Assembly (NCBI RefSeq): GCF_007997285.1
Contig: NZ_VORX01000004.1
Coordinates: forward strand, 62,001 to 126,000
Direction: 5' to 3'
Source: Gelidibacter salicanalis
GTDB taxonomy: Bacteria; Bacteroidota; Bacteroidia; Flavobacteriales; Flavobacteriaceae
DNA: 64,000 nucleotides
Both the position numbers and the translations under genes were made by a program. Below are positions 1-64,000 of this stretch, piece by piece. The notes beneath the pieces are model-generated. The model was not told the origin of the DNA. It saw only the letters and a program-made list of their open reading frames with translations, and did not search any database. Positions within the stretch are counted from its first letter, which is position 1; every line of letters starts with the position of its first letter.

Positions 1-2
1 TT

Positions 3-527
3 ACTGAGATTAAGGATGTCCTGAGCAATTCCGGATTTGAGCGTTTTGAAAAAGATGCCAAAGTAGAATTGTCAGATTCGTTGGTGGCGCTTTACAGTGC
101 ATCTGTCAACTCCGTGCATTATTTTTCCGTATTGCCATACGGACTGGATGGAGGCGCAGTTTTTAAAGAAGATTTAGGAACCGAAGAAATAAAAGGCACC
201 AACTATCATAAGATAAAAGTGACCTTTGCTGAAGATGGCGGAGGGGAAGACCATGAAGATGAGTTTTTGTATTGGATTAATAAAAACACCTACAATGTCG
301 ATTATTTGGCCTATTCTTATGAAGAAGTTGATGGTATGGGCTACCGATTTAGAGAAGCTTATAATGCGAGAATGGTAAATGGTTTACGTTTTGTAGATTA
401 CAATAATTACAAACCTACCAGCGTCAATTTTAATTTTGAAGACTTAGGTCTCATGTTTAAGAATGGCGAATTAGAGCTCCTTTCTAAAATAGAACTTTCA
501 AATATTACGGTGGAGCAGTTTAATTAA
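3..527 (+). CDS. DUF6503 family protein, 5' end outside window
   Basis: The frame is open from the first bases of the window, so the true start lies upstream; 174 codons are visible. The sequence has the pattern I associate with flavobacterial DUF6503 proteins: a YHKIKVTF strand, an acidic stretch, FLYWINKNTYNVDYLAYSY, then FREAYNARMVNG and a closing DYNNYKP. Such proteins are secreted or periplasmic, resemble lipoprotein-carrier folds and have no proven function. They are sometimes wrongly named deoxyribose-phosphate aldolase, perhaps because they occur near deoC, as here. The last 8 bases overlap the convergent phosphatase gene. Confidence 0.7.
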   Translation, partial: TEIKDVLSNSGFERFEKDAKVELSDSLVALYSASVNSVHYFSVLPYGLDGGAVFKEDLGTEEIKGTNYHKIKVTFAEDGGGEDHEDEFLYWINKNTYNVDYLAYSYEEVDGMGYRFREAYNARMVNGLRFVDYNNYKPTSVNFNFEDLGLMFKNGELELLSKIELSNITVEQFN

Positions 528-1029
528 TGCGGAGCACTATATCAGTGACGTTGCCGTTATTTAGCGTTACAATATAGAGATTGCCATTATTGTCATCGTC
601 CATATGGTCGTATTTTTTTCTTCCTAAAACTGCATTTACAAATTCGGGCGACGTATTGCTGTGTCCCACAATGAGTACTGTTTTTCCTTTAGTTGCTGTT
701 TGAAAAACGTCATCAAAATAGTGTTCTGTTGTGTATATAGTAAGGTCTAATTTATTTCTATCGGCAATAGGTTGCCCCGTTTGTTTTGTCCTATAATAAT
801 CCGTAGAATACACGGCGTCAAAAGTGACGTGTTGTAAAACAGTATCCCAATTTTGAGCTCTTTCGTGACCTTTTTCTGTGAGATGCGGATTGCCTTCAGT
901 GGGGTCAGTACGGTCTTTTTCGGCATGACGGATAAAATAATAGGTCGTAACATCAGAATTGGTTTTCACTTGCGCTTTACAGCCCATAGCAAATAATGAA
1001 ATACAGATGATAGTCAATTGTCGTAACAT
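520..1029 (-). CDS. Histidine phosphatase family lipoprotein (SixA/phosphoglycerate mutase fold)
   Basis: A 169-residue protein with a short hydrophobic leader ending in the lipobox FAMGC (Cys17), so it is probably a membrane-anchored lipoprotein. The family signature RHAEK sits at residues 34-38, where His35 would be the phosphorylated residue. HLTEKGHERA follows near residue 50, and the second catalytic histidine is in VGHSN near residue 121. The short form is SixA-like; the substrate is unknown. It lies 26 bp downstream of deoD on the same strand and may be the last gene of the deoC-deoD unit, which could fit a role in phosphate ester breakdown. Confidence 0.85.
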   Translation of the reverse strand: MLRQLTIICISLFAMGCKAQVKTNSDVTTYYFIRHAEKDRTDPTEGNPHLTEKGHERAQNWDTVLQHVTFDAVYSTDYYRTKQTGQPIADRNKLDLTIYTTEHYFDDVFQTATKGKTVLIVGHSNTSPEFVNAVLGRKKYDHMDDDNNGNLYIVTLNNGNVTDIVLRIN

Positions 1030-1055
1030 ACAAAAGCTGTTTTTAGTGGTTTGTC

Positions 1056-1754
1056 TTAGGTCAATTCGAGCGCTACGTCAATCATCTCTTTAAAAGTTGT
1101 TTCTCGCTCTTCAGCAGTGGTGCGCTCACCGGTGACCAACGAATCAGAAATGGTAAGAATACTTAACGCCTTTACTTTATGTTTGGCTGCTATGGTATAG
1201 AGACCTGAACTTTCCATATCTACACAAAGTACACCAAATGCTGACCATTTTTTATATGCTTCAACATCATCACCATAAAACTCATCGCTGGTTAAAACAT
1301 TTCCCGCTTTTAATGTGATGTTTTTGATTTTTGCCACCTCCAATGCCTTCTGGAATAATCCAAAATCGGCGGTAGGAGCGTAGTCTGCACCATTAAACCG
1401 CAACCTATTGATCCCCGAAGTAGAGGAAGCTGCCATAGCCAAAACAATATCTCTGACCTTGATTTCTTTTTGATAGGAGCCGGCACTGCCAACCCTAATA
1501 AGGTTTTTAACGCCATACTCCGTAATTAATTCATGAGCGTAAATGGAGATACTTGGAACACCCATACCGGTACCCATTGTCGAAATCGGTTTGCCTTTGT
1601 ATATGCCGGTATAACCAAGCATGCCTCTCACATCGTTAAATAATTTAGGATCTTCAAAATAGGTATGTGCAATCCATTTTGCTCGTAATGGATCACCTGG
1701 AAGAAGTATGGTTTCAGCAATTTCGCCCATTTGGGCTTCAATATGTACACTCAT
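1056..1754 (-). CDS. deoD: Purine-nucleoside phosphorylase DeoD
   Basis: A 232-residue protein of the hexameric PNP/uridine phosphorylase family, close to the usual 235-240 residues. It phosphorolyses purine (deoxy)nucleosides to base plus (deoxy)ribose-1-phosphate in the cytoplasm. Visible family features are [10 protein letters not shown] near residue 20, the phosphate-binding GTGMGVPSI near residue 62, RVGSAGS near residue 87 and VDMESSGLY near residue 178, which binds the ribose. It lies 39 bp downstream of deoC, so deoxyribose-1-phosphate made here can pass through a phosphopentomutase (not in this window) to DeoC. Confidence 0.93.
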
Positions 1755-1793
1755 GGGCTTGAATAAACCCTAAAGATAAAAATTAATCTGGTT

Positions 1794-2444
1794 TTAAGAT
1801 ACTTTGTCAACCATCATTGCAACACCAGAAGAGGTGCCAATACGGTCAGCTCCTGCATCAATATATTTTAATGCCGTCTCCAAATCTTTGATGCCGCCTG
1901 AGGCTTTAATTTTAGCCTTGTCCTTTACGATTTTTTTGATAATCTTGACGGCGGTAAGCGTTGCGCCGCTTTTGGAGAATCCGGTAGATGTTTTTATAAA
2001 ATCGACTTTAGCATCAATACAAATTTCACAAGCTTTTACGATTTCATTTTTCGAAAGCTCGCTAATTTCAAGTATAACTTTTAAAGGTATGGTACCTAAT
2101 GCTGTTTTAATATCGGAAAGTTCTTTAAATACGGTCACGTAATTTTGGCTTCTTATTAAACCTATGTTGATGACCATATCAATTTCATCCGCACCATCTT
2201 TAACCGCATTCTTTGCTTCAAAAACTTTAGCTTCCGCAGACATCGCTCCTAATGGAAAGCCTATTACAGAAACTATTTTAACTTCAGAGTCTGAGAGCAG
2301 CTGTTTGGCTAAAGCAACGTAGCAACCGTTAACGCACACCGCGTAGAATTGGTTTTTTTTTGCATCATTGCACAAATCGATAATTTGTCTCTCCGTGGTA
2401 TTCGGTTTTAAAAGCGTATGCTCAATAAAGGTATTGATATCCAT
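1794..2444 (-). CDS. deoC: Deoxyribose-phosphate aldolase DeoC
   Basis: Cleaves 2-deoxyribose-5-phosphate to acetaldehyde and glyceraldehyde-3-phosphate. The TIM-barrel class I aldolase motifs are present: EIDMVINIG, then FIKTSTGF carrying the Schiff-base lysine, and KASGGIK near the C-terminus. I chose the ATG at 2444 (216 residues, MDINTFIEHTLL) over the one at 2471, because a TAnnTTTG -7 box at 2469-2476 would start transcription near 2463 and because family members begin with this helix. It is the first gene of a probable deoC-deoD-phosphatase operon. Confidence 0.93.
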   Translation of the reverse strand: MDINTFIEHTLLKPNTTERQIIDLCNDAKKNQFYAVCVNGCYVALAKQLLSDSEVKIVSVIGFPLGAMSAEAKVFEAKNAVKDGADEIDMVINIGLIRSQNYVTVFKELSDIKTALGTIPLKVILEISELSKNEIVKACEICIDAKVDFIKTSTGFSKSGATLTAVKIIKKIVKDKAKIKASGGIKDLETALKYIDAGADRIGTSSGVAMMVDKVS

Positions 2445-2468
2445 TACAAATTCATAGGTTAAGTGTCG

Positions 2469-2476
2469 CAAAAGTA
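2469..2476 (-). promoter_or_regulatory. Candidate -7 box for deoC operon
   Basis: Reads TACTTTTG on the minus strand, an exact match to the Bacteroidota -7 consensus TAnnTTTG, 25 bp upstream of the chosen deoC start. No well-spaced TTG -33 element is obvious. Confidence 0.45.
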
Positions 2477-2746
2477 CGTCAAACGGTGGTTTCTAGGGAG
2501 TTTATTTTCATCTTTTAGACGAATGGTAACCCTTGCTTTTTTAAACCTCATGCAATGAGTCCAATAGCAGTGCACTTTCTAATTTTTAAATTTCAGATTT
2601 AAATGAACGCTGACGTACGCCTACAAAAAGACTATGAAAATCTTAGATCTGGACTAACTTTTTATATTGTTTAACAATTTCAGAACCATTCGATCATGAT
2701 CAAGCTTATGAAAATTCTTTACGAATCTCAAGCTTATCTAAGCTCA

Positions 2747-3124
2747 TTATAATTTTTCTAAAAGACTGTGGGCCCAATCCAATGCGCCGCTTAAATCGTC
2801 AAAAATTTCATAAGGTTTGTCAAAAAACGCGCGTTCATACTCGGCATTTTTACGCATCAGCTGGGTTTTAGGAATCATTGCGATGGCCACCAAATTCGGA
2901 ATTTTTTCTGCTTTAGGATAAATTAAGGGATCAACTGCATAGGATTTAGCGCGATTGGAAATATAAACCATGTTTTTTCCACTAAAATGTTTCTTTATAC
3001 AATTGTTTAAAAGCACGTTGTGTTGGGTCTCGATTACAGCACCTTCCTTAACCTGATTAATGATGAAGCCATCAAAAATAAAAGCTTCACTATCTTTAAA
3101 ATCATAATATTTTATTATGCCCAT
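2747..3124 (-). CDS. Conserved hypothetical protein, possibly STAS/SpoIIAA-like
   Basis: A 125-residue soluble protein with no signal peptide. It has alternating strands and helices: an N-terminal strand (MGIIKYYDFKD), a middle segment MVYISNRAKSYAVDPLIYP, then VAIAMIPKTQLMRKNAEYERAFF and a C-terminal helix ending DWAHSLLEKL. Small flavobacterial proteins of this shape are sometimes grouped with STAS/SpoIIAA-like folds; I regard that as possible, not shown. It follows clpB on the same strand beyond a terminator, so it is probably transcribed separately. Confidence 0.65.
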   Translation of the reverse strand: MGIIKYYDFKDSEAFIFDGFIINQVKEGAVIETQHNVLLNNCIKKHFSGKNMVYISNRAKSYAVDPLIYPKAEKIPNLVAIAMIPKTQLMRKNAEYERAFFDKPYEIFDDLSGALDWAHSLLEKL

Positions 3125-3210
3125 ATTCTTAAGAGTTTAGATTAGAGTTTATGAATTTATTATAGAAACTCCAGACCCATTGCCCTTATCGAGAGGAACA
3201 CTATCACAAT

Positions 3211-3249
3211 AAAAAAACGGCACTCCTCCTTTTAAAGAGTTGTGCCGTT
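3211..3249 (-). terminator. Rho-independent terminator after clpB
   Basis: An 8-bp inverted repeat (AACGGCAC at 3216-3223 and GTGCCGTT at 3242-3249) is followed on the minus strand by seven T residues. It lies 55 bp past the clpB stop codon. Confidence 0.8.
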
Positions 3250-3303
3250 AATTACCAACTAATTGCATATCGCTTTGATATACATGACTATATTATGTAA
3301 TTC

Positions 3304-5916
3304 TTATTCTTTTGCCTCATCTACCAATTGGCTTTGGTTTCTAAAAACCAATTTATTATTGAAAGAATCCAATAAAACGATACTATCTGTAGTGATATTG
3401 CCAGAAAGTAATTCCTTGCTCAATTCATTGAGGACTTCTTTTTGAATAACTCGTTTAACTGGTCGTGCGCCATATTCAGGATTGTAACCTTTTTCTGCTA
3501 AATACGCAGTTGCCTCATTGGTCGCATCAAAGGTAATACCTTGATTGGCCAACATACGAGTTAGGCCTTTCAGCTGCAAGCCCACAATCTCCACAATATT
3601 CTCTTTTGAAAGCGGCGTAAACATAATAATGTCATCAATACGGTTTAAGAACTCCGGTCTCACACTTTGTTTTAACAAGCCTAATACATCTACTTTTGCC
3701 GACTCTAGGGCCGATTCAATATCCTGAGTAGCTTCAAAACGTTCTTGGATAATTGAGCTTCCCATATTTGAGGTCATGATAATAATCGTATTTTTAAAGT
3801 CTGCAACCCTACCTTTATTATCTGTCAATCGGCCTTCATCAAGAACTTGAAGTAAAATATTAAAGGTGTCTGGATGTGCTTTTTCAATCTCATCAAGCAA
3901 TACCACGGAGTAGGGCTTTCTTCTTACGGCTTCAGTTAGCTGACCGCCTTCGTCATAACCCACATATCCTGGAGGTGCACCTACCAACCGACTCACACTA
4001 TGACGTTCTTGGTATTCACTCATGTCAATACGCGTCATCGAATTTTCATCATCAAACAAATATTCTGCCAACGCTTTTGCTAATTCCGTTTTACCAACAC
4101 CAGTGGTTCCCAAAAAAAGGAAGGTTCCAATTGGTTTCTGCGGATTTTGTAGCCCTGCACGACTTCTTCTCACGGCATCACTCACCGCGATAATCGCTTC
4201 TTCCTGACCAACCACACGTTTGTGTAATTGTTCTTCGAGTTTCAAAAGTTTTTCTCTATCACTTTGTAACATTTTGGTAACTGGGATTCCGGTCCATTTT
4301 GCCACAACTTCTGCAATATCTTCATACGTTACTTCTTCTTTAATTAAAGAATTTCCGGATTGATTTTGTTGTAATTCCTTTTGAAGTTTTTCAAGCTGTT
4401 CTTGTACCTCTTTTATTTTTCCGTAACGTATTTCCGCTACTTTTCCATAATCGCCATCACGCTCCGCACGTTCTGCTTCCAACTTAAACTCTTCAATGCT
4501 CGATTTTGCAATTTGAATATTGTCAACAACTTCTTTTTCGCTTTTCCATTTTGCATTGATTTCGTTGCGCTCTTCTTTAAGATTGGCTAATTCCGAACGC
4601 AAGGTTTTGAGTTTAGTTTCATCTTTTTCACGCTTAATCGCTTCAATTTCAATTTCCAACTGCATGACCTTTCTGTCCAAAACATCCAATTCTTCAGGTT
4701 TCGAATTGATTTCCATACGCAACTTAGAAGCCGCCTCATCCATTAAATCGATGGCTTTATCCGGTAAAAATCGGTTGGTGATGTAGCGCTCTGAAAGTTC
4801 AACTGCACCTATAATGGCTTCATCTTTAATACGCACCTTGTGGTGAGTTTCATACTTTTCTTTAATACCCCGCAAAATGGAGATTGCACTTTCCGTATCC
4901 GGCTCATTAACCATTACTTTCTGAAAACGACGCTCCAACGCCTTGTCCTTTTCAAAATATTTTTGGTATTCATCAAGGGTCGTGGCACCTATAGCACGAA
5001 GTTCTCCTCTGGCCAATGCAGGTTTTAATATATTTGCTGCATCCATTGCACCTTGTCCGCCACCAGCGCCAACAAGGGTGTGAATTTCATCAATGAACAA
5101 TATAATATCGCCTTCACTAGACGTCACCTCTTTTATGACCGCTTTCAAGCGTTCCTCAAATTCGCCTTTATATTTGGCCCCTGCAATAAGCGCACCCATA
5201 TCTAAAGCAAACACTTGTTTGTCTTTCAAGTTTTCAGGAACATCCCCATCAATAATACGGTGAGCAAGCCCCTCCGCGATGGCTGTCTTACCAGTACCTG
5301 GTTCTCCAACAAGAATCGGATTGTTTTTGGTACGACGCGATAAAATTTGAAGGATTCTTCTAATCTCTTCATCACGTCCAATGATCGGGTCTAACTTTCC
5401 ACTCTTCGCCATTTCATTGAGATTCTTGGCGTATTTATTCAGAGAATTATAAGTGTCCTCTTGACTTTGCGAAGTCACTCGGTCGCCCTGACGTAATTCA
5501 TCAATACCTGCAGTCAACGCTTTTTCGGTGACGCCTTGGTCTTTTAGCATTTGTGCAATCTTACTGTTCGATTTAAATACTGCAAGGATCAAATGTTCAA
5601 TGGACACATAATCATCCTTTAATTTATTGGCAATGATTGCCGCCTCATTTAAAGTTTTGTTGGCTTCTCTAGACAGCATAATATCACCTCCAGAAACTTT
5701 CGCATAGCTTTCCAATTGCTTGTCTAAGGTCTGTTGTAAAAGGCTCATATTGACATTCAATTTTTTAAGAAGGAATGGCAATACATTTTCGTCTACTTCA
5801 AAAATGGCCTTAAAAATATGCTCATTTTCTATTTGTTGGTGACCAAGACTTTGAGCAAGCTGTTGCGCATGCTGAATGGCCTCCTGTGATTTTATGGTAT
5901 AATCGTTAAAATTCAT
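3304..5916 (-). CDS. clpB: ATP-dependent disaggregase ClpB
   Basis: An 870-residue protein of normal ClpB length. It solubilises aggregated proteins in the cytoplasm together with DnaK. Domains in order: Clp N-domain (1-150), first AAA+ module with Walker A GEPGTGKT near residue 205 and Walker [11 protein letters not shown], the long coiled-coil middle domain (about 410-530, rich in E and K) that separates ClpB from ClpA/ClpC, and second AAA+ module with Walker [10 protein letters not shown] near residue 605 and sensor NRIDDIIMF. No premature stop is seen. It is monocistronic: a terminator follows and a 328-bp gap precedes it. I could not identify a heat-shock operator. Confidence 0.97.
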
Positions 5917-6244
5917 AATTTTGTCCCGCTAATGGGTATGTTTTTATAGGTTAGTAACACTAATTTAATTTTTTATTGTGCGATAATAATTACACTATTC
6001 ATCATACTATGATGTGTGCGTATGCGGTATAAGTCAATTACCTTACCAATTGGAAACCACCGACAAAAAGTCACCTAAACGCAGTGATAGCAAGACATTA
6101 AGTCAGTTTGTAAGCATTTAAGATTGTTGCGACTGATGTAATAAAGATAGTTATTATAGGAACTGCGTTCCGTTAATCTAATTATAAAATCTAACTTTGA
6201 ATTCAGGAAATTCCGAAGTCAAGGGATAAAACACGAAACATATT
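5917..6244. other. Divergent intergenic region between clpB and ytxJ
   Basis: A 328-bp AT-rich gap between divergent genes, which must contain promoters for both clpB and ytxJ. I see no ORF of credible composition, no strong hairpin and no clean TTG/TAnnTTTG pair in it. Confidence 0.5.
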
Positions 6245-6655
6245 ATGGGATTATTTAATAAGTTATTTAACAGCGATTCAACTGAATCAAAAAGTGGTGA
6301 AGGGAAAAAATCAACAGGCGATTTACCTTGGATAGAGCTCAACACTTTAGCGCAATTAGACGAGATAAAAGAGCGATCTAAAACCAAAACACAGTTTATT
6401 TTTAAACACTCTACCCGTTGCGGAGTGAGTAGAATGGTAATTAGCCAATTTAAAAAAGACTACCAACTTGAAGAAAGTCAAGCCGATTTATACTATTTGG
6501 ACTTGCTGAACCATCGTGATATTTCCAATGGGATCGCGAGTCAATTTAATGTCATGCACGAGTCACCTCAATTATTGGTATTGAAAAACGGCGCAGTGGT
6601 AAAACATGATAGCCATGGCGGCATCAATAACTTGAATTTTGAAACATTTATTTGA
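6245..6655 (+). CDS. ytxJ: Bacillithiol system redox-active protein YtxJ
   Basis: A 136-residue cytoplasmic thioredoxin-fold protein of the YtxJ (DUF2847) family. The diagnostic segment FIFKHSTRCGVSRM lies near residues 52-65, with a single active cysteine in a TRCxxS motif (monothiol type) instead of CxxC. In bacteria that make bacillithiol, members are thought to act as bacilliredoxin-like proteins; their presence suggests this organism uses bacillithiol, as many Bacteroidota do. The N-terminal 30 residues are low-complexity and rich in S, K and G. It has its own leader; the next plus-strand gene starts 102 bp on. Confidence 0.85.
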   Translation: MGLFNKLFNSDSTESKSGEGKKSTGDLPWIELNTLAQLDEIKERSKTKTQFIFKHSTRCGVSRMVISQFKKDYQLEESQADLYYLDLLNHRDISNGIASQFNVMHESPQLLVLKNGAVVKHDSHGGINNLNFETFI

Positions 6656-6757
6656 TAGTCTTTGAATAAAAGTTGCACCGCATTTTTAAAATTAGTTAGC
6701 TTAGAAGCTTTATTACGTTATTTATAAATTGTATATTGATTAATAGAACGATATATA

Positions 6758-7225
6758 ATGATGGACAAACTATTTAATATTGATAAAACGAAGTACGCTT
6801 CAAATTTAATTGGTGATCAATTAAGGCAGCATATTGAAGAGGTTTTTGGGCGAAGTGGCTTAAACTTTGTTGGAAAATTTACAGGTGCTAATGAATTTGC
6901 CGTCTATGATAAATGGACCTACATCACCTGGAATGTCCCCAATTTTAAAAGGAAATCGGCTTATTTAACAGGGAAACTCATAGCGTCAGGCAAAGGCACC
7001 TTGATAAAATTAGACCTTAAACCAAATCCTGTGATCTCTGTTTTTCCTATTATAACTGTTTTACTTGGCGTAATTTCCATCATTATCGCACAATCAACTA
7101 ACCAAAATGATAGCGTCATAATTTTTGGACTCATATCAGTAGTAGTCGGATGTTTATTTTATCTGTTAGGAATGTTTTTCAGAAATAGGCTGAAGAATAA
7201 TTTTAAGAAGTCATTGACTTTGTAA
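6758..7225 (+). CDS. Small membrane protein of unknown function
   Basis: A 155-residue protein I do not recognise. The N-terminal 90 residues look soluble and cytoplasmic, with an FVGKFTGANEFAVYDKWT stretch. Two transmembrane helices follow at about residues 92-112 and 118-141, joined by a short polar loop, and a basic tail (RNRLKNNFKK) would stay in the cytoplasm. Two adjacent ATG codons (6758 and 6761) are possible starts. Composition matches the neighbouring genes. A strong terminator follows, so with ytxJ this may form a short transcript. Confidence 0.65.
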   Translation: MMDKLFNIDKTKYASNLIGDQLRQHIEEVFGRSGLNFVGKFTGANEFAVYDKWTYITWNVPNFKRKSAYLTGKLIASGKGTLIKLDLKPNPVISVFPIITVLLGVISIIIAQSTNQNDSVIIFGLISVVVGCLFYLLGMFFRNRLKNNFKKSLTL

Positions 7226-7274
7226 CAGCTGTAATACGAGAAAATACGCTTCACATCCAAATTATAATTTACAA

Positions 7275-7313
7275 AAAAAAATCTTCAGTCGTTTTCGGGC
7301 TGAAGATTTTTTA
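7275..7313. terminator. Bidirectional terminator
   Basis: An inverted repeat ATCTTCAG/CTGAAGAT around a short GTTTTCG-containing loop has a run of A on its left and of T on its right. It can terminate the plus-strand gene ending at 7225 and the minus-strand gene ending at 7350. Confidence 0.8.
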
Positions 7314-7349
7314 GTTGAGAGAATATTGTAATAAGCTATTGGGTAATTG

Positions 7350-8531
7350 CTAATTCCGAATTTTATAAGAATTAATAATCTGTTTTAATTGGAGTTTCAA
7401 GTCTTCTCCTGTATCATAAACCATCTCAATATCACTTGGGAATAGGAGTGGTTTAAAGCGAAGTAAATCAAAATCAGCTTGATTTAGTGCCCGTTTATCG
7501 CCTTTATAAATCGCATAATGGTTTTCAAATACAAACTCACTTTTAATTGGAAACACATCTAAGGTGCGGTTGTTTTTGAGGTCTACATATACCACCTCAG
7601 CTAGCACTTGAGTTGATTTTACTTGACGATATTCAATGTATCCCGCTCTTGCAGTAACAATTTTATCAATTTTAATATCCTTACCCAAGCTGTCCTTCAT
7701 CACATTGCCAGCGCGATCTAATTTGTATTTCCAGCCATCCACAAATTCTTTTTCTCTTAGAAATTCTTTTTCATGAAATCGCTCTGGAGAAATATTAATC
7801 TGTTTTAGTTGCAATGCCATCGCATAATCATAATCAATATCACTATCAGGATTGGCATGATACACCGTCCAAAATTGACTTAAACCATAAGTATCAAAAT
7901 TAAGCAAGTCGTCTTCCAACCGTCTTGGGATAATTTGCCTGGTCTGGTTCTCTATCGTTACAATCACATAATCCGTTCCGCGGTGGTACGCTTCTTGCTT
8001 TAAATTACGGACATTTTTATAGTTAGGATTGATTTGATCAATGTAATGAAAGGTGTTATAAGCGTCCTTTAAATCGTCTTTAAAATTTGATTTTAAAAGC
8101 TGTAAACCTTTAGTGTAAAAATGCTCAGAAACGTCAGCGCGAGAGCTTACAATGGCGTCAGAATAATCGGGAAATTCTAAAACAATAGTCTTGCCGTTAA
8201 GCTGTAAGGGGACAACAGGTTTTACGGCGTTTTGACGCGCCTCCAAATTGAGATATAAATCATAGATTGTTTTATACTGCTCAGGATTAGCATCTTTTTG
8301 AAGATGTTTAATATTTTTTAAATCGCGCTCATTCGCCTTTTCATAAGCCGTTTGTAGCATTACCACAAAATCTTGCTTACGTTCATTATCCTTGTTGTTT
8401 TCGAGCTTTCTTAGTGCATCTTGTAAGGCTTGATTGTAATTACCAGAATAGAGCGCCTTTTCAATTTGCTTTTTACCGCTGCAGGACATTAAAAGCAAAA
8501 TTAATACCGCATAAAGTAGTTTTGACGTCAT
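7350..8531 (-). CDS. Conserved flavobacterial lipoprotein with TPR-like N-terminus
   Basis: I place the start at 8531 (393 residues, MTSKLLYAVLILLLMSC) because it gives a clean lipoprotein signal with lipobox LMSC; the ATG at 8582 would put 17 polar residues before it. The mature N-terminal third is helical and repeat-like (IEKALYSGNYNQALQDALRKLEN, then helices with YNTFHYIDQINPNYKNV), resembling tetratricopeptide segments. The remainder is rich in beta strand. The family is common in Flavobacteriia but I know no assigned function. It is probably anchored in the periplasm or outer membrane. Confidence 0.75.
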   Translation of the reverse strand: MTSKLLYAVLILLLMSCSGKKQIEKALYSGNYNQALQDALRKLENNKDNERKQDFVVMLQTAYEKANERDLKNIKHLQKDANPEQYKTIYDLYLNLEARQNAVKPVVPLQLNGKTIVLEFPDYSDAIVSSRADVSEHFYTKGLQLLKSNFKDDLKDAYNTFHYIDQINPNYKNVRNLKQEAYHRGTDYVIVTIENQTRQIIPRRLEDDLLNFDTYGLSQFWTVYHANPDSDIDYDYAMALQLKQINISPERFHEKEFLREKEFVDGWKYKLDRAGNVMKDSLGKDIKIDKIVTARAGYIEYRQVKSTQVLAEVVYVDLKNNRTLDVFPIKSEFVFENHYAIYKGDKRALNQADFDLLRFKPLLFPSDIEMVYDTGEDLKLQLKQIINSYKIRN

Positions 8532-8622
8532 AATTCTGTGAGTTTGAAGGTTAAAGTTAGAGGATTTCAATTTATATGCCAAATGTAAAGGGAGTGGCTA
8601 ACTTTATCTGACGCCTAAACAT

Positions 8623-8662
8623 AAAAAAGCACGAAGATCAGTGATGTGACGCGTCGTGCTTC
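8623..8662 (-). terminator. Terminator after fahA
   Basis: An 8-bp inverted repeat (AAGCACGA at 8627-8634 and TCGTGCTT at 8654-8661) has six T residues following on the minus strand, just beyond the fahA stop codon. Confidence 0.75.
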
Positions 8663-8683
8663 AGTTTTAAATATGTTAAAATG

Positions 8684-9982
8684 TTATTTTTTCTTGTTTT
8701 TCTGCGAATTATAAATTGGTAACAATTGGGTAGAAACTTCGCCGAAACCAATTCTCGTACCGTCTTTCTCACAATGTCCTCTCATGATCACTGTATCAAA
8801 ATCATTGATAAATTTGCGTTCCGTGCCGTCTTTCATGGTTAATGGTTTTTCGCCTCTCCAGGTCAATTCCAACATAGATCCATACGATTCTTCCGTAGGA
8901 CCTGAAATTGTACCACTTCCCATCATATCACCAGAATTTACCGGACAACCATTAACCGTGTGATGTGCCAATTGCTGGGACATATTCCAATACATATATT
9001 TAAAATTGGATTTGCTGACAATGGCTTCTTTTGCATTTTTTGGACGAATGGCGACTTCTAAATTGATGTCATAACCTTTTTTGCCTTTAGATTTTAAATA
9101 AGGCAGCAATGGTTTGATTGGTTTTGGACTTTCTACTTTAAAAGGTTCTAAAGCATCTAAGGTTACAATCCAAGGCGACATAGAAGATGCAAAGTTTTTA
9201 GCTAAGAATGGTCCTAAAGGCACGTATTCCCATTTTTGGATATCACGGGCAGACCAGTCGTTAAATAGGACCAATCCAAAAATATATTCCTCGGCTTCAT
9301 TTACTGGGATTGGTTCTCCTAAATCGTTGGCATCTGTTGTAATAAAAGCCATTTCCAATTCAAAGTCGATCAATTTGGAAGGACCAAAAATCGGTTCGGT
9401 AGCTCCTTCTGGCATGGTTTGACCTTGTGGTCTATGTATCGGAATTCCCGAAGGAATTATCGAAGAGCTACGCCCGTGGTATCCCACAGGAATATGCAAC
9501 CAATTTGGCATTAACGCATTATCAGGATCCCTAAACATGGTGCCCACGTTGGTGGCATGCTCCATACTCGAATAGAAATCAGTATAATCACCAACTTGAA
9601 CCGGCAATTGCATTTCAATTTCATCCAATCTAAAAAGGACGATTTCTTTATGTTTGGTATTGTTTTTTAAGATGGTGTTGTTGCTGTCAAAAATTTCAGC
9701 AATTCTATCTCTTACGGCACGCCATGTTTTGCGGCCATCAGCAATAAAATCATTCAAGGTGTCCTGCAGAAAAATATCATCCGTCAGTGGGATACCTTCA
9801 AAATAGCCTAATTGATGCAAAGCACCAAGGTCAATGGCGGTATCGCCAATTCGAGATCCAATGGTAATGATGTCATCTCGTGTTAAGAATACACCAAAAG
9901 GGATGTTCTGTATAGGAAAATCAGAGTTCTTTCCCACGTGAAGCCACGATGTTCTATCGGGGTTATTTGCTGATAAAGGCAT
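8684..9982 (-). CDS. fahA: Fumarylacetoacetase
   Basis: Hydrolyses fumarylacetoacetate to fumarate and acetoacetate, the last step of tyrosine and homogentisate breakdown. The start at 9982 (432 residues, MPLSANNPDRTSWL) fits the family and lies downstream of a -7 box at 10019-10026. FAH motifs are visible: DYTDFYSSMEHATN near residue 120 (the YTDFYxSxxHA metal and catalytic segment), HIPVGYHGRSSS near residue 155, and FELEMAFI near residue 200. The C-terminal part has NDWSARDIQKWEY and SGDMMGSGTISGP. No other homogentisate pathway gene lies next to it. Confidence 0.95.
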   Translation of the reverse strand: MPLSANNPDRTSWLHVGKNSDFPIQNIPFGVFLTRDDIITIGSRIGDTAIDLGALHQLGYFEGIPLTDDIFLQDTLNDFIADGRKTWRAVRDRIAEIFDSNNTILKNNTKHKEIVLFRLDEIEMQLPVQVGDYTDFYSSMEHATNVGTMFRDPDNALMPNWLHIPVGYHGRSSSIIPSGIPIHRPQGQTMPEGATEPIFGPSKLIDFELEMAFITTDANDLGEPIPVNEAEEYIFGLVLFNDWSARDIQKWEYVPLGPFLAKNFASSMSPWIVTLDALEPFKVESPKPIKPLLPYLKSKGKKGYDINLEVAIRPKNAKEAIVSKSNFKYMYWNMSQQLAHHTVNGCPVNSGDMMGSGTISGPTEESYGSMLELTWRGEKPLTMKDGTERKFINDFDTVIMRGHCEKDGTRIGFGEVSTQLLPIYNSQKNKKK

Positions 9983-10018
9983 AGTGTTGCGATTAATTAG
10001 TTTTTGTTTAAATGTATT

Positions 10019-10026
10019 CAAACCTA
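10019..10026 (-). promoter_or_regulatory. Candidate -7 box for fahA
   Basis: Reads TAGGTTTG on the minus strand, matching TAnnTTTG. A TTG triplet lies 23 bp further upstream (10050-10052). Transcription from here would begin near 10012, downstream of the alternative ATG at 10021, which supports the start at 9982. Confidence 0.45.
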
Positions 10027-10148
10027 CATATTTTTTTTAATTAAAATCCCAAAAAAGACTTAAAATTATGTGGCTTCCAATCAATTTCAAGTTCGATTTA
10101 AATGATATGAAAAATTCTTTTTTTGTCTGAAATAAGTATTGTATTTAG

Positions 10149-10156
10149 TACTTTTG
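10149..10156 (+). promoter_or_regulatory. Candidate -7 box for glyA
   Basis: Reads TACTTTTG, an exact match to TAnnTTTG, with a TTG triplet 23 bp upstream at 10123-10125. It would give a leader of about 50 nt before glyA. Confidence 0.45.
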
Positions 10157-10214
10157 GTTAAACTAAAAATATTCATTAAATCCTTTATTTAAGGGGACTA
10201 AAAACACAACATTT

Positions 10215-11486
10215 ATGCAACGTGACCAACAAATATTTGAGCTTATAGAAGCTGAAAAAGAAAGACAATTACACGGTTTAGAACTTATTGCTTCAGAGAA
10301 TTTTGTGAGCAATCAGGTAATGGAAGCCGCAGGATCAGTTTTGACCAATAAATATGCTGAAGGCTATCCTGGAAAGCGCTATTATGGTGGTTGTGAAGTG
10401 GTAGATGAAGTGGAGCAATTGGCCATTGATCGTGCTAAAGCGTTATTTGGTGCAGCATATGCTAACGTGCAACCGCATTCAGGAAGCCAAGCCAATACTG
10501 CAGTATATTCTATGTGTTTAAAGCCTGGTGATAAAATACTCGGGTTTGATTTGTCGCATGGAGGACATTTAACTCACGGGTCGCCCGTAAATTTTTCTGG
10601 AAAACTTTACAATCCTTCATTTTATGGTGTTGATAAGGAAACAGGATTAATTGACTATAATAAATTAGAAGAAACGGCAAAAAAAGAAAAGCCAAAGATG
10701 ATTATTGCAGGCGCATCTGCTTATTCTCGCGATATGGATTTTGAAGCCTTCAGACAAGTTGCTGATCAGGTGGGGGCGGTATTGATGGCTGATATTTCCC
10801 ATCCTGCTGGTTTAATCGCCAAAGGGATCATGAATGACCCAATGCCACACTGCCACATCGTAACTACCACGACCCATAAAACTTTAAGAGGCCCAAGAGG
10901 AGGTATGATTTTGATGGGCGAAGATTTCGAAAACCCATTTGGCATGAAAGCACCAAAAGGAAATTTAAGAATGATGTCTTCTGTTTTAGATTCGGGTGTA
11001 TTTCCTGGAAATCAAGGAGGACCTTTAGAGCACATTATTGCAGCAAAAGCAATTGCGTTTGGTGAGGCATTGACGGATGAGTTCATGCACTACATGCTGC
11101 AAGTTAAAAATAATGCGGCGGCTATGGCCAAGGCATTTGTGGATAGAGACTACCACATAATTTCTGGTGGAACAGACAACCATATGATGTTGATTGATTT
11201 AAGAAACAAAAACATTACAGGAAAAGATGCTGAACAAGCTTTAGTGAAAGCTGATATTACCGTAAATAAGAACATGGTGCCGTTTGATGATAAATCGCCA
11301 TTTGTAACTTCTGGGATTAGAATAGGAACCCCGGCCATTACTACGAGAGGTTTAAAGGAATCTGATATGGATGCTATCGTCGGTATGATTGATGAAGTAC
11401 TTTCCAATCACGAAAACCAAGATAAATTGGATGCCATTGGCGCCGAAGTGAATGAAATGATGAAAGGAAAACCTTTGTTTGCATAA
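10215..11486 (+). CDS. glyA: Serine hydroxymethyltransferase
   Basis: A 423-residue PLP enzyme that interconverts serine and glycine and supplies methylene-tetrahydrofolate. Visible motifs are LIASENFVS near residue 22, [13 protein letters not shown] near residue 47, [12 protein letters not shown] near residue 84, the [15 protein letters not shown] loop, and [14 protein letters not shown] near residue 216, where the lysine binds PLP. Length and order are standard, with no breaks. It is transcribed alone between a divergent fahA promoter and a strong terminator. Confidence 0.97.
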
Positions 11487-11515
11487 ATAATTGGCCCCCT
11501 TTTCTGGGCACGGAT

Positions 11516-11555
11516 AGACCTCACATGTTTTAATACTTGTGAGGTCTTTTTATTT
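11516..11555 (+). terminator. Terminator after glyA
   Basis: An inverted repeat AGACCTCACA/TGTGAGGTCT (11516-11525 and 11538-11547) is followed by TTTTATTTT. Confidence 0.85.
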
Positions 11556-11583
11556 TATGCAATAATCGGGGTAGAGCAGTGGT

Positions 11584-13146
11584 TTACTCTTCAAATACCA
11601 TATGTTGGTACGCACCTAAATCTGGTGCAGCAGTTCTTGATTGTTTGAGAAGGTCAAAAGGCACCTGATTTGAATATAAATTTGGCCCAACCACATTTAT
11701 GGCGGCTGAATTCTGGCCAATGCTCAAATTATTCTTTTGAGGATCTCGGAAATCAGGATCTTGGTTATACACCACGTTGTCGTATAAGGCCGTGTTTTTA
11801 AAATCGTAATTTGCGTCGGTTCCAAAACGGTTATTGGGATCGTCAAATTTGACCAAACTATTGGTGAATTTAAAGTTGAAATCGGCGCCCGGTTCTTCTT
11901 CTAAGAGAAATTCAGGATTGTCATTTCCGTAAATGATGCAATTATTAAAATTGGCTGCTGAAAGGGCATTGGTTTTAACTGAATCATCTTCTAAAATTTC
12001 AAAATTATTAAGGTAGAGGGCAGGAAATTGTCGGAAACTATTTGACCAGTAATTGGCTATGGTGCAATGGGTGAAATTATAAGATCCTCCGTAAGTGCCT
12101 GCAAAAGCTGATTGCCCCGCGATATTAAACACCACGTTTTCTGCAGTAATTGAAGTGGCGCGACCTAAAATCCCGAAATTACTCGAGTTATAGATTTTAG
12201 AGTTTTTGATGGTTAACTTCGGGATGTTTGTGTTTTGATTATTCTCCGCAAGAATTCCAATGGTGGCATTCTTAATGGTTGCATAATTAAACTCATTTTC
12301 CTTGCTCCCCTGAAACAACCAAATAGTGCCCCATTGTCCTGGAATATTTTTAAACAACGGTTCTAAACGGTCGCTTTCAAAAATGACTTCATTGACCATA
12401 GTGGTTTGGTCAGGGCTAAATGCACCGTTCACCTTTAAGGATGCGTTTTTAGTTATCAAAATACCTGAATTAGAATGAAAATGGACGCGTGCGCCTGCAT
12501 CTATTGTGAGGGTTTTATTCTCAGCGACTCCCGCATATCCATAAATGACGTAAGGTTTAGCGTTAGTAAACTTCAATTCTGAATCGTTTAAAAATCGACC
12601 TTGAATCTCAGTTTTATCGGCAACACCATCGTCATCTAAGTCGAAGGTTAAGGTTTCTACTAGTCCTTGCGAATCTTTATTCGGATAGATGAAAACGGCA
12701 TCTTTCACCAGGGTGACCAGATTAACTTTCTGCAGATTGGTACCACGATCAAATTCAATCACATCCGTATATAAAAACTGATTTTTTGAAGTGACGAGAG
12801 TCTGAATATCGATGGTTGTTTCAATAAATATGAACAGGCTGTCTTTGGCTAATATTTCAACATTCTGAAATTCTTTTCCCGCCATACCATCAACATTAAG
12901 TCGGTAGCTTGAAGCCTGACCTTGACCCAATCGTAAAGTTGGAATGGAGATGTCCTGATCTGATCTATTAAACACTTTTAAATTATAGGTGCTGGAGCCA
13001 ATATTTGTAAATACAGTATCTAAATATACCGTGTTTTTGGAAAAGGTTAATTCACCTTGACTCGGTTGAAAGTCGAAATCTTTACGGCATGAACTCCATA
13101 AAATTAGGGTAAGACATGTAAGACAAAAGTAAAGGCTTCTTTTCAT
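11584..13146 (-). CDS. Surface lipoprotein with predicted right-handed beta-helix
   Basis: A 520-residue protein with a lipoprotein signal (lipobox SSC, Cys20). Residues 30-160 resemble a beta-sandwich (LTFSKNTVYLDTVFTNIGSSTYNLKVFN). From about residue 195 the chain has repeated short strands ending in asparagine or glycine turns (NKTLTIDAGARVHFHSNSGI, FNYATIKNATIGI, LTIKNSKIYNSSNFGI, FNNCIIYGN), typical of parallel beta-helix folds such as pectate lyase-like proteins. No catalytic site can be assigned, so it may bind or scaffold rather than cleave. Similar proteins are common and unassigned in Bacteroidota. The next gene on this strand is separated by 162 bp. Confidence 0.75.
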   Translation of the reverse strand: MKRSLYFCLTCLTLILWSSCRKDFDFQPSQGELTFSKNTVYLDTVFTNIGSSTYNLKVFNRSDQDISIPTLRLGQGQASSYRLNVDGMAGKEFQNVEILAKDSLFIFIETTIDIQTLVTSKNQFLYTDVIEFDRGTNLQKVNLVTLVKDAVFIYPNKDSQGLVETLTFDLDDDGVADKTEIQGRFLNDSELKFTNAKPYVIYGYAGVAENKTLTIDAGARVHFHSNSGILITKNASLKVNGAFSPDQTTMVNEVIFESDRLEPLFKNIPGQWGTIWLFQGSKENEFNYATIKNATIGILAENNQNTNIPKLTIKNSKIYNSSNFGILGRATSITAENVVFNIAGQSAFAGTYGGSYNFTHCTIANYWSNSFRQFPALYLNNFEILEDDSVKTNALSAANFNNCIIYGNDNPEFLLEEEPGADFNFKFTNSLVKFDDPNNRFGTDANYDFKNTALYDNVVYNQDPDFRDPQKNNLSIGQNSAAINVVGPNLYSNQVPFDLLKQSRTAAPDLGAYQHMVFEE

Positions 13147-13308
13147 TGTGACGTTCCGTTCATATAAGATTCAAAAATATAACTTTTGAAATTATGAAGT
13201 TGCTTGAACGCTTTAATTAATTTAGTAATGTCTCAAGTAAAGCAATTTTTATAAGCAGATTCTCAAAAGATTAGAAAGAGTATTAAAGCAGCAGATGCAA
13301 AACTTTGG

Positions 13309-14070
13309 TTAACGCTGTTGACTTTCGGCAAGGATTACTCTAAATCCCTCACTATATTCTAAAAATTTGTCAATTAGATAAATGCTGTTTTCGGACTGTA
13401 GAAGTAAGGAAGACATGTTTTTCGTCTCACAATATGTAAAGAAAAGATGTTTATAATCTTTGGTAATATTCAAATTTAGGAGTAGAAAGTTGTCGTTAAA
13501 AAAAGGATCCTTTTCAAATAAAGTGGCTAAATCTGATGCTTCTACCGTGGTTTCAACAACTTCTTCTGGCTGGTTATCTTTTGGCGTTTTACGAGCGAAA
13601 AGTTTTTGAATGCGCCTACCAATCTCTAAAAAATCAATTGGACCGGCGTTCGCATTTGGTCTTCTGTACAAGTGGGGGTTGCGCTCGACATCCGTCTTAA
13701 ATTGTTTGTTAATCCTATTGGTCTCTTCCTTTTCGTCCATTTTTTTTTCGGCAATAGGTCCTTTAATATCCACTTCGTCCAATTCATTGAGGATTTTTTT
13801 AAGTTCGAAAACCTGATCGCCTTCCATATGTGTTTTTAAAACGACAACTTGTTTGGTGTGATGAAATAGCGAACTGAAGAGCAGCGTATCGTTGATTTGC
13901 GCGTAAATTGTAAAATTACCACGACCGTCAGTTGATGTGATACTTTTGGAACTGACGTTCATTATTTTGGCACCTGAAATAGGCGCTTCCGCGTCATATA
14001 GCGTTCCTGTAATTTGTTGTGAAAACATTATTGAAGTGCACAGACAGAAGAAAAACGTAATTTTAAACAC
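13309..14070 (-). CDS. Secreted protein with carboxypeptidase regulatory-like domain
   Basis: A 253-residue protein with a signal peptide (about residues 1-17, cut near FSQQ). Residues 18-95 form a CarboxypepD_reg-like beta-sandwich: QITGTLYDAEAPISGAKIMN, a TDGRGNFTIYA turn and LLFSSLFHHTKQVV. This fold usually heads TonB-dependent receptors in this phylum, but here no barrel follows. The rest is charged (KKMDEKEETNRINKQFK) and then helical. It probably acts in the periplasm; its partner is unknown. Confidence 0.75.
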   Translation of the reverse strand: MFKITFFFCLCTSIMFSQQITGTLYDAEAPISGAKIMNVSSKSITSTDGRGNFTIYAQINDTLLFSSLFHHTKQVVVLKTHMEGDQVFELKKILNELDEVDIKGPIAEKKMDEKEETNRINKQFKTDVERNPHLYRRPNANAGPIDFLEIGRRIQKLFARKTPKDNQPEEVVETTVEASDLATLFEKDPFFNDNFLLLNLNITKDYKHLFFTYCETKNMSSLLLQSENSIYLIDKFLEYSEGFRVILAESQQR

Positions 14071-14161
14071 TAGGGATTGGTTTGGTTGAGAGTAAATTAA
14101 ACCAATTTAGGGGTACGCAAGTGGTTTGTTAAGAGACTTTAACAGCTTTTTTAATTTTAAT

Positions 14162-14551
14162 TTAACTAAAAAGTGTTCGGATCTCGTCGGTAATTCGTGC
14201 GGGTTTCATATTATGTTGTGCCACCAAGCACCATTTGGTCGCTGAAGACGCCAAAAGCTTATCGGTATTCTTGTTATAAATTTCGACCATTCGGATGCAA
14301 GTAACTCCACCAGATTCTTTAATATACGTTTTAAGAGTCAACACATCACCTAGAATAGCAGGATTTTTGTAAGAGATGTCATGATTTAGAAGTACCCAAA
14401 AATAGTCTTCGAGCATTTGTTTAGTAGCAGTGGTATTCCAATGTTGTTCCGCGACATCTTGCACCCATTGCACATACCGGACATTATTGACATGGTTGAG
14501 GTGATCCAGATCATCTTGTGTGACAATGATATGTATTTCGAAAGTTTGCAT
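14162..14551 (-). CDS. Acyl-CoA thioesterase, 4HBT hotdog family
   Basis: A 129-residue single hotdog-fold protein of normal length. The family signature DHLNHVNNVRYVQWVQDVAEQHW lies near residues 15-37, with the aspartate or histidine positions expected for the 4-hydroxybenzoyl-CoA thioesterase group. It probably hydrolyses an acyl-CoA in the cytoplasm; the sequence does not reveal the acyl group. It stands 62 bp downstream of the glutaminyl cyclotransferase gene on the same strand and may share its transcript. Confidence 0.85.
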   Translation of the reverse strand: MQTFEIHIIVTQDDLDHLNHVNNVRYVQWVQDVAEQHWNTTATKQMLEDYFWVLLNHDISYKNPAILGDVLTLKTYIKESGGVTCIRMVEIYNKNTDKLLASSATKWCLVAQHNMKPARITDEIRTLFS

Positions 14552-14613
14552 AGGATTTCAGTTAATCGTTATTTGACAATGTAAAGTTATTCTGACCTCA
14601 TAAATAACTGTAA

Positions 14614-15651
14614 CTATTTCACGAAAACTTCTACTTCAAACAATTTATCCCAATCTTTTCCCGTCACAAAAATGGTCTTTGTGGTAGGGTTGTAGGCAAT
14701 ACCATTTAACACGTCCAAATCTGGATGTTGTTTTACTAGCTTTTGTAGTGGTGAGAAATCAATCACGCCTTCTACTGCGCCATTTTCGGGATTAATGATC
14801 AACACGCCATTTCGTTGATAGATGTTCGCGTAGATTTTGCCGTTGATGTATTCTAATTCATTCAAATTATCAATTTTTCCGGTATTGGTAAAAATTTGGA
14901 TATAGTCCTCTTCAGCTAAAGTTTCTGAATTAAGCTTCCATATCTTATTGCTGCCATCTGATTTATAAATAACTTTTCCGTCATTACATAATCCCCAGCC
15001 TTCTTTGCTCTTCCCGTAATTAAAACTTCCAGTTTTCTCTAATGTTTCTGCGTTGTAAACTAAACCAATGCCTTCTTTCCAAGTGAGTTGATATACCTTA
15101 TCATTCAGTACCGTAAGACCTTCGCCAAAAAATTGATTGTCGAGATTGATACTTTTAATATTCTCTCCAGTTTCATGCTTTACCTTGCGCAATTTAGATT
15201 CGCCATATTGCCCTGTACTTTCATACAATATTCCGTTATAAAATTCTAAGCCTTGAGTATAGGATGTGATGTCGTGTGGATATTCATTAAGAATTTTGTA
15301 GCTATAAATAACCGGAGCTTTATCATTTAAAACTGTAATGTTTGTAGAGGTTTCCTCCGAAGTATCCTCATACGTTACTTTGGCCGTCAATTGATGCACG
15401 CCTAAAGGTAAATTGTTGGTCGTAAAATTATCTTCTACTGTTTTACCATTTAAGTGATAGGTGATTTCTGAGATGGTTTTGTTTTTTGGATTGTCAATAG
15501 ACAATTTAAGGGTCTCACCTAAGGCAATTGTATTGTTCGTAGCACCTGTTTTAAGAGAAAAGTTGCTTTTTTTACCGTTTGGATTATCACCACATGTCCA
15601 TAATAAAAGACTTAAGACAGTGATTATAAAAAGTTTAGTTGAAGACATCAT
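14614..15651 (-). CDS. Glutaminyl-peptide cyclotransferase (lipoprotein)
   Basis: A 345-residue protein with a lipoprotein signal (lipobox LLWTC, Cys20). Residues 30-110 form a beta-sandwich of Ig-like character, and residues 115-345 match the five-bladed propeller of plant and bacterial glutamine cyclotransferases: YPHDITSYTQGLEFYNGILYESTGQYG, then FFGEGLTVLNDKVYQLTWKEG and NELEYINGKIYANIYQ. It would convert N-terminal glutamine to pyroglutamate in the cell envelope. A second ATG three bases downstream (15648) is an equal candidate start. Confidence 0.88.
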   Translation of the reverse strand: MMSSTKLFIITVLSLLLWTCGDNPNGKKSNFSLKTGATNNTIALGETLKLSIDNPKNKTISEITYHLNGKTVEDNFTTNNLPLGVHQLTAKVTYEDTSEETSTNITVLNDKAPVIYSYKILNEYPHDITSYTQGLEFYNGILYESTGQYGESKLRKVKHETGENIKSINLDNQFFGEGLTVLNDKVYQLTWKEGIGLVYNAETLEKTGSFNYGKSKEGWGLCNDGKVIYKSDGSNKIWKLNSETLAEEDYIQIFTNTGKIDNLNELEYINGKIYANIYQRNGVLIINPENGAVEGVIDFSPLQKLVKQHPDLDVLNGIAYNPTTKTIFVTGKDWDKLFEVEVFVK

Positions 15652-15702
15652 TGTTTTAATTTTTAAAGCAAGGTATTTAATTAAATTCAGTTTAAAAAAT
15701 CA

Positions 15703-15732
15703 TTGCAAAAGTAGTAAAAGATTGTATCTTTG
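15703..15732 (+). promoter_or_regulatory. Promoter of SRP RNA gene
   Basis: TTG at 15703-15705, a 19-bp spacer, then TATCTTTG at 15725-15732. Both elements and the spacing match the Bacteroidota housekeeping promoter, and the predicted start (about 15738) coincides with the 5' end of the SRP RNA helix. It is the clearest promoter in the window. Confidence 0.8.
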
Positions 15733-15735
15733 CAG

Positions 15736-15836
15736 CTGGCAAGTCCTACACAACCAGCTCCTGCTGAATCCTCCAGGGCGGGAACGCAGCAAAGGTAAGT
15801 GGTCGTAGCGGTGTGATGTAGGTAGCTTGCCTTTTT
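15736..15836 (+). ncRNA. ffs: Small signal recognition particle RNA (4.5S type)
   Basis: About 100 nt with closing ends GGCAAG (15738-15743) and CTTGCC (15826-15831) and the conserved apical domain: CCTCCAGGGCGGGAACGCAG followed by CAAAGG, i.e. the symmetric loop and tetraloop region that binds the Ffh M-domain. The helix closes directly into a run of T residues that serves as terminator. It acts in co-translational targeting of membrane proteins. It is preceded by a consensus promoter, and the exact ends are estimated to within a few bases. Confidence 0.92.
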
Positions 15837-15955
15837 TTATGCGCTATAGTGAAATCCTTTTCTTAAGGAAACTTCTTTTACATATCTTCTTCCTATTTTA
15901 GCTTCCAGAAACGAGTTCAAACTCAAATTACACATTTTTTAATCAGTTAGTTTAC

Positions 15956-16759
15956 ATGTCTAAAGTTGTATTAATTACCGGTGGATCATCAGGAATTGGT
16001 AAATCTGTGGGTGAATATTTATCCCAAAAGGGGTTTACGGTTTATGGCACCAGCAGAAGCCCTGAACGTTACCCTGACAGTATGTTTAGTTTGGTGAAAT
16101 TGGACGTGGCGGATTCAGATTCTATAAATGAAGCCGTTAAAACCGTTTTAGCGAAGAGTGGACGTTTGGATGTTTTAATCAACAATGCTGGCGCTGGCAT
16201 CACTGGACCGATTGAGGAAATTCCAGATGCTGAAATTAAACGCAATTTCGAGACCAATTTCTTTGGACCAATCCGTGTTATTAAAGCAGTATTACCACAA
16301 ATGAGAGTCCAAAATTCGGGTCTTATTATTAATGTCACTTCAATTGCGGGATATATGGGCTTGCCTTACAGAGGTGTGTACAGTGCTAGTAAAGGAGCGT
16401 TAGAATTAATTACCGAGGCCTTTCGAATGGAAATTAAAGCATTTAATATTCACATGACCAATGTGGCACCGGGAGATTTTGCCACCAATATAGCTGCAGG
16501 ACGGTATCATGCTCCAATTTTGGAGAATTCGCCTTATAAAAAACAATATGCAGACACCCTAAAATTGATGGACTCCCACGTCAGCAGTGGCAAAGATCCG
16601 CAGCTCATGGCCGATGCGATTTATAAAGTCATCACGATAACACATCCTAAAATTCATTATAAGGTAGGGGAGTTCATGCAAAAATTTTCTATCGCACTAA
16701 AGCGCATCTTACCAGACAAGGTGTACGAACGTATGCTGATGAATCATTATAAATTATAA
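15956..16759 (+). CDS. Short-chain dehydrogenase/reductase
   Basis: A 267-residue classical SDR with a Rossmann fold. The cofactor loop TGGSSGIG is at residues 8-15, NNAG is near residue 77, the catalytic serine lies in the strand LIINVTSIAGY, and the active-site YSASK is near residue 144. The length and the C-terminal extension (HYKVGEFMQKFSIALKRILP) fit the group that reduces hydroxysteroid, retinol or fatty-acyl type substrates, but the substrate cannot be told from sequence. It is monocistronic between the SRP RNA and the aldolase gene. Confidence 0.9.
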   Translation: MSKVVLITGGSSGIGKSVGEYLSQKGFTVYGTSRSPERYPDSMFSLVKLDVADSDSINEAVKTVLAKSGRLDVLINNAGAGITGPIEEIPDAEIKRNFETNFFGPIRVIKAVLPQMRVQNSGLIINVTSIAGYMGLPYRGVYSASKGALELITEAFRMEIKAFNIHMTNVAPGDFATNIAAGRYHAPILENSPYKKQYADTLKLMDSHVSSGKDPQLMADAIYKVITITHPKIHYKVGEFMQKFSIALKRILPDKVYERMLMNHYKL

Positions 16760-16828
16760 GCCTAAAATCCGCGCTAAGCTGTTGATATGTTTTAATTAAA
16801 TTAAAACAGACCTCGTACATATTAATTG

Positions 16829-16836
16829 TAACTTTG
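16829..16836 (+). promoter_or_regulatory. Candidate -7 box for transaldolase-family gene
   Basis: Reads TAACTTTG, matching TAnnTTTG, 39 bp upstream of the start at 16875. No TTG is found at the ideal distance. Confidence 0.4.
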
Positions 16837-16874
16837 CAGCACTTTAAAAACACAACTAATATATATTATTTTCT

Positions 16875-17528
16875 ATGAAATTTTTTATCGATACCGCTAA
16901 TTTAGAGCAAATTAAAGAAGCCCAAGACATGGGTATTTTAGATGGTGTTACCACCAATCCGTCATTAATGGCTAAAGAAGGCATTACAGGAACGGACAAT
17001 ATCATGAAACACTATGTTAACATTTGCAATTTGGTAGATGGAGATGTTAGTGCAGAGGTTATTGCTACAGATTTTGAAGGCATGGTAAGAGAAGGAGAAG
17101 CGTTAGCGGAACTTCATGAGCAAATTGTGGTGAAGTTACCAATGATTAAGGACGGCGTAAAAGCGTGTAAATATTTTAGCGATAAAGGCATCAAAACAAA
17201 TATGACTTTAGTGTTTTCTGCAGGGCAAGCGTTATTGGCAGCAAAAGCGGGTGCCACTTATGTGTCGCCATTTATTGGTCGTTTGGATGATATCTCAACG
17301 GATGGATTGAACCTTATTGCAGAAATCAGAATGATTTATGATAACTACGGTTTTGAAACTGAAATTTTAGCGGCTTCCGTGCGTCACACAATGCACGTCA
17401 TTGATTGTGCTAAATTAGGAGCTGATGTTATGACTGGTCCATTAAGTTCTATTACAGGCTTGTTGAAACACCCATTGACGGATATCGGTTTAGAGCAATT
17501 TTTAGCAGACTACAACAAAGGAAACTAA
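16875..17528 (+). CDS. fsa: Fructose-6-phosphate aldolase / small transaldolase
   Basis: A 217-residue member of the short (TalC/FSA) transaldolase subfamily. It begins [16 protein letters not shown], has the [14 protein letters not shown] loop near residue 25, the VVKLPM strand with the Schiff-base lysine near residue 85, and [29 protein letters not shown]. It may act as transaldolase in the pentose phosphate pathway or as fructose-6-phosphate aldolase; sequence alone does not decide. It is monocistronic with a strong terminator. Confidence 0.93.
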
Positions 17529-17552
17529 TTTTTTAGCACCTATAGATTAAAA

Positions 17553-17579
17553 GAGGCTCCAAAACGGAGCCTTTTTTTA
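17553..17579 (+). terminator. Terminator after transaldolase-family gene
   Basis: AGGCTCC and GGAGCCT are separated by AAAAC and followed by seven T residues. The T run touches the stop codon of the convergent gene at 17577. Confidence 0.88.
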
Positions 17580-19004
17580 TTGATTTAATTCTTTCAGTTT
17601 ATCTTCAAATGTATTGTGGAACATGTTGTAGTATGTATCTACAATGCGTAAATCCTCATCTATCATAATCATTTTGTAAACACTATTAATGACCAGGGTT
17701 TGCTTCGCGTTGATAGGATCTTTAAATTGATATTCATTCTCACTGGAAAACTTGAATTCATCTAAAGTTTTTTTCCAATATTTCTTATCATTATCGTTGA
17801 TGTTAATGGCTATAAAATTAATATTAGGATACTTTTTCTTTAAGTCCATGATCTTAAAATGGCTGTTCTTATAATGTATCTTCAGATTAGAAGACCAGAA
17901 ATAAATAACTGTGGGCTTGCTAATGATGGTGCTGAGCGCGAGGACTTCGTTATCATAATTTACCAAGTCGACATCAGGAATAACCTTGCCTGGTTTCAAT
18001 TTCCGAATAGCGGTAGCTAAACCTTGGATGTATTCTTTATCTTGAGGGTTGGTGCTTTTGCTGAGGTAAGAGTCTACAATTACCGCCACATCTGTAGAGT
18101 CTTCGCAAACCGAAATAAAATCACGTGCCGTATTTCTTAATAATTTATTTTTTATGGTGTCATTGGAAACGCGATCGTTCATCAATTTTAGTTTCTCCAA
18201 ATTATAAATCACGGAATTTTTATTAAAGATGGCTTGCTCATCTGAATTTGCGTAAAATTCTTCCAGAGCCATATTATTGAAATGGGAATATAAAAAGCGA
18301 TTGTAAATAAAGAAATCGCTAAGAGTGCTAATGTTGTAGTCGATATCATCTCTATAGGCGTAAAATTGGGCAGGCAATTCTTTATAGTTCCTTAAATTTC
18401 TGTAACCATAATACGCAAAAGGATACATTTCCTTGGTGCTGTAATAACTATAATTAATACTTGTTTGTGCAATTTTATCAAAAAGAGGAGAAAGCGTTTT
18501 TTTATCGGAAAAGTCGGAAAGTTCAGTAAGGCGTTCAGTGCGGGCAGAATCAATGTATTTTTCAAAACGTTCTGGTTGCATCTGGGAAATATTCATGAAA
18601 TTGCCCTGATCGGCTTCATTTTCAAGAAATATTTTCACTAAAAAATTATTCTTTTTAGCACCTGAACCTGTAAAAACCAACGATTCGTCAAAATCAATAG
18701 TATTTAATCGCAGCATCACACTATCCTGTGGTTCTAAAAGCACCATTTGGTATTGTCCACCATGGATGAACGTGTAAAGGCCAGATTGTAGTGGGTCTAA
18801 CTTGGTAAAAAAACGATTGCTTTCGTTTAAAAATAAAGTGTCCGAAGTTTCAGATTGGCTGTTTGGAGAGTAAAGTAACACATAGTCGTTGGTTGGGTTG
18901 ATAATTTCACCTCCAAAGTAAGCAGCACCTTCCGCATCATTAGTGTTTTTTTTGCAACCCATGAGCATTGACAAAAGCATTAATGACATAATGTAGATTC
19001 TCAT
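17577..19004 (-). CDS. TlpA-like lipoprotein with cysteine-free thioredoxin fold
   Basis: A 475-residue lipoprotein (lipobox LMGC, Cys17). Residues 25-125 resemble the N-terminal beta domain (DUF4369 type) found before many Bacteroidota TlpA proteins. A helical middle follows, and residues 335-475 form a thioredoxin-like domain: GKVIPDVDLVNYD, then VIYFWSSNLKIHYKNSH where the WCxxC site normally lies. No cysteine is present there (about residues 370-378), so it cannot catalyse disulphide exchange in the usual way. It may bind partners or act as a chaperone. It is transcribed alone. Confidence 0.82.
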   Translation of the reverse strand: MRIYIMSLMLLSMLMGCKKNTNDAEGAAYFGGEIINPTNDYVLLYSPNSQSETSDTLFLNESNRFFTKLDPLQSGLYTFIHGGQYQMVLLEPQDSVMLRLNTIDFDESLVFTGSGAKKNNFLVKIFLENEADQGNFMNISQMQPERFEKYIDSARTERLTELSDFSDKKTLSPLFDKIAQTSINYSYYSTKEMYPFAYYGYRNLRNYKELPAQFYAYRDDIDYNISTLSDFFIYNRFLYSHFNNMALEEFYANSDEQAIFNKNSVIYNLEKLKLMNDRVSNDTIKNKLLRNTARDFISVCEDSTDVAVIVDSYLSKSTNPQDKEYIQGLATAIRKLKPGKVIPDVDLVNYDNEVLALSTIISKPTVIYFWSSNLKIHYKNSHFKIMDLKKKYPNINFIAININDNDKKYWKKTLDEFKFSSENEYQFKDPINAKQTLVINSVYKMIMIDEDLRIVDTYYNMFHNTFEDKLKELNQ

Positions 19005-19213
19005 AAACTAAAAAGATTAGGTGCTGGGTGCGTTGCAAACAAAAATAAAACTAGTTTGTGCACTTTGTTGTTAAGGCGCTGTTAAATGTTTAGATATACC
19101 CTGTCGTAAATGTCTTTTATCTCAGGTAGATACTGATATTTCCGAATATTCACCACTGTAAGTTGACCTCTTAAATAGCGACCAATAAGTTTCATAAAAT
19201 GGTTGTAATTTTA

Positions 19214-19221
19214 TACTTTTG
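19214..19221 (+). promoter_or_regulatory. Candidate -7 box for ABC-F gene
   Basis: Reads TACTTTTG, matching TAnnTTTG. Transcription would start near 19228, which rules out the upstream ATG at 19199 and supports 19244 as the translation start. Confidence 0.45.
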
Positions 19222-19243
19222 CAGCTTATTTAAAACCTATAAA

Positions 19244-20869
19244 ATGTTATCAGTTTCTAATCTTTCAGTTCAGTTTGGCAAACGCATCCTTTTTGACGAA
19301 GTCAACACTTCTTTCAACCAAGGCAATTGCTACGGTATTATTGGCGCTAACGGTGCCGGAAAGTCCACTTTCTTAAAAATATTAGCTGGCAAAATGGACC
19401 CAACTTCTGGCCATGTGCATTTGGAGGCCGGGAAGCGTATGTCAGTTTTGGAGCAAGACCACAACTTGTATGACGAGCATACGGTATTGGAAACCATCAT
19501 TATGGGGAACAAACCTCTTTATAATCTTAAAAGTCAGATTGATGCATTATACGCGGATTATACCGATGAAAATGCTGATAAAATTGGTGAGCTTCAGGTG
19601 CAATTTGAAGAAATGAACGGATGGAATGCGGATAGTAACGCTGCTGCCATGTTATCTAATTTAGGGATTAAAGAAGAGTACCATTACACGTTGATGAAGG
19701 ATTTGGATGGGAAACAAAAAGTACGGGTCTTATTAGCTCAAGCGTTATTTGGAAATCCTGATGTATTGATTATGGATGAGCCTACCAACGACTTGGATTA
19801 TGAAACCATTTCGTGGTTAGAAAACTTTTTGGCGAATTACGAAAACTGTGTGATTGTGGTATCTCACGATAGACACTTTTTAGATTCGGTTTGTACGCAT
19901 ATTTCTGACATCGATTTTTCGAAAATTAACCATTACTCCGGTAACTATACATTTTGGTATGAGTCTTCTCAATTAGCGGCGAGACAACGTTCACAACAAA
20001 ATAAAAAGGCTGAAGAGAAGAAAAAGGAATTGGAAGAGTTTATACGTCGTTTTTCTGCCAACGTTGCAAAGTCTAAACAAGCCACTAGTAGAAAGAAGAT
20101 GATCGAGAAATTGAACATTTCGGATATCAAACCTTCTAGCCGACGTTATCCGGCCATCATTTTTGAGCGCGATAGAGAAGCTGGAGATCAGATTTTGAAC
20201 ATCAACGGTCTTACGGCATCTTTAGAAGGGGAGATATTATTTCAAAATGTAGATATCAACTTAGCGAAAGGCGATAAAGTTGTCGTTTACTCCAAAGATT
20301 CTAGAGCTACCACAGCCTTTTATCAAATTTTAAATGGTAAGGAAAAAGCAGATAAAGGGGAATATAATTGGGGAATTACCACTACGCAATCTTATTTACC
20401 ATTAGACAATAGTGAGTTTTTTGACAACAATTTGACACTTGTCGATTGGTTACGTCAATGGGCTACTACTGAAGAAGAGCGCGAAGAAGTTCATATTCGT
20501 GGCTTTTTGGGTAAGATGATCTTTAGTGGCGAAGAAGCTTTAAAGACATCAAATGTTTTGTCTGGAGGAGAGAAAGTACGATGTATGTTAAGTAGAATGA
20601 TGATGATGAGAGCTAATGTATTAATGTTGGATGAGCCTACCAATCACTTGGATTTGGAAAGTATTACAGCATTCAATAATTCTCTAGCTAACTTTAAAGG
20701 AACGGTGCTGTTCACCACTCATGATCATGAGTTCGCACAAACCGTAGCCAATAGAATTATTGAATTGACTCCGAATGGTGCTATTGATCGTTACATGACT
20801 TTTGACGAGTATATGGACGACAAGAAAATAAAAGAATTAAGAGATAAGATGTATGCAGTAAACGCCTAA
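19244..20869 (+). CDS. ABC-F family ATPase (translation-associated)
   Basis: A 541-residue soluble protein with two ABC domains and no membrane segment, so it belongs to the ABC-F class that acts on ribosomes, not in transport. It is closest in layout to YbiT-type members. Domain 1 has Walker A GANGAGKST and Walker B VLIMDEPTNDLD, but its signature is LDGKQK instead of LSGGQ. Domain 2 has signature LSGGEK and Walker B VLMLDEPTNHLD, but the Walker A position reads YSKDSRATT and lacks the lysine. The two sites of the ATP sandwich are therefore unequal. The linker between the domains is charged (KKAEEKKKELEEFIRRF), as expected. Confidence 0.92.
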   Translation: MLSVSNLSVQFGKRILFDEVNTSFNQGNCYGIIGANGAGKSTFLKILAGKMDPTSGHVHLEAGKRMSVLEQDHNLYDEHTVLETIIMGNKPLYNLKSQIDALYADYTDENADKIGELQVQFEEMNGWNADSNAAAMLSNLGIKEEYHYTLMKDLDGKQKVRVLLAQALFGNPDVLIMDEPTNDLDYETISWLENFLANYENCVIVVSHDRHFLDSVCTHISDIDFSKINHYSGNYTFWYESSQLAARQRSQQNKKAEEKKKELEEFIRRFSANVAKSKQATSRKKMIEKLNISDIKPSSRRYPAIIFERDREAGDQILNINGLTASLEGEILFQNVDINLAKGDKVVVYSKDSRATTAFYQILNGKEKADKGEYNWGITTTQSYLPLDNSEFFDNNLTLVDWLRQWATTEEEREEVHIRGFLGKMIFSGEEALKTSNVLSGGEKVRCMLSRMMMMRANVLMLDEPTNHLDLESITAFNNSLANFKGTVLFTTHDHEFAQTVANRIIELTPNGAIDRYMTFDEYMDDKKIKELRDKMYAVNA

Positions 20870-20890
20870 TCTTAAAAATATATTTAATAT

Positions 20891-20918
20891 AAACCCTGAG
20901 TCTATTCAGGGTTTTTTT
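20891..20918 (+). terminator. Terminator after ABC-F gene, overlapping the next gene's 3' end
   Basis: AACCCTGA and TCAGGGTT around a short loop, followed by TTTTTTGTG. The stop codon of the convergent minus-strand gene (20902-20904) is inside the loop. Confidence 0.85.
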
Positions 20919-21153
20919 GTGCTTTTAAGTCAGAATTTGCAAGCTCTACAATAGGAAGAGCCTTGGTAAGTTCGTCCTCACTGACGTAAATGTCTTGAAA
21001 CCCTTGAATAGGAGAACCAAAGCCTGCCAGTCTTCCGGATTCAGACTCATCCTTAACAACGGCACGGATGCCGACTTCCTCCAGCCGATTGATGATCATT
21101 TGTGCATAAATGAAATTTCCTGAAAAAACTTTGATATAATTAGTGTCCGCCAT
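20902..21153 (-). CDS. DUF2007 family small protein
   Basis: An 83-residue soluble protein. The pattern of an N-terminal strand, IYAQMIINRLEEVGIRAVVKDE helix and strand, a glycine-rich GRLAGFGSPIQG loop and FQDIYVSEDELTKALPIVE matches DUF2007, a ferredoxin-like fold annotated as putative signal-transducing protein. Its real role is unknown. Its 3' end lies within the terminator hairpin of the convergent ABC-F gene, so the two transcripts overlap. Confidence 0.8.
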   Translation of the reverse strand: MADTNYIKVFSGNFIYAQMIINRLEEVGIRAVVKDESESGRLAGFGSPIQGFQDIYVSEDELTKALPIVELANSDLKAQKNPE

Positions 21154-21307
21154 GTCGTGATCTTTAATTCATAAGTAAGATACGCAAAAAATTTAATTGC
21201 GAATAAAAACGAAGCCATTTAGTCCATCAAATTAAAACGGAAAATATAAAACCGTCATTTAAATATTATCGTAAGTGTTTCAGAATACAAACTTAAAATT
21301 CACAACT

Positions 21308-21891
21308 ATGAAAATGACAAAATTATTTACCGCAACCTTATTATTTGGAGCACTATTTATTGGACTAACAGGTGTTGCTCAAAACAAGATGATGAAGCAA
21401 GACACCAAAATGGTTGGTGGTGCTGAAATGTTCCCAACTAAAATATCGTAGAGAACGCGATCAATTCAAAAGACCATACTACTTTAGTAGCGGCCGTTAA
21501 AGCAGCTGACTTAGTAGACGTGTTGTCTGGTAAAGGACCGTTTACCGTGTTTGCACCAACAAATGCAGCTTTTGATAAGTTACCAATGGGCACAGTGGAA
21601 ACCCTAGTAATGAAAGAAAATAAAGCGCAGTTGCAATCTATTTTAACTTATCACGTAATTGCAGGTAAATTGACTGCTAAAGAAATATCAAAATTAATTA
21701 AGAAAGGGAAAGGGAAAGCGGCAATTAAAACGGTTAGCGGCGGAACATTAACGGCTTTTAAAAAAGGTAAGGCTATTTATATTACAGATGAAAATGCTAA
21801 TTCTGCCATGGTAACCATTGCTGATGTCATGCAATCGAATGGGGTGATTCACGTCATTGATGCTGTACTTTTGCCAGGGGCTAAAAAATAG
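21308..21891 (+). pseudogene. Fasciclin-domain secreted protein, frameshifted
   Basis: The start at 21308 gives a clear signal peptide (MKMTKLFTATLLFGALFIGLTG, cut after VAQ) and reads on to PTKIS before a TAG at 21449-21451. The next frame continues at once as NIVENAINSKDHTTLVAAVKAADLVDVLSGKGPFTVFAPTNAAFDKLP and so on to 21891, a complete FAS1 domain. The run AAAA at 21440-21443 needs one more A to join the frames. Full length would be about 194 residues. It is either a sequencing or assembly error in a homopolymer or a recent inactivation. FAS1 proteins are secreted adhesion-type proteins. Confidence 0.85.
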
Positions 21892-21917
21892 ATTTACAAT
21901 ACTAAATATATGTAATA

Positions 21918-21948
21918 CAAAAGCCACCTCAATTGAAGTGGCTTTTTA
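21918..21948. terminator. Bidirectional terminator after fasciclin gene
   Basis: AAGCCAC and GTGGCTT enclose a palindromic TCAATTGA and are flanked by A and T runs. It serves the plus-strand fasciclin gene and the minus-strand gene ending at 21965. Confidence 0.8.
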
Positions 21949-21964
21949 TATTTTTATGCTGAAG

Positions 21965-22222
21965 TTATTTGTCAATAGATCCCAATACACGAGACATAAA
22001 ACTGTTTAAGGCTTCTTTTTTAGGTGTACCATCCTTTACCATCTTGTGGACTTCTAAGGCGCCGTACATATTAGAGATTAACTCTCCAATAACATCCAAC
22101 TCTTCATCTTTTAAAGAAGGCACTTCGGTTAGGTTTTCCAAGGTTTCGATAGTCTCTACTACAAAATCTTCATCATTGTCCTCAATAAATTGAGTCAAGT
22201 GTTTAATTACTGGTAACTTCAT
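21965..22222 (-). CDS. Small acidic protein (DUF6952-like), last gene of peroxide-defence operon
   Basis: An 85-residue acidic helical protein (KLPVIKHLTQFIEDNDEDFVVETIETLENL, then LKDEELDVIGELISNMYGALEVH). I associate this sequence with DUF6952, a family found next to thioredoxin genes in Flavobacteriia; no function is known. Its start lies inside the 3' end of the thioredoxin gene (20-bp overlap), so the two are probably translationally coupled. That makes a role linked to the thioredoxin or peroxiredoxin plausible. Confidence 0.75.
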   Translation of the reverse strand: MKLPVIKHLTQFIEDNDEDFVVETIETLENLTEVPSLKDEELDVIGELISNMYGALEVHKMVKDGTPKKEALNSFMSRVLGSIDK

Positions 22223-22517
22223 TGACTAAATCTTTTAAAACTTCATATTTGTTGGTCTGTACCTGATTAACAAAAGCTCCATTTTTGAAGATGGCGAACG
22301 TAGGTAAATTATCTACTGAGGCCAATTTTCTTGAATCTGGAAACTTTTCAGCATCAGCCATCACAAAAGTCATATGTTCGTTTTCCGTTGCTAATTTTTT
22401 AAATTTTGGTTTCATAATTCTGCAATTACCACACCAAGTAGCGGAATATTGTACCACTACAGTATCATTTTCTGACACTAATTGTTCTAAATTATCTTGT
22501 TCTAATTCCTTTACCAT
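22203..22517 (-). CDS. Thioredoxin family protein
   Basis: A 104-residue cytoplasmic thioredoxin-fold protein with active site WCGNC (Cys29 and Cys32) in the context YSATWCGNCRIMKPKF, and a cis-proline loop DNLPTFAIFKNG. The C-terminal residues follow the normal fold. It lies 94 bp downstream of the 2-Cys peroxiredoxin and overlaps the next small gene by 20 bp. It is a likely reductant for that peroxiredoxin. An inverted repeat CAATCTT/AAGATTG between the two genes may trim or attenuate the message. Confidence 0.88.
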   Translation of the reverse strand: MVKELEQDNLEQLVSENDTVVVQYSATWCGNCRIMKPKFKKLATENEHMTFVMADAEKFPDSRKLASVDNLPTFAIFKNGAFVNQVQTNKYEVLKDLVNEVTSN

Positions 22518-22611
22518 AATATCTGTTTTTTAAAAAGTTAACTAAGGAAAATGAGACAATCTTAATACACTCTTCAAGATTGCCTCTTTGCATATCTTAT
22601 AACAATCTAAA

Positions 22612-23256
22612 TTAGTTTAAGTGCGCTTTTAAGTATTCAGCAGTACCTTTGGCATTAGCTTGCATCGCATCTTTTCCTTCTTCCCAGTTTGCTGGACAAA
22701 CTTCACCTTTTTCCTGTACGTGCGTGTAAGCATCAATTAAACGTAAAAATTCATTTACATTTCTACCAAGTGGCATATGGTTAACACTTTCATGAACTAC
22801 AGTACCCTCTTCATCAATGATGTAAGTGGCTCTGTAAGTCACGTTGTCTCCATCTACTGTTACATGTCCTGTTTCTTCGTCGTAAGTTTCATTGGTAATA
22901 TCTAAAATCCCTAACGTAGAGGCAAGATTTCTATTGGAGTCAGCTAAAATTGGATAAGTAACGCCTTCAATTCCACCGTTATCTTTAGAGGTGCTCAACC
23001 ACGCAAAATGAACTTCTGCAGTGTCACATGATGCACCAATGACTATCGTATTACGTTTTTCAAACTCACCTATGGCTGCTTGAAAAGCGTGTAACTCCGT
23101 TGGACATACAAACGTGAAATCTTTTGGATACCAAAAAAGTAAAACTTTTTTATTATTTTTTTTTGCTTCTTCAAGAACGTTAAGTTTGAAGGTGTCACCC
23201 ATCTCATTCATTGCGTTCACTGATAAATTTGGAAATGTTCTTCCTACAATTGCCAT
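22612..23256 (-). CDS. 2-Cys peroxiredoxin (AhpC/Prx1 type)
   Basis: A 214-residue peroxidase for H2O2 and organic peroxides. The peroxidatic cysteine is Cys51 in FTFVCPTEL, and the resolving cysteine is in EVCPANW near residue 187, so it is a typical 2-Cys enzyme. It begins the peroxiredoxin-thioredoxin-DUF6952 operon. Upstream, CAAAACTA at 23294-23301 is a TAnnTTTG box on the minus strand, about 38 bp before the start codon. Confidence 0.95.
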   Translation of the reverse strand: MAIVGRTFPNLSVNAMNEMGDTFKLNVLEEAKKNNKKVLLFWYPKDFTFVCPTELHAFQAAIGEFEKRNTIVIGASCDTAEVHFAWLSTSKDNGGIEGVTYPILADSNRNLASTLGILDITNETYDEETGHVTVDGDNVTYRATYIIDEEGTVVHESVNHMPLGRNVNEFLRLIDAYTHVQEKGEVCPANWEEGKDAMQANAKGTAEYLKAHLN

Positions 23257-23293
23257 ATTCTATTTTATTTTAAATTACTATTATTTTCTCCTA

Positions 23294-23301
23294 CAAAACT
23301 A
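23294..23301 (-). promoter_or_regulatory. Candidate -7 box for peroxiredoxin operon
   Basis: Reads TAGTTTTG on the minus strand, matching TAnnTTTG. The surrounding AT-rich region has GCAATA/TATTGC inverted hexamers (about 23315-23355) that could bind a peroxide regulator, but nothing decisive is visible. Confidence 0.4.
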
Positions 23302-23398
23302 TCTCTTTAGTTTTGCAATAGCTATAGTAATTTATTATATAAAATTATATTGCAATAAATTTTAGCTATGGTAAAATTGTTTTAAGATGTTAGGTTAA

Positions 23399-24898
23399 TT
23401 AAGCTTGCTTGTTAAGATCGGCCGTGGTGAGTTGTCTAATTTTAATTCGGAAGGCGGCAAAGAGAAGCGTCATAAACGGACTTAACCAGTTAAAAATGGC
23501 ATAGCCGGCATAGTGCATGGTATCTACCCCCAAAACGCCACTGTGGTACGCGCCACAGGTATTCCATGGTACTAATACTGAAGTTACGGTGCCACTATCT
23601 TCTAATGTTCTGGATAGATTTTCAGGTGCAAGTCCCTTATCGCGATACGCTTGAGCATACATTTTTCCTGGTACCACAATTGCTAAATATTGATCACTAG
23701 CCGTAAGATTCAATGCTAAACAACTGGCTACCGTACTTGCGAAAAGGCCAAATGTGGTGTGAAATAATTTCAATAGTGCTTTACTAATTGCAGACAGGGC
23801 ACCAATGCCATCCATAATACCTCCAAATACCATGGCACAAAGTATTAACCACACTGTTCCTAACATGCTAGACATGCCTCCAGAGGAGAACAGATCTTTC
23901 AGAGCTTCATTATTCGTTGGGATGGAGGTTTCTATAGTAATAGCATCCATAAGGCCTTTATAACCTGTATAAAATGTTAAGGAGCCGCCGCCGCCAACTG
24001 CGGCAACAATATTAGGTTGAAAAATGAGTGCCGCAGCAGCCGCGGATAGCGTGCCTATAAGAAGTGCTACTAGAGGCGGTGTTTTTCTGATTATTAATAT
24101 GATGACGAGTAATGGTACTACAAATAACCATGGACTCACGTTGATGGCTTCATCTACAGCTTTTATGATACTTTCAGTATTTGCAGTTCCTGTGGTGTCA
24201 ATGTTTAAACCAATAACAATGAATACGATCAGAGTGACAATAAGTGTTGGTACTGTAGTATAGAGCATATAGCGAATATGGGTAAACAAATCTGTGCCAG
24301 CCATAGCTGGAGCTAGGTTGGTCGTGTCACTCATTGGCGAGATTTTATCCCCAAAATAAGCGCCTGAAAGAATCGCACCTGCCGTCATGCCCAGAGACAC
24401 ACCCAGGGCTTCTGCGATGCCTATCAATGCAATACCTACAGTGGCTGACGTCGTCCAGCTGCTGCCCGTTGCAACTGAAATAATCGCACAAATAATGACG
24501 CAGGCGGCTAGGAATATGGTCGGATTTAAGATTTGTAATCCGTAGTAAATCATGGTCGGAATAATGCCACTGATCAGCCAGGTTCCAGCCAATGCACCCA
24601 CCATGAGCAGAATGAGAATGGCACTGCCGGTACTTTTAATGTTTTCAGAGACCTCTTCCAACATTTGTTCAAAGCTCACTTTGTTGAAAACTCCTACCAC
24701 AGCCGCAACGGCACCTCCCAATAATAATATAAATTGATTGGATCCTCCTAAAGCATCACCTCCATACACATACACATTATACGCAAGCATGCCTACTAAA
24801 ACGAACACAGGAATTAGGGCTTCCCAAATATTAAGTTCTTTATTTTCAATGATGTGTTCATCCTGAGGTTCTCTTGGTTTAATGTCTTTACTTTCCAT
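23399..24898 (-). CDS. nhaC: NhaC family Na+/H+ antiporter
   Basis: A 499-residue integral inner-membrane protein with about 11-12 hydrophobic helices and an acidic cytoplasmic N-terminus (KDIKPREPQDEHIIENKE). NhaC features are present: the GSSWTTSATVGIALIGI segment, GAYFGDKISPMSDTTNLAPAMAG near residue 185, and the late VPWNTCGAYHSGVLGV segment. It exchanges cytoplasmic Na+ for H+. It is transcribed alone; CAAACCTA at 24958-24965 is a -7-like box on the minus strand. Confidence 0.92.
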   Translation of the reverse strand: MESKDIKPREPQDEHIIENKELNIWEALIPVFVLVGMLAYNVYVYGGDALGGSNQFILLLGGAVAAVVGVFNKVSFEQMLEEVSENIKSTGSAILILLMVGALAGTWLISGIIPTMIYYGLQILNPTIFLAACVIICAIISVATGSSWTTSATVGIALIGIAEALGVSLGMTAGAILSGAYFGDKISPMSDTTNLAPAMAGTDLFTHIRYMLYTTVPTLIVTLIVFIVIGLNIDTTGTANTESIIKAVDEAINVSPWLFVVPLLVIILIIRKTPPLVALLIGTLSAAAAALIFQPNIVAAVGGGGSLTFYTGYKGLMDAITIETSIPTNNEALKDLFSSGGMSSMLGTVWLILCAMVFGGIMDGIGALSAISKALLKLFHTTFGLFASTVASCLALNLTASDQYLAIVVPGKMYAQAYRDKGLAPENLSRTLEDSGTVTSVLVPWNTCGAYHSGVLGVDTMHYAGYAIFNWLSPFMTLLFAAFRIKIRQLTTADLNKQA

Positions 24899-25088
24899 TA
24901 AGAAGTTTGGTATTTTGATTAGGTGAATGTTCGAGTACGTAATGTTACGATTTTAGGCAAACCTATGCAAATCAAATTGAGATCTGAAGCTATAGGATTG
25001 AGTTTTAAAAATTTCTTAAAGGTGAATTCTATTGGTGAATGGTCTTAAAATGTCAGCAATTATTCTAAAAATAATAAATAATCAAACC

Positions 25089-25119
25089 AAAACACCAGTG
25101 CATATACACTGGTGTTTTT
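25089..25119. terminator. Strong bidirectional terminator
   Basis: A perfect 12-bp inverted repeat, AAAACACCAGTG (25089-25100) and CACTGGTGTTTT (25107-25118), separated by CATATA. It lies downstream of the minus-strand PLP enzyme gene, about 70 bp past its stop codon. Confidence 0.82.
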
Positions 25120-25187
25120 CAAATAGGATAATGAGAAGTGTGAAGTTAAATATGGACATCAACACATTAGTATAATTTTAAAAAGGC

Positions 25188-26390
25188 TTACTCTACTATT
25201 TTTAATTCTTTCATACAGGCATGCATCATGGAATAGGTTCTTTCAATATCCGCGTCCAAACCGATAGAAAATCGGATCAAGCCATCACTAAGGCCCATTT
25301 CCCTTTGTTCGTCTTCAGGTATTTCGGAAGAGGTTGAACTCCCTGGTGCACTAAACAAGGTTTTGTAAAATCCTAGACTCACGGCGAGGTATCCTAGGTT
25401 TTGCTTTTGCATTAATTCCATTAGAGCATTGGCGTTGTCAAGAGAGCCAACGTCTACCGTAAGCATACCTCCAAACCCGTATTTTTCATTCATCATCATT
25501 TTAAACAATTCGTGTGATGGGTGTGACTCGAGACCTGGATAAACCGTTTTCAATCCGTCCTTTTCAAATTTTTCGGCTAAATATTTAGCGTTCACGCTGT
25601 GTTGTTGCATACGGATATGCAAGGTTCTTAAATTCTTTAAAATAGAAGCCGCTCGTAAACTGTCCATGGTAGAGCCCAAAAGCATGCAGGCGCCGTCATT
25701 GACACTTCTTAAGTCGTCAATAAATTGTTGCGTGCCACAAACCACCCCTCCAACAGTATCACTAGAGCCGTTAATAAATTTGGTTAAACTGTGAATCACG
25801 ATATCCGCTCCCAATTGGATAGGCGAGATGGACAATGGTGAGAAGGTATTATCTACCACCAACTTTAAGTTATGCTTTTTTGCCAGTGCGGATAAAGCTT
25901 TGATATCCGCAACTTCCAATAAGGGGTTGCTTACGGATTCGCAATACAAAACTGTTGTCTTTGCAGTAATTGCGGCCTCTACAGTTTCCAACTTGGTAAT
26001 ATCTACAAACGAGGTTTCAATATTAAAACGAGGCGTAAAGTTTTTCAGAAAGGCATACGTGCCGCCATAAATTGTGCGGCTAGATACAATATGATCTCCA
26101 GCGCCACACAATTGCATCAATACTGCCGTAATAGCGCCCATTCCAGAAGCAGTTACATTAGCGGTTTCTGTGCCTTCCATAGCAGCCAAAGCTTGACCTA
26201 AATGCAGATTGGAAGGGGTTGAATGACGCGAGTAAAGGTAGCACCCATCTGCGTTGCCCTCAAACGTGTCGAACATGGTTTTTGCCGATAGAAAGGTGTA
26301 GGTTGAAGAGTCGGATATGGAAGGGTTGACACCTCCAAATTCTCCAAAATATTGTAAATCTTGTATGTTATTTGCTGGTTTGAATGCCAT
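25188..26390 (-). CDS. Trans-sulfuration family PLP enzyme (methionine gamma-lyase-like)
   Basis: A 400-residue Cys/Met-metabolism PLP enzyme. I start it at 26390 (MAFKPANNIQDLQYF); the ATG at 26453 adds 21 unrelated residues. Visible are RHSTPSNLHLGQALAAMEGTE, GMGAITAVLMQLCGAGDHIV, the substrate tyrosine in IYGGTYAF, LVVDNTFSPLSISPIQLGAD, and HSLTKFINGSSD with the PLP lysine. Methionine gamma-lyase, cystathionine gamma-lyase and homocysteine-forming enzymes share these motifs, so the reaction is not certain. It is divergent from an Lrp/AsnC regulator, which is the likely controller. Confidence 0.88.
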   Translation of the reverse strand: MAFKPANNIQDLQYFGEFGGVNPSISDSSTYTFLSAKTMFDTFEGNADGCYLYSRHSTPSNLHLGQALAAMEGTETANVTASGMGAITAVLMQLCGAGDHIVSSRTIYGGTYAFLKNFTPRFNIETSFVDITKLETVEAAITAKTTVLYCESVSNPLLEVADIKALSALAKKHNLKLVVDNTFSPLSISPIQLGADIVIHSLTKFINGSSDTVGGVVCGTQQFIDDLRSVNDGACMLLGSTMDSLRAASILKNLRTLHIRMQQHSVNAKYLAEKFEKDGLKTVYPGLESHPSHELFKMMMNEKYGFGGMLTVDVGSLDNANALMELMQKQNLGYLAVSLGFYKTLFSAPGSSTSSEIPEDEQREMGLSDGLIRFSIGLDADIERTYSMMHACMKELKIVE

Positions 26391-26525
26391 AAGTATATTA
26401 TAATTTAGGTGAATATTTGAATCAAATATCCCTTTTTTTAGAAGATTAATCAATAGATGTGAGTAATGTTAGATAATAAATCTAACATATAGTAGTTTTT
26501 TAGAGGTTAAATCTTTTTTATGTCA

Positions 26526-26533
26526 TATTTTTG
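26526..26533 (+). promoter_or_regulatory. Candidate -7 box for Lrp regulator
   Basis: Reads TATTTTTG, matching TAnnTTTG, 26 bp upstream of the ATG at 26559. It rules against the ATG at 26520. Confidence 0.4.
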
Positions 26534-26558
26534 TGTTTCATTAGAAAAATTTTCCTTT

Positions 26559-27017
26559 ATGAATTTTGATGCCATCGATAAAAAACTGTTGAAACTCCTT
26601 CAAGCCAATAGTAAACAAACCAACAAGGAGCTGTCCAATAAATTGAATCTTTCTGTTACAGCAGTCTACGAACGGATTAAGAAACTGGAAAAGGAAGGAG
26701 TGATTTCTAATTATGTGGCCTTGATTCAAAAGGAAAAAGCAAACAAGAATTTTTTAGCGTTTTGCCATATTAAATTGGTGCAGCATACCCAAGATTATGT
26801 CATTAAGTTTGAGCGAGAAGTAGCGAATTTGGAAGAAGTGATGGAATGTTACCATATCAGTGGAGACTATGATTACCTTTTAAAAGTTATTGTTTCAGAT
26901 ATGGAGGCGTTCCGGGAATTTATGGTCAACAAATTAACCTCGATCAATCATATAGGAAGCACTCACAGCATGTTTGTAATCAATGAGGTGAAACATACAA
27001 CCGCCATCATGATATGA
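26559..27017 (+). CDS. Lrp/AsnC family transcriptional regulator
   Basis: A 152-residue regulator. The start at 26559 (MNFDAIDKKLLKLLQAN) is typical of the family and lies downstream of a -7 box. The N-terminal winged helix-turn-helix reads NKELSNKLNLSVTAVYERIKKLEKEGVI. The C-terminal RAM domain includes YHISGDYDYLLKVIV, the ligand-sensing segment. It is divergent from the methionine gamma-lyase-type gene, with 168 bp between the two start codons, so it probably senses an amino acid such as methionine and controls that gene. Confidence 0.92.
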   Translation: MNFDAIDKKLLKLLQANSKQTNKELSNKLNLSVTAVYERIKKLEKEGVISNYVALIQKEKANKNFLAFCHIKLVQHTQDYVIKFEREVANLEEVMECYHISGDYDYLLKVIVSDMEAFREFMVNKLTSINHIGSTHSMFVINEVKHTTAIMI

Positions 27018-27214
27018 CGTATTTGAAGGGCTTTCCTAGTCATCAAACGAAGATCTATTTTTAAGTTCTACTGCTATCAAACAAAATGCACACCAATATC
27101 TACCTATCTTAATAGTGTAGGGCACCTTTTTATTAATCTTGTAGGAGCGACTGTCATCCCTTCAAAGTTTTTTAAAATCCTAGGTGGTTATTCGTAAAAC
27201 GTGAATCAAAATCG

Positions 27215-27222
27215 TATTTTTG
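27215..27222 (+). promoter_or_regulatory. Candidate -7 box for lpdA
   Basis: Reads TATTTTTG, matching TAnnTTTG, 35 bp upstream of the lpdA start. Confidence 0.4.
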
Positions 27223-27256
27223 TGGTTGAATTTAACAAACATCAAAAAACAATTTT

Positions 27257-28657
27257 ATGAATTCATATGATGTAGCCATTATTGGCTCTGGTCCTGGAGG
27301 ATATGTAGCTGCAATTCGTTGCGCACAATTAGGCATGAAAACTGCAATTATTGAAAAATATGCAACACTTGGCGGCACCTGCCTTAATGTAGGTTGCATC
27401 CCAAGTAAAGCGCTTTTAGATTCTTCACATCATTATGAAGATGCAGTTAAGCATTTTGAGGAGCACGGTATTGATATTCCTGGTGATATTAAAGTGAATC
27501 TTAAACAAATGATTGCCCGTAAACAGTCGGTAGTTGATCAAACTACTGTGGGTATTGAATTCTTGATGAAGAAAAACAAAATTGATGTTTATCAAGGCAT
27601 AGGAGCATTTAAAGATGCTACCCATATCACTGTAACAGGTGAAAAAACAGAAGAAATTGAAGCAAAACATATCATTATCGCTACAGGAAGTAAACCATCA
27701 AGCTTACCATTTATCACTTTAGATAAAGAGCGCGTAATTACGTCTACTGAAGCTTTAAAGTTGAAAGAAATTCCAAAGCATCTTATTGTTATTGGTGGTG
27801 GAGTTATTGGTTTGGAACTTGGTCAGGTGTACAGAAGATTAGGATCTGAAGTGACCGTCATTGAGTATATGGATCGTATCATCCCTACTATGGACGCGGG
27901 ATTGTCTAAAGAGTTGACTAAGGTATTTAAGAAAGCTAAATTCAATGTGAACGTCTCTCACAAAGTGAAATCTGTAGAACGCAATGGCGATGAAGTGATT
28001 GTTAAAGCGGACAATAAAAAAGGTGAAGAAGTTGAATTTAAAGGTGATTATTGTTTGGTATCAGTAGGGCGCCGTCCTTTTACTGATGGCTTAAATGCTG
28101 AAGCTGCTGGTGTAAAATTGACCGACAGAGGCCAAATTGAAGTAAATGAACACTTACAAACCAACGTTAAGAATATTTATGCGATTGGTGACGTGATTAA
28201 AGGCCCAATGTTAGCCCATAAAGCTTCAGAAGAAGGTACTTTGGTGGCTGAGGTTATCGCTGGTCAGAAACCACATATCGACTATAACCTAATTCCAGGC
28301 GTGGTTTACACTTGGCCAGAAGTTGCCGCGGTAGGGAAGACTGAGGAAGAATTGAAAGAAGCAGGTGTTGCTTATAAAACAGGCCAATTTCCGATGCGTG
28401 CTTTAGGCAGAAGCAGAGCGAGTATGGATTTGGACGGTTTTGTTAAAGTTCTTGCAGATAAAACTACAGATGAAATATTAGGTGTTCATATGATTGGCGC
28501 ACGTGCAGCTGATATGATTGCAGAGGTTGTGGTTGCGATGGAATACAGAGCATCAGCAGAAGATATTGCCCGTATGTCTCATGCGCATCCTACATTTGCT
28601 GAAGCTACCAAAGAAGCAGCACTAGCGGCGACTGAAGACAGAGCGTTACATATTTAA
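27257..28657 (+). CDS. lpdA: Dihydrolipoyl dehydrogenase
   Basis: A 466-residue flavoprotein (E3) that reoxidises lipoamide in 2-oxoacid dehydrogenase or glycine cleavage complexes. The FAD loop GSGPGGYVAA is near residue 10, the redox disulphide is in GGTCLNVGCIPSK near residue 40, the NAD loop GGGVIGLELG is near residue 180, AIGDV is near residue 310, and the catalytic His-Glu pair is in HAHPTFAEATKEA near residue 443. It is monocistronic here; no E1 or E2 subunit is in the window. Confidence 0.96.
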   Translation: MNSYDVAIIGSGPGGYVAAIRCAQLGMKTAIIEKYATLGGTCLNVGCIPSKALLDSSHHYEDAVKHFEEHGIDIPGDIKVNLKQMIARKQSVVDQTTVGIEFLMKKNKIDVYQGIGAFKDATHITVTGEKTEEIEAKHIIIATGSKPSSLPFITLDKERVITSTEALKLKEIPKHLIVIGGGVIGLELGQVYRRLGSEVTVIEYMDRIIPTMDAGLSKELTKVFKKAKFNVNVSHKVKSVERNGDEVIVKADNKKGEEVEFKGDYCLVSVGRRPFTDGLNAEAAGVKLTDRGQIEVNEHLQTNVKNIYAIGDVIKGPMLAHKASEEGTLVAEVIAGQKPHIDYNLIPGVVYTWPEVAAVGKTEEELKEAGVAYKTGQFPMRALGRSRASMDLDGFVKVLADKTTDEILGVHMIGARAADMIAEVVVAMEYRASAEDIARMSHAHPTFAEATKEAALAATEDRALHI

Positions 28658-28680
28658 ACACACAAAATTATACAGAATTG

Positions 28681-28713
28681 AAAAAGGCAAACCCATTAGG
28701 ATTTGCCTTTTTT
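28681..28713. terminator. Bidirectional terminator between convergent genes
   Basis: AAAAAGGCAAA and TTTGCCTTTTTT enclose a short loop, between lpdA and the convergent gene that ends at 28717. Confidence 0.85.
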
Positions 28714-28716
28714 GCT

Positions 28717-29310
28717 TTAATTGAGTTCATGCATCAAATCAATAATGCGAAGTTTATGGGTGTAATCGGACTCATTGACATCTCTAACTAAACAATATGC
28801 GTTGACAGCCTTGTTTTTCACCTTCTTTAAAAGCTCTTTTAAAGTATAGGGTCCATATTCCTTAAAACGTTGAATATAGTAAAACTGATGCTCAGTAATG
28901 AGTTGAGTAGCCTTTTTAAGATACTTGTCCTTAAAGTATTGTTGCACATCCTCTTTAGTGTCGATGGTAGTTTCATAGGCGCTGGAATTGATAAAGAACG
29001 CATAGTCTTCAGATTCCTTTTGATTCAATACTAACATGTCCTTGTCTTTATAATACGCTTTAATCAAGATCATACCATCTGCCGTAGTAATGGAAATGAA
29101 ATTGGAGTTAATAAAACTCCAACGGGTTTTGGTCACCTGATTATCTTCAGAAATTAGCAGTACATTATTAGGTTTAAAAAGATACACTGCCTTGGCTTCG
29201 TCAATGCCATTAATTAAAACCCACTTTTGATTTATAAACTGCGTGTCATAATGCAGTGCGTATTCGAATGGTTGTAATCGTGGGACAATATCGTTTAGTA
29301 TAGCTCTCAA
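28717..29310 (-). CDS. Conserved hypothetical protein
   Basis: A 197-residue soluble protein I do not recognise as a whole. The N-terminal 95 residues are rich in beta strand (WVLINGIDEAKAVYLFKPNN, LLISEDNQVTKTRWSFI). A helical middle follows, and the last 45 residues (RFKEYGPYTLKELLKKVKNK, then AYCLVRD) resemble the GYF_2-type pattern, in which GPYT is followed by an L-rich helix and a valine-rich strand. If so, the C-terminus could bind a partner protein or peptide. No signal peptide and no catalytic motif are visible. Confidence 0.65.
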   Translation of the reverse strand: MRAILNDIVPRLQPFEYALHYDTQFINQKWVLINGIDEAKAVYLFKPNNVLLISEDNQVTKTRWSFINSNFISITTADGMILIKAYYKDKDMLVLNQKESEDYAFFINSSAYETTIDTKEDVQQYFKDKYLKKATQLITEHQFYYIQRFKEYGPYTLKELLKKVKNKAVNAYCLVRDVNESDYTHKLRIIDLMHELN

Positions 29311-29683
29311 AATACAGGTAGGTTAAAGATGAAGGCACAATTGCGCGTTTATGATTTTCAACTTAAAGCTACTCTTTATATTCAATTAACCATATTTCAA
29401 CGACTTAGGGAGCTTTTTTTAGGTGAAGTGAATTTTTAGGGTATGAAATTCATCTTTCACCTATAAAAGTTACCGCTTAACACCCAAAAACCTCTAGAAA
29501 ATAACAAAGGGAACAACAATATTAAAATTGTTTATTCCCTTTGCTTGTTGTATTCCTATTACTAGCATTACCTAGCAAGTACAATGGGTGTGTTCTCAGC
29601 TCATTAAATGGGCACCCCAATACTTACACTAAGATAATCAAAATTTTGATTCAAACGCACTAGTTTTCAAAACTTTAACATTT
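29311..29683. other. Intergenic region with strong hairpin
   Basis: A 373-bp gap. It holds no credible ORF. The notable structure is an inverted repeat at 29505-29543, CAAAGGGAA matched by TTCCCTTTG with AACAAT/ATTGTT inside. It may end the M28 transcript on the minus strand, although the flanking T run there is weak. Confidence 0.6.
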
Positions 29684-31255
29684 TTATTTTGTTTCTGCTT
29701 TATCCGCCACAATGCGATTTGGTCTGTTGGCTAATTCCCACGCTGTATGAAATACTAGTCTTGCTCGGTTCTCCAACAAATCATATTCAATCTTGTCTGG
29801 CGTATCTGACGGTTTGTGATAATCGTCGTGAGTCCCGTTAAAATAGAAGATAATTGGCACATTGTTTTTGGCGAAATTATAATGATCAGAACGGTAATAA
29901 AAACGGTTAGGATCATTCTCATCATTGTAAGTATAGTCTAATTCGATATTGGTAAATTGTTTGTTCACCGCTTCAGAGACATCGTGTAGCTCCGTACTTA
30001 ATTTATCAGACCCGATTAAATAAATATAATTTCTATCGCCTTTGCGTTTAGGATCTATACGTCCAATCATGTCAATATTAAGATTGGCCACGGTGTTTTC
30101 CAACGGGAAAATAGGATCAATATCTGCATAATAGCTAGATCCTAATAAGCCTTTTTCTTCACCAGTGACGTGTAAGAATAGGATTGATCGTTTAGGACCG
30201 TGTCCAGCTTCTTGAGCCATTTTAAAAGCTTCAGCAATTTCTAGGATGGCTACTGTACCTGATCCGTCATCATCAGCGCCATTATAAATTTCACCATTTT
30301 TGATGCCTTCGTGATCTAAATGCGCAGAGAGCACAATAATCTCGTCTGGTTTTTCTGAACCTCTAATAAAGGCCACTACGTTTTCAGAATTAACATCTTC
30401 CGAATTGCTAGTCACCTTAATTTTTAAATTTGACGCTACCTTTTTCGAGGCGTCATCTGTAGCAATACCTTTTAATAAGGCTTCTCCTAGTTTATCACTA
30501 ATCAAGATTTGAAGCATGGCCTCTTCTTTATCTTTTAGTGAGATACGACCATCATTTCCTGATTGTGCCGCAGATTCCATATACTTGGATACCATTTTTA
30601 AATACGAATCGTCCATAACCAAGAGCGCTTTTACTTCTTTTTTACGCGCCACATCTCTTTTAGAAGATAAGGCTTGACGACCTACTGACCATTTTGTGTC
30701 CTCTTTAGTACCAGAGGTAACATAGGTGCCATCAGCATTTCTTGGCTCACCAGCCTTAATTAAAACAATTTTACCTTTTACATCTAGATCTCTGTAGCTT
30801 GAGTATTTAGCATCTTCAATTCCATATCCAGCATAGACAATATCAGCTGCATTTATAGTTTGTGTTGCAGCGGAACCAGACATTACTAAATCTTCATAAT
30901 TTTTAAAGACCACGCCATTAACGGTAAGTTCTGTTTCAGGTGCTTTTTGGTTTAATAAAGGTACTTCCTGAAAATAATCACCTTCCGCAATTGGCGAAGG
31001 AATTCCCATGGTGATATAATGTTGCTTTAAATATTCCACTGCCATTTTCTGACCTTTCTCTCCAGTGTGGCGTCCTTCAAATTCGTCGGATGCAAAGGTG
31101 TATAACATCTCCTTTAATTCATCACTGGTAATACTCTTGGCATATGCTGCAGGATCTGCAGGAAGCATTGGTTCAACTTTGGTAGTCTCCTGGGTTTTGG
31201 TGCCACAACTGAATGTTGTGAGGGCGATACCCGCAATTATTAATAGCTTTTTCAT
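29684..31255 (-). CDS. M28 family aminopeptidase with protease-associated domain
   Basis: A 523-residue lipoprotein (lipobox TFSC, Cys17). The N-terminal region carries EFEGRHTGEKGQKMAVEYLK. Residues 110-290 form a protease-associated insert (DIVYAGYGIEDAKYSSYRDLDVKGKIVLI). The zinc site follows: SAHLDHEG, NGADDDGSGT, HVTGEEKGLLGSS, NIDMIGR and the late SDHYNF. It cleaves N-terminal amino acids from peptides in the envelope. The upstream neighbour at 31367-32407 is a shorter paralogue, so the pair arose by duplication. Confidence 0.92.
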   Translation of the reverse strand: MKKLLIIAGIALTTFSCGTKTQETTKVEPMLPADPAAYAKSITSDELKEMLYTFASDEFEGRHTGEKGQKMAVEYLKQHYITMGIPSPIAEGDYFQEVPLLNQKAPETELTVNGVVFKNYEDLVMSGSAATQTINAADIVYAGYGIEDAKYSSYRDLDVKGKIVLIKAGEPRNADGTYVTSGTKEDTKWSVGRQALSSKRDVARKKEVKALLVMDDSYLKMVSKYMESAAQSGNDGRISLKDKEEAMLQILISDKLGEALLKGIATDDASKKVASNLKIKVTSNSEDVNSENVVAFIRGSEKPDEIIVLSAHLDHEGIKNGEIYNGADDDGSGTVAILEIAEAFKMAQEAGHGPKRSILFLHVTGEEKGLLGSSYYADIDPIFPLENTVANLNIDMIGRIDPKRKGDRNYIYLIGSDKLSTELHDVSEAVNKQFTNIELDYTYNDENDPNRFYYRSDHYNFAKNNVPIIFYFNGTHDDYHKPSDTPDKIEYDLLENRARLVFHTAWELANRPNRIVADKAETK

Positions 31256-31366
31256 TAATATTTTATTATGTGTTAGAATAAGATGTGCGATAATACAAAA
31301 AAACCGTGCATGCTTAGATTAAGCGCCAATTCATTTAACAAACTTTAACAATTGAAAGTCCGCATT

Positions 31367-32407
31367 TTAAAGCTCGTCAAGTTTAAGTTTATGATCGCTA
31401 TTTACCAAATACCAAGCGGTGGCAAATATGAGTTGGGAGCGTTTCTGTAGAAGTGGGTAATTAATTTTATCAGGCGTATCTGTGAGCTGGTGATAATCTT
31501 TATGTTCGCCATTAAAGTAAAATATAACTGGAATTCCACGAAAAGCAAAATTATAATGGTCAGAACGGTAGTAATATCTATTGGCTTCCTCGTCGTCATT
31601 ATATTTATAATCGAGCTCTAAGTCTGTAAATTGCGCGTTGGCCGCTTCAGAAACATAATGTAGCTCCGTACTCAGCCGATCCGCTCCAATAATATAGATG
31701 TAGTTATCATTTTGGAGTGTTTCATAATGCGGGTCGACCCGTCCAATCATATCAATATTTAAATTCGCGATCGTATGATCTAAGGGATAAATAGGATGTT
31801 TCACATAATAATGAGAACCCAATAGTCCTATTTCTTCGGCAGTTAGGTGTAAGAATAAAATACTTCGTTTAGGACCGTGACCTTCATTTTTGGCGGTCAT
31901 AAAGGCTTTGGCAATCATCATTACCGCTGCAGTGCCCGATGCATTGTCATCCGCACCATAATATGTAGTCTCATCGGTAACACCCAAGTGATCGAGATGT
32001 GCAGAAATAATTAGGAGTTCTTCAGGATGTGTCGAACCTTCAATATAGGCGAGCACATTTTGAGAAGATGGGCTGCTTTTATTAAAATAAGACTCGGGAA
32101 TGTTCTGATAATAGTTGTCACCACTTAAAGGCGATGGAATGGCATTTTTCAGGTAAAAATCCTTTAAATATAAAGAAGCTTTATCGAACCCTACACGTCC
32201 TGTTTCTCTGCCTCCAAATTCGTCAGACGCCAAGGTGTGCACATGTATACTCAATGCCTCAGCTGTGATTGTTTGGCTATATTTAGTTACTGCTTCTGGA
32301 TTTTCAAATGCAATGCTTTCTTTTAGATCTTCAATTTTTTGGGTATGACTGGGGATGGCACATGAGCCAACTAAAGAGAAGGCAGTTACAATAAGGAGGA
32401 TTTTCAT
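31367..32407 (-). CDS. M28 family aminopeptidase without protease-associated domain
   Basis: I start this at 32407 (346 residues, MKILLIVTAFSLVGSC), which gives a normal lipoprotein signal; the ATG at 32488 adds 27 residues that fit no signal. Zinc-site motifs match the neighbour closely: SAHLDHLG, YGADDNASGT, HLTAEEIGLLGS, NIDMIGR and SDHYNF. After LKNAIPSPLSGDNYYQNIPES the chain goes straight to the catalytic core, so the roughly 180-residue PA insert of the neighbour is absent. The substrate range may differ. It is 111 bp upstream of its paralogue and is likely co-transcribed. Confidence 0.9.
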   Translation of the reverse strand: MKILLIVTAFSLVGSCAIPSHTQKIEDLKESIAFENPEAVTKYSQTITAEALSIHVHTLASDEFGGRETGRVGFDKASLYLKDFYLKNAIPSPLSGDNYYQNIPESYFNKSSPSSQNVLAYIEGSTHPEELLIISAHLDHLGVTDETTYYGADDNASGTAAVMMIAKAFMTAKNEGHGPKRSILFLHLTAEEIGLLGSHYYVKHPIYPLDHTIANLNIDMIGRVDPHYETLQNDNYIYIIGADRLSTELHYVSEAANAQFTDLELDYKYNDDEEANRYYYRSDHYNFAFRGIPVIFYFNGEHKDYHQLTDTPDKINYPLLQKRSQLIFATAWYLVNSDHKLKLDEL

Positions 32408-32489
32408 GTATAATTGGGTGTTACTTTCTTTTGAGAATCGATAACTATGGTTTAAGGTCTGGAAATAATAGTAGAGATACTTTATCAAT

Positions 32490-32840
32490 TTACTGTTCTT
32501 GCATTTGATCTTGTCGCTCAGCTTCTAATTCCTCTAAAGTTTTTGGAGGTCGCTCCATACTGGAATCATCCAACTGTTCCTTGGGTTCAATGATTTCAAC
32601 CTCTGGAGTGGGAAATAGCGATTTGTAGCTAGTAATGCCTAAGGAGATGAGCGTTAATAGGAAAATAAGTTGAATTGTTTTTTTAGGAAGTTGAGGTTTT
32701 TTAGATAAATAGAAGGCGATCAAACCAAAAATTAAGGCTAAAACCGTAAGTATATAAGCTATTGGGAATTGCGGAGTGACTGATAAAATCAATGCTAGGG
32801 CGGCCGCACAAATTCCTAGAATGATGAAAAATTGTCTCAT
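32490..32840 (-). CDS. Small membrane protein of unknown function
   Basis: A 116-residue protein with three hydrophobic segments at about residues 4-22, 27-45 and 56-74, then a strongly acidic, hydrophilic tail (PPKTLEELEAERQDQMQEQ). I do not recognise it. It lies upstream of the two aminopeptidase genes on the same strand, so it may head that transcript. Its tail would be in the cytoplasm or periplasm depending on topology. Confidence 0.65.
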   Translation of the reverse strand: MRQFFIILGICAAALALILSVTPQFPIAYILTVLALIFGLIAFYLSKKPQLPKKTIQLIFLLTLISLGITSYKSLFPTPEVEIIEPKEQLDDSSMERPPKTLEELEAERQDQMQEQ

Positions 32841-33095
32841 AAGTAATTATATTGTAAATATGTAATTGTTGTCCATACTCATAGAATCCTTTGGGATGGA
32901 CTAAGCAAAGTCAAATATATTTCATTTAAATAACATACAGTTTTAAAACCAAAGTGGAAATTATAGACTCTTGTTAAACATTTCCCAAATTAGTAATAGC
33001 ATCAATTTTTCACTCTATTGGGTCACCGCTTGGGCAATTCTAATTGTAATTTTATAAAACAGAAAAATAAAATATAAATCTAAAACTCAAATATT

Positions 33096-33281
33096 ATGAA
33101 TTCAGATCAATTCGAAGGAAAATGGAAACAGATTAAAGGTGATTTCAAAAAGAAATATGGTGAAATTACTGATGATGAATATACGGAAGCTGAAGGTAAC
33201 TTTGATAAGTTAGCTGGGAAAGTTCAAGAACGCTACGGCAAATCAAAAGAAGATTTAAAAAATGAAATCGATAGTTGGTAG
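33096..33281 (+). CDS. CsbD family stress protein
   Basis: A 61-residue CsbD-like protein, the normal length. It begins MNSDQFEGKWKQIKGDFKKKYG and continues ITDDEYTEAEGNFDKLAGKVQERYGKS, the two conserved blocks of the family. Homologues are induced by general, osmotic or envelope stress in other bacteria; the molecular role is unknown. It precedes a small hydrophilic gene and a thioredoxin gene on the same strand. Confidence 0.92.
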   Translation: MNSDQFEGKWKQIKGDFKKKYGEITDDEYTEAEGNFDKLAGKVQERYGKSKEDLKNEIDSW

Positions 33282-33495
33282 AATCTAAAGCGATTTTAAT
33301 GAAAGAGTTCTCTAGTCTTATTGATTTGAGAACTTTTTTTATACCGCTACTTTGGAATACAAACTCCTATTGTAGAGAGCACTTAAAAAACTGTAATGAT
33401 AAGAGACGATTTGCGACTATAAGACGTGCAACTTAGCGCTTATTTTGAGTGGTCGTAAGTTATATAGCGCACGATGTTGAGACCAAAAAAATGAA

Positions 33496-33702
33496 ATGGA
33501 ACTAATGGAAAATCAAGAAGATAAAAAGCAGAATAATAGAAAAGATGATGAAAAGCGTCAGCCAGAATCTGATGCGACTCATCCGAACACACCTAATGAA
33601 AAAGAGTGGGATCCTGATAGGGATGACCATACAGAGACGGAGAAAGATAAATTAGACGCCATCAAGAGCATTAGAAAAAAAACGAAATCGTCTGATAAAT
33701 AA
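33496..33702 (+). CDS. Small highly hydrophilic protein
   Basis: A 68-residue protein of unknown function, almost entirely charged or polar (DKKQNNRKDDEKRQPESD, then PNEKEWDPDRDDHTETEKDK), with no hydrophobic core. It is probably intrinsically disordered and may resemble hydrophilic stress-tolerance proteins; I could not place it in a family. The start could be 33496 or the in-frame ATG at 33505. It stands 17 bp upstream of the thioredoxin gene, so the two are likely co-transcribed. Confidence 0.6.
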   Translation: MELMENQEDKKQNNRKDDEKRQPESDATHPNTPNEKEWDPDRDDHTETEKDKLDAIKSIRKKTKSSDK

Positions 33703-33719
33703 TACCTAAAAGATATTAC

Positions 33720-34016
33720 ATGAAGAATAATTTTAAAACCATCATAGAATCAGAAACGCCAGTATTGGTGGATTTTTATGCAGATTGGTGTGGCCCGTGT
33801 AAGACATTGGCGCCCATCCTTAAAAGTGTCAAAACTGAACTGGGAGATGCAGTGAAAATCGTCAAAATTGACGTTGATAAAAATCAGCTTTTAGCTTCCA
33901 ATTATCAAGTAAGAGGGGTGCCAACTATGGTGCTTTTCAAGAACGGACAACAAGTTTGGCGGCAGTCAGGTGTGCTGCAAAAAGAGGACATCATTAAGGT
34001 GATAAAATCACATTAG
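33720..34016 (+). CDS. trxA: Thioredoxin
   Basis: A 98-residue cytoplasmic thioredoxin with a classical WCGPC active site at residues 23-27 (DFYADWCGPCKTLAPIL), the KIDVDKN strand and the cis-proline loop RGVPTMVLFKNG. The length is a little short of the usual 105 residues but the fold is complete. It lies downstream of the CsbD and hydrophilic protein genes, which suggests a stress-linked paralogue instead of the housekeeping copy. Confidence 0.93.
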   Translation: MKNNFKTIIESETPVLVDFYADWCGPCKTLAPILKSVKTELGDAVKIVKIDVDKNQLLASNYQVRGVPTMVLFKNGQQVWRQSGVLQKEDIIKVIKSH

Positions 34017-34114
34017 AAATGTGTTGTTTCTTCTATTTGATTGGGTGTTAACTGATTAATATCATATTCAGGAGCGTATAATAGCATTATATTGGTGATC
34101 TAAAATACGCCATC

Positions 34115-34570
34115 ATGTACATTACTCTCGAAGCAAAAGAAAGCAAGTTTGTATTAGAAAACAACTATTTGGGACACTTGTCCTATATCTATCAGAATAG
34201 ACCCTATGTGGTGCCTATTACGTATTACTACGATACTGCAAAGAATGTCATCATTTGCTATTCTGGTGAAGGCCATAAAATGCAAGCTATGCGACAGAAC
34301 AATCGAGTAGCAATGAACGTGATTGATGTGGCTGCACTTACAAAGTGGAAATCTGTAACCATACATGGTATTTTTGAACAGCTTTTTGCGAGCGAAGCCA
34401 AATCGTATTTACATGATTTTTCGTTGGGCATTAAAGCTTTGGTAGAGGAAAAAGAATTGAAAGAATTAAGCTTTATAAGTGAGTTTTCCAGTAAGATGGT
34501 AAACGAAAATTTGCCCATGATATTCATCATAAAGATTGATGAAATCACGGGCAAATTACGTAAGGACTAG
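34115..34570 (+). CDS. Pyridoxamine 5'-phosphate oxidase-like flavin-binding protein
   Basis: A 151-residue split-barrel protein of the PNPOx-like superfamily. GHLSYIYQNRPYVVPITYYYD followed by GEGHKMQAMRQNNRVAMNV matches the FMN-binding beta barrel. Members bind FMN, haem or F420 and often have unknown substrates; this one is too short and divergent to be PdxH itself. The last 60 bp of the gene form a long hairpin (34507-34556). It is convergent with the FMN-glutamate synthase gene. Confidence 0.85.
   Translation: MYITLEAKESKFVLENNYLGHLSYIYQNRPYVVPITYYYDTAKNVIICYSGEGHKMQAMRQNNRVAMNVIDVAALTKWKSVTIHGIFEQLFASEAKSYLHDFSLGIKALVEEKELKELSFISEFSSKMVNENLPMIFIIKIDEITGKLRKD
34507..34556. repeat. Long hairpin at 3' end of PNPOx-like gene
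   Basis: AATTTGCCC (34507-34515) pairs with GGGCAAATT (34548-34556), and inside it TTCATCA (34522-34528) pairs with TGATGAA (34536-34542). The whole lies in coding sequence. No strong T run is adjacent, so it may stabilise the 3' end or help end one of two convergent transcripts. Confidence 0.65.
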
Positions 34571-34595
34571 TTTTTAAAGTTTATTTAAGCTATTA

Positions 34596-36185
34596 CTATT
34601 TCATAATACGGGTCAAGTGGAAGAATTTTTTATAGCTTTCAGGAATCGTATTGATATCTAATAAAGATCCAGGTTCCATTGAAGGATATATTTCGTCAAA
34701 AGTTTTCACGTCCAACAATCCAATTCTCTTGCTGATATGACCACGTGTCAATTCACTTGGATCATTTAGTCCTGCTGCAGCAACAAGTTCTAAGAAACTG
34801 TGGATGGTTGCTTCGTGGTAACGTTTAGCTCTAGGCGCTTTATCTTCAACCACCAATCCTTTAACCAAGGATGGGTTTTGAGTTGCCACACCTACAGGAC
34901 AAGTATTCGTATTACATTGTAAAGCTTGGATACATCCAATAGAAAGCATCATGGCACGTGAACTGTTACACCCATCGGCACCAAATGCAATGGCGCGAGC
35001 CATATGGAAACCAGTGATGATTTTTCCTGCTACTATAATTTTAATATCATCTCTTAATCCAAACCCTACTAAGGTATCGTGAACAAAAATCAATCCTTCA
35101 CGTAATGGCATGCCCATGGAGTTAGAGAATTCCACTGGCGCAGCTCCGGTACCACCTTCACCACCATCAATAGTGATAAAGTCTGGACGAATGCCCGTGT
35201 AGATCATAGCCTCACAGAAATCCATAAACTCCTGTTTTCTACCAATACATAATTTAAAACCAATTGGTTTGCCATCAGAAAGATCTCTTAAGCGTTTGAT
35301 AAAATACATAAATTGAATAGGATCAGCAAAAGCAGAGTGGGAAGGTGGGGAGTGCACCGCGATTCCTGGTTTTACGTGTCTAATTTTTGCAATCTCCGGG
35401 GTGTTTTTTGAAGCTGGTAAAATACCACCGTGCCCTGGTTTTGCACCTTGAGACAATTTAATTTCTATCATTTTTACTTGAGGGCGTAGCGCATTAGCCG
35501 TGAAAGTAACTTCATTAAAAGTTCCGTCATCATTTCTACAGCCAAAATAACCGGTTCCAATCTGCCAGATTAAATCGCCACCGTGCTCTAAATGATAATC
35601 ACTAATACCACCTTCGCCAGTATTGTGCGCAAAATTCCCCATTTTAGCACCTTGGTTTAAGGCGAGAACTGCATTTTTACTCAACGATCCAAAACTCATC
35701 GCTGAGATATTCAATAAACTTGAAGAATAAGGTTGTTTACACTCTTTTCCACCAATTAATAATCGAGGAAATTCTCCAATTTCCTTTGGGTTATTCTTAG
35801 CATACATAGAATGTTCTAGCCACTCATAACCGGAATGGTATAAATCCATTTGTGTTCCAAAGGGCTCCGTATCATTTTCTCCTTTTGCTCTTCTATAAAC
35901 CAAAGATCTCAGGATACGATTTAAAGGTCGTCCTTCAGTATCGGTTTCCACAAAATACTGCATAATTTCTGGACGAATCGACTCTAAAATATATCTGAAA
36001 CGACCTATTAAAGGAAAGTTTCTACGGATGGTATGACTCTTTTGAAAAATGTCAAAAACACCGAGCATTATTAGTGGAATGACCAAAATAAAAGCCCATA
36101 AAATGGGGCTCCAGACCAATGAGATTCCAATAATGACTACAGTGACAATAATCGAAATTAAAATAAATTTTTCGCGAACTTTCAT
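34596..36185 (-). CDS. FMN-binding glutamate synthase family protein
   Basis: A 529-residue protein with one or two N-terminal membrane helices (about residues 8-45, FILISIIVTVVIIGISLVW) and a GltB-like FMN and iron-sulphur domain. Key features: SYGSLSKNAVLALNQG-type start (here SAMSFGSLSK), the DGGEGGTGAAPVEF FMN loop, and CIQALQCNTNTCPVGV, which supplies the 3Fe-4S ligands. The amidotransferase domain is missing, so it is not the complete GltB; it may use another ammonia donor or have a redox role. The -7-like box at 36207-36214 is 22 bp upstream of the start. Confidence 0.88.
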   Translation of the reverse strand: MKVREKFILISIIVTVVIIGISLVWSPILWAFILVIPLIMLGVFDIFQKSHTIRRNFPLIGRFRYILESIRPEIMQYFVETDTEGRPLNRILRSLVYRRAKGENDTEPFGTQMDLYHSGYEWLEHSMYAKNNPKEIGEFPRLLIGGKECKQPYSSSLLNISAMSFGSLSKNAVLALNQGAKMGNFAHNTGEGGISDYHLEHGGDLIWQIGTGYFGCRNDDGTFNEVTFTANALRPQVKMIEIKLSQGAKPGHGGILPASKNTPEIAKIRHVKPGIAVHSPPSHSAFADPIQFMYFIKRLRDLSDGKPIGFKLCIGRKQEFMDFCEAMIYTGIRPDFITIDGGEGGTGAAPVEFSNSMGMPLREGLIFVHDTLVGFGLRDDIKIIVAGKIITGFHMARAIAFGADGCNSSRAMMLSIGCIQALQCNTNTCPVGVATQNPSLVKGLVVEDKAPRAKRYHEATIHSFLELVAAAGLNDPSELTRGHISKRIGLLDVKTFDEIYPSMEPGSLLDINTIPESYKKFFHLTRIMK

Positions 36186-37014
36186 CTTTTAAATTGATTT
36201 AAAATGCAAATATACTACTACAAAATCGGATTGCATACTAAAACGATATAGTTTCAATTAATTTCTTTATTCATTTACACTATCTATGGTAACGCGCTAT
36301 GCAAATCGTGGGTCAAAAGTATTTATTTTCGGCAGAATCCGAAATAAAAAGTCGGGTAAATAAATTTTCCTTATACCATAATAATAAGCTGTCCATTATT
36401 CAAAAATAATTACCCTGTTCTACTGTCTGTTTTTTAATAATTAACAGGCTATTAGGAGATCATAAGATTTTCAGTTTGGAACCATTAACTTTAGACTAAT
36501 GGTTGTTGCACATATGTGAAGAATGCTTTTGCTTTCTTTAATTATGTCAAGGGGTGATTTAAAAATTTAGAGGTTTGGGGTGGCACTTTTGTATAACACT
36601 TAAACTCCTGTTGTAATCCAACTAATATTATTATGCTTTCAGTCAGCATCTTAAAGGTTTGTTGATTACTTTTCGTGTTTCACGGTTTGGATTGAAAAAG
36701 CATATTCGTAGGTATATATTCAATTTAGGTTTGGAAGCATTGCATAATACCATATTGCTGCTGCCAAGGACTATTATATTTTAAGAAATAAATTTTAATC
36801 CAAATAATTTAGATATTGGCATGCAACTCCTTCAGAATGAATATGGCGGATTGGCTTATTACATTTCTCAGATAGGACGCTCACGTTAAATAGATACTAA
36901 TAAGATAGTGTTTTATTATAAGGGCATGGTAATTGAATAGTGCTGTAGTCAATCATTCAAATCATTGGTGAAAGCCCGTGATTACTATAAAAATTAACTT
37001 TAAAATAAATCAAC
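36186..37014. other. 829-bp region without a recognisable gene
   Basis: The longest gene-free stretch in the window, between divergent genes. It is AT-rich. It contains an inverted repeat ACCATTA/TAATGGT at 36481-36504 and a very small ORF, 36821-36889 (22 residues, MQLLQNEYGGLAYYISQIGR), for which I have no support beyond being open. No transposase remnant or recognisable RNA was found. Confidence 0.5.
36207..36214 (-). promoter_or_regulatory. Candidate -7 box for FMN-glutamate synthase
   Basis: Reads TATATTTG on the minus strand, matching TAnnTTTG, 22 bp upstream of the start at 36185. No well-spaced -33 TTG is seen. Confidence 0.4.
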
Positions 37015-37839
37015 ATGAAAATTAAATTAGCCTCAATGGCTCTGATTGCCATTACTGTGATGGGTTGTAATTCTAGTAAATCGACTACGGATTCGTCCGC
37101 AAATACTCAAGATAATTCAGATATGTCCATGGTAGAAAACACCAAATGGGTCATTTCAATTTTAGAAGGCGAAGCGGTGACCAGCAAGGAGCAGAATGGA
37201 AAAGAGATTCACTTTACTTTAAATTCTGAAACCAATAGCGTAACGGGTTTTTCAGGATGTAACACTTTTATGGGAACTTATACCTTAAAAGAAGGGAATC
37301 GCATCTCATTCTCAAAGATGGCGTCAACTCGTATGGCATGTCCTGAAGGTGATTTTAATGAGCAACAGTTGTTAAACATATTTGAAACGGCTGATAATTT
37401 CACAATAGTTGGAAATACTTTGGCGCTTAACAAAGCCAGAAGAGCACCTTTAGCAATTTTTAAAAAAGGCGCGATGGAGCAATCCCTAATTGTAGAAAAA
37501 TATTGGAAATTGAAAACCTTAGAAGGTAAAGACGTCAAGATGGCAGACAATCAAGAACGCGAAATCTTTTTCACCTTAAAGTCTCAGGATAATAGAGTGA
37601 CAGGTTTTGCTGGTTGTAATAGCATTAATGGCGAGTTTACTTTGGAAGAAGGCAATAGAATCCGTTTCCATCAAATGGCCACGACCTTAAAAATATGTCC
37701 TGATGTAGATGTGAATGAATCAGAATTTTTGAAGATTTTCGAAATTGCGGATAATTATACAATCACTGACGACGAATTGCGTTTAAATGTTGGTAGAAGA
37801 GCCCCATTAGCAGTTTTTGAAGCAGTTTATTTTGACTAA
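37015..37839 (+). CDS. Lipoprotein with two META domains
   Basis: A 274-residue lipoprotein (lipobox VMGC, Cys18) with two copies of the META domain, roughly residues 42-150 and 160-272. Both carry the hallmark core: FSGCNTFMGTYTLKEGN and MASTRMACP in the first, FAGCNSINGEFTLEEGN and MATTLKICP in the second, and both end RRAPLA(I/V)F. META domains occur in the heat-shock protein HslJ and related secreted proteins; function is uncertain. The two copies are alike enough to suggest internal duplication. Confidence 0.9.
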   Translation: MKIKLASMALIAITVMGCNSSKSTTDSSANTQDNSDMSMVENTKWVISILEGEAVTSKEQNGKEIHFTLNSETNSVTGFSGCNTFMGTYTLKEGNRISFSKMASTRMACPEGDFNEQQLLNIFETADNFTIVGNTLALNKARRAPLAIFKKGAMEQSLIVEKYWKLKTLEGKDVKMADNQEREIFFTLKSQDNRVTGFAGCNSINGEFTLEEGNRIRFHQMATTLKICPDVDVNESEFLKIFEIADNYTITDDELRLNVGRRAPLAVFEAVYFD

Positions 37840-37930
37840 TTACGGAGTAGCCCAAACTGGTAAACGAGAGCAATAAATAAATCAAAATTTATAAGATATA
37901 GACGTGTAACTTTTGTAAGCCTCACTAATA

Positions 37931-38461
37931 TTGAAAACGGAAAAACACATATGGACCATTGGTCATTCCACCAGAACTCTGGAGGAGTTTCTCAATCTGC
38001 TTAAAGCAGATGCCATTGAACATTTAATTGATGTCCGACGTTTTCCAGGATCGCGCAAATTTCCGCAGTATAATTTGGAGAATCTAGAACGATCAATACT
38101 GGAGCATGGCATGCTGTATACACATCTAGAACCCTTGGGAGGTCGAAGAAAGGCTTCCCAAGATTCTAAAAATACCGTTTGGAACCATCCGTCCTTTAGG
38201 GGCTATGCAGATTATATGGAGACGGACGATTTTCAGCAGGCTTACAACACGCTCGAAACTTTAGCGTTACAACATCGGAGTACCATCATGTGTTCTGAAG
38301 CCGTTTGGTGGCGTTGCCATCGCTCCATGATTGCAGATGTGCTTAAAGCGAAAGGTTGGGAAGTCATTCATATTTTAGGAGCACAACAACATAAGGAACA
38401 TCCCTATACCAAACCCGCCAAGATTATTAATGGCCAATTGTCTTATCATTACAACGTTTAA
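37931..38461 (+). CDS. DUF488 family protein
   Basis: A 176-residue soluble protein with the DUF488 signature at its start, IWTIGHSTRTLEEFLNLL, then LIDVRRFPGSRKFPQYN and the later MCSEAVWWRCHRSMIADVL, in which the Cys-Glu and Cys-His-Arg pattern is conserved. It probably acts in the cytoplasm; the family is widespread and unassigned. The start is a TTG codon at 37931; the stop TAA at 37916-37918 limits any upstream extension, and no ATG is in frame nearby. Confidence 0.87.
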   Translation: MKTEKHIWTIGHSTRTLEEFLNLLKADAIEHLIDVRRFPGSRKFPQYNLENLERSILEHGMLYTHLEPLGGRRKASQDSKNTVWNHPSFRGYADYMETDDFQQAYNTLETLALQHRSTIMCSEAVWWRCHRSMIADVLKAKGWEVIHILGAQQHKEHPYTKPAKIINGQLSYHYNV

Positions 38462-38490
38462 TTTAATAATACTTATAAATAGCAAATTTT

Positions 38491-38907
38491 ATGACCACAT
38501 TATTTCTCTATATAGCACTCAGCCTCGGGTTCATAAGCTCGGAAAACCCTAAACTAACTTTAAATATCACCAATATTGAATCGGTGAAAGGCAACTTGGT
38601 TATCGGCGTTTTCAATACGCATGAAAATTTTCTTGAGGATGGTTCAGCCATCAAAACCTATACGTTTAAAGTGGATGCCACTTCAAAACAAATTATTCTT
38701 TCTGATTTACCAAAGGGGGAATACGCTATTTCCATGTATCATGACGAAAATTCTGATAACGAATGTAATCGTAACTTTTTAGGAATCCCTAAGGAAGGCT
38801 ATGCGTTTTCAAATAATGTAAAACCTAAATTTTCTGCTCCAACCTTTGATCAATGTAAGTTTACATTGTCTGGTGATACCTCTTTAGCCATAAAAATGCT
38901 AAATTAA
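38491..38907 (+). CDS. DUF2141 family secreted protein
   Basis: A 138-residue protein with a short signal peptide (about residues 1-18, MTTLFLYIALSLGFISS). The mature part is a beta-sandwich typical of DUF2141: KLTLNITNIESVKGNLVIGVFN, then LPKGEYAISMYHDENSDNECNRNFLGIPKEGYAFSNN, where the YHDEN segment is the family hallmark. Secreted or periplasmic, unknown function. It is 29 bp after the DUF488 gene and 37 bp before a GNAT gene, so the three may be one operon. Confidence 0.88.
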   Translation: MTTLFLYIALSLGFISSENPKLTLNITNIESVKGNLVIGVFNTHENFLEDGSAIKTYTFKVDATSKQIILSDLPKGEYAISMYHDENSDNECNRNFLGIPKEGYAFSNNVKPKFSAPTFDQCKFTLSGDTSLAIKMLN

Positions 38908-38944
38908 ATCGGCTCTAATCCTTTTAATCATTTAAACCCATAGC

Positions 38945-39409
38945 ATGATTACCATTCGTAAAGCTACATTAGCTGATCTGGAAAGCATTCACGAGATCGA
39001 AGTTTTAAGTTTTAATCAGGGGAGTTATCCACTTTTCGTCTTAAGGCAGTTTTATGATATTTCCAATGATTATTTCTATATAGCTGAACATCAGCGGAAC
39101 GTAGTGGGATATGTCCTCGGCAATCTTACTAAGCACCTGAATCAGGGTTGGATGCTATCCTTAGGTGTGCATCCAGACTATCGCGGTAAAAACATCGGTA
39201 AACTTTTGTCTGAAACGTTGTTAGAAGCGTTGGAGTCTAGCTTTAGTTCAGAAATTTGCTTAACAGTTCACCCTGATAATAGTACAGCTATCAGAATTTA
39301 TGAAGCTTTGGGATTTGAGAATTCAAAATTCCATGACGCATACTACGGCGTTAATGAGCCCAGATTACTCATGAAAAAAAAGTTCATGTCTAAGCCATTT
39401 AATACTTAG
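38945..39409 (+). CDS. GNAT family N-acetyltransferase
   Basis: A 154-residue acetyltransferase. The acetyl-CoA binding motif is LSLGVHPDYRGKNIGKLL near residues 71-88, followed by the family helix and LTVHPDNSTAIRIYEALGFENSKFHDAYYG, typical of RimI-like members. The substrate could be a ribosomal protein N-terminus, an amino group of a small molecule or another protein; sequence does not tell. A terminator follows. Confidence 0.85.
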   Translation: MITIRKATLADLESIHEIEVLSFNQGSYPLFVLRQFYDISNDYFYIAEHQRNVVGYVLGNLTKHLNQGWMLSLGVHPDYRGKNIGKLLSETLLEALESSFSSEICLTVHPDNSTAIRIYEALGFENSKFHDAYYGVNEPRLLMKKKFMSKPFNT

Positions 39410-39562
39410 TTGTTTTTGATTGCATCCACTCCACACAGTTCCTGAACTTCCCTAAGTATTATTAGGAAATTTACTTGTAATAGCTTATATTCTTCCCATA
39501 AGAAATGTGCATTCAGAACCCATGTTCTGAGCTCTTTTTCTGAGAGCACTACATTTTTTCTT

Positions 39563-39585
39563 AAGCTTCATTACCGAAGCTTTTT
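39563..39585 (+). terminator. Terminator after GNAT gene
   Basis: AAGCTTC (39563-39569) and GAAGCTT (39576-39582) with a 6-nt loop and a trailing run of T. Two more hairpins lie just upstream, TCAGAAC/GTTCTGA at 39513-39530 and GCTCT/AGAGC at 39531-39547, so the 3' end is heavily structured. Confidence 0.75.
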
Positions 39586-39661
39586 CCAAAACATAAACAT
39601 TTTATTAATAGTTTGTTTAGCTGTCTGAATATTGGACAGGTTCGCAAACAAAAACTTATGA

Positions 39662-41083
<1,422 letters not shown>

Positions 41084-41126
41084 TTCCACTTCTGTAAAAT
41101 TTACAACATTTTTTACTCTATAAATT

Positions 41127-41169
41127 CCCATAGCTTTTAACAACGCGTTAAAAGCTGTGGGTTTTTTTT
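41127..41169 (+). terminator. Terminator after tmm-like gene
   Basis: CCCATAGCTTTTAAC and GTTAAAAGCTGTGGG pair with one mismatch around a short loop (41127-41141 and 41147-41161), followed by eight T residues. Confidence 0.9.
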
Positions 41170-41268
41170 GTATATATTTGAACCTTACCTATACAGATGG
41201 TTGGCGCATTATGCACATTTATGATTTTAAAAATGAACCTTAGCTTGTAACCGAAAATAGATTTACAA

Positions 41269-42723
41269 ATGAATTGGCTGCTGCTCGGACAAATAGTTTA
41301 CATCATCTTTATCATCTTCGTGATTTTACGAGTGATTTTTGATACCCGAAGCAGTGTCAAAGCTTTAGCTTATATTCTCTTTATCATATTTGTACCCATC
41401 ATTGGGGTCATTTTCTATTTCTCTTTTGGTATCAATTACCGCAAACGCAAATTATACACTAAAAAAATCATTAAGGACGAACAGCTCCGTCAGAATCTAA
41501 GGGGTCGGATGAATGCCTATTCGCAACGGGTGAGTGATTCCGGATTGGTGCCAAAGGAATACGATAAGTTAATCGCTTACATTCGTGGGGCTGGCAGCAG
41601 TCCATTAACCGCCAACAATACCGTTAAACTTTTAATCAATGGGGAAGAAAAATTCCCTGAGTTATTAAAAGCTTTAGAGAAGGCTACCTCACACATCCAT
41701 ATTGAATACTATATTTTTGAAGATGACATTACTGGCAATTCTGTGGCAGATGTGCTCATTAAAAAGGCTAAGGAAGGTGTTCAGGTCCGGTTTATGTACG
41801 ATGATTTTGGTAGTCATGGTCTCGGTCAAAAGTTTATCAAAAAGCTTCAAGATGGTGGTGTTCAAACCGCTCCTTTTTATAAAATTATTTGGTATGCCTT
41901 TGCCAACCGACTCAATTATCGGAACCATAGAAAGATTATAGTTATTGATGGCGAGGTTGGCTTTATTGGGGGCATTAATATGAGTGATCGTTATAGAAAT
42001 GATTTAAACACAGAGAATCATTTGTACTGGCGGGATACTCATTTGATGCTTATAGGCCGGGCTACCGCATACCTTCAGTACCTTTTTATTGGCGATTGGA
42101 ACTTTTGTAGCCCTACCCAATTGGAATATAACGACACCTATTTTCCTGATCAGTCCAAGCAAATCTCCATGAAAAATGAGGTGGTACAAATGGTGGCCTC
42201 AGGGCCAGATAGTGTGCAACCCGTCATTTTTTATTCCATTTTACAGGCTATCAGCTCGGCCAAAGAGAGTATTTATATTACAAGCCCATATTTCATTCCA
42301 GGAGAAAGCTTGATGGATGCTTTAATTATTGCGGTACAGAGTGGGGTAAGGGTAAAAATCATTGTGCCCGGAATTTCTGATTCGCGCATGGTCAATGCTG
42401 CAGCAAGCGCTTATTACACCGAATTATTACAGTTTGGAGCGGAGATTTATCAATACACAAAAGGGTTTGTGCACGCAAAAACCATGGTTATTGACGATAA
42501 TTTAGCTATTATTGGCTCAGCAAATATGGATTACCGTAGTTTTGATTTAAATTTTGAAGTTAATGCCATGGTGTATAGTACAGAAATAGCAAAACAATTG
42601 ACCGATGCGTTTAAAAATGATCTTGAAGGATCTGTTAAAATTAACCCAAATTTGTGGTTAAATCGACCAAAAATTGCTCAATTGCTGGAAAAAATTGTGA
42701 GATTACTATCGCCTTTTCTTTAA
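41269..42723 (+). CDS. cls: Cardiolipin synthase
   Basis: A 484-residue phospholipase D-family enzyme that condenses phosphatidylglycerol to cardiolipin in the inner membrane. Two N-terminal transmembrane helices (about residues 4-26 and 34-54) precede two PLD domains with HKD motifs: HRKIIVIDGEVGFIGGINMSD near residue 222 and HAKTMVIDDNLAIIGSANMD near residue 402. Length and architecture are those of the standard cls family. It is 22 bp upstream of nhaA, so the two are probably co-transcribed. Confidence 0.94.
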   Translation: MNWLLLGQIVYIIFIIFVILRVIFDTRSSVKALAYILFIIFVPIIGVIFYFSFGINYRKRKLYTKKIIKDEQLRQNLRGRMNAYSQRVSDSGLVPKEYDKLIAYIRGAGSSPLTANNTVKLLINGEEKFPELLKALEKATSHIHIEYYIFEDDITGNSVADVLIKKAKEGVQVRFMYDDFGSHGLGQKFIKKLQDGGVQTAPFYKIIWYAFANRLNYRNHRKIIVIDGEVGFIGGINMSDRYRNDLNTENHLYWRDTHLMLIGRATAYLQYLFIGDWNFCSPTQLEYNDTYFPDQSKQISMKNEVVQMVASGPDSVQPVIFYSILQAISSAKESIYITSPYFIPGESLMDALIIAVQSGVRVKIIVPGISDSRMVNAAASAYYTELLQFGAEIYQYTKGFVHAKTMVIDDNLAIIGSANMDYRSFDLNFEVNAMVYSTEIAKQLTDAFKNDLEGSVKINPNLWLNRPKIAQLLEKIVRLLSPFL

Positions 42724-42745
42724 CTTTACCGAAAATGAATTATAA

Positions 42746-44068
42746 ATGATTAGAAAGCTATTCCTTACACCATTACAGAAGTTTATTAAAATTGAAAGTT
42801 TCAGTGGTATATTGCTGATGCTAAGTACCGTACTGGCCCTTATTTGGGCAAATTCTCCACTCGGAGATTCCTATCGAGATCTTTGGCAATACGATCTTGG
42901 GATTGTTACAGAGAGTTTCGAATTCAAAAAACCTTTAATCCTTTGGATCAACGACGGGTTAATGGCTATATTCTTTTTTTTAATTGGTCTCGAGATTAAA
43001 CGAGAACTTTTGATAGGTGAATTGAACTCAACCCGGAAAATAATGTTTCCGTTGGTTGGAGCTTTAGGAGGCATGGTCATACCAGTCGTATTTTTCTTGG
43101 TGCTCAATCAAAATCCTGAAACTGTAAAAGGTTGGGGTATTCCAATGGCTACAGATATTGCGTTTTCCCTAGCCATACTAAATGTGCTTGGCAATAGGGT
43201 GCCGTTAAGTCTTAAAATCTTCCTGACCGCTTTCGCTATTGTTGATGATATTGGTGCTGTTTTGGTAATCGCAGTCTTTTATAGTGGCGCGATTAATACA
43301 ACGCTACTAATGATAGCATTAGGCTTGTTAGTATTTCTATACTTTCTATCTTTTAAAGGTTACTTTTCAAAATTTGTACTGGTCTTTGTAGGGGCCATCA
43401 TTTGGTTCCTATTCTTAAAATCAGGAATTCACCCTACTGTGGCAGGTATATTATTGGCCTTCTCAGTGCCAATCCGTCAAAAAATTGACACCTCAACATT
43501 TTTAACGCATCTTGATGTCGTTTATAATAACATCAAAAACTCGAGTGTTTTACAAACGCCCATATTGTCTGATGAGCAGATTAAAAATGTATATGAGCTG
43601 CAAAATTGGTCGTATAAGTTCAGATCGCCCTTACAACATATGGAACACAGTCTTCACGGATGGGTCGCCTATTTTATCATTCCGATTTTTGCGCTCGCCA
43701 ATGCTGGTGTGTTGATTGACAGTTCAGTAGAGTTAGACACCGCCTTGGTGATTAACATCATCTTGTGTTTGATAATTGGTAAAGGTGTTGGAGTTTCATC
43801 ATTTGTACTATTGGCAAAGAAAATTGGAATTATTGAAATCCCGCGAGAAATCAGTTTTACCCAAATTTTAGGGGTGTCATTCTTAGCAGGTATCGGATTT
43901 ACGATGGCTATTTTCATTGCGAGTTTAGCCTTTGTGACGCATCCAGAATATATAGATTCTGCTAAAATTGGTATTCTTATAGGGTCATTCATATCTGCAA
44001 TTATCGGATATATGATATTGCGAATGGGTTCTAATACCATACCAACGAAATCAAAAATCGCCGCGTAG
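42746..44068 (+). CDS. nhaA: Na+/H+ antiporter NhaA
   Basis: A 440-residue membrane protein, longer than the 388 residues of E. coli NhaA because of a hydrophilic insert near residues 255-300 (FLTHLDVVYNNIKNSSVL and following). Core features are intact: FFLIGLEIKREL near residue 77, GWGIPMATDIAFSLAIL near residue 128, and AIVDDIGAV near residue 167, whose two aspartates bind Na+. It expels Na+ in exchange for protons at high salt and pH. It shares a transcript with cls and ends at a strong terminator. Confidence 0.95.
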   Translation: MIRKLFLTPLQKFIKIESFSGILLMLSTVLALIWANSPLGDSYRDLWQYDLGIVTESFEFKKPLILWINDGLMAIFFFLIGLEIKRELLIGELNSTRKIMFPLVGALGGMVIPVVFFLVLNQNPETVKGWGIPMATDIAFSLAILNVLGNRVPLSLKIFLTAFAIVDDIGAVLVIAVFYSGAINTTLLMIALGLLVFLYFLSFKGYFSKFVLVFVGAIIWFLFLKSGIHPTVAGILLAFSVPIRQKIDTSTFLTHLDVVYNNIKNSSVLQTPILSDEQIKNVYELQNWSYKFRSPLQHMEHSLHGWVAYFIIPIFALANAGVLIDSSVELDTALVINIILCLIIGKGVGVSSFVLLAKKIGIIEIPREISFTQILGVSFLAGIGFTMAIFIASLAFVTHPEYIDSAKIGILIGSFISAIIGYMILRMGSNTIPTKSKIAA

Positions 44069-44101
44069 TGTAAACCGTTTTCGTTATTTCTAAATACATT
44101 A

Positions 44102-44153
44102 AAATGCTTGCGCTTCCTTTCGAAACATTGAAAGGAATTGTAAGCATTTTTTT
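44102..44153 (+). terminator. Terminator after nhaA
   Basis: AAATGCTT/AAGCATTT enclose the inner pair CTTCCTTTC/GAAAGGAA, followed by seven T residues. Confidence 0.85.
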
Positions 44154-44436
44154 ATGCGCATAGTTTTAAATATGCATTAAAAGGCATAGGGGTGCTGATG
44201 CAATGCTTGAATTTGCTTCGCCATAAATAGTGCTTAAAAGAGCCGTTAATGGCCATGGCAAGCTTGGGCACATTATTCCTGAATGCGTCAATACTATTGT
44301 GTTTCCGGACTTGTTTTACAGGGAAAAGTCTTAAATTTATGGAGTGATGGGATAGTATTGTAGTAAGCAATGTTTAAGAAAGAGGCCCATCTGAAAAACA
44401 AGGCTTTAGAATAGCCGAATTTTTACAAGAAAGACT
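44154..44436. other. Gene-free leader between nhaA terminator and ndh
   Basis: The nhaA-ndh gap is 368 bp in all. After the terminator it is unstructured as far as I can see. A 72-residue minus-strand frame (44152-44370) is open, but it starts inside the terminator region, has no recognisable domain and has no signal, so I do not call it a gene. Confidence 0.5.
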
Positions 44437-45720
44437 ATGGCAGATAAACAGATAATTGTACTAGGAGGTGGTTTTGCAGGCATAAACTTAGCTAAAAAAT
44501 TAAGTGGAGCTGAGGGTTTACAAGTCACTTTAGTAGACCGGAATAATTATAATTTTTTTCCACCATTACTCTATCAGGTGGCTACTGGAATGTTAGATAT
44601 TTCCAGCATTACCATTCCTTTCAGAACTTTATTTACAAAGAAAAAGAATTTGCACTTTAGGTTGGGTGAAGTGGAGGCTATTGATGCCACAGTTCAAACC
44701 GTAAAATTGTCTACTGGAACTATAAATTATGATTATCTAGTAGTTGCTACAGGTACAGAAAGTAATTTTTTCGGGGTGGATAATATCGAAAAAAATGCGC
44801 TCGCCATGAAAAATGTAAACGATGCTATCAAACTGAGAAATTATCTCATTATGGAAGGCGAGAAGTATACGTTCTGTACAGATGAGGATGAAAAACGTAA
44901 GATGCGTAACATTGTTATTTCTGGAGCAGGACCTTCAGGCGTTGAGATTGCCGGTATGATTGCGGAAATGCGCAAGCGTAAGTTGATGGATATTTATCCG
45001 GAGTTAGACGGACAGCAACTAAATATTTATCTCGTGGACGGCGCTCCTTCGGTTTTGCCACCGATGAGCGAAAAATCACAAAGATATACCCAGAAAACAC
45101 TGGAAAATTTGGGCATCATCGTAAAGCTCAATAAATTGGTTTCAGATTATACTGACGATAAAGTCTATTTTAAGGATGGCGAAACTATAGAGACCAAAAC
45201 GCTTATTTGGACTGCGGGGGTCACGGGAATCAAAATAAAGGGGATCGCGGACGATGCTTATGAAAAAGGAAATAGGCTGCAAGTAGATGCTTTTAATAGA
45301 GTTTTAAATTACGACACCATCTTCGCCATAGGCGATGCCTGTATACAAAAGACAGATCCTGAATTTCCTGAAGGTCATCCACAATTGGGAAGCGTCGCCC
45401 AACAACAGGGCAAAGCGTTGGCCGATAATTTTGTAGCGCTAGTAAAAAATGAAAAATTACAGCCTTTCCGTTATCAGGATAAAGGCGCCATGGCCATCAT
45501 AGGCGATCAGAAGGCTGTGGCGGATATGACCTTTCCAAAAACTACACTTACCGGTTGGATAGCTTGGTTTTCGTGGTTGTTTGTTCATTTATTCTTATTG
45601 GTTAGCTACCGCAATAAATTCAGAACCTTCTGGAATTGGTTCAATGCTTATGTGGGTAAAGGTCATTCTCAGGGAGTTATGGTAGGGCAAACGGTTACGG
45701 ATCCTACAGCATTGGAATAA
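44437..45720 (+). CDS. ndh: Type II NADH dehydrogenase-like NAD(P)/FAD oxidoreductase
   Basis: A 427-residue membrane-associated flavoprotein. The FAD loop GGGFAGINLA begins at residue 8, DRNNYNFFPPLLYQVATGML near residue 35 is the quinone-side hallmark of NDH-2, the NAD loop SGAGPSGVEIAG is near residue 165, and the FAD-binding AIGDACIQ is near residue 298. The hydrophobic C-terminus GWIAWFSWLFVHLFLLVSY anchors it in the membrane. It would pass electrons from NADH to quinone without pumping. The start is the ATG after a 368-bp gap. Confidence 0.9.
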   Translation: MADKQIIVLGGGFAGINLAKKLSGAEGLQVTLVDRNNYNFFPPLLYQVATGMLDISSITIPFRTLFTKKKNLHFRLGEVEAIDATVQTVKLSTGTINYDYLVVATGTESNFFGVDNIEKNALAMKNVNDAIKLRNYLIMEGEKYTFCTDEDEKRKMRNIVISGAGPSGVEIAGMIAEMRKRKLMDIYPELDGQQLNIYLVDGAPSVLPPMSEKSQRYTQKTLENLGIIVKLNKLVSDYTDDKVYFKDGETIETKTLIWTAGVTGIKIKGIADDAYEKGNRLQVDAFNRVLNYDTIFAIGDACIQKTDPEFPEGHPQLGSVAQQQGKALADNFVALVKNEKLQPFRYQDKGAMAIIGDQKAVADMTFPKTTLTGWIAWFSWLFVHLFLLVSYRNKFRTFWNWFNAYVGKGHSQGVMVGQTVTDPTALE

Positions 45721-45877
45721 TGTCAATCACGTAATAATTGCAGAACCCTGAAGCAGTCAATAATCATAGCAATCAAGCACCCAAATGCGAGTAATAATGG
45801 GTATTTTGTGGGTAAGCCATGAAGCGACGTGGCAGCTAATTTATCAAAAACAATAATTAATAAATTTAAAATTTCAT

Positions 45878-46354
45878 ATGAAAACAAACATCGGAATTAC
45901 AAAAGCAAATAGAGAAAAAGTAACAGAAGTATTATCAAAATTATTAGCAGATGAGTTTGTTCTGTATACTAAAACCTTAAGAGCACATTGGAACTTAGAA
46001 GGACACGACTTTCACACTAAACACTTATTTTTTGAGGACCATTATAACGCTATCAAAAAATTCACCGATACCGTTGCAGAACGTATCAGAAAAGTTGGTA
46101 ATTATGCACCGGGAACTTTGAAAGAATTTTTAGAGTTAACACACTTGTCAGAAAAATATACAGGTGACAATTCTAGTCATGATTATTCTGCAGCTTTATT
46201 GGACGATCACGATACGATTATTCAATACATTCGTGAAAACATCTCAAAAGTTGAAGACGATTTCAAAGATGCAGGTACCGCAGATTTCTTAACCGGAATT
46301 ATGATGGAGCATGAGGAAATGGCTTGGATGCTTAGAGCGACTATCGCTAAATAA
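45878..46354 (+). CDS. dps: DNA starvation/stationary-phase protein Dps
   Basis: A 158-residue ferritin-like protein that assembles as a 12-mer, stores iron using H2O2 and protects DNA. The inter-subunit ferroxidase signature is present: HWNLEGHDFHTKHLFFEDHYNAIKKFTD at about residues 35-62, and DHDTIIQYIREN with the later acidic EHEEMAWMLRA. The length is normal. It is monocistronic with a very strong terminator. Confidence 0.93.
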   Translation: MKTNIGITKANREKVTEVLSKLLADEFVLYTKTLRAHWNLEGHDFHTKHLFFEDHYNAIKKFTDTVAERIRKVGNYAPGTLKEFLELTHLSEKYTGDNSSHDYSAALLDDHDTIIQYIRENISKVEDDFKDAGTADFLTGIMMEHEEMAWMLRATIAK

Positions 46355-46376
46355 ATATTATTTTATCCATAATTTG

Positions 46377-46416
46377 AAAAGGCTAAATTCAACTATTGAA
46401 TTTAGCCTTTTTTTTT
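46377..46416 (+). terminator. Terminator after dps
   Basis: A 16-bp perfect inverted repeat with a 3-nt loop (AAAAGGCTAAATTCAA at 46377-46392, complement at 46396-46411), followed by a T run. Confidence 0.92.
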
Positions 46417-46469
46417 ACAGTATCTCTTCTTCATGATAATTATGACCATTAGCGTAAAGGTTTCTAAAA

Positions 46470-46503
46470 TTGTAATTTAAAAATTGTAAATTCTATATCT
46501 TTG
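46470..46503 (+). promoter_or_regulatory. Candidate promoter with 150-nt leader before mscS
   Basis: TATCTTTG at 46496-46503 matches the Bacteroidota -7 element, with TTG at 46470-46472, 23 bp upstream. It lies 150 bp before the next start codon. The leader includes an inverted repeat CGCTAAT (46600-46606) and ATTAGCG (46626-46632) just before the ribosome-binding region. Confidence 0.45.
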
Positions 46504-46653
46504 ACCAGAATTGGTTTAGGGTGCTACGGTTGCGGGTTTAACAAAGCGTAAATCTTTAAATTACAGCGTGATCAAACGCATCAGCATCTCTAAACTTTTC
46601 GCTAATCGTGTGGTTAATTTACAAAATTAGCGCAAAAATAAATTTTAATACAA

Positions 46654-47775
46654 ATGACTGAATTTTTTGAAACTTACAGATCCCATATTATCTATGGGGT
46701 GGTAGTCATAGCAATTGTCTCCACCCTATTTCTGCTCACAAATTTTATAAATAGATGGTTATTGCGAAAGGAAGCGGAGAAACAACCAGGCGTTCCCGTC
46801 AGACCTTTAAAAATTTTAAAGCAAACCCTCAATACCTTGTGGTTGGTGTTAGGGTTTATTGCTTTGAGCTTTATTTTTGTGGATGGCGACAAGAACGAAA
46901 CTTTAAAGGAGTATTTCAGATTAGCGGTGCATTTAGGCTTGGTGACAGTCACCACAATTGTATTGGCCACAGTTGTCAACATGTGGTTTAAGCGTAAGAT
47001 TGAAGAAAAAATAGTCTATCAGTATGATCCCACCAGCTACAAGTTCCTGCGCTATGTCGCAGTCTTTACAATTTGTTTTCTCGGGGTGCTTTTTGGTTTA
47101 TTAGCATTTCCTTCGCTAAAAGGTGTTGCGCAAACCGCACTAGGTGGGGCGGGGGTCATCGCGATAATCGCTGGTGTGGCCTCTCAAGAAGCCTTGTCGA
47201 ACTTGGTTGGCGGTGTGTTCATTATTTCCTTTAAGCCTTTTAAAATTGGCGATGTCATCAAACTAAGCGATACCATGGTGGGCACCGTCACGGATATTAC
47301 CTTACGGCATACTGTAATTCGGAATTTTGAGAATAAGATGATCGTCATTCCTAACGCCGTCATAAATAAAGAAAAATTGATCAATTATGATTTAGGAGAA
47401 CTGAAGTGTTGCGAACACATTGAAGTAGGCATTTCTTACGATAGTAATATCGCGACGGCCAAACAAATCATGCAAGAAGAGTGTGAAAAACACCCTTTAA
47501 TTTACGATAACCGTTCTGAGATTGATAAACAGAATGGAAAACCGATTGTGAGGACCGCACTTACTAAAATAAATGATTCGTCTTATACTATAAGAGCTTG
47601 GGCTTGGGGCCGAAATTTTACCGATACTTTTAATTTAAAGTGCGACGTTTTTGAAAGCATCATCAAACGCTTTGATGAATCGAATATTGAAATGGCTTAC
47701 CCTACCCGTACCATTTACACCATAAGTGATACCAATAATAAAGTTACTGTTGAAGCACCGTCCACAGAAAATTAA
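46654..47775 (+). CDS. MscS-family mechanosensitive channel
   Basis: A 373-residue inner-membrane channel. Hydrophobic helices lie at about residues 10-30, 60-80, 90-110 and 130-150. The pore-lining helix (AQTALGGAGVIAIIAGVASQEALSNLVGG) is followed by the signature IISFKPFKIGDVIKL and the MscS beta and alpha-beta domains (VTDITLRHTVIRNFENKMIVIPNAVI). It releases solutes under osmotic downshock. A leader of about 150 nt precedes it. Confidence 0.92.
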   Translation: MTEFFETYRSHIIYGVVVIAIVSTLFLLTNFINRWLLRKEAEKQPGVPVRPLKILKQTLNTLWLVLGFIALSFIFVDGDKNETLKEYFRLAVHLGLVTVTTIVLATVVNMWFKRKIEEKIVYQYDPTSYKFLRYVAVFTICFLGVLFGLLAFPSLKGVAQTALGGAGVIAIIAGVASQEALSNLVGGVFIISFKPFKIGDVIKLSDTMVGTVTDITLRHTVIRNFENKMIVIPNAVINKEKLINYDLGELKCCEHIEVGISYDSNIATAKQIMQEECEKHPLIYDNRSEIDKQNGKPIVRTALTKINDSSYTIRAWAWGRNFTDTFNLKCDVFESIIKRFDESNIEMAYPTRTIYTISDTNNKVTVEAPSTEN

Positions 47776-47783
47776 GTAAATGA

Positions 47784-47832
47784 AAAATGTGCTATTACCA
47801 TGAAGTCACCTCCATTTTAATAGCACATTTTT
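47784..47832. terminator. Bidirectional terminator
   Basis: AAAATGTGCTATTA and TAATAGCACATTTTT form a long stem between mscS and the convergent rhodanese gene. Confidence 0.85.
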
Positions 47833-47846
47833 ATTAAATAGCGCTC

Positions 47847-48212
47847 TTAGTTGTAGTTAGAAAAACCACCTTCTAAATCGTAAATTTCTTCAAAGCCCAA
47901 TTCGGATAGGATTTTTGCGGCTTTGCCACTTCTGTTACCGCTTTTACAGTAAATGTAGATGGGTTGATCTTTGTCCATAGTTGCAAAAGCCGATTTGAAA
48001 TCATCTCTGAAAAAATCAATGTTCAGAGCAGTGTCAATATGGCCTTCAGCATATTCTTCTGGGGTTCTCACATCTACTAATTGTACTTGCGTTTCGGAAA
48101 TAGCAGCTTTATACTCGGCGGCAGTCAGTACTTCAGATTGCGCGGCGGCATTGGCGTCTTTCTCTTTACAGGAAAAGCTGATTAAAACAAGGAGTAGGAT
48201 TAATTTTTTCAT
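47847..48212 (-). CDS. Rhodanese-like lipoprotein
   Basis: A 121-residue single-domain rhodanese with a lipoprotein signal (lipobox SFSC, Cys15). The fold is visible in VQLVDVRTPEEYAEGHIDTALNIDFF, and the active loop is YIYCKSGNRSGKAAKIL, where the cysteine of CKSGNRS carries the persulfide. Exported to the periplasm, it would handle sulfane sulphur or act as a redox partner. The gene is monocistronic; the nuclease gene lies 128 bp upstream. Confidence 0.92.
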   Translation of the reverse strand: MKKLILLLVLISFSCKEKDANAAAQSEVLTAAEYKAAISETQVQLVDVRTPEEYAEGHIDTALNIDFFRDDFKSAFATMDKDQPIYIYCKSGNRSGKAAKILSELGFEEIYDLEGGFSNYN

Positions 48213-48340
48213 AATATATAGTGTTTAAGATTAAAATCGGAACTTGAGAAAATATTAAGAGCTTTAAAAGTATTATTTTTTTTTTGAGGACGCTTTCGTG
48301 ATGCGCATTATCTTTTAAAAACCCAAATTGGGTAAATGTT

Positions 48341-49189
48341 TTAGTTACAATCCTGACTGCATAATTGCTGCACCTCATTCAATACCCGATCTATCTTACT
48401 ATCCGATAAACCGATGTTTACTAATTTTTCCTTGCCGTTAAATAATTCCTTTACCAATATCACGTCAGATTCTATGAGGAGATGCTTTTCCCGTTTGTTT
48501 AACGTTGTTAGGGTGGTTACGGGGTAAAGCGCTAAGGAGTCGATATTGGCCTTTAGTCCATTGTCTTTTGGGTAATCCCAACTGAGCATGGTCAAACCCA
48601 CACATTTTCCGTAGTTGACGGCATCTGCGGTAAATCGGGTATTGGTCACCAGCCAGCCTTGTTTTAAATGAGACGTGTTTTTGGAGTTGGCATTCCACTG
48701 TTCTTGAATGTCTAAAAACCTCGAATTAATATATAAGGGTATTTTTACATTGCTAGTGGCCCTAGCATCGGAATGGAATTTACACTCAATGGTATACACG
48801 TTGCCATCTTTTTCTGCTAGGACATCAATTTCATGTGTGACACATGCACCAGCTAAGGTTACACTCACTTTGGTGTCATAGCCTTTCTCTTTTAATAAAG
48901 CGCCGATCAATCTTTCAAACGGATAGCCGGTGGGCCCCAGTTCTAAGATAGCGCGTTTTAAACTGTAGCGCGAGGCAGTGCTTTTATGTTTACCCTTTAA
49001 GATACTAAAGGCTTTTCTATATATGGTGTTAGAAGACATGCCGTCATAAATTTGGCTTTGAATTTTTTCGACAATGGTCTCGACCATTTCTTGGTTGGCA
49101 CCGGCTGATCGCAAAGATCTTCTAAGTTTTTCAAAGGAAAATAATTCCGTTTCTCCGTTACTTTTTTTAATATATACTTGGTGTTCCAT
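48341..49189 (-). CDS. ATP-cone / Mrr-type restriction endonuclease-like fusion
   Basis: A 282-residue protein. Residues 4-90 form an ATP-cone domain (VYIKKSNGETELFSFEKLRRSLRSAG, then a helical TIYRKAFSILK...RYSLKRAIL), the nucleotide-sensing module best known from ribonucleotide reductase. Residues 95-205 form a PD-(D/E)XK nuclease core: HEIDVLAEKDGNVYTIECKFHSDA gives D, E and K at typical spacing. The C-terminus ends in a helical hairpin-like stretch. It could be an ATP- or dATP-controlled nuclease in DNA repair or defence. The gene is alone, flanked by unrelated genes. Confidence 0.78.
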   Translation of the reverse strand: MEHQVYIKKSNGETELFSFEKLRRSLRSAGANQEMVETIVEKIQSQIYDGMSSNTIYRKAFSILKGKHKSTASRYSLKRAILELGPTGYPFERLIGALLKEKGYDTKVSVTLAGACVTHEIDVLAEKDGNVYTIECKFHSDARATSNVKIPLYINSRFLDIQEQWNANSKNTSHLKQGWLVTNTRFTADAVNYGKCVGLTMLSWDYPKDNGLKANIDSLALYPVTTLTTLNKREKHLLIESDVILVKELFNGKEKLVNIGLSDSKIDRVLNEVQQLCSQDCN

Positions 49190-49310
49190 AGGTTGTTAAA
49201 TATGTTGAAATCTGATAATTTTGAAAAGTGTTGCTTAGGTTTGCTAGATGTTAGCACAACTCTGGTTTTCATTTTAATTGCCCCCTAAATATAGAAGATT
49301 TATAACAGTT

Positions 49311-50432
49311 TTAGGTGGTTTTTTTATAACTCCATACTGCCAAACCATTCATGAGAATAGCGTATACCAAGGTTTTGATGAGTTGCGGTAGTATATCTAA
49401 AAACCCGGAACCTTTGAGCATCACCATCCGCATCACTTCTACGTAATACTTAATGGGATTGAATTCGGTCATTAGCTGCGCCCATTTTGGCATGCTTTCA
49501 ATTGGTGTAAATAGCCCACTCATCAAAATAAAAATCACCATAAAAAACCAAGCAATAAACATGGCTTGTTGCTGGGTGTCGGTGAAATTTGAGATAAATA
49601 GTCCAATGCCTAATACCACTAAAATGTAAATTGAGGTGTAAAGGTAGAGCAGTAGTAAACTGCCCAGCATTGGGATGTTAAAAATGAGTTTCGCGATGAT
49701 CAGTCCGATGCTCAATAATGCCATTCCAATTGCCCAAAACGGAAAGAGTTTTCCAATTATGAATTGACTTTTCTTTATGGGCGTAACATTAATCTGCTCC
49801 AAAGTCCCTATTTCTTTTTCCCGCACAATATTCATTCCCGAAAGGAAAAGGGTAATCATGGTGACTAATAAGACCAAAATTCCCGGGACCATGAAAGTTT
49901 TGTAATTTAAGGTTTCATTATACCAGAATAATGGAATGGTCTCAATCATGACCGGTTGAATCTGAGCATCGGAAATTTGAGATAAATCTATTATAATAGA
50001 CTGATTATAGCTTTGGACGATTTGTGAGATATAAACATTTTCCACCCCTGCAGCAGCGCCGTCAATGGCATTAATCGTAACGCCTAATGTATGGTGTTGT
50101 TCTGTTTGTAAGTCGCGCGCAAATTGTTGGGGAATTTCCATGACGACATCAACTTCACCTCGCAACATGGCGGCGCCTGCTCGTATTTGCGTAGGATAAG
50201 CTTGCAGCACATTAAAATAAGTGGACGCTCCGAATTTTTCGATTAGTGCCCGCGAGGTCGCGCTGCGATCGTTATCAATATAGCCGAACTTAATATTCTT
50301 GACCTCAAAGGTGGCGGCATTGGAAAGTATTACCAGTTGGAGTAGGGGCAATATAAAAATGATAGGAAGCATACCCTTATTTCTAAAGATTTGCTTGAAC
50401 TCTTTTTGTATGATGTAAAGGATTGTTTTCAT
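49311..50432 (-). CDS. ABC-2 type exporter permease (YbhR-like)
   Basis: A 373-residue permease: one N-terminal helix (about residues 20-40), a large extracytoplasmic domain (about 40-170), then five helices from about residue 180 on, typical of ABC-2 permeases (LVTMITLFLSGMNIVREKEIGTLEQINVTPI). It is the last gene of the exporter operon and pairs with the permease at 50593-51699 to form a heterodimeric channel. It probably exports drugs or lipophilic compounds together with the HlyD and TolC proteins. Confidence 0.92.
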   Translation of the reverse strand: MKTILYIIQKEFKQIFRNKGMLPIIFILPLLQLVILSNAATFEVKNIKFGYIDNDRSATSRALIEKFGASTYFNVLQAYPTQIRAGAAMLRGEVDVVMEIPQQFARDLQTEQHHTLGVTINAIDGAAAGVENVYISQIVQSYNQSIIIDLSQISDAQIQPVMIETIPLFWYNETLNYKTFMVPGILVLLVTMITLFLSGMNIVREKEIGTLEQINVTPIKKSQFIIGKLFPFWAIGMALLSIGLIIAKLIFNIPMLGSLLLLYLYTSIYILVVLGIGLFISNFTDTQQQAMFIAWFFMVIFILMSGLFTPIESMPKWAQLMTEFNPIKYYVEVMRMVMLKGSGFLDILPQLIKTLVYAILMNGLAVWSYKKTT

Positions 50433-50435
50433 AAT

Positions 50436-50460
50436 ATTCCCGCAAAGGCGGAAATCTCTT
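50436..50460. repeat. REP-like palindrome, copy 1
   Basis: ATTCCCGCAAAGGCGGAAAT followed by CTCTT. It forms a small imperfect hairpin (TTCC/GGAA) and closely matches copy 2 at 51705-51729. Both sit immediately upstream of a permease start codon. Such TCCCGC...GCGGGA-type elements are common in Flavobacteriaceae intergenic DNA. Confidence 0.6.
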
Positions 50461-50534
50461 TTTTAATTATTAATACCTTAAAACTTCACCACTGCCCGAT
50501 AGCTATCAATCCCAACTAATTTAATTTTTTATCG

Positions 50535-50590
50535 CTTACTGCCTACTGCTTACTGCCTACTGCCTACTGCCTACTGCGGACTGCCTACTA
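50535..50590. repeat. Tandem array of eight 7-bp units
   Basis: Eight contiguous units with core CCTACTG. The second, fourth, fifth and sixth units read CCTACTG, the first and third CTTACTG, the seventh CGGACTG and the eighth CCTACTA. The array ends 2 bp before the stop codon of the upstream permease gene (50593). Copy number may vary between strains. Confidence 0.85.
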
Positions 50591-50592
50591 TT

Positions 50593-51699
50593 TCACTCCA
50601 ATCGTATTTTATACTTCTTCACACTCAACGCAATAAAAAATACCGTCATTCCCAATAAAATCAAGGTTTCTTTCCATATAAACTCTAAGCCTACACCTTT
50701 CAGCATAATGGCTTTTAAAATGATGATAAACCATTTGGCGGGGATAATGTTACTTAAAATTTGAAGCGGCATTGGCATGCTGGAAATGGGGAAAATAAAT
50801 CCGGACAATAAGATCACGGGCAGCATCAATCCCATTAATGAAATCATCATTGCGGTTTGCTGTGTGGCGGAAATTGTGGATATTAAAATGCCTAAAGCGA
50901 GTGAAGTGATGATAAAAAGCACACTCTCCAATCCTAATAGCAAAAGACTGCCTTGAATGGGCATATTTAAAATAAAAATGCTCAACATGACAATTACAAT
51001 GGCATTAATAATGGATAGGAAAATATAGGGAATCACTTTTCCGATAATCACTTGAAAAGGTTTTAAAGGCGACACCAACAAGATTTCCATCGTGCCTAAC
51101 TCTTTTTCTCTGGTAATCGAAATAGAGGTCATCATTGCCGAAACTAACATCAGAATAATGGTCATTACGCCGGGGACAAACATGTACACACTCTTAAGTT
51201 CAGGATTGTAAACCATGCGGGTTTGTGGGATTATTTGATAAGCCACGTGGACGTCTTTATTCAGCTCTTTTTGATAGTGCTGAAGAATGGCATTAACATA
51301 ATTGGTAATTGTATTTGCCGTATTTGGGTCCGTGGCATCCGTAATTATTTGGATGGTAGCCTTGTTTTCTTTAATAAGGTTTTTACTGAAATTTCTTTCA
51401 AAATTTAGAACCGCTTTTACGTTTCCTTTTTCAAATACAGAGGCGATATCCGCTTCGCGAGTGACCATTTGTTTGATGCTAAAATACTTTGAAGCCGCAA
51501 TTCTGTTGATGATTTCCTCTGTTGTGGTATCTTTAGATGTGTTTAAAATGGCGATATCCACATTGTTGATTTCATTGGTAATGGCAAATCCAAACAGTAA
51601 AATTTGGGCAATAGGCATCCCGAAGAGAATAAACAAGGAGCGTCTATCCCTAAAAATGTGGTAGAATTCTTTTTTTATGAAGCCTATAAATCTTTTCAT
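50593..51699 (-). CDS. ABC-2 type exporter permease (YbhS-like)
   Basis: A 368-residue permease of the same layout as its neighbour: an N-terminal helix, an extracytoplasmic domain of about 130 residues, then five transmembrane helices beginning with FVPGVMTIILMLVSAMMTS and the coupling segment REKELGTMEILLVSPLKPFQ. Together with the permease at 49311-50432 it forms the membrane part of the exporter. The start codon lies just 5 bp from REP-like copy 2, and the stop codon is 2 bp from the 7-bp array. Confidence 0.92.
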   Translation of the reverse strand: MKRFIGFIKKEFYHIFRDRRSLFILFGMPIAQILLFGFAITNEINNVDIAILNTSKDTTTEEIINRIAASKYFSIKQMVTREADIASVFEKGNVKAVLNFERNFSKNLIKENKATIQIITDATDPNTANTITNYVNAILQHYQKELNKDVHVAYQIIPQTRMVYNPELKSVYMFVPGVMTIILMLVSAMMTSISITREKELGTMEILLVSPLKPFQVIIGKVIPYIFLSIINAIVIVMLSIFILNMPIQGSLLLLGLESVLFIITSLALGILISTISATQQTAMMISLMGLMLPVILLSGFIFPISSMPMPLQILSNIIPAKWFIIILKAIMLKGVGLEFIWKETLILLGMTVFFIALSVKKYKIRLE

Positions 51700-51704
51700 C
51701 GTAA

Positions 51705-51729
51705 GTCCCTGCGAAGGGAGGGATCTCTT
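51705..51729. repeat. REP-like palindrome, copy 2
   Basis: GTCCCTGCGAAGGGAGGGAT followed by CTCTT. Same layout as copy 1 at 50436-50460, with identical CTCTT ends, and the same position relative to a permease start codon. Confidence 0.6.
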
Positions 51730-51751
51730 ATTAAATTCTTAATTTTATATT

Positions 51752-52317
51752 TCCCGCAGATGACGCTGATTTGCGCAGACGGAGAAGTATGCTGGTGGCG
51801 TTCTTTTTTCAACGAGTATTTATATTATCAGACGAATCTTATAATCCGTTTACTTTTCTAAAAATCCCTTCCGTTATATTATCAACATTAAAGTTGACTA
51901 AAATTCCGAGTTTTAAGCCAGTTAGTTTTAAATAGGTCAAAATTTGTTTATGATGTACTTTCTCTATTTTTTCTACGGATTTGATTGCAATTATAACTTT
52001 ATTATTAACTAACACATCCAGTCTAAAGCCAATTTGCAATTTTACATCTTCATAAATAATTGGTAGAGGAACTTGTCGTTTAATGGATAATCTTTGTTTT
52101 TGTAACTCGAAACATAGAACAGCTTCATAGACTGATTCTAATAGACCTGGACCTAATTCATTATACACCTTGAAAATGGCTCCTCTAATGATATATGAAA
52201 TATCATTTTCTGATTTTGATTCCATAATTATTAACTTTTTAAGGTTCTCCCGAAATTACTCCGGTTTCTTTATAGACTATCTTTTTATTTCCGCGTAAAT
52301 CCGCGAAATCTGCGGGA
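51752..52317. mobile_element. 566-bp element with terminal inverted repeats around a GxxExxY gene
   Basis: The ends are TCCCGCAGAT (51752-51761) and its complement ATCTGCGGGA (52308-52317). The inverted match extends inward to 30 bp with 23 identities (51752-51781 against the complement of 52288-52317). The only gene inside is GxxExxY. The element fills almost the whole gap between an ABC ATPase stop codon (52326) and a permease start codon (51699), within the exporter operon. No transposase is present and no clear target duplication was found, so a mobile origin is an inference. Confidence 0.55.
51839..52225 (-). CDS. GxxExxY protein (PDDEXK_3-like fold)
   Basis: A 128-residue protein with the defining GPGLLESVYE motif near residues 24-33. 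Then FRLDVLVNNKVIIAIKSVEKI contains the PD-(D/E)XK-like core, where most family members have D, then E-x-K; here the residue before IK is alanine (codon at 51986-51988), so the nuclease motif appears broken. The last third, TYLKLTGLKLGILVNFNV, is also family-typical. The family is widespread and unassigned. It sits between inverted repeats in an exporter operon and is transcribed in the same direction. Confidence 0.9.
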   Translation of the reverse strand: MESKSENDISYIIRGAIFKVYNELGPGLLESVYEAVLCFELQKQRLSIKRQVPLPIIYEDVKLQIGFRLDVLVNNKVIIAIKSVEKIEKVHHKQILTYLKLTGLKLGILVNFNVDNITEGIFRKVNGL

Positions 52318-52325
52318 TTATTTTT

Positions 52326-53054
52326 CTACCCGCGAGCCAACTTTAAAAACACATCATTCATGCTCTCCGCCTGAAACTGTTCTTTAAGTTTTTTTGGCGT
52401 ATCCAACGCTTCAATTTTTCCATTCACCATGATAGAAACACGATCGCAATATTCGGCTTCATCCATATAGTGTGTAGTTACAAAAATGGTTGTGCCTTGG
52501 TGGGCTGCTTTATAAATCATTTCCCAAAACTGACGTCTGGTAATTGGGTCAACGCCTCCTGTAGGTTCATCTAAAAACACAATTTTAGGATCGTGAAACA
52601 AGGACACTGAAAAGGAAAGTTTCTGTTTCCAACCTAGAGGCAATGCGCCAACCAATTGATTCGCAACATTTTCAAGACCAAGCTCCTGAATTAAAGCCTC
52701 TGATTTTTCTTTAATTCGTTTTCGGGTCAAGCCATATATACCTCCAAAAAAGTTGATATTTTCTTTCACGGTTAAATCGTCATACAAGGCAAACTTCTGA
52801 CTCATATACCCGATATTTTTTTTAATGTCCTCAGCCTGAGTATACACATCAAATCCCGCCACGGTAGCACGACCAGAGCTTGGATGCGATATTCCAATTA
52901 GCATTTTCATGGCTGTGGTTTTTCCGGCACCGTTAGCGCCCAAGAACCCAAAGATTTCTCCTTTTTTAACCTCAAATGAGATGGCATTTACAGCTGCAAA
53001 ATCACCAAACATTTTGGTTAAACCTTCAACTTTTATGACTTCGTCATGGCTCAT
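52326..53054 (-). CDS. Exporter ABC ATPase 2 (YbhF C-half-like)
   Basis: A 242-residue ATPase: Walker A GANGAGKTT near residue 40, Q-loop MSQKF, Walker B KIVFLDEPTGGVD near residue 162. The signature reads LPLGWKQKLSF instead of LSGGQ, matching what I recall of the C-terminal half of E. coli YbhF. With ATPase 1 it would form an asymmetric pair. The GxxExxY element follows 9 bp after its stop codon. Confidence 0.9.
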   Translation of the reverse strand: MSHDEVIKVEGLTKMFGDFAAVNAISFEVKKGEIFGFLGANGAGKTTAMKMLIGISHPSSGRATVAGFDVYTQAEDIKKNIGYMSQKFALYDDLTVKENINFFGGIYGLTRKRIKEKSEALIQELGLENVANQLVGALPLGWKQKLSFSVSLFHDPKIVFLDEPTGGVDPITRRQFWEMIYKAAHQGTTIFVTTHYMDEAEYCDRVSIMVNGKIEALDTPKKLKEQFQAESMNDVFLKLARG

Positions 53055-53125
53055 TTTTTAGTGAATTTTGTTTCATCGGCTTAGCAGATTTGTGTTGTGG
53101 TTTTTAACTGCGTTCAAATTGATTT

Positions 53126-54028
53126 TTATGTTGATAATTCCATAAAGCTGTCTTCAATGGTAGCCTCTGTTCTTTCAATTTGAATATCGGATAAGGTCTT
53201 AGATTCTAAATAAACTTTTAAATCTTCCGGATTAAAATCGGAGCGAGTGTCCGTGTAATGTACAAACTCGCCAAAAGGGTAAACACTATGGTGGTGTTCA
53301 TAGGTTTTTAAACTTGTGATCAGCTGGTACATATTTGTTGACCGTACGTTATATAGAGACGTTGGATAATGTTTTACTATCGCTTCTGGCGTGTCTATCT
53401 GCAAAATTTTACCATCTTGGATTAAAGCAACGCGATCACACAAAGCGGCCTCATCCATATAAGGGGTGGAAACTAAAATGGTAATCCCTTTTTGTTGCAA
53501 ACGCTTTAGCATTTCCCAGAATTCCTTTCTCGAAACCGGGTCGACACCTGTAGTGGGCTCGTCTAAAAACAATACTTTAGGCTTGTGGATCAAGGCACAG
53601 CTCAACGCTAGCTTTTGTTTCATACCACCCGATAATTTACCTGCACGACGGTCTTTAAAAGGTTCAATTTGAATATAAATATCTTTAATCAAATTATAAT
53701 TTTCTTCGATAGTCGTTCCGAAAATTGTCGCAAAGAAATTCAAGTTTTCCTCCACCGTTAAATCGTGATAGAGTGAGAATTTGCCAGGCATATAACCTAC
53801 GCTATTCCTGATTTTTTTGTAATCTTTAACCACGTCAAATCCAGCCACAGTTGCGGTGCCCTGGTCAGGGAATAAGAGTGTGGTCAAAATTCTGAATAAG
53901 GTTGTTTTACCGGCACCATCAGGACCAATTATACCAAAAAGTTCATTCGGTTTCACCTCAAATGAAATGTCCTGCAAGGCTTTTGCATTCTTATAGGATT
54001 TTGATATGTTGGTGACGGAAATACCCAT
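53126..54028 (-). CDS. Exporter ABC ATPase 1 (YbhF N-half-like)
   Basis: A 300-residue ATPase with Walker A GPDGAGKTT near residue 34, signature LSGGMKQKLALS near residue 136 and Walker B VLFLDEPTTGVD. A C-terminal extension of about 70 residues (YNVRSTNMYQLITSL) follows the core domain. It corresponds to the first half of YbhF, which in E. coli is one protein. Its start codon abuts the stop codon of the upstream lipoprotein gene without any gap, implying translational coupling. Confidence 0.92.
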   Translation of the reverse strand: MGISVTNISKSYKNAKALQDISFEVKPNELFGIIGPDGAGKTTLFRILTTLLFPDQGTATVAGFDVVKDYKKIRNSVGYMPGKFSLYHDLTVEENLNFFATIFGTTIEENYNLIKDIYIQIEPFKDRRAGKLSGGMKQKLALSCALIHKPKVLFLDEPTTGVDPVSRKEFWEMLKRLQQKGITILVSTPYMDEAALCDRVALIQDGKILQIDTPEAIVKHYPTSLYNVRSTNMYQLITSLKTYEHHHSVYPFGEFVHYTDTRSDFNPEDLKVYLESKTLSDIQIERTEATIEDSFMELST

Positions 54029-54523
54029 TTATTTGAAATATATTGAATACGCATTGATGTTCTCCTCAATACTCAATTTGAGTTTAGAAGCATCTTCAAC
54101 CGTTTCTACTTTGGAAAGCGCCGCAATTTTTTCAATTAAAGGATGTAACCAAACGTGCAAATTGTCATGGGACGGGCCTACCATTGTGCAATTTTTAACC
54201 ACGTAGTTTTTATCTTCATTAAGATTTTCGGCCAATTTGTGATAATCTTCCAAACTGTTTGTGGTCTTGGCATAAAAGGTTTTTTGTAATTGTTTAACCC
54301 CTTCATTGGTGGTTACATCTGCTTGCCATTGCTCACCATTGTCCATTGCCATGTCTTTTGTCCAAGCATTACCATAGATATTGGAAGTGTCATCACTATG
54401 ACGTTTATCTGTGACCTCTAGGGCGTTTTCCACGGCATCGGAATGTACGGTGGTTTCTGAAGTTTTACGGTCTTTACAGCCTACGATGGTCAAAAGACCA
54501 AGTACGAAAATTAAATGTTTCAT
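54029..54523 (-). CDS. Unknown lipoprotein within the exporter operon
   Basis: A 164-residue lipoprotein (lipobox IVGC, Cys16). I do not recognise its family. The mature chain is polar and helical, with WTKDMAMDNGEQWQADVTTNEGVKQLQ, then an FYAKTTNSLEDYHKLAENLNEDKNYVVKNCTMVGPSHDNLHVWLHPLIEKI segment that looks conserved (CTMxGPxHDxLHxWL). It lies between the HlyD gene (29 bp upstream) and ATPase 1 (zero gap), so it may be an accessory periplasmic or outer-membrane subunit of the exporter, or a metal-response protein given the Cys-His pattern. Confidence 0.75.
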   Translation of the reverse strand: MKHLIFVLGLLTIVGCKDRKTSETTVHSDAVENALEVTDKRHSDDTSNIYGNAWTKDMAMDNGEQWQADVTTNEGVKQLQKTFYAKTTNSLEDYHKLAENLNEDKNYVVKNCTMVGPSHDNLHVWLHPLIEKIAALSKVETVEDASKLKLSIEENINAYSIYFK

Positions 54524-54552
54524 TGTTTTTGTTTTTTAGACGTTATAATGTA

Positions 54553-55455
54553 TTAATAAGTATTCGAATTGTTGAGCCATAGTTCAGCAGGCATACCAAT
54601 TTTTAGGCTTCCGTCATTAGTAACGTCCACTTTAACAGCATATACCAGTGCCACGCGTTCTTCTTTGGTTTGAATGATTTTTGGAGTAAACTCCGCTACC
54701 GAAGCAATCCAGCTGATTTTTCCTTTGTAAGATTTCATAGTATCAGCATCGTCAATTTTAATGGTGACGTCCTGCCCAATGTTAATGTTTGCTAACTGAT
54801 TTTCACTAATATAGACTCTTAATTGCATACTGCCTAAATCGGCAATTTTATACAATGGCCGACCAAAAGAGGTGATTTCCCCAGGTTCTGAATATTTGGT
54901 TAACACAGTTCCGTTGATCGGATTTATAATTTTACTTTTCTGAATCTGGTCATCAATTTGTTTGAGTTGTATATCTATACTTTTCAATTCATTGACTACA
55001 GGCGCATTCTGGATTTCCACACTGCGAATTTGATTATGTAGAACCTCTATTTCGCCTTGAACATCATCCAATTGTTTTTGCGTGCCTGCATTATCCTTAA
55101 ACAAATTTTCAGAACGGCTTTTGTTAGTGTTGGCGGTTTTTAATTTTGCGTTTAAAACATTAATTTGAGACAAGACGCCTTTAGATTTTGAACTAATGAC
55201 CTCTTTGGATACGAACAATTGTTCACGTTTTAAAGCCAAAGGAATGGTATCAATATAGCCAAGAAATTGGTCCTTGATAAGTTGATCTCCTTCATTGACC
55301 TCAAACTGTATCAGTTTTCCGTTGTTTTCAGCAGAAACAGTTATTTCTGTCGCTTCAAAATTGCCATAGCCATCTGCTTTTCCGTTGGAATTGTCGCAGG
55401 AACATAGAATAGTTGCTGCTAGGCTTAAACTGATTATGTAATTATAGTATGTCAT
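54553..55455 (-). CDS. HlyD family adaptor lipoprotein (YbhG-like)
   Basis: A 300-residue periplasmic adaptor with a lipoprotein signal (lipobox LCSC, Cys20). Residues 30-70 form the first half of the lipoyl domain (SAENNGKLIQFEVNEGDQLIKDQ). A coiled-coil hairpin spans about residues 78-165. The second half of the lipoyl domain contains IINPINGTVLTKYSEPGEIT. It bridges the inner-membrane permeases to the TolC protein encoded upstream. The MITE-like sequence lies between these two genes. Confidence 0.92.
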   Translation of the reverse strand: MTYYNYIISLSLAATILCSCDNSNGKADGYGNFEATEITVSAENNGKLIQFEVNEGDQLIKDQFLGYIDTIPLALKREQLFVSKEVISSKSKGVLSQINVLNAKLKTANTNKSRSENLFKDNAGTQKQLDDVQGEIEVLHNQIRSVEIQNAPVVNELKSIDIQLKQIDDQIQKSKIINPINGTVLTKYSEPGEITSFGRPLYKIADLGSMQLRVYISENQLANINIGQDVTIKIDDADTMKSYKGKISWIASVAEFTPKIIQTKEERVALVYAVKVDVTNDGSLKIGMPAELWLNNSNTY

Positions 55456-55470
55456 GCTATAGGTGTTTGT

Positions 55471-55552
55471 TCCCCGCTGATTTCGCTGATTTTCGCAGAA
55501 TTGTTTTTGATATGTTCTCCATCATCTTCGTTTATCCATGCTATCTGCGGGA
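55471..55552. repeat. 82-bp MITE-like sequence
   Basis: The left end is CCCCGCTGATTTCGCTGATT plus TTCGCAGAA, and the right end is ATCTGCGGGA (55543-55552). These match the left repeat (TCCCGCAGAT-type) and the right repeat of the 51752-52317 element, but no gene lies between them. It occupies nearly the whole gap between the HlyD start (55455) and the TolC stop (55558). Likely a non-autonomous or decayed relative. Confidence 0.55.
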
Positions 55553-55557
55553 GGTAA

Positions 55558-56808
55558 TTAATGTCCTTTAATAACATTGTAATTTGCTTTTGCCAATTGT
55601 AAATGAATTTTATGTTTGATTAAATTATGTTCATCCTCATATAAATGAGTCAGTTCAGTAAAATATGCCGATGAGGTAATGACCCCGTTTTTGAGTTGAG
55701 CATCGGCAGATTTGAGCACTTCTTTGCGAAGGTTGATAATCTCAAGATCAGAGGTGATAAACTCTTCAAACTTTGCAATCTCATTGTACTGCTGATTCAG
55801 TTTAGTAGCTGTGTCTAAATTGAAAATTTCAGTTTCGGTATCTAAAATGTCCTTGTGGATGGCAATGGCTTCACGTTCCTTTTTATTAGAATTCCAATCA
55901 AAGACGTTCCAATTTAATTTCACACCCACGATATAAAATGCTTGGAAGGAATTATCTAGCATATTCAATCCGGGATTGCCGTAACCACCAGTTGCAAAGC
56001 CCAATAGTTTGGGTGAATTCTGTATTGCAATTAAATCCTCGTTGCTCTCAATCTCCGCTTTTTTGAGCTGAAACAGATCTAATTCTGGTCGATTTAATTG
56101 GGATGTAAATTCTGTGTCTATCAAAGTGTTTAAAAATGTTGAGGCAGCATCTAAAGGTTGCCCAATAATACGCGATAAGCTGTTCACTAAAGTTGCTTTA
56201 TTGCTCTGTAGACCTTTCTGTTGTTGGCTTATTTTTAGTAATTCTACTCTCAAAACCTTATCTGAAGCAGGCAAAAGTACACCATTGCTGATGCCTGAGG
56301 TCACTTCGTTCAATTTAGAATTCAGTAAAGTTTGTTTGGCATCTAGTAATAATTCTGTTTCCTGTGCCAATAAAATAGAGAAATAGAGTTGGTTGATTTT
56401 TTGTTTGAGTTGATATAGCTGGACTTCAACTTGTTTTTGCTTGGTTTCTAGTTGGGATGATTTCACCTCTAGAATCGCATTGGTGGCGCCACCATTATAG
56501 ATGAGTTGGTTTACGGATACAGTGGCACGATATTGATCTTTATTAATAGGGTCTAGCGATGCGTTTGGAATAGGGACTTCAATCACATCCGATTGGTAGG
56601 TGGCTTGTGCATCAAAACTTAATTGAGGGAGTCTTGCTGTAGAAACAACTTCTTGCTCCAAATGGTTTTGAGCTTTGAGTAAGGTTATTTGTTTTGCTAA
56701 AGGGTAATTCACAGAAGTTAACTCATAACATTCCTGTAGTGTTACTGTGTTTTGCGACACCAGAGTAGTTGCCATTAATCCAACGAGTATAAACAGTAAC
56801 CGTTTCAT
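55558..56808 (-). CDS. TolC family outer-membrane channel
   Basis: A 416-residue outer membrane factor with a signal peptide (about residues 1-18). Two repeated helical halves, beginning VTLQECYELTSVNYPLAKQITLLKAQNHLE and the second near NRPELDLFQLKKAEIESNEDLIAIQ, match OEP-family proteins, with the closing YFTELTHLYEDEHNLIKHKIHLQLAKANY helices. It provides the exit duct for the exporter. The start codon is 4 bp downstream of the TetR stop codon, so regulator and channel are in one operon. Confidence 0.92.
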   Translation of the reverse strand: MKRLLFILVGLMATTLVSQNTVTLQECYELTSVNYPLAKQITLLKAQNHLEQEVVSTARLPQLSFDAQATYQSDVIEVPIPNASLDPINKDQYRATVSVNQLIYNGGATNAILEVKSSQLETKQKQVEVQLYQLKQKINQLYFSILLAQETELLLDAKQTLLNSKLNEVTSGISNGVLLPASDKVLRVELLKISQQQKGLQSNKATLVNSLSRIIGQPLDAASTFLNTLIDTEFTSQLNRPELDLFQLKKAEIESNEDLIAIQNSPKLLGFATGGYGNPGLNMLDNSFQAFYIVGVKLNWNVFDWNSNKKEREAIAIHKDILDTETEIFNLDTATKLNQQYNEIAKFEEFITSDLEIINLRKEVLKSADAQLKNGVITSSAYFTELTHLYEDEHNLIKHKIHLQLAKANYNVIKGH

Positions 56809-56811
56809 ATT

Positions 56812-57417
56812 TTACATCTTTATAGAATTTATGATGAACGTTGCAACTTCAGTTTTTCTGCTGGTTATAAATGCTGCATAGGAGGCATCATCTTTTTTAG
56901 TAAGGGCCTTAATCAATGGTTTTCCTAAAAATGGAAAGATATTGAGTGCCAATATGTTGACGAATAATTGATCAGGGTCAATAGGTTTCAGGGTTCCGGA
57001 GTTAATTTCCGTAGCCACTTGAACTTTAAATTTTTCGAGATTAGGAAACCCCGTTTGCTCCTGTAGTTTTAAAATGAAATCTTCATTTCTATTCAGCTCG
57101 TTAATAATAAAGTTTGGTAAATAGGGATGCTTCATCATAAAGGCGGTATAATCGGCTGTAAAATTGGTCACTTTGGTCTCAACGGAAGAGTCATCATTAA
57201 GAATGCTGTTCAATTGAGGCGCTAGTAGTGAAAACACATTCTTAAACACCGCTTCAAACAATAATTGTTTGCTTCTGTAGTAATAGTGTAGCATAGCCTT
57301 ATTAATACCGGCTTTATCAGCAATTTCCTGCATCCGGGCACCGTCCATACCTTTTGATTGAAAGATTTCTTTTGCCGCATCTAAAATTAAATGTTCTGTG
57401 CTGTCTTCTTTTTTCAT
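56812..57417 (-). CDS. TetR/AcrR family repressor of the exporter operon
   Basis: A 201-residue repressor. The N-terminal helix-turn-helix reads ILDAAKEIFQSKGMDGARMQEIADKAGINKAMLHYYYRSKQLLFEAVF, and the remainder is the helical ligand-binding domain, with residues unlike those of any drug-binding homologue I can name. It is the first gene of the exporter operon. A perfect palindrome directly upstream (57431-57446) and a -7 box next to it make autoregulation likely: ligand binding would release the whole set. Confidence 0.93.
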   Translation of the reverse strand: MKKEDSTEHLILDAAKEIFQSKGMDGARMQEIADKAGINKAMLHYYYRSKQLLFEAVFKNVFSLLAPQLNSILNDDSSVETKVTNFTADYTAFMMKHPYLPNFIINELNRNEDFILKLQEQTGFPNLEKFKVQVATEINSGTLKPIDPDQLFVNILALNIFPFLGKPLIKALTKKDDASYAAFITSRKTEVATFIINSIKM

Positions 57418-57430
57418 TTAACTAATAGGT

Positions 57431-57446
57431 TTAACCATATGGTTAA
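57431..57446. promoter_or_regulatory. Candidate TetR operator: perfect 16-bp palindrome
   Basis: TTAACCATATGGTTAA is perfectly palindromic, ends 14 bp upstream of the TetR start codon, and directly abuts the -7 box. Bound repressor would cover the transcription start. Confidence 0.75.
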
Positions 57447-57454
57447 CAAATGTA
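57447..57454 (-). promoter_or_regulatory. Candidate -7 box of exporter operon
   Basis: Reads TACATTTG on the minus strand, matching TAnnTTTG. Transcription would start inside the palindrome at about 57440. No clear -33 TTG is seen. Confidence 0.55.
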
Positions 57455-57729
57455 CTGAATTTATTCTGACGATCTGATTGTTTCTTAACAATCTCAAGTT
57501 GAGATCCTAATTTTTTGGTGATATAGTTTTCATTTTTAAATAAATTTTGATCTTTTTTATAATTCTGCACTATATTTAAAACGCGAACAGATTTATTAAA
57601 AATTTAACGTAAGGCTGCTTAATTGGTAAATAAGAGTGGCATTCTTTTTATTATGTTTGCTGCATTATATTCCGCTGGGCATTAATTTCGCAACTGTTTC
57701 AGTGTAATCCTTTAAGTTTTAAATATCCT
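57455..57729. other. Divergent intergenic region between TetR operon and antiporter gene
   Basis: The remainder of the 312-bp gap upstream of the exporter operon. It must hold the promoter of the antiporter gene. It is AT-rich, and I see no other palindrome or ORF in it. Confidence 0.45.
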
Positions 57730-59754
57730 ATGGACATCATTGTTGACCAACTTATAGAAGAGTTTCAGTTGCCACTACATAATCCGGTGTTGATTTTCTC
57801 ATTAATCCTTTTTATCATCTTATTAGCGCCCTTGGTGCTGCACAGAATTAGGATCCCGGGAATTATTGGCTTAATTGTATCTGGAATTATCATTGGTCCT
57901 GCAGGATTAAATATTTTGGAAAAGAGTCTGTTTGTAGACGTATTTTCGACCATAGGACTGCTTTATATCATGTTTATTGCCGGTTTAGAACTCGATCTTA
58001 ATGAGTTTAAAGCCAACCGAAATAAAAGTCTCTTATTTGGGTTTCTAACCTTTGCCATCCCCATTAGTATCGGTTTTCCGGTGTGTTATTATGTGCTTGG
58101 CTTCGATTTTAATGCCAGTTTACTCACCTCGAGCATGTTTGCTACCCACACCTTGGTAACGTACCCGATCGTGAGCAAATTAGGATTGTCGAAAAACCTT
58201 GCTGTTGCCGTGACTGTAGGAGGGACGATTCTGACAGATACTGCGGTGTTGGTATTGTTGGCGGTTATTTTAGGCTCACACAACGGTGGTTTAACTTTCG
58301 ATTTTTGGCTACGCTTAGGTATTTCATTGGTGCTCTTTTCAGCATTTATGTTTTTGGTCATTCCGCGAATCGCCAAATGGTTTTTTAGAAAGCTGGAAAG
58401 TGAAAAGCATTCGCATTATATCTTTGTACTGTCGGTTGTGTTTTTCTCGGCGTTCTTAGCTGAATTAGCGGGCCTCGAATCGATTATTGGGGCTTTCGTA
58501 GCGGGATTAGCGCTAAATAAGTTGATTCCACATTCATCTGCTTTAATGAATCGCATCGGTTTTATTGGTAACTCCCTGTTCATCCCGTTTTTCTTAATTA
58601 GTGTGGGTATGATTGTAGATGTCAGTGTTATTTTGAGCGGTCCGATGGCCTTGATTATTGCCGGAACCTTAACCTTTGTGGCTATTTTCGGGAAATGGAT
58701 GGCGGCATGGATTACCCAAATCATTTTTAAATTTTCAAAAGGCCAACGCAAACTTATATTCGGATTGAGCAGTGCCCATGCTGCCGCCACCTTGGCGGTG
58801 ATTTTAGTAGGGTATAAAGCGGGGATTTTAGATGCCAATATTTTAAACGGTACGGTTATCCTAATTCTCGTTACCTGTGTTATTGCTTCTTTTGCTACGG
58901 AAAGCGCGGCTAAAATGATCATTCGTAATGTGGATGATGAGGAGAGTTTACATCTGTCCTACCGCGCTCATAAAGAGAACATCCTAATCCCCATCGCCAA
59001 TTTGGTCAATATAGATAAGGTACTCGATTTTGCCGTGTTGATTAAAGAAAAAAAGTCAACCAATCCACTGTCTATTTTGACGGTGGTTCCAAACACCAGT
59101 GAGGCTGAAAAGACCATTATTAAAGCCAAAGAAGGCTTAGAGAATTATATCAATGAAGCAACGGCTTCTGATACCAATGCGACCATTATGGCCACGATCG
59201 ATTTTAACGCGGCCAGCGGTATTGCGCGAACTGCCAAAGAAATTATGGCGGACATTATTCTGTTGGGTTGGCCTCAAAAAACCGGTTTTTTAGATAAATT
59301 AATTGGTGATAAAATGGAAAGTATTTTACAAAATACTGAAAAGACTCTTTTTATATGTGATTTTGAAATTCCGTTGGTCAATCATAAAAAACTAATTTTA
59401 ATCATTCCTCCCAATGCGGAGTTTGAGGAAGGTTTCGCCATTTGGCTACATAAAATCGCCAAATTATCTATAGAACTTTCCGTTCCAATAGATTTACACA
59501 GTACGGAGCCCACACATGACGCTATCCTGAAATTTGCAAAGGACAATAAAGTGACCTTAAATCTGAATTATGCACACTTTAATGATTGGGATCAATTTAT
59601 GAAACTCACTGAACATATTGGCGATACGGATATCGTAATTCTGGTCTCTTCAAGACGGGGGTATATTTCACACTTCAGTCAGTTGGACCGAATTCCACAA
59701 CGACTCGAACGCTCGTTTCCAAGCATGAGTAAGATGATCATTTATCCGCAATAA
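57730..59754 (+). CDS. CPA2-family cation:proton antiporter with USP-like tail
   Basis: A 674-residue membrane protein. About 12-13 transmembrane helices occupy residues 18-400, with the CPA2 features GIIGLIVSGIIIGPAGLN near residue 45, ELAGLESIIGAFVAGLALN near residue 240 and ALILVGYKAGIL-type helix late in the domain. Residues 410-674 are cytoplasmic and resemble universal-stress-protein folds (NILIPIANLVNIDKVLDFAVLIKEKK, then ADIILLGWPQK and IVILVSSRRGYIS). It exchanges K+ or Na+ for H+. Confidence 0.9.
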   Translation: MDIIVDQLIEEFQLPLHNPVLIFSLILFIILLAPLVLHRIRIPGIIGLIVSGIIIGPAGLNILEKSLFVDVFSTIGLLYIMFIAGLELDLNEFKANRNKSLLFGFLTFAIPISIGFPVCYYVLGFDFNASLLTSSMFATHTLVTYPIVSKLGLSKNLAVAVTVGGTILTDTAVLVLLAVILGSHNGGLTFDFWLRLGISLVLFSAFMFLVIPRIAKWFFRKLESEKHSHYIFVLSVVFFSAFLAELAGLESIIGAFVAGLALNKLIPHSSALMNRIGFIGNSLFIPFFLISVGMIVDVSVILSGPMALIIAGTLTFVAIFGKWMAAWITQIIFKFSKGQRKLIFGLSSAHAAATLAVILVGYKAGILDANILNGTVILILVTCVIASFATESAAKMIIRNVDDEESLHLSYRAHKENILIPIANLVNIDKVLDFAVLIKEKKSTNPLSILTVVPNTSEAEKTIIKAKEGLENYINEATASDTNATIMATIDFNAASGIARTAKEIMADIILLGWPQKTGFLDKLIGDKMESILQNTEKTLFICDFEIPLVNHKKLILIIPPNAEFEEGFAIWLHKIAKLSIELSVPIDLHSTEPTHDAILKFAKDNKVTLNLNYAHFNDWDQFMKLTEHIGDTDIVILVSSRRGYISHFSQLDRIPQRLERSFPSMSKMIIYPQ

Positions 59755-59809
59755 TGTAAAACAGCGCCTTACGGAATTAATTGTATGAGATGGAATTCTA
59801 AACAGAGAT

Positions 59810-60208
59810 TTATTGGAGGGTTTTTAAAATGATGATTCCAATTCTTGGAATGATAAAAGTAACGCTCCCAAACAATGTTGTAAGAAAACTAATTTTTAAA
59901 CCGTTCGCCATTGCTCCTTGGGTGTTATCATTTATGTTTTCAATAGCATCAAAGGCTTCTATCATGCCAATGATAGATGCCAAGAGACCAATGACCAGAC
60001 CTAAAATGCTTACTTCAGATGCGAGGGTTGTCATTTTCCTAGTTTTTTCCGGATCCTTTTTTAAATTGAGAAAGCCAATGATTAGAAAGACCATGGCCGC
60101 AATCAAACAGATAAATATAAGTGACATAAAGAATGGGCCACCTTCACTAAATCGATTGGACGCTTGAGTAGAAAAATTTTGGTTTTGAAAAATAAGTGTT
60201 GTGTTCAT
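59810..60208 (-). CDS. Short MotA/TolQ/ExbB proton-channel-like protein
   Basis: A 132-residue protein, shorter than ordinary ExbB or TolQ (over 200 residues). Three hydrophobic helices are visible: FMSLIFICLIAAMVFLIIGF (about 28-47), SILGLVIGLLASIIGMIEAF (about 69-88) and ISFLTTLFGSVTFIIPRIGI (about 107-126); the last two correspond to the core helices of TolQ. No partner ExbD or TolR gene is adjacent. It is the second gene after a serine hydrolase gene, 21 bp downstream. Confidence 0.82.
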   Translation of the reverse strand: MNTTLIFQNQNFSTQASNRFSEGGPFFMSLIFICLIAAMVFLIIGFLNLKKDPEKTRKMTTLASEVSILGLVIGLLASIIGMIEAFDAIENINDNTQGAMANGLKISFLTTLFGSVTFIIPRIGIIILKTLQ

Positions 60209-60229
60209 ATCTTTGGGTTGCTTTTGATT

Positions 60230-61558
60230 TTATTCTTTTGTTAATACAAACGTTTGACCGCCTTGCTCCACCATCATTTTCTTTTCTCCTGGTATAAATT
60301 TAAGGGTTATCATAACATTTTCTGAATGAAACGTATCTTTACCTATGGCATCTATTGCAAAGGAAGATTGATTTTCCCCTTGCGCTATTAAGGTGTTGCC
60401 ATCTTTTGTGATGGTAATGTCAATAGGAAAGCTTGGGCTACTGTATTTACCTAAATACGGATTTAATTCCTCAGTATTTAATTGTATGGCTGTTATCGGG
60501 GAAAAGTCGGGAAGTTTATATTCCATCCCAAAATATATCTGTACAGTTCCAATGAGTATATTTGAAACTTGGGTGTAAAGATTATTTGTGGTTATGGCGA
60601 ATGATACTTTTTCTTTTGGAAAGTAGGCCACAAATGATTGAAAGCCATCAATACTGCCTCCATGTCCATACACTTCTTTATCTCCCAATGGCAGTTTCAT
60701 TAAGCCTAGCCCCATTCCTTCTTGAGCATTTTTCATTTTGGCCAATGAGTATGCCGACACTAAATGATCAGTAAAAAGATTTTTATAAAATACATTCAAC
60801 TCGGTAGGCGTTGACACCATTCCGCCTGCTCCCATAGGTAAACTCATGTCCGTATGGGTTGTATTCAACTTCCAATCTGAATTTTCAAAATCGTACGGCA
60901 ACGCTTCATTATTAGCAGGATCTATTTTCTTTCCAAATTCAGTCCTATTTAAATTTAACGGTTTTATTATTCTTGTTTCCAAAATGTTTTGGAATTTTTT
61001 ATTGTCGATAATTTCCGCTATATAGGACAGTAAAATATAATTTGTGTTTGAATATTGAGTGTTTTCTTTTGGCTCGAAAACCGTTCCGTGCGCAATAATG
61101 CGTTCAATCATTTTTTTACGGGATTGTGGTTCAGTCATCCAGTCGCTTAAATTTTCATCATCTGTTAAATTGAACAATCCACTTTGATGATTGAGTAAAT
61201 TCTCAATCGTAATTTTATTGGAGTTTGGAATTTTAGGGAAATACTTGCTCAATACTGTGTTTAAATTAATTTTCCCTTCTTCAATAAGTAGCATAATAAT
61301 GGTAGCTGTAAAAGTTTTAGACACTGAACCAATGCGATATGTCGTATAAGAATTTGCTCGCTTATTATTTGACACATCAGAAAAACCAAAAGACTTTTGA
61401 TATATCTCTTCTCCATTCGCGAAAATTGAAAAATTTCCCATTCCTTTGTTTTTGGTATCTATTAGCTTGAATAAACTATCCATTTTTGAGGCATCAAATG
61501 TCTGGGCTCGGATTGACGAACAAAAGCAGATGAAACATGCGAGAAAGTACTTTGTCAT
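60230..61558 (-). CDS. Serine hydrolase, beta-lactamase/DD-peptidase fold
   Basis: A 442-residue protein with a signal peptide (about residues 1-18). The nucleophile motif SVSK is at residues 78-81 (YRIGSVSKTFTAT), the second motif is YSNTNY near residue 164, and the third is GHGGS near residue 294. The C-terminal 100 residues form a lipocalin-like beta domain. Class C beta-lactamase-like hydrolases include esterases, peptidases and lactamases; the true substrate is not known. It is divergent from the LytS/LytTR pair, so that pair is a candidate regulator. Confidence 0.88.
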   Translation of the reverse strand: MTKYFLACFICFCSSIRAQTFDASKMDSLFKLIDTKNKGMGNFSIFANGEEIYQKSFGFSDVSNNKRANSYTTYRIGSVSKTFTATIIMLLIEEGKINLNTVLSKYFPKIPNSNKITIENLLNHQSGLFNLTDDENLSDWMTEPQSRKKMIERIIAHGTVFEPKENTQYSNTNYILLSYIAEIIDNKKFQNILETRIIKPLNLNRTEFGKKIDPANNEALPYDFENSDWKLNTTHTDMSLPMGAGGMVSTPTELNVFYKNLFTDHLVSAYSLAKMKNAQEGMGLGLMKLPLGDKEVYGHGGSIDGFQSFVAYFPKEKVSFAITTNNLYTQVSNILIGTVQIYFGMEYKLPDFSPITAIQLNTEELNPYLGKYSSPSFPIDITITKDGNTLIAQGENQSSFAIDAIGKDTFHSENVMITLKFIPGEKKMMVEQGGQTFVLTKE

Positions 61559-61750
61559 AATTTTAAATTTAAAGATTCAATAAATTGTAAACACATTGAA
61601 ACAAACTTACTTTTTTAAGGTGTCCAAAAATTTAATATGCGACGAGCAACCGTTTAACTCAGGTGTTTAACATCTTGTTGAATAACTTGCTAAAGCAGTC
61701 ATTCGTCTACAAAAAACCTATCACATTTAAAATTGTGGTAATATTGTAAC

Positions 61751-62815
61751 ATGGGACTGCGCTTTAGGTCAACATATTTTTTTCTATATAAATTTGGTCA
61801 AATTTTACTTCACATCGTGTTTTGGGGATGCGTACTTCTCTTTTATACTTATTTTTTTGGATTTGGAAGTGTAGATTTTAGCTATGTATTTTATTTTTCA
61901 CTGTTTTTGATGCCCATTACCATTGGTACAAATTATGTTTTCATTTACAAGCTTATACCAGAGTATCTTATTACAAAGCGTTATTTCAAATTTGTTCTTT
62001 ACTGTCTTTATACGTTCATTATTTCAGCGTACCTGATTGTTATTTCCATATTTTTTGGACTTATCTATCTTTCAGATTTCAGGTATGATAGTATGGCCCC
62101 CATAAGTAAAAGTCTATTATTTGTAGGGATTGCCGTTTATTTCATTGTCATCATAGTAAGTGCGTTTAAGATTTTAATGCTTCATTTAAAGAACACTGAA
62201 GAAACGAGCAAATTGAAAGGTGAGATTTTGGAAGCACAGTTGGCGTTAAAGGAGCAGGAGCTGAATTATTTAAAGATGCAAATACATCCGCATTTTCTAT
62301 TTAATACTCTAAATACCTTGTATGGTTTTGCTTTAAAGAAAGCAGATGAAACTCCTGAAATGATACTGAAACTATCCAATTTATTAGATTATCTATTGTA
62401 TCAAGCGGATAAGCCGTTTGTGTTATTGAGTTCAGAAATCCATCATATCAACGATTATATCGATTTAGAAAAAATGCGTTTTAACAATACCTTGAATATT
62501 GAATTCAGCACGCACGGCATGATAGATGATTTAAAAATTGCGCCTATGCTTCTCATTCCCTTTGTTGAAAATAGTTTTAAACATGGTGCCATTACATCAG
62601 GGAAACTCCACATCAAAATTAAAGTAGAGCGCAAAGGTCAAACTATACATTTTTATATTGAAAACACCACGTCAACAAGCGGCAAAGCAATCAATGGAAT
62701 AGGTTTGGAAAATATTAGAAAACGATTAAATCTAGTATATAAGGACAATTACACACTGAATTTTGAGAATGAAACTGATTTTTTTAAAGTAAATTTATAT
62801 TTAAATATCCTATAA
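61751..62815 (+). CDS. LytS-type sensor histidine kinase
   Basis: A 354-residue kinase. Four transmembrane helices (about residues 12-38, 46-68, 80-105 and 120-142) are followed by a short coiled coil, then the His_kinase domain with LKMQIHPHFLFNTLNTLYG (phosphorylated His near residue 179) and the ATP-binding GIGLENIRKRL. Sensor helices have no named ligand domain. It ends 10 bp before the response regulator gene, and the two form one operon. Confidence 0.92.
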   Translation: MGLRFRSTYFFLYKFGQILLHIVFWGCVLLFYTYFFGFGSVDFSYVFYFSLFLMPITIGTNYVFIYKLIPEYLITKRYFKFVLYCLYTFIISAYLIVISIFFGLIYLSDFRYDSMAPISKSLLFVGIAVYFIVIIVSAFKILMLHLKNTEETSKLKGEILEAQLALKEQELNYLKMQIHPHFLFNTLNTLYGFALKKADETPEMILKLSNLLDYLLYQADKPFVLLSSEIHHINDYIDLEKMRFNNTLNIEFSTHGMIDDLKIAPMLLIPFVENSFKHGAITSGKLHIKIKVERKGQTIHFYIENTTSTSGKAINGIGLENIRKRLNLVYKDNYTLNFENETDFFKVNLYLNIL

Positions 62816-62825
62816 TAAGTGTCGC

Positions 62826-63536
62826 ATGGACCCCAACATATCCTGTATTATTGTAGATGATGAATCTGTTGCAAGAGAAGTTATCGAAACGCATGTATCC
62901 AAACTATCCAACATTACTATCGTTGGAAGTTTTAGTAATGCCATTGATGCTTTAAATTATTTGCGTCATCATACAATAGATTTGGTTTTTCTTGATATTA
63001 ATATGCCTGAGATGTCGGGAATTTCTTTTGCTAAATCCATAAATAAAGATATTAAAATCATCTTTACGACAGCCTATAGAGATTATGCAGTAGAAGGTTT
63101 TGAGTTGCAAGCTGTAGATTACTTGTTAAAGCCCATTTCTTTTGACAGGATGCTAAAAGCTGTCAATACATATTTTAATATCTATTTTGACACAACTCAA
63201 AAGGAATTGTACAAAGTCGAAAATCATGATTTTATGTTTGTTAGAGCAGAGCGGCGAATGATAAAAGTTGATTTTGATTCTATTGTTTATGTTGAAAGTT
63301 ATAGTGATTATCTTAAGATTCATTTGAGTAATGAAACGATTGTCACCAGAGAAACTATCAGTGCTATTGAGGCAAAATTACCCAATGGTAGGTTTCTTAG
63401 AATTCACCGATCTTATATCATAGCATTAAAAAACATTTCTTCTTTTACGAATGAAGAAATAGTTATAAATAATAAATCGCTGTCCATTAGTAGAAGTTAT
63501 AAGAAGACAGTCTTGAGGCTGTTGCAAAGTTTTTAG
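62826..63536 (+). CDS. LytTR-family response regulator
   Basis: A 236-residue regulator. The receiver domain has the acidic pair Asp11 and Asp12, phosphoacceptor Asp57 (VFLDINMPE) and the conserved lysine in LLKPIS. Residues 140-236 form a LytTR DNA-binding domain (VRAERRMIKVDFDSIVYVESYSDYLKIH, then FLRIHRSYIIALKNI). It is co-transcribed with the LytS kinase; its targets are unknown, but the divergent serine hydrolase and TolQ-like genes are candidates. Confidence 0.93.
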   Translation: MDPNISCIIVDDESVAREVIETHVSKLSNITIVGSFSNAIDALNYLRHHTIDLVFLDINMPEMSGISFAKSINKDIKIIFTTAYRDYAVEGFELQAVDYLLKPISFDRMLKAVNTYFNIYFDTTQKELYKVENHDFMFVRAERRMIKVDFDSIVYVESYSDYLKIHLSNETIVTRETISAIEAKLPNGRFLRIHRSYIIALKNISSFTNEEIVINNKSLSISRSYKKTVLRLLQSF

Positions 63537-63768
63537 CCTTAGGTTGATCTTACGTATAAATCACAAAAGGCTAGGAGGGAGGGTTTTATGGAATATTAGC
63601 TTAGAGTAGTTTGTATTGACAACTAGGTATTGTTTGATAATGAGCTAAATTTGGATTGCTGCGCCTCGGTTGCATTAATTGGAAAATTATAATTGATATG
63701 TTCTTTTTTAATACGACATTAACAGGGTTACGTAACAAAGGTTACATAAAAACAGCGGTGTTTCCCTT

Positions 63769-64000
63769 ATGTTTGTAACATTGAAACCTAAAACATACAT
63801 AGCGGTCGTCCTGACATTTATTTTTATGGCAAAATTTGTTGCTATAGATGCGCATGCACTCAATACAGTATTTAGTAATAGTGATATCTCCTTTGTAAAT
63901 CCGTTTTGTAAAAAGCAGGCTGATGCTGACTTAAGCACGAAAAAACTTAGTTTTTCTGATCACAATCAACATACTTCCAAAGAGATGTTAAGCTTAAGTG
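63769..64000 (+). CDS. Small exported or membrane protein, 3' end outside window
   Basis: A frame begins at 63769 and stays open to the end of the window (77 codons). It starts MFVTLKPKTYIAVVLTFIFM, a hydrophobic segment typical of a signal peptide or anchor, and continues FVNPFCKKQADADLS. I associate this FVNPxCKK pattern with short flavobacterial proteins of unknown function often found ahead of transport genes; I have not verified this. A minus-strand frame (63708-63938) overlaps it but looks like a shadow. Confidence 0.65.
   Translation, partial: MFVTLKPKTYIAVVLTFIFMAKFVAIDAHALNTVFSNSDISFVNPFCKKQADADLSTKKLSFSDHNQHTSKEMLSLS

Follow-up and report, generated by a model that had tools for sequence, protein, structure and literature searches.

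As described in the part of PMC2817692 considered here, the RAYT gene is flanked by two inverted REPs with which it co-evolves, and REPs without the gene are found between genes. Perfect REP copies number from 37 to 427 per genome in the same part of that paper. In Coxiella, according to the portion of PMC4990558 drawn on here, the 23S rRNA intervening sequence (IVS) is 428 nt in length, is called selfish, carries an S23 ORF with tandem heptamer repeats ahead of it, and is excised by RNase III. TAACTGA heptamer direct repeats are reported in the section of PMC4679880 used here from Beggiatoaceae, Cyanobacteria, and some Bacteroidetes, mostly in intergenic positions; horizontal spread is suggested there with the remark that "no mechanism is evident", and the terms "four-helix" and "S23" have 0 occurrences in the text of that paper. 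For the GxxExxY family, the portion of PMC8934634 considered gives a passing mention of the domain next to a reverse transcriptase. In the open-licence full-text literature, no role assignment for GxxExxY was found, the name "PDDEXK_3" was not found, and, among the titles and abstract openings listed, also for array strings, none was found to describe the pairing of GxxExxY genes with inverted arrays.

The window, that is, the whole stretch of DNA that was analysed, is a 64-kb piece of the 3.78-Mb genome of Gelidibacter salicanalis, and the closest named relatives of its GxxExxY gene are those of Gelidibacter. The features of the ABC exporter operon in which this gene lies are given below in window coordinates.

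50537 to 50589, no strand: tandem array of the 7-bp unit TACTGCC (7.6 copies) between the two permease genes
50593 to 51699, minus strand: ABC-2 permease gene, downstream of the unit
51752 to 52317, minus strand: whole unit, 566 bp, from arm pairing and predicted RNA fold
51752 to 51779, no strand: gene-downstream arm TCCCGCAGATGACGCTGATTTGCGCAGA
51839 to 52225, minus strand: GxxExxY gene, 128 aa, PD-(D/E)XK nuclease family, from profile searches and predicted structure
52290 to 52317, no strand: gene-upstream arm, minus-strand reading TCCCGCAGATTTCGCGGATTTACGCGGA, with units CGCAGAT, CGCGGAT, and CGCGGA
52326 to 53054, minus strand: ATPase gene of the ABC exporter, upstream of the unit
55473 to 55552, no strand: gene-less unit of the same repeat type as the window unit, extent by eye

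The preliminary description had placed here a 566-bp segment with imperfect terminal inverted repeats and one internal GxxExxY gene in the operon's direction, filling nearly the whole gap, and this layout was confirmed. The two arms are 28 nt each, lie 510 nt apart, and are 82% complementary (23/28), which agrees with the 23 of 30 positions given earlier when two mismatching bases are added. The gene (PF13366/TIGR04256) is on the minus strand, like the ATPase and permease genes. Between the ATPase stop and the permease start, the gap measures 626 bp, 566 bp of which are occupied by the unit, and the upstream arm starts 8 bp past the ATPase stop codon. In the predicted RNA fold of the unit, the two arms form the closing stem (z -2.5, with 0/100 shuffles as stable). 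When the same test was applied to 58 window genes, an inverted-repeat score of at least 18 was obtained for the GxxExxY gene alone, and a score of at least 15 for 4 of the 58, the GxxExxY gene among them. A pattern derived from the arms, written after the arms had been seen, gave 3 matches with up to 3 mismatches in the 64-kb window versus a mean of 0.00 in 100 shuffles. These matches are both arms and the gene-less unit (at 55474), which consists of the arm CCCGCTGATTTCGCTGATTTTCGCAGA, about 43 nt, and then ATCTGCGGGA, and which falls in the gap separating the HlyD-like gene of the window exporter operon from its OEP (TolC-like) gene. There was no Rfam match above the gathering score at 49000-56000. 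No transposase of a known transposon class was found inside the unit, where PF13366 is the sole domain in the gene. A further neighbour of the exporter operon, at 48341-49189 (minus strand), encodes an ATP-cone domain and an Mrr-type restriction endonuclease domain.

Likeness to the RAYT/REP system consists of a nuclease-type gene within inverted extragenic repeats, co-evolution of gene and repeat, and gene-less copies, and all of these are found in the GxxExxY unit. However, RAYT is an IS200/IS605-like tyrosine (HUH) enzyme, whereas GxxExxY belongs to the PD-(D/E)XK superfamily; a Transposase_17/HUH domain was not found in the window gene, only PF13366. A REP is an imperfect palindrome whose head is conserved, whereas the GxxExxY repeats are arrays of 9-10-bp units. 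REP copy numbers also exceed those of the GxxExxY arrays, for one type of which 2-24 matches (up to 3 mismatches) are seen per genus genome. Because the enzyme is unrelated, the GxxExxY unit is one that works like RAYT/REP and is not a member of it. The 23S rRNA IVS is similarly small with one small ORF, and S23-family loci share the inverted-array layout, but the protein and the array period are different, and the window unit lies between ABC genes and not in rRNA. With MITEs and small insertion sequences, the unit shares terminal inverted repeats and gene-less short forms; in contrast to them, it has no known transposase or clear target duplication, and its ends vary by clade. The TAACTGA heptamers are likewise short tandem arrays in mostly intergenic positions (PMC4679880, in the section used), but their 7-bp period is closer to that of the S23 arrays than to that of the GxxExxY arrays.

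The assignment of the window protein to its family is clear from profiles, with matches to PF13366 PDDEXK_3 (E 2.7e-40, 137.8 bits, curated cut-off 22) and to TIGR04256 GxxExxY (E 2.6e-41, 140.7 bits, curated cut-off 35). Among 183 copies, E30 is kept in 180, D70 in 182, E80 in 181, K82 in 182, and Q94 in 182. The last of these opens a conserved Q-x-x-x-Y with Y98, which is present in 173 of the 183; QxxxY is presumably the mark of the Cas4/RecB/lambda-exonuclease group. In the window copy, Glu80 is replaced by Ala (codon at 51986-51988, placed by eye), the sole Ala at this position among the 183 copies, and the catalytic D...E-x-K expected of an active PD-(D/E)XK enzyme is therefore incomplete in it. 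Since the catalytic Glu has been lost, the window copy, a PD-(D/E)XK member by profile, is probably inactive. Other altered copies are L068 (at D70) and L078 (at E80 and K82); both are without a detectable inverted repeat (score 11 in each), whereas the altered window copy has one.

The structure predicted for the GxxExxY protein has a mean pLDDT of 91.5. Its best Foldseek match is 4ic1 (SSO0001), which we take to be a Cas4, with E 9.8e-4, the sole value below 0.001, and a TM-score of 0.57 by query. Lambda exonuclease is next (E 2.7e-3, TM-score 0.46 by query), followed by the Wolbachia factor CinB (E 6.4e-3) and, lower, MGME1, RecE, and Holliday junction resolvase. For 4ic1 and lambda exonuclease, the TM-scores are moderate and the rmsd is large (14-17); the sequence profile of GxxExxY gets to 4ic1 only at E 0.54, and the GxxExxY protein has only about 125 aa. 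The predicted fold thus points to Cas4 and lambda exonuclease as the nearest folds, at moderate likeness, and with the conserved Q-x-x-x-Y, GxxExxY is probably a minimal PD-(D/E)XK nuclease of the RecB/Cas4/lambda-exonuclease group. At one locus (L208:298-2934, minus strand; G073:C9), a GxxExxY domain is fused to a complete RecQ helicase of DEAD, helicase C, zinc-binding, RQC, HRDC, and HTH_40 domains in a protein of 878 aa. Frames of RecQ-fusion length (883 aa) were also seen at GxxExxY matches at G101:C1:72354 and G085:C22:338277. Values of dN/dS range from 0.02 to 0.20 in 23 of 31 same-site pairs, these 23 being the computable ones. The conserved residues, dN/dS, the fold, and the RecQ fusion together suggest that the family encodes functional DNA nucleases, except for the probably inactive window copy. 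Strong purifying selection at fixed sites is as compatible with a host function as with a selfish one.

The pairing seen in the window is a general one. GxxExxY loci were drawn from a genus, family, phylum, and species collection, the phylum part being 100 fetched loci and those returned, among the matches listed; 183 distinct copies were scored, which are 186 minus those with less than 150 bp of flank. For the score, the 300 bp before the gene were aligned to the inverted 300 bp after it, with 15 as the threshold. A score of at least 15 was reached by 141/183 copies versus 164/1830 partner-swapped and 43/1830 shuffled ones, and a score of at least 18 by 111/183 versus 51/1830 and 5/1830, respectively; the other 42 of the 183 copies lie below 15, with no inverted repeat at this threshold. 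The preliminary suggestion that GxxExxY genes are generally paired with end repeats is borne out by these counts.

In 220 arms, the repeat unit recurs about every 9-10 bp. The core CRCNRAK, which was defined after the arms had been looked at, occurs 542 times in the arms versus 34.9 times in shuffled arms, with 274 spacings of 8-12 bp versus 0.25, while only 182/282 arms have two or more cores. It can be seen that the array unit is this core with a spacer of 2-3 bases, and that there are usually two to four units per arm. Between the two arms of a locus, the difference is 0.06-0.09 at four of the seven core positions and 0.16 and 0.20 at two more, versus 0.44-0.46 at the free core position and at spacer positions 1 and 2, and 0.37 at spacer position 3; the comparison conditions on one arm and may favour the core up to about twofold, and the contrast observed is five- to sevenfold. 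A conserved core beside a free spacer, as read from the aligned arms, fits what would be expected for recognition by a protein.

Positions and neighbours were obtained with a crude ORF caller for loci with a score of at least 15 only. The nearest upstream gene is co-stranded in 126/140, and there the arm starts a median of 8 bp after the stop; REP sequences likewise tend to sit close behind stop codons. Both neighbours are co-directional with the unit in 103/135. A shared flank stretch of at least 8 bases is found in 3.6% of 140 units versus 0.9% after swapping, a slight excess, and a clear target-site duplication, which was looked for at these 140 units, was not found. The unit is therefore probably not an ordinary transposon.

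Apart from the window locus, the Gelidibacter salicanalis genome has three further GxxExxY gene loci. Two of them carry arrays of other types, CACAGAG and CACTAAT/CACGAAT; at the third, which has GAT-type units in another arrangement, the gene is apparently broken, with two degraded pieces in tandem after it. One fixed end sequence was accordingly rejected, as GxxExxY genes do not all have the TCCCGCAGAT ends and other types exist in the same genome. Judged from the sequences compared, clade-specific arrays of one design are preferred over a fixed end sequence. The earlier question whether the same repeats flank other GxxExxY genes is thus answered positively for the design of the unit and not for a single end sequence, in place of which there are several types that track clades.

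The relation of array type to protein was examined across hosts; the covariation, pair-alignment, and neighbour counts refer to the 141 loci with a score of at least 15 only. Between host families, arm similarity is correlated with squared protein identity (r 0.417, 8307 pairs). Permuting arms among the loci of one genome lowers this to a mean of 0.18 (sd 0.025, 0/1000 as high as 0.417), and permuting them within the host family to 0.07. On a protein tree of 106/141 loci (34 of unclear type and 1 short protein left out), which has few columns and 45/102 inner branches unresolved, repeat type changes 11 times versus a shuffled mean of 47.2 (0/200 as low), and versus a mean of 42.8 and a minimum of 37 when shuffled within host family; types were assigned by a simple rule, apparently wrongly in a few cases (L149, L150). 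Host family on the same tree requires 51 changes versus a shuffled mean of 63.9 and a minimum of 58. Arrays and the GxxExxY protein change together, and repeat type tracks protein clade far more than host family.

The places occupied are also different. Among cross-family pairs with alike arms and both neighbours readable, 0/480 share a neighbour homologue. Of 309 cross-family alike-arm alignments, 29 begin and end no further than 15 bp from the outer arm edges. Overruns of over 40 bp beyond an arm were seen in 15 on the 5' side and in 7 on the 3' side, and many alignments terminate before reaching the arms, over 60 bp short in 159 (5') and 130 (3'). Cross-family pairs of any type extending more than 60 bp past an arm number 57, and the 20 listed are 16 from tandem loci and 4 with L032. 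Because no pair shares a neighbour and alignments seldom pass the arms, the locations of the unit in different host families are unrelated to one another. The preliminary idea of a small element without its own transposase agrees with these unrelated places across families and with the lack of a known transposase, while an ordinary transposon it probably is not.

At the scale of the genus, the window operon gap holds the gene in 3 of 9 genomes (its own included) and lacks it in 6; five of the six gene-less gaps hold a one-sided CTCTGTG array, which is another type. In a second gap, between genes read from their sequences as Sua5/TsaC-like and CCA tRNA nucleotidyltransferase-like, the unit is intact in 2/9 genomes and left as remnants with one or both ends in 2/9, and 5/9 are without the GxxExxY gene and carry another short repeat. 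These five gaps (L223-L226, L228) show an AATTCCA-type repeat and its inverted counterpart. More widely, the gene is present in 14/41 family-sample genomes and in at least 59/118 phylum-sample genomes. The upstream neighbour of the window copy is common to eight other loci of its repeat type, six of which share both neighbours, and homology runs through both flanks in several same-gap loci, including Aequorivita, Xanthomarina, and Subsaximicrobium records. A simple recent insertion at the window operon is ruled out by the same gap being filled in other genera. The insertion is therefore old, older than the genera Aequorivita, Xanthomarina, and Subsaximicrobium, and for the six genus genomes without the gene, loss or replacement is at least as likely as gain. 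Strains with an empty gap, which had been called for earlier, do exist in the sense that the gene is absent from 6/9 genus genomes, but they may be losses from an old site. Of the outcomes named beforehand as contrary to the proposal, neither ends unconserved around other GxxExxY genes nor presence in all relatives was found outright.

Recent dispersal was not seen among the fetched copies, in which within-genome pairs more than 90% identical occur only inside one locus each. A protein query from a different locus of this genome gave matches in 8/72,556 plasmid records and 0/50,697 phage records; with the window alignment as query, the viral contigs gave 1 relative at 32% identity. Six of the eight plasmid records were scored, with at least 15 in L280, L284, and L285, and with 14 (array on one side), 12, and 13 in L281, L282, and L283. 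In L281, a Sphingomonas replicon, the GxxExxY gene lies between fabD and fabG and has an array on the upstream side only.

Arrays without the gene are common in the genus. The pattern CCCGCAGATTTCGCAGATTT, with up to 3 mismatches, has 127 matches in the 9 genus genomes, 2 to 24 in each, versus 3 for the reversed-pattern control in the same genomes; a few of these are arms of GxxExxY loci, and others are tandem series. When 20 solo-array regions were fetched, no relative of the window protein was found in them (best tblastn E 0.78), and the array pattern was in one orientation in 15, in both in 4, and in none in 1. Tandem series of about 118 bp (L229, G004:C18:25400-27000) and about 187 bp (L230, G005:C1:650800-652100) have two array types side by side in the repeated unit. 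Array matches are also present 3.3-4.6 kb upstream of the permease in 6/8 other genus genomes (G001, G002, G005-G008). Genome G006 has 22 array matches, yet a single GxxExxY gene, which is of AG type.

The TIGR02436 family (S23, four-helix bundle) was chosen as an intended negative control, and 30 loci (L250-L279) were taken from a longer list, of which 3 at contig edges were dropped. S23 genes were found between inverted short-period arrays in 20/27 at score 15 versus 18/270 after swapping, and the autocorrelation of 40 arms shows a sharp period of 7 bp (0.59 vs 0.30). Not all S23 arms are 7-bp arrays, as that of L258 looks to be of AG type. Specificity of the layout to GxxExxY was thereby rejected. 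Since S23 genes encode no nuclease and have the same layout, the requirement of a nuclease for this layout is weakened. From the equal period, the TACTGCC array of the window (50537-50589) would be related to the S23-flanking arrays.

From these findings, we infer that the GxxExxY protein acts on its arrays, and we consider it fairly probable that the unit is RAYT/REP-like with an unrelated enzyme, a PD-(D/E)XK nuclease gene lying between inverted arrays of ten-base units on which its product acts. The segment in the window would then be one copy of a small heritable unit that is mobile over evolutionary time. The GxxExxY protein would bind the units of its own array and cut or trim DNA there, probably with the inverted arms folded into a hairpin or single-stranded, and such cutting could allow copies of the unit, or of arrays without the gene, to enter intergenic gaps. 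The system would work as RAYT does with its REPs by means of an unrelated enzyme, and the window copy, with its catalytic Glu lost and probably inactive, would persist by descent. The earlier alternative that GxxExxY rides on or helps to move the element can be sharpened in this respect, as the nuclease fold makes the protein a candidate for the acting enzyme itself and not only a rider. Several points count against this explanation: co-inheritance of linked DNA would alone yield covariation of protein and repeat, and many array matches are present where the matching gene was not found (G006). The S23 layout, the slight excess only of shared flank bases, the lack of recent dispersal among the fetched copies, the 42 copies below the threshold, the arms with fewer than two cores, the age of the window insertion and its Glu-to-Ala change, and a purifying selection that suits a host function equally well also weigh against it. 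A broader proposal, which we hold only tentatively and as somewhat doubtful, is an unrecognised class of very small bacterial elements bounded by repeats, with at least two unrelated founders, the Cas4/RecB-like GxxExxY with inverted arrays of units of about 10 bp and S23 with inverted arrays of 7-bp units, each of which would read its own units and spread them, whether or not its gene goes along, into gaps directly behind stop codons.

The arrays might instead be recognised by other trans-acting or host machinery, with GxxExxY as cargo, that is, a rider, an anti-loss gene, or a gene useful to the host. The identical layout around the unrelated TIGR02436 family makes the layout independent of the nuclease and speaks for this, as do solo arrays in genomes without the matching gene. 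However, one shared machinery would predict neither the different periods of the GxxExxY (9-10 bp) and S23 (7 bp) arrays nor the tracking of clade by type within GxxExxY, and we regard the cargo explanation as rather unlikely. Still less probable, in our estimation, is an effect at the RNA level, in which the arms would pair in the operon mRNA and RNase III processing would uncouple the cassette, the nuclease being a separate matter. The closing stem predicted for the window unit and the mostly co-directional neighbours agree with it, and there is the S23 parallel of the Coxiella IVS, cut out with its S23 ORF by RNase III (PMC4990558, in the portion drawn on). Yet arm-to-arm mismatches are not evenly spread and fall on the spacers and the free position, which fits sequence recognition better than pairing, and three quarters of the solo regions (15/20) have the array in one orientation only. 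Finally, unrelated intergenic repeats could pile up by coincidence in the same gaps as GxxExxY genes, and such gaps do attract repeats, as the gene-less genus genomes mostly carry other arrays in them; but flank pairing is locus-specific, the swap control having fallen short of it, type follows protein across families, and some far relatives are alike exactly arm to arm. Coincidence appears very improbable.

If the preferred explanation holds and the GxxExxY protein acts on its arrays, the two would form a counterpart to RAYT/REP, a repeat-associated nuclease system of different chemistry. The widespread GxxExxY family gains a testable setting, comprising a cognate DNA array per clade, conserved catalytic residues, and a RecQ fusion, and through the S23 layout the finding is linked to the 23S rRNA intervening sequences and to the heptamer arrays. 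If the class with two or more founders exists, it would account for the patchy, multi-copy occurrence of the GxxExxY and S23 families and also for how arrays of short units, the TAACTGA heptamers for example, arose.
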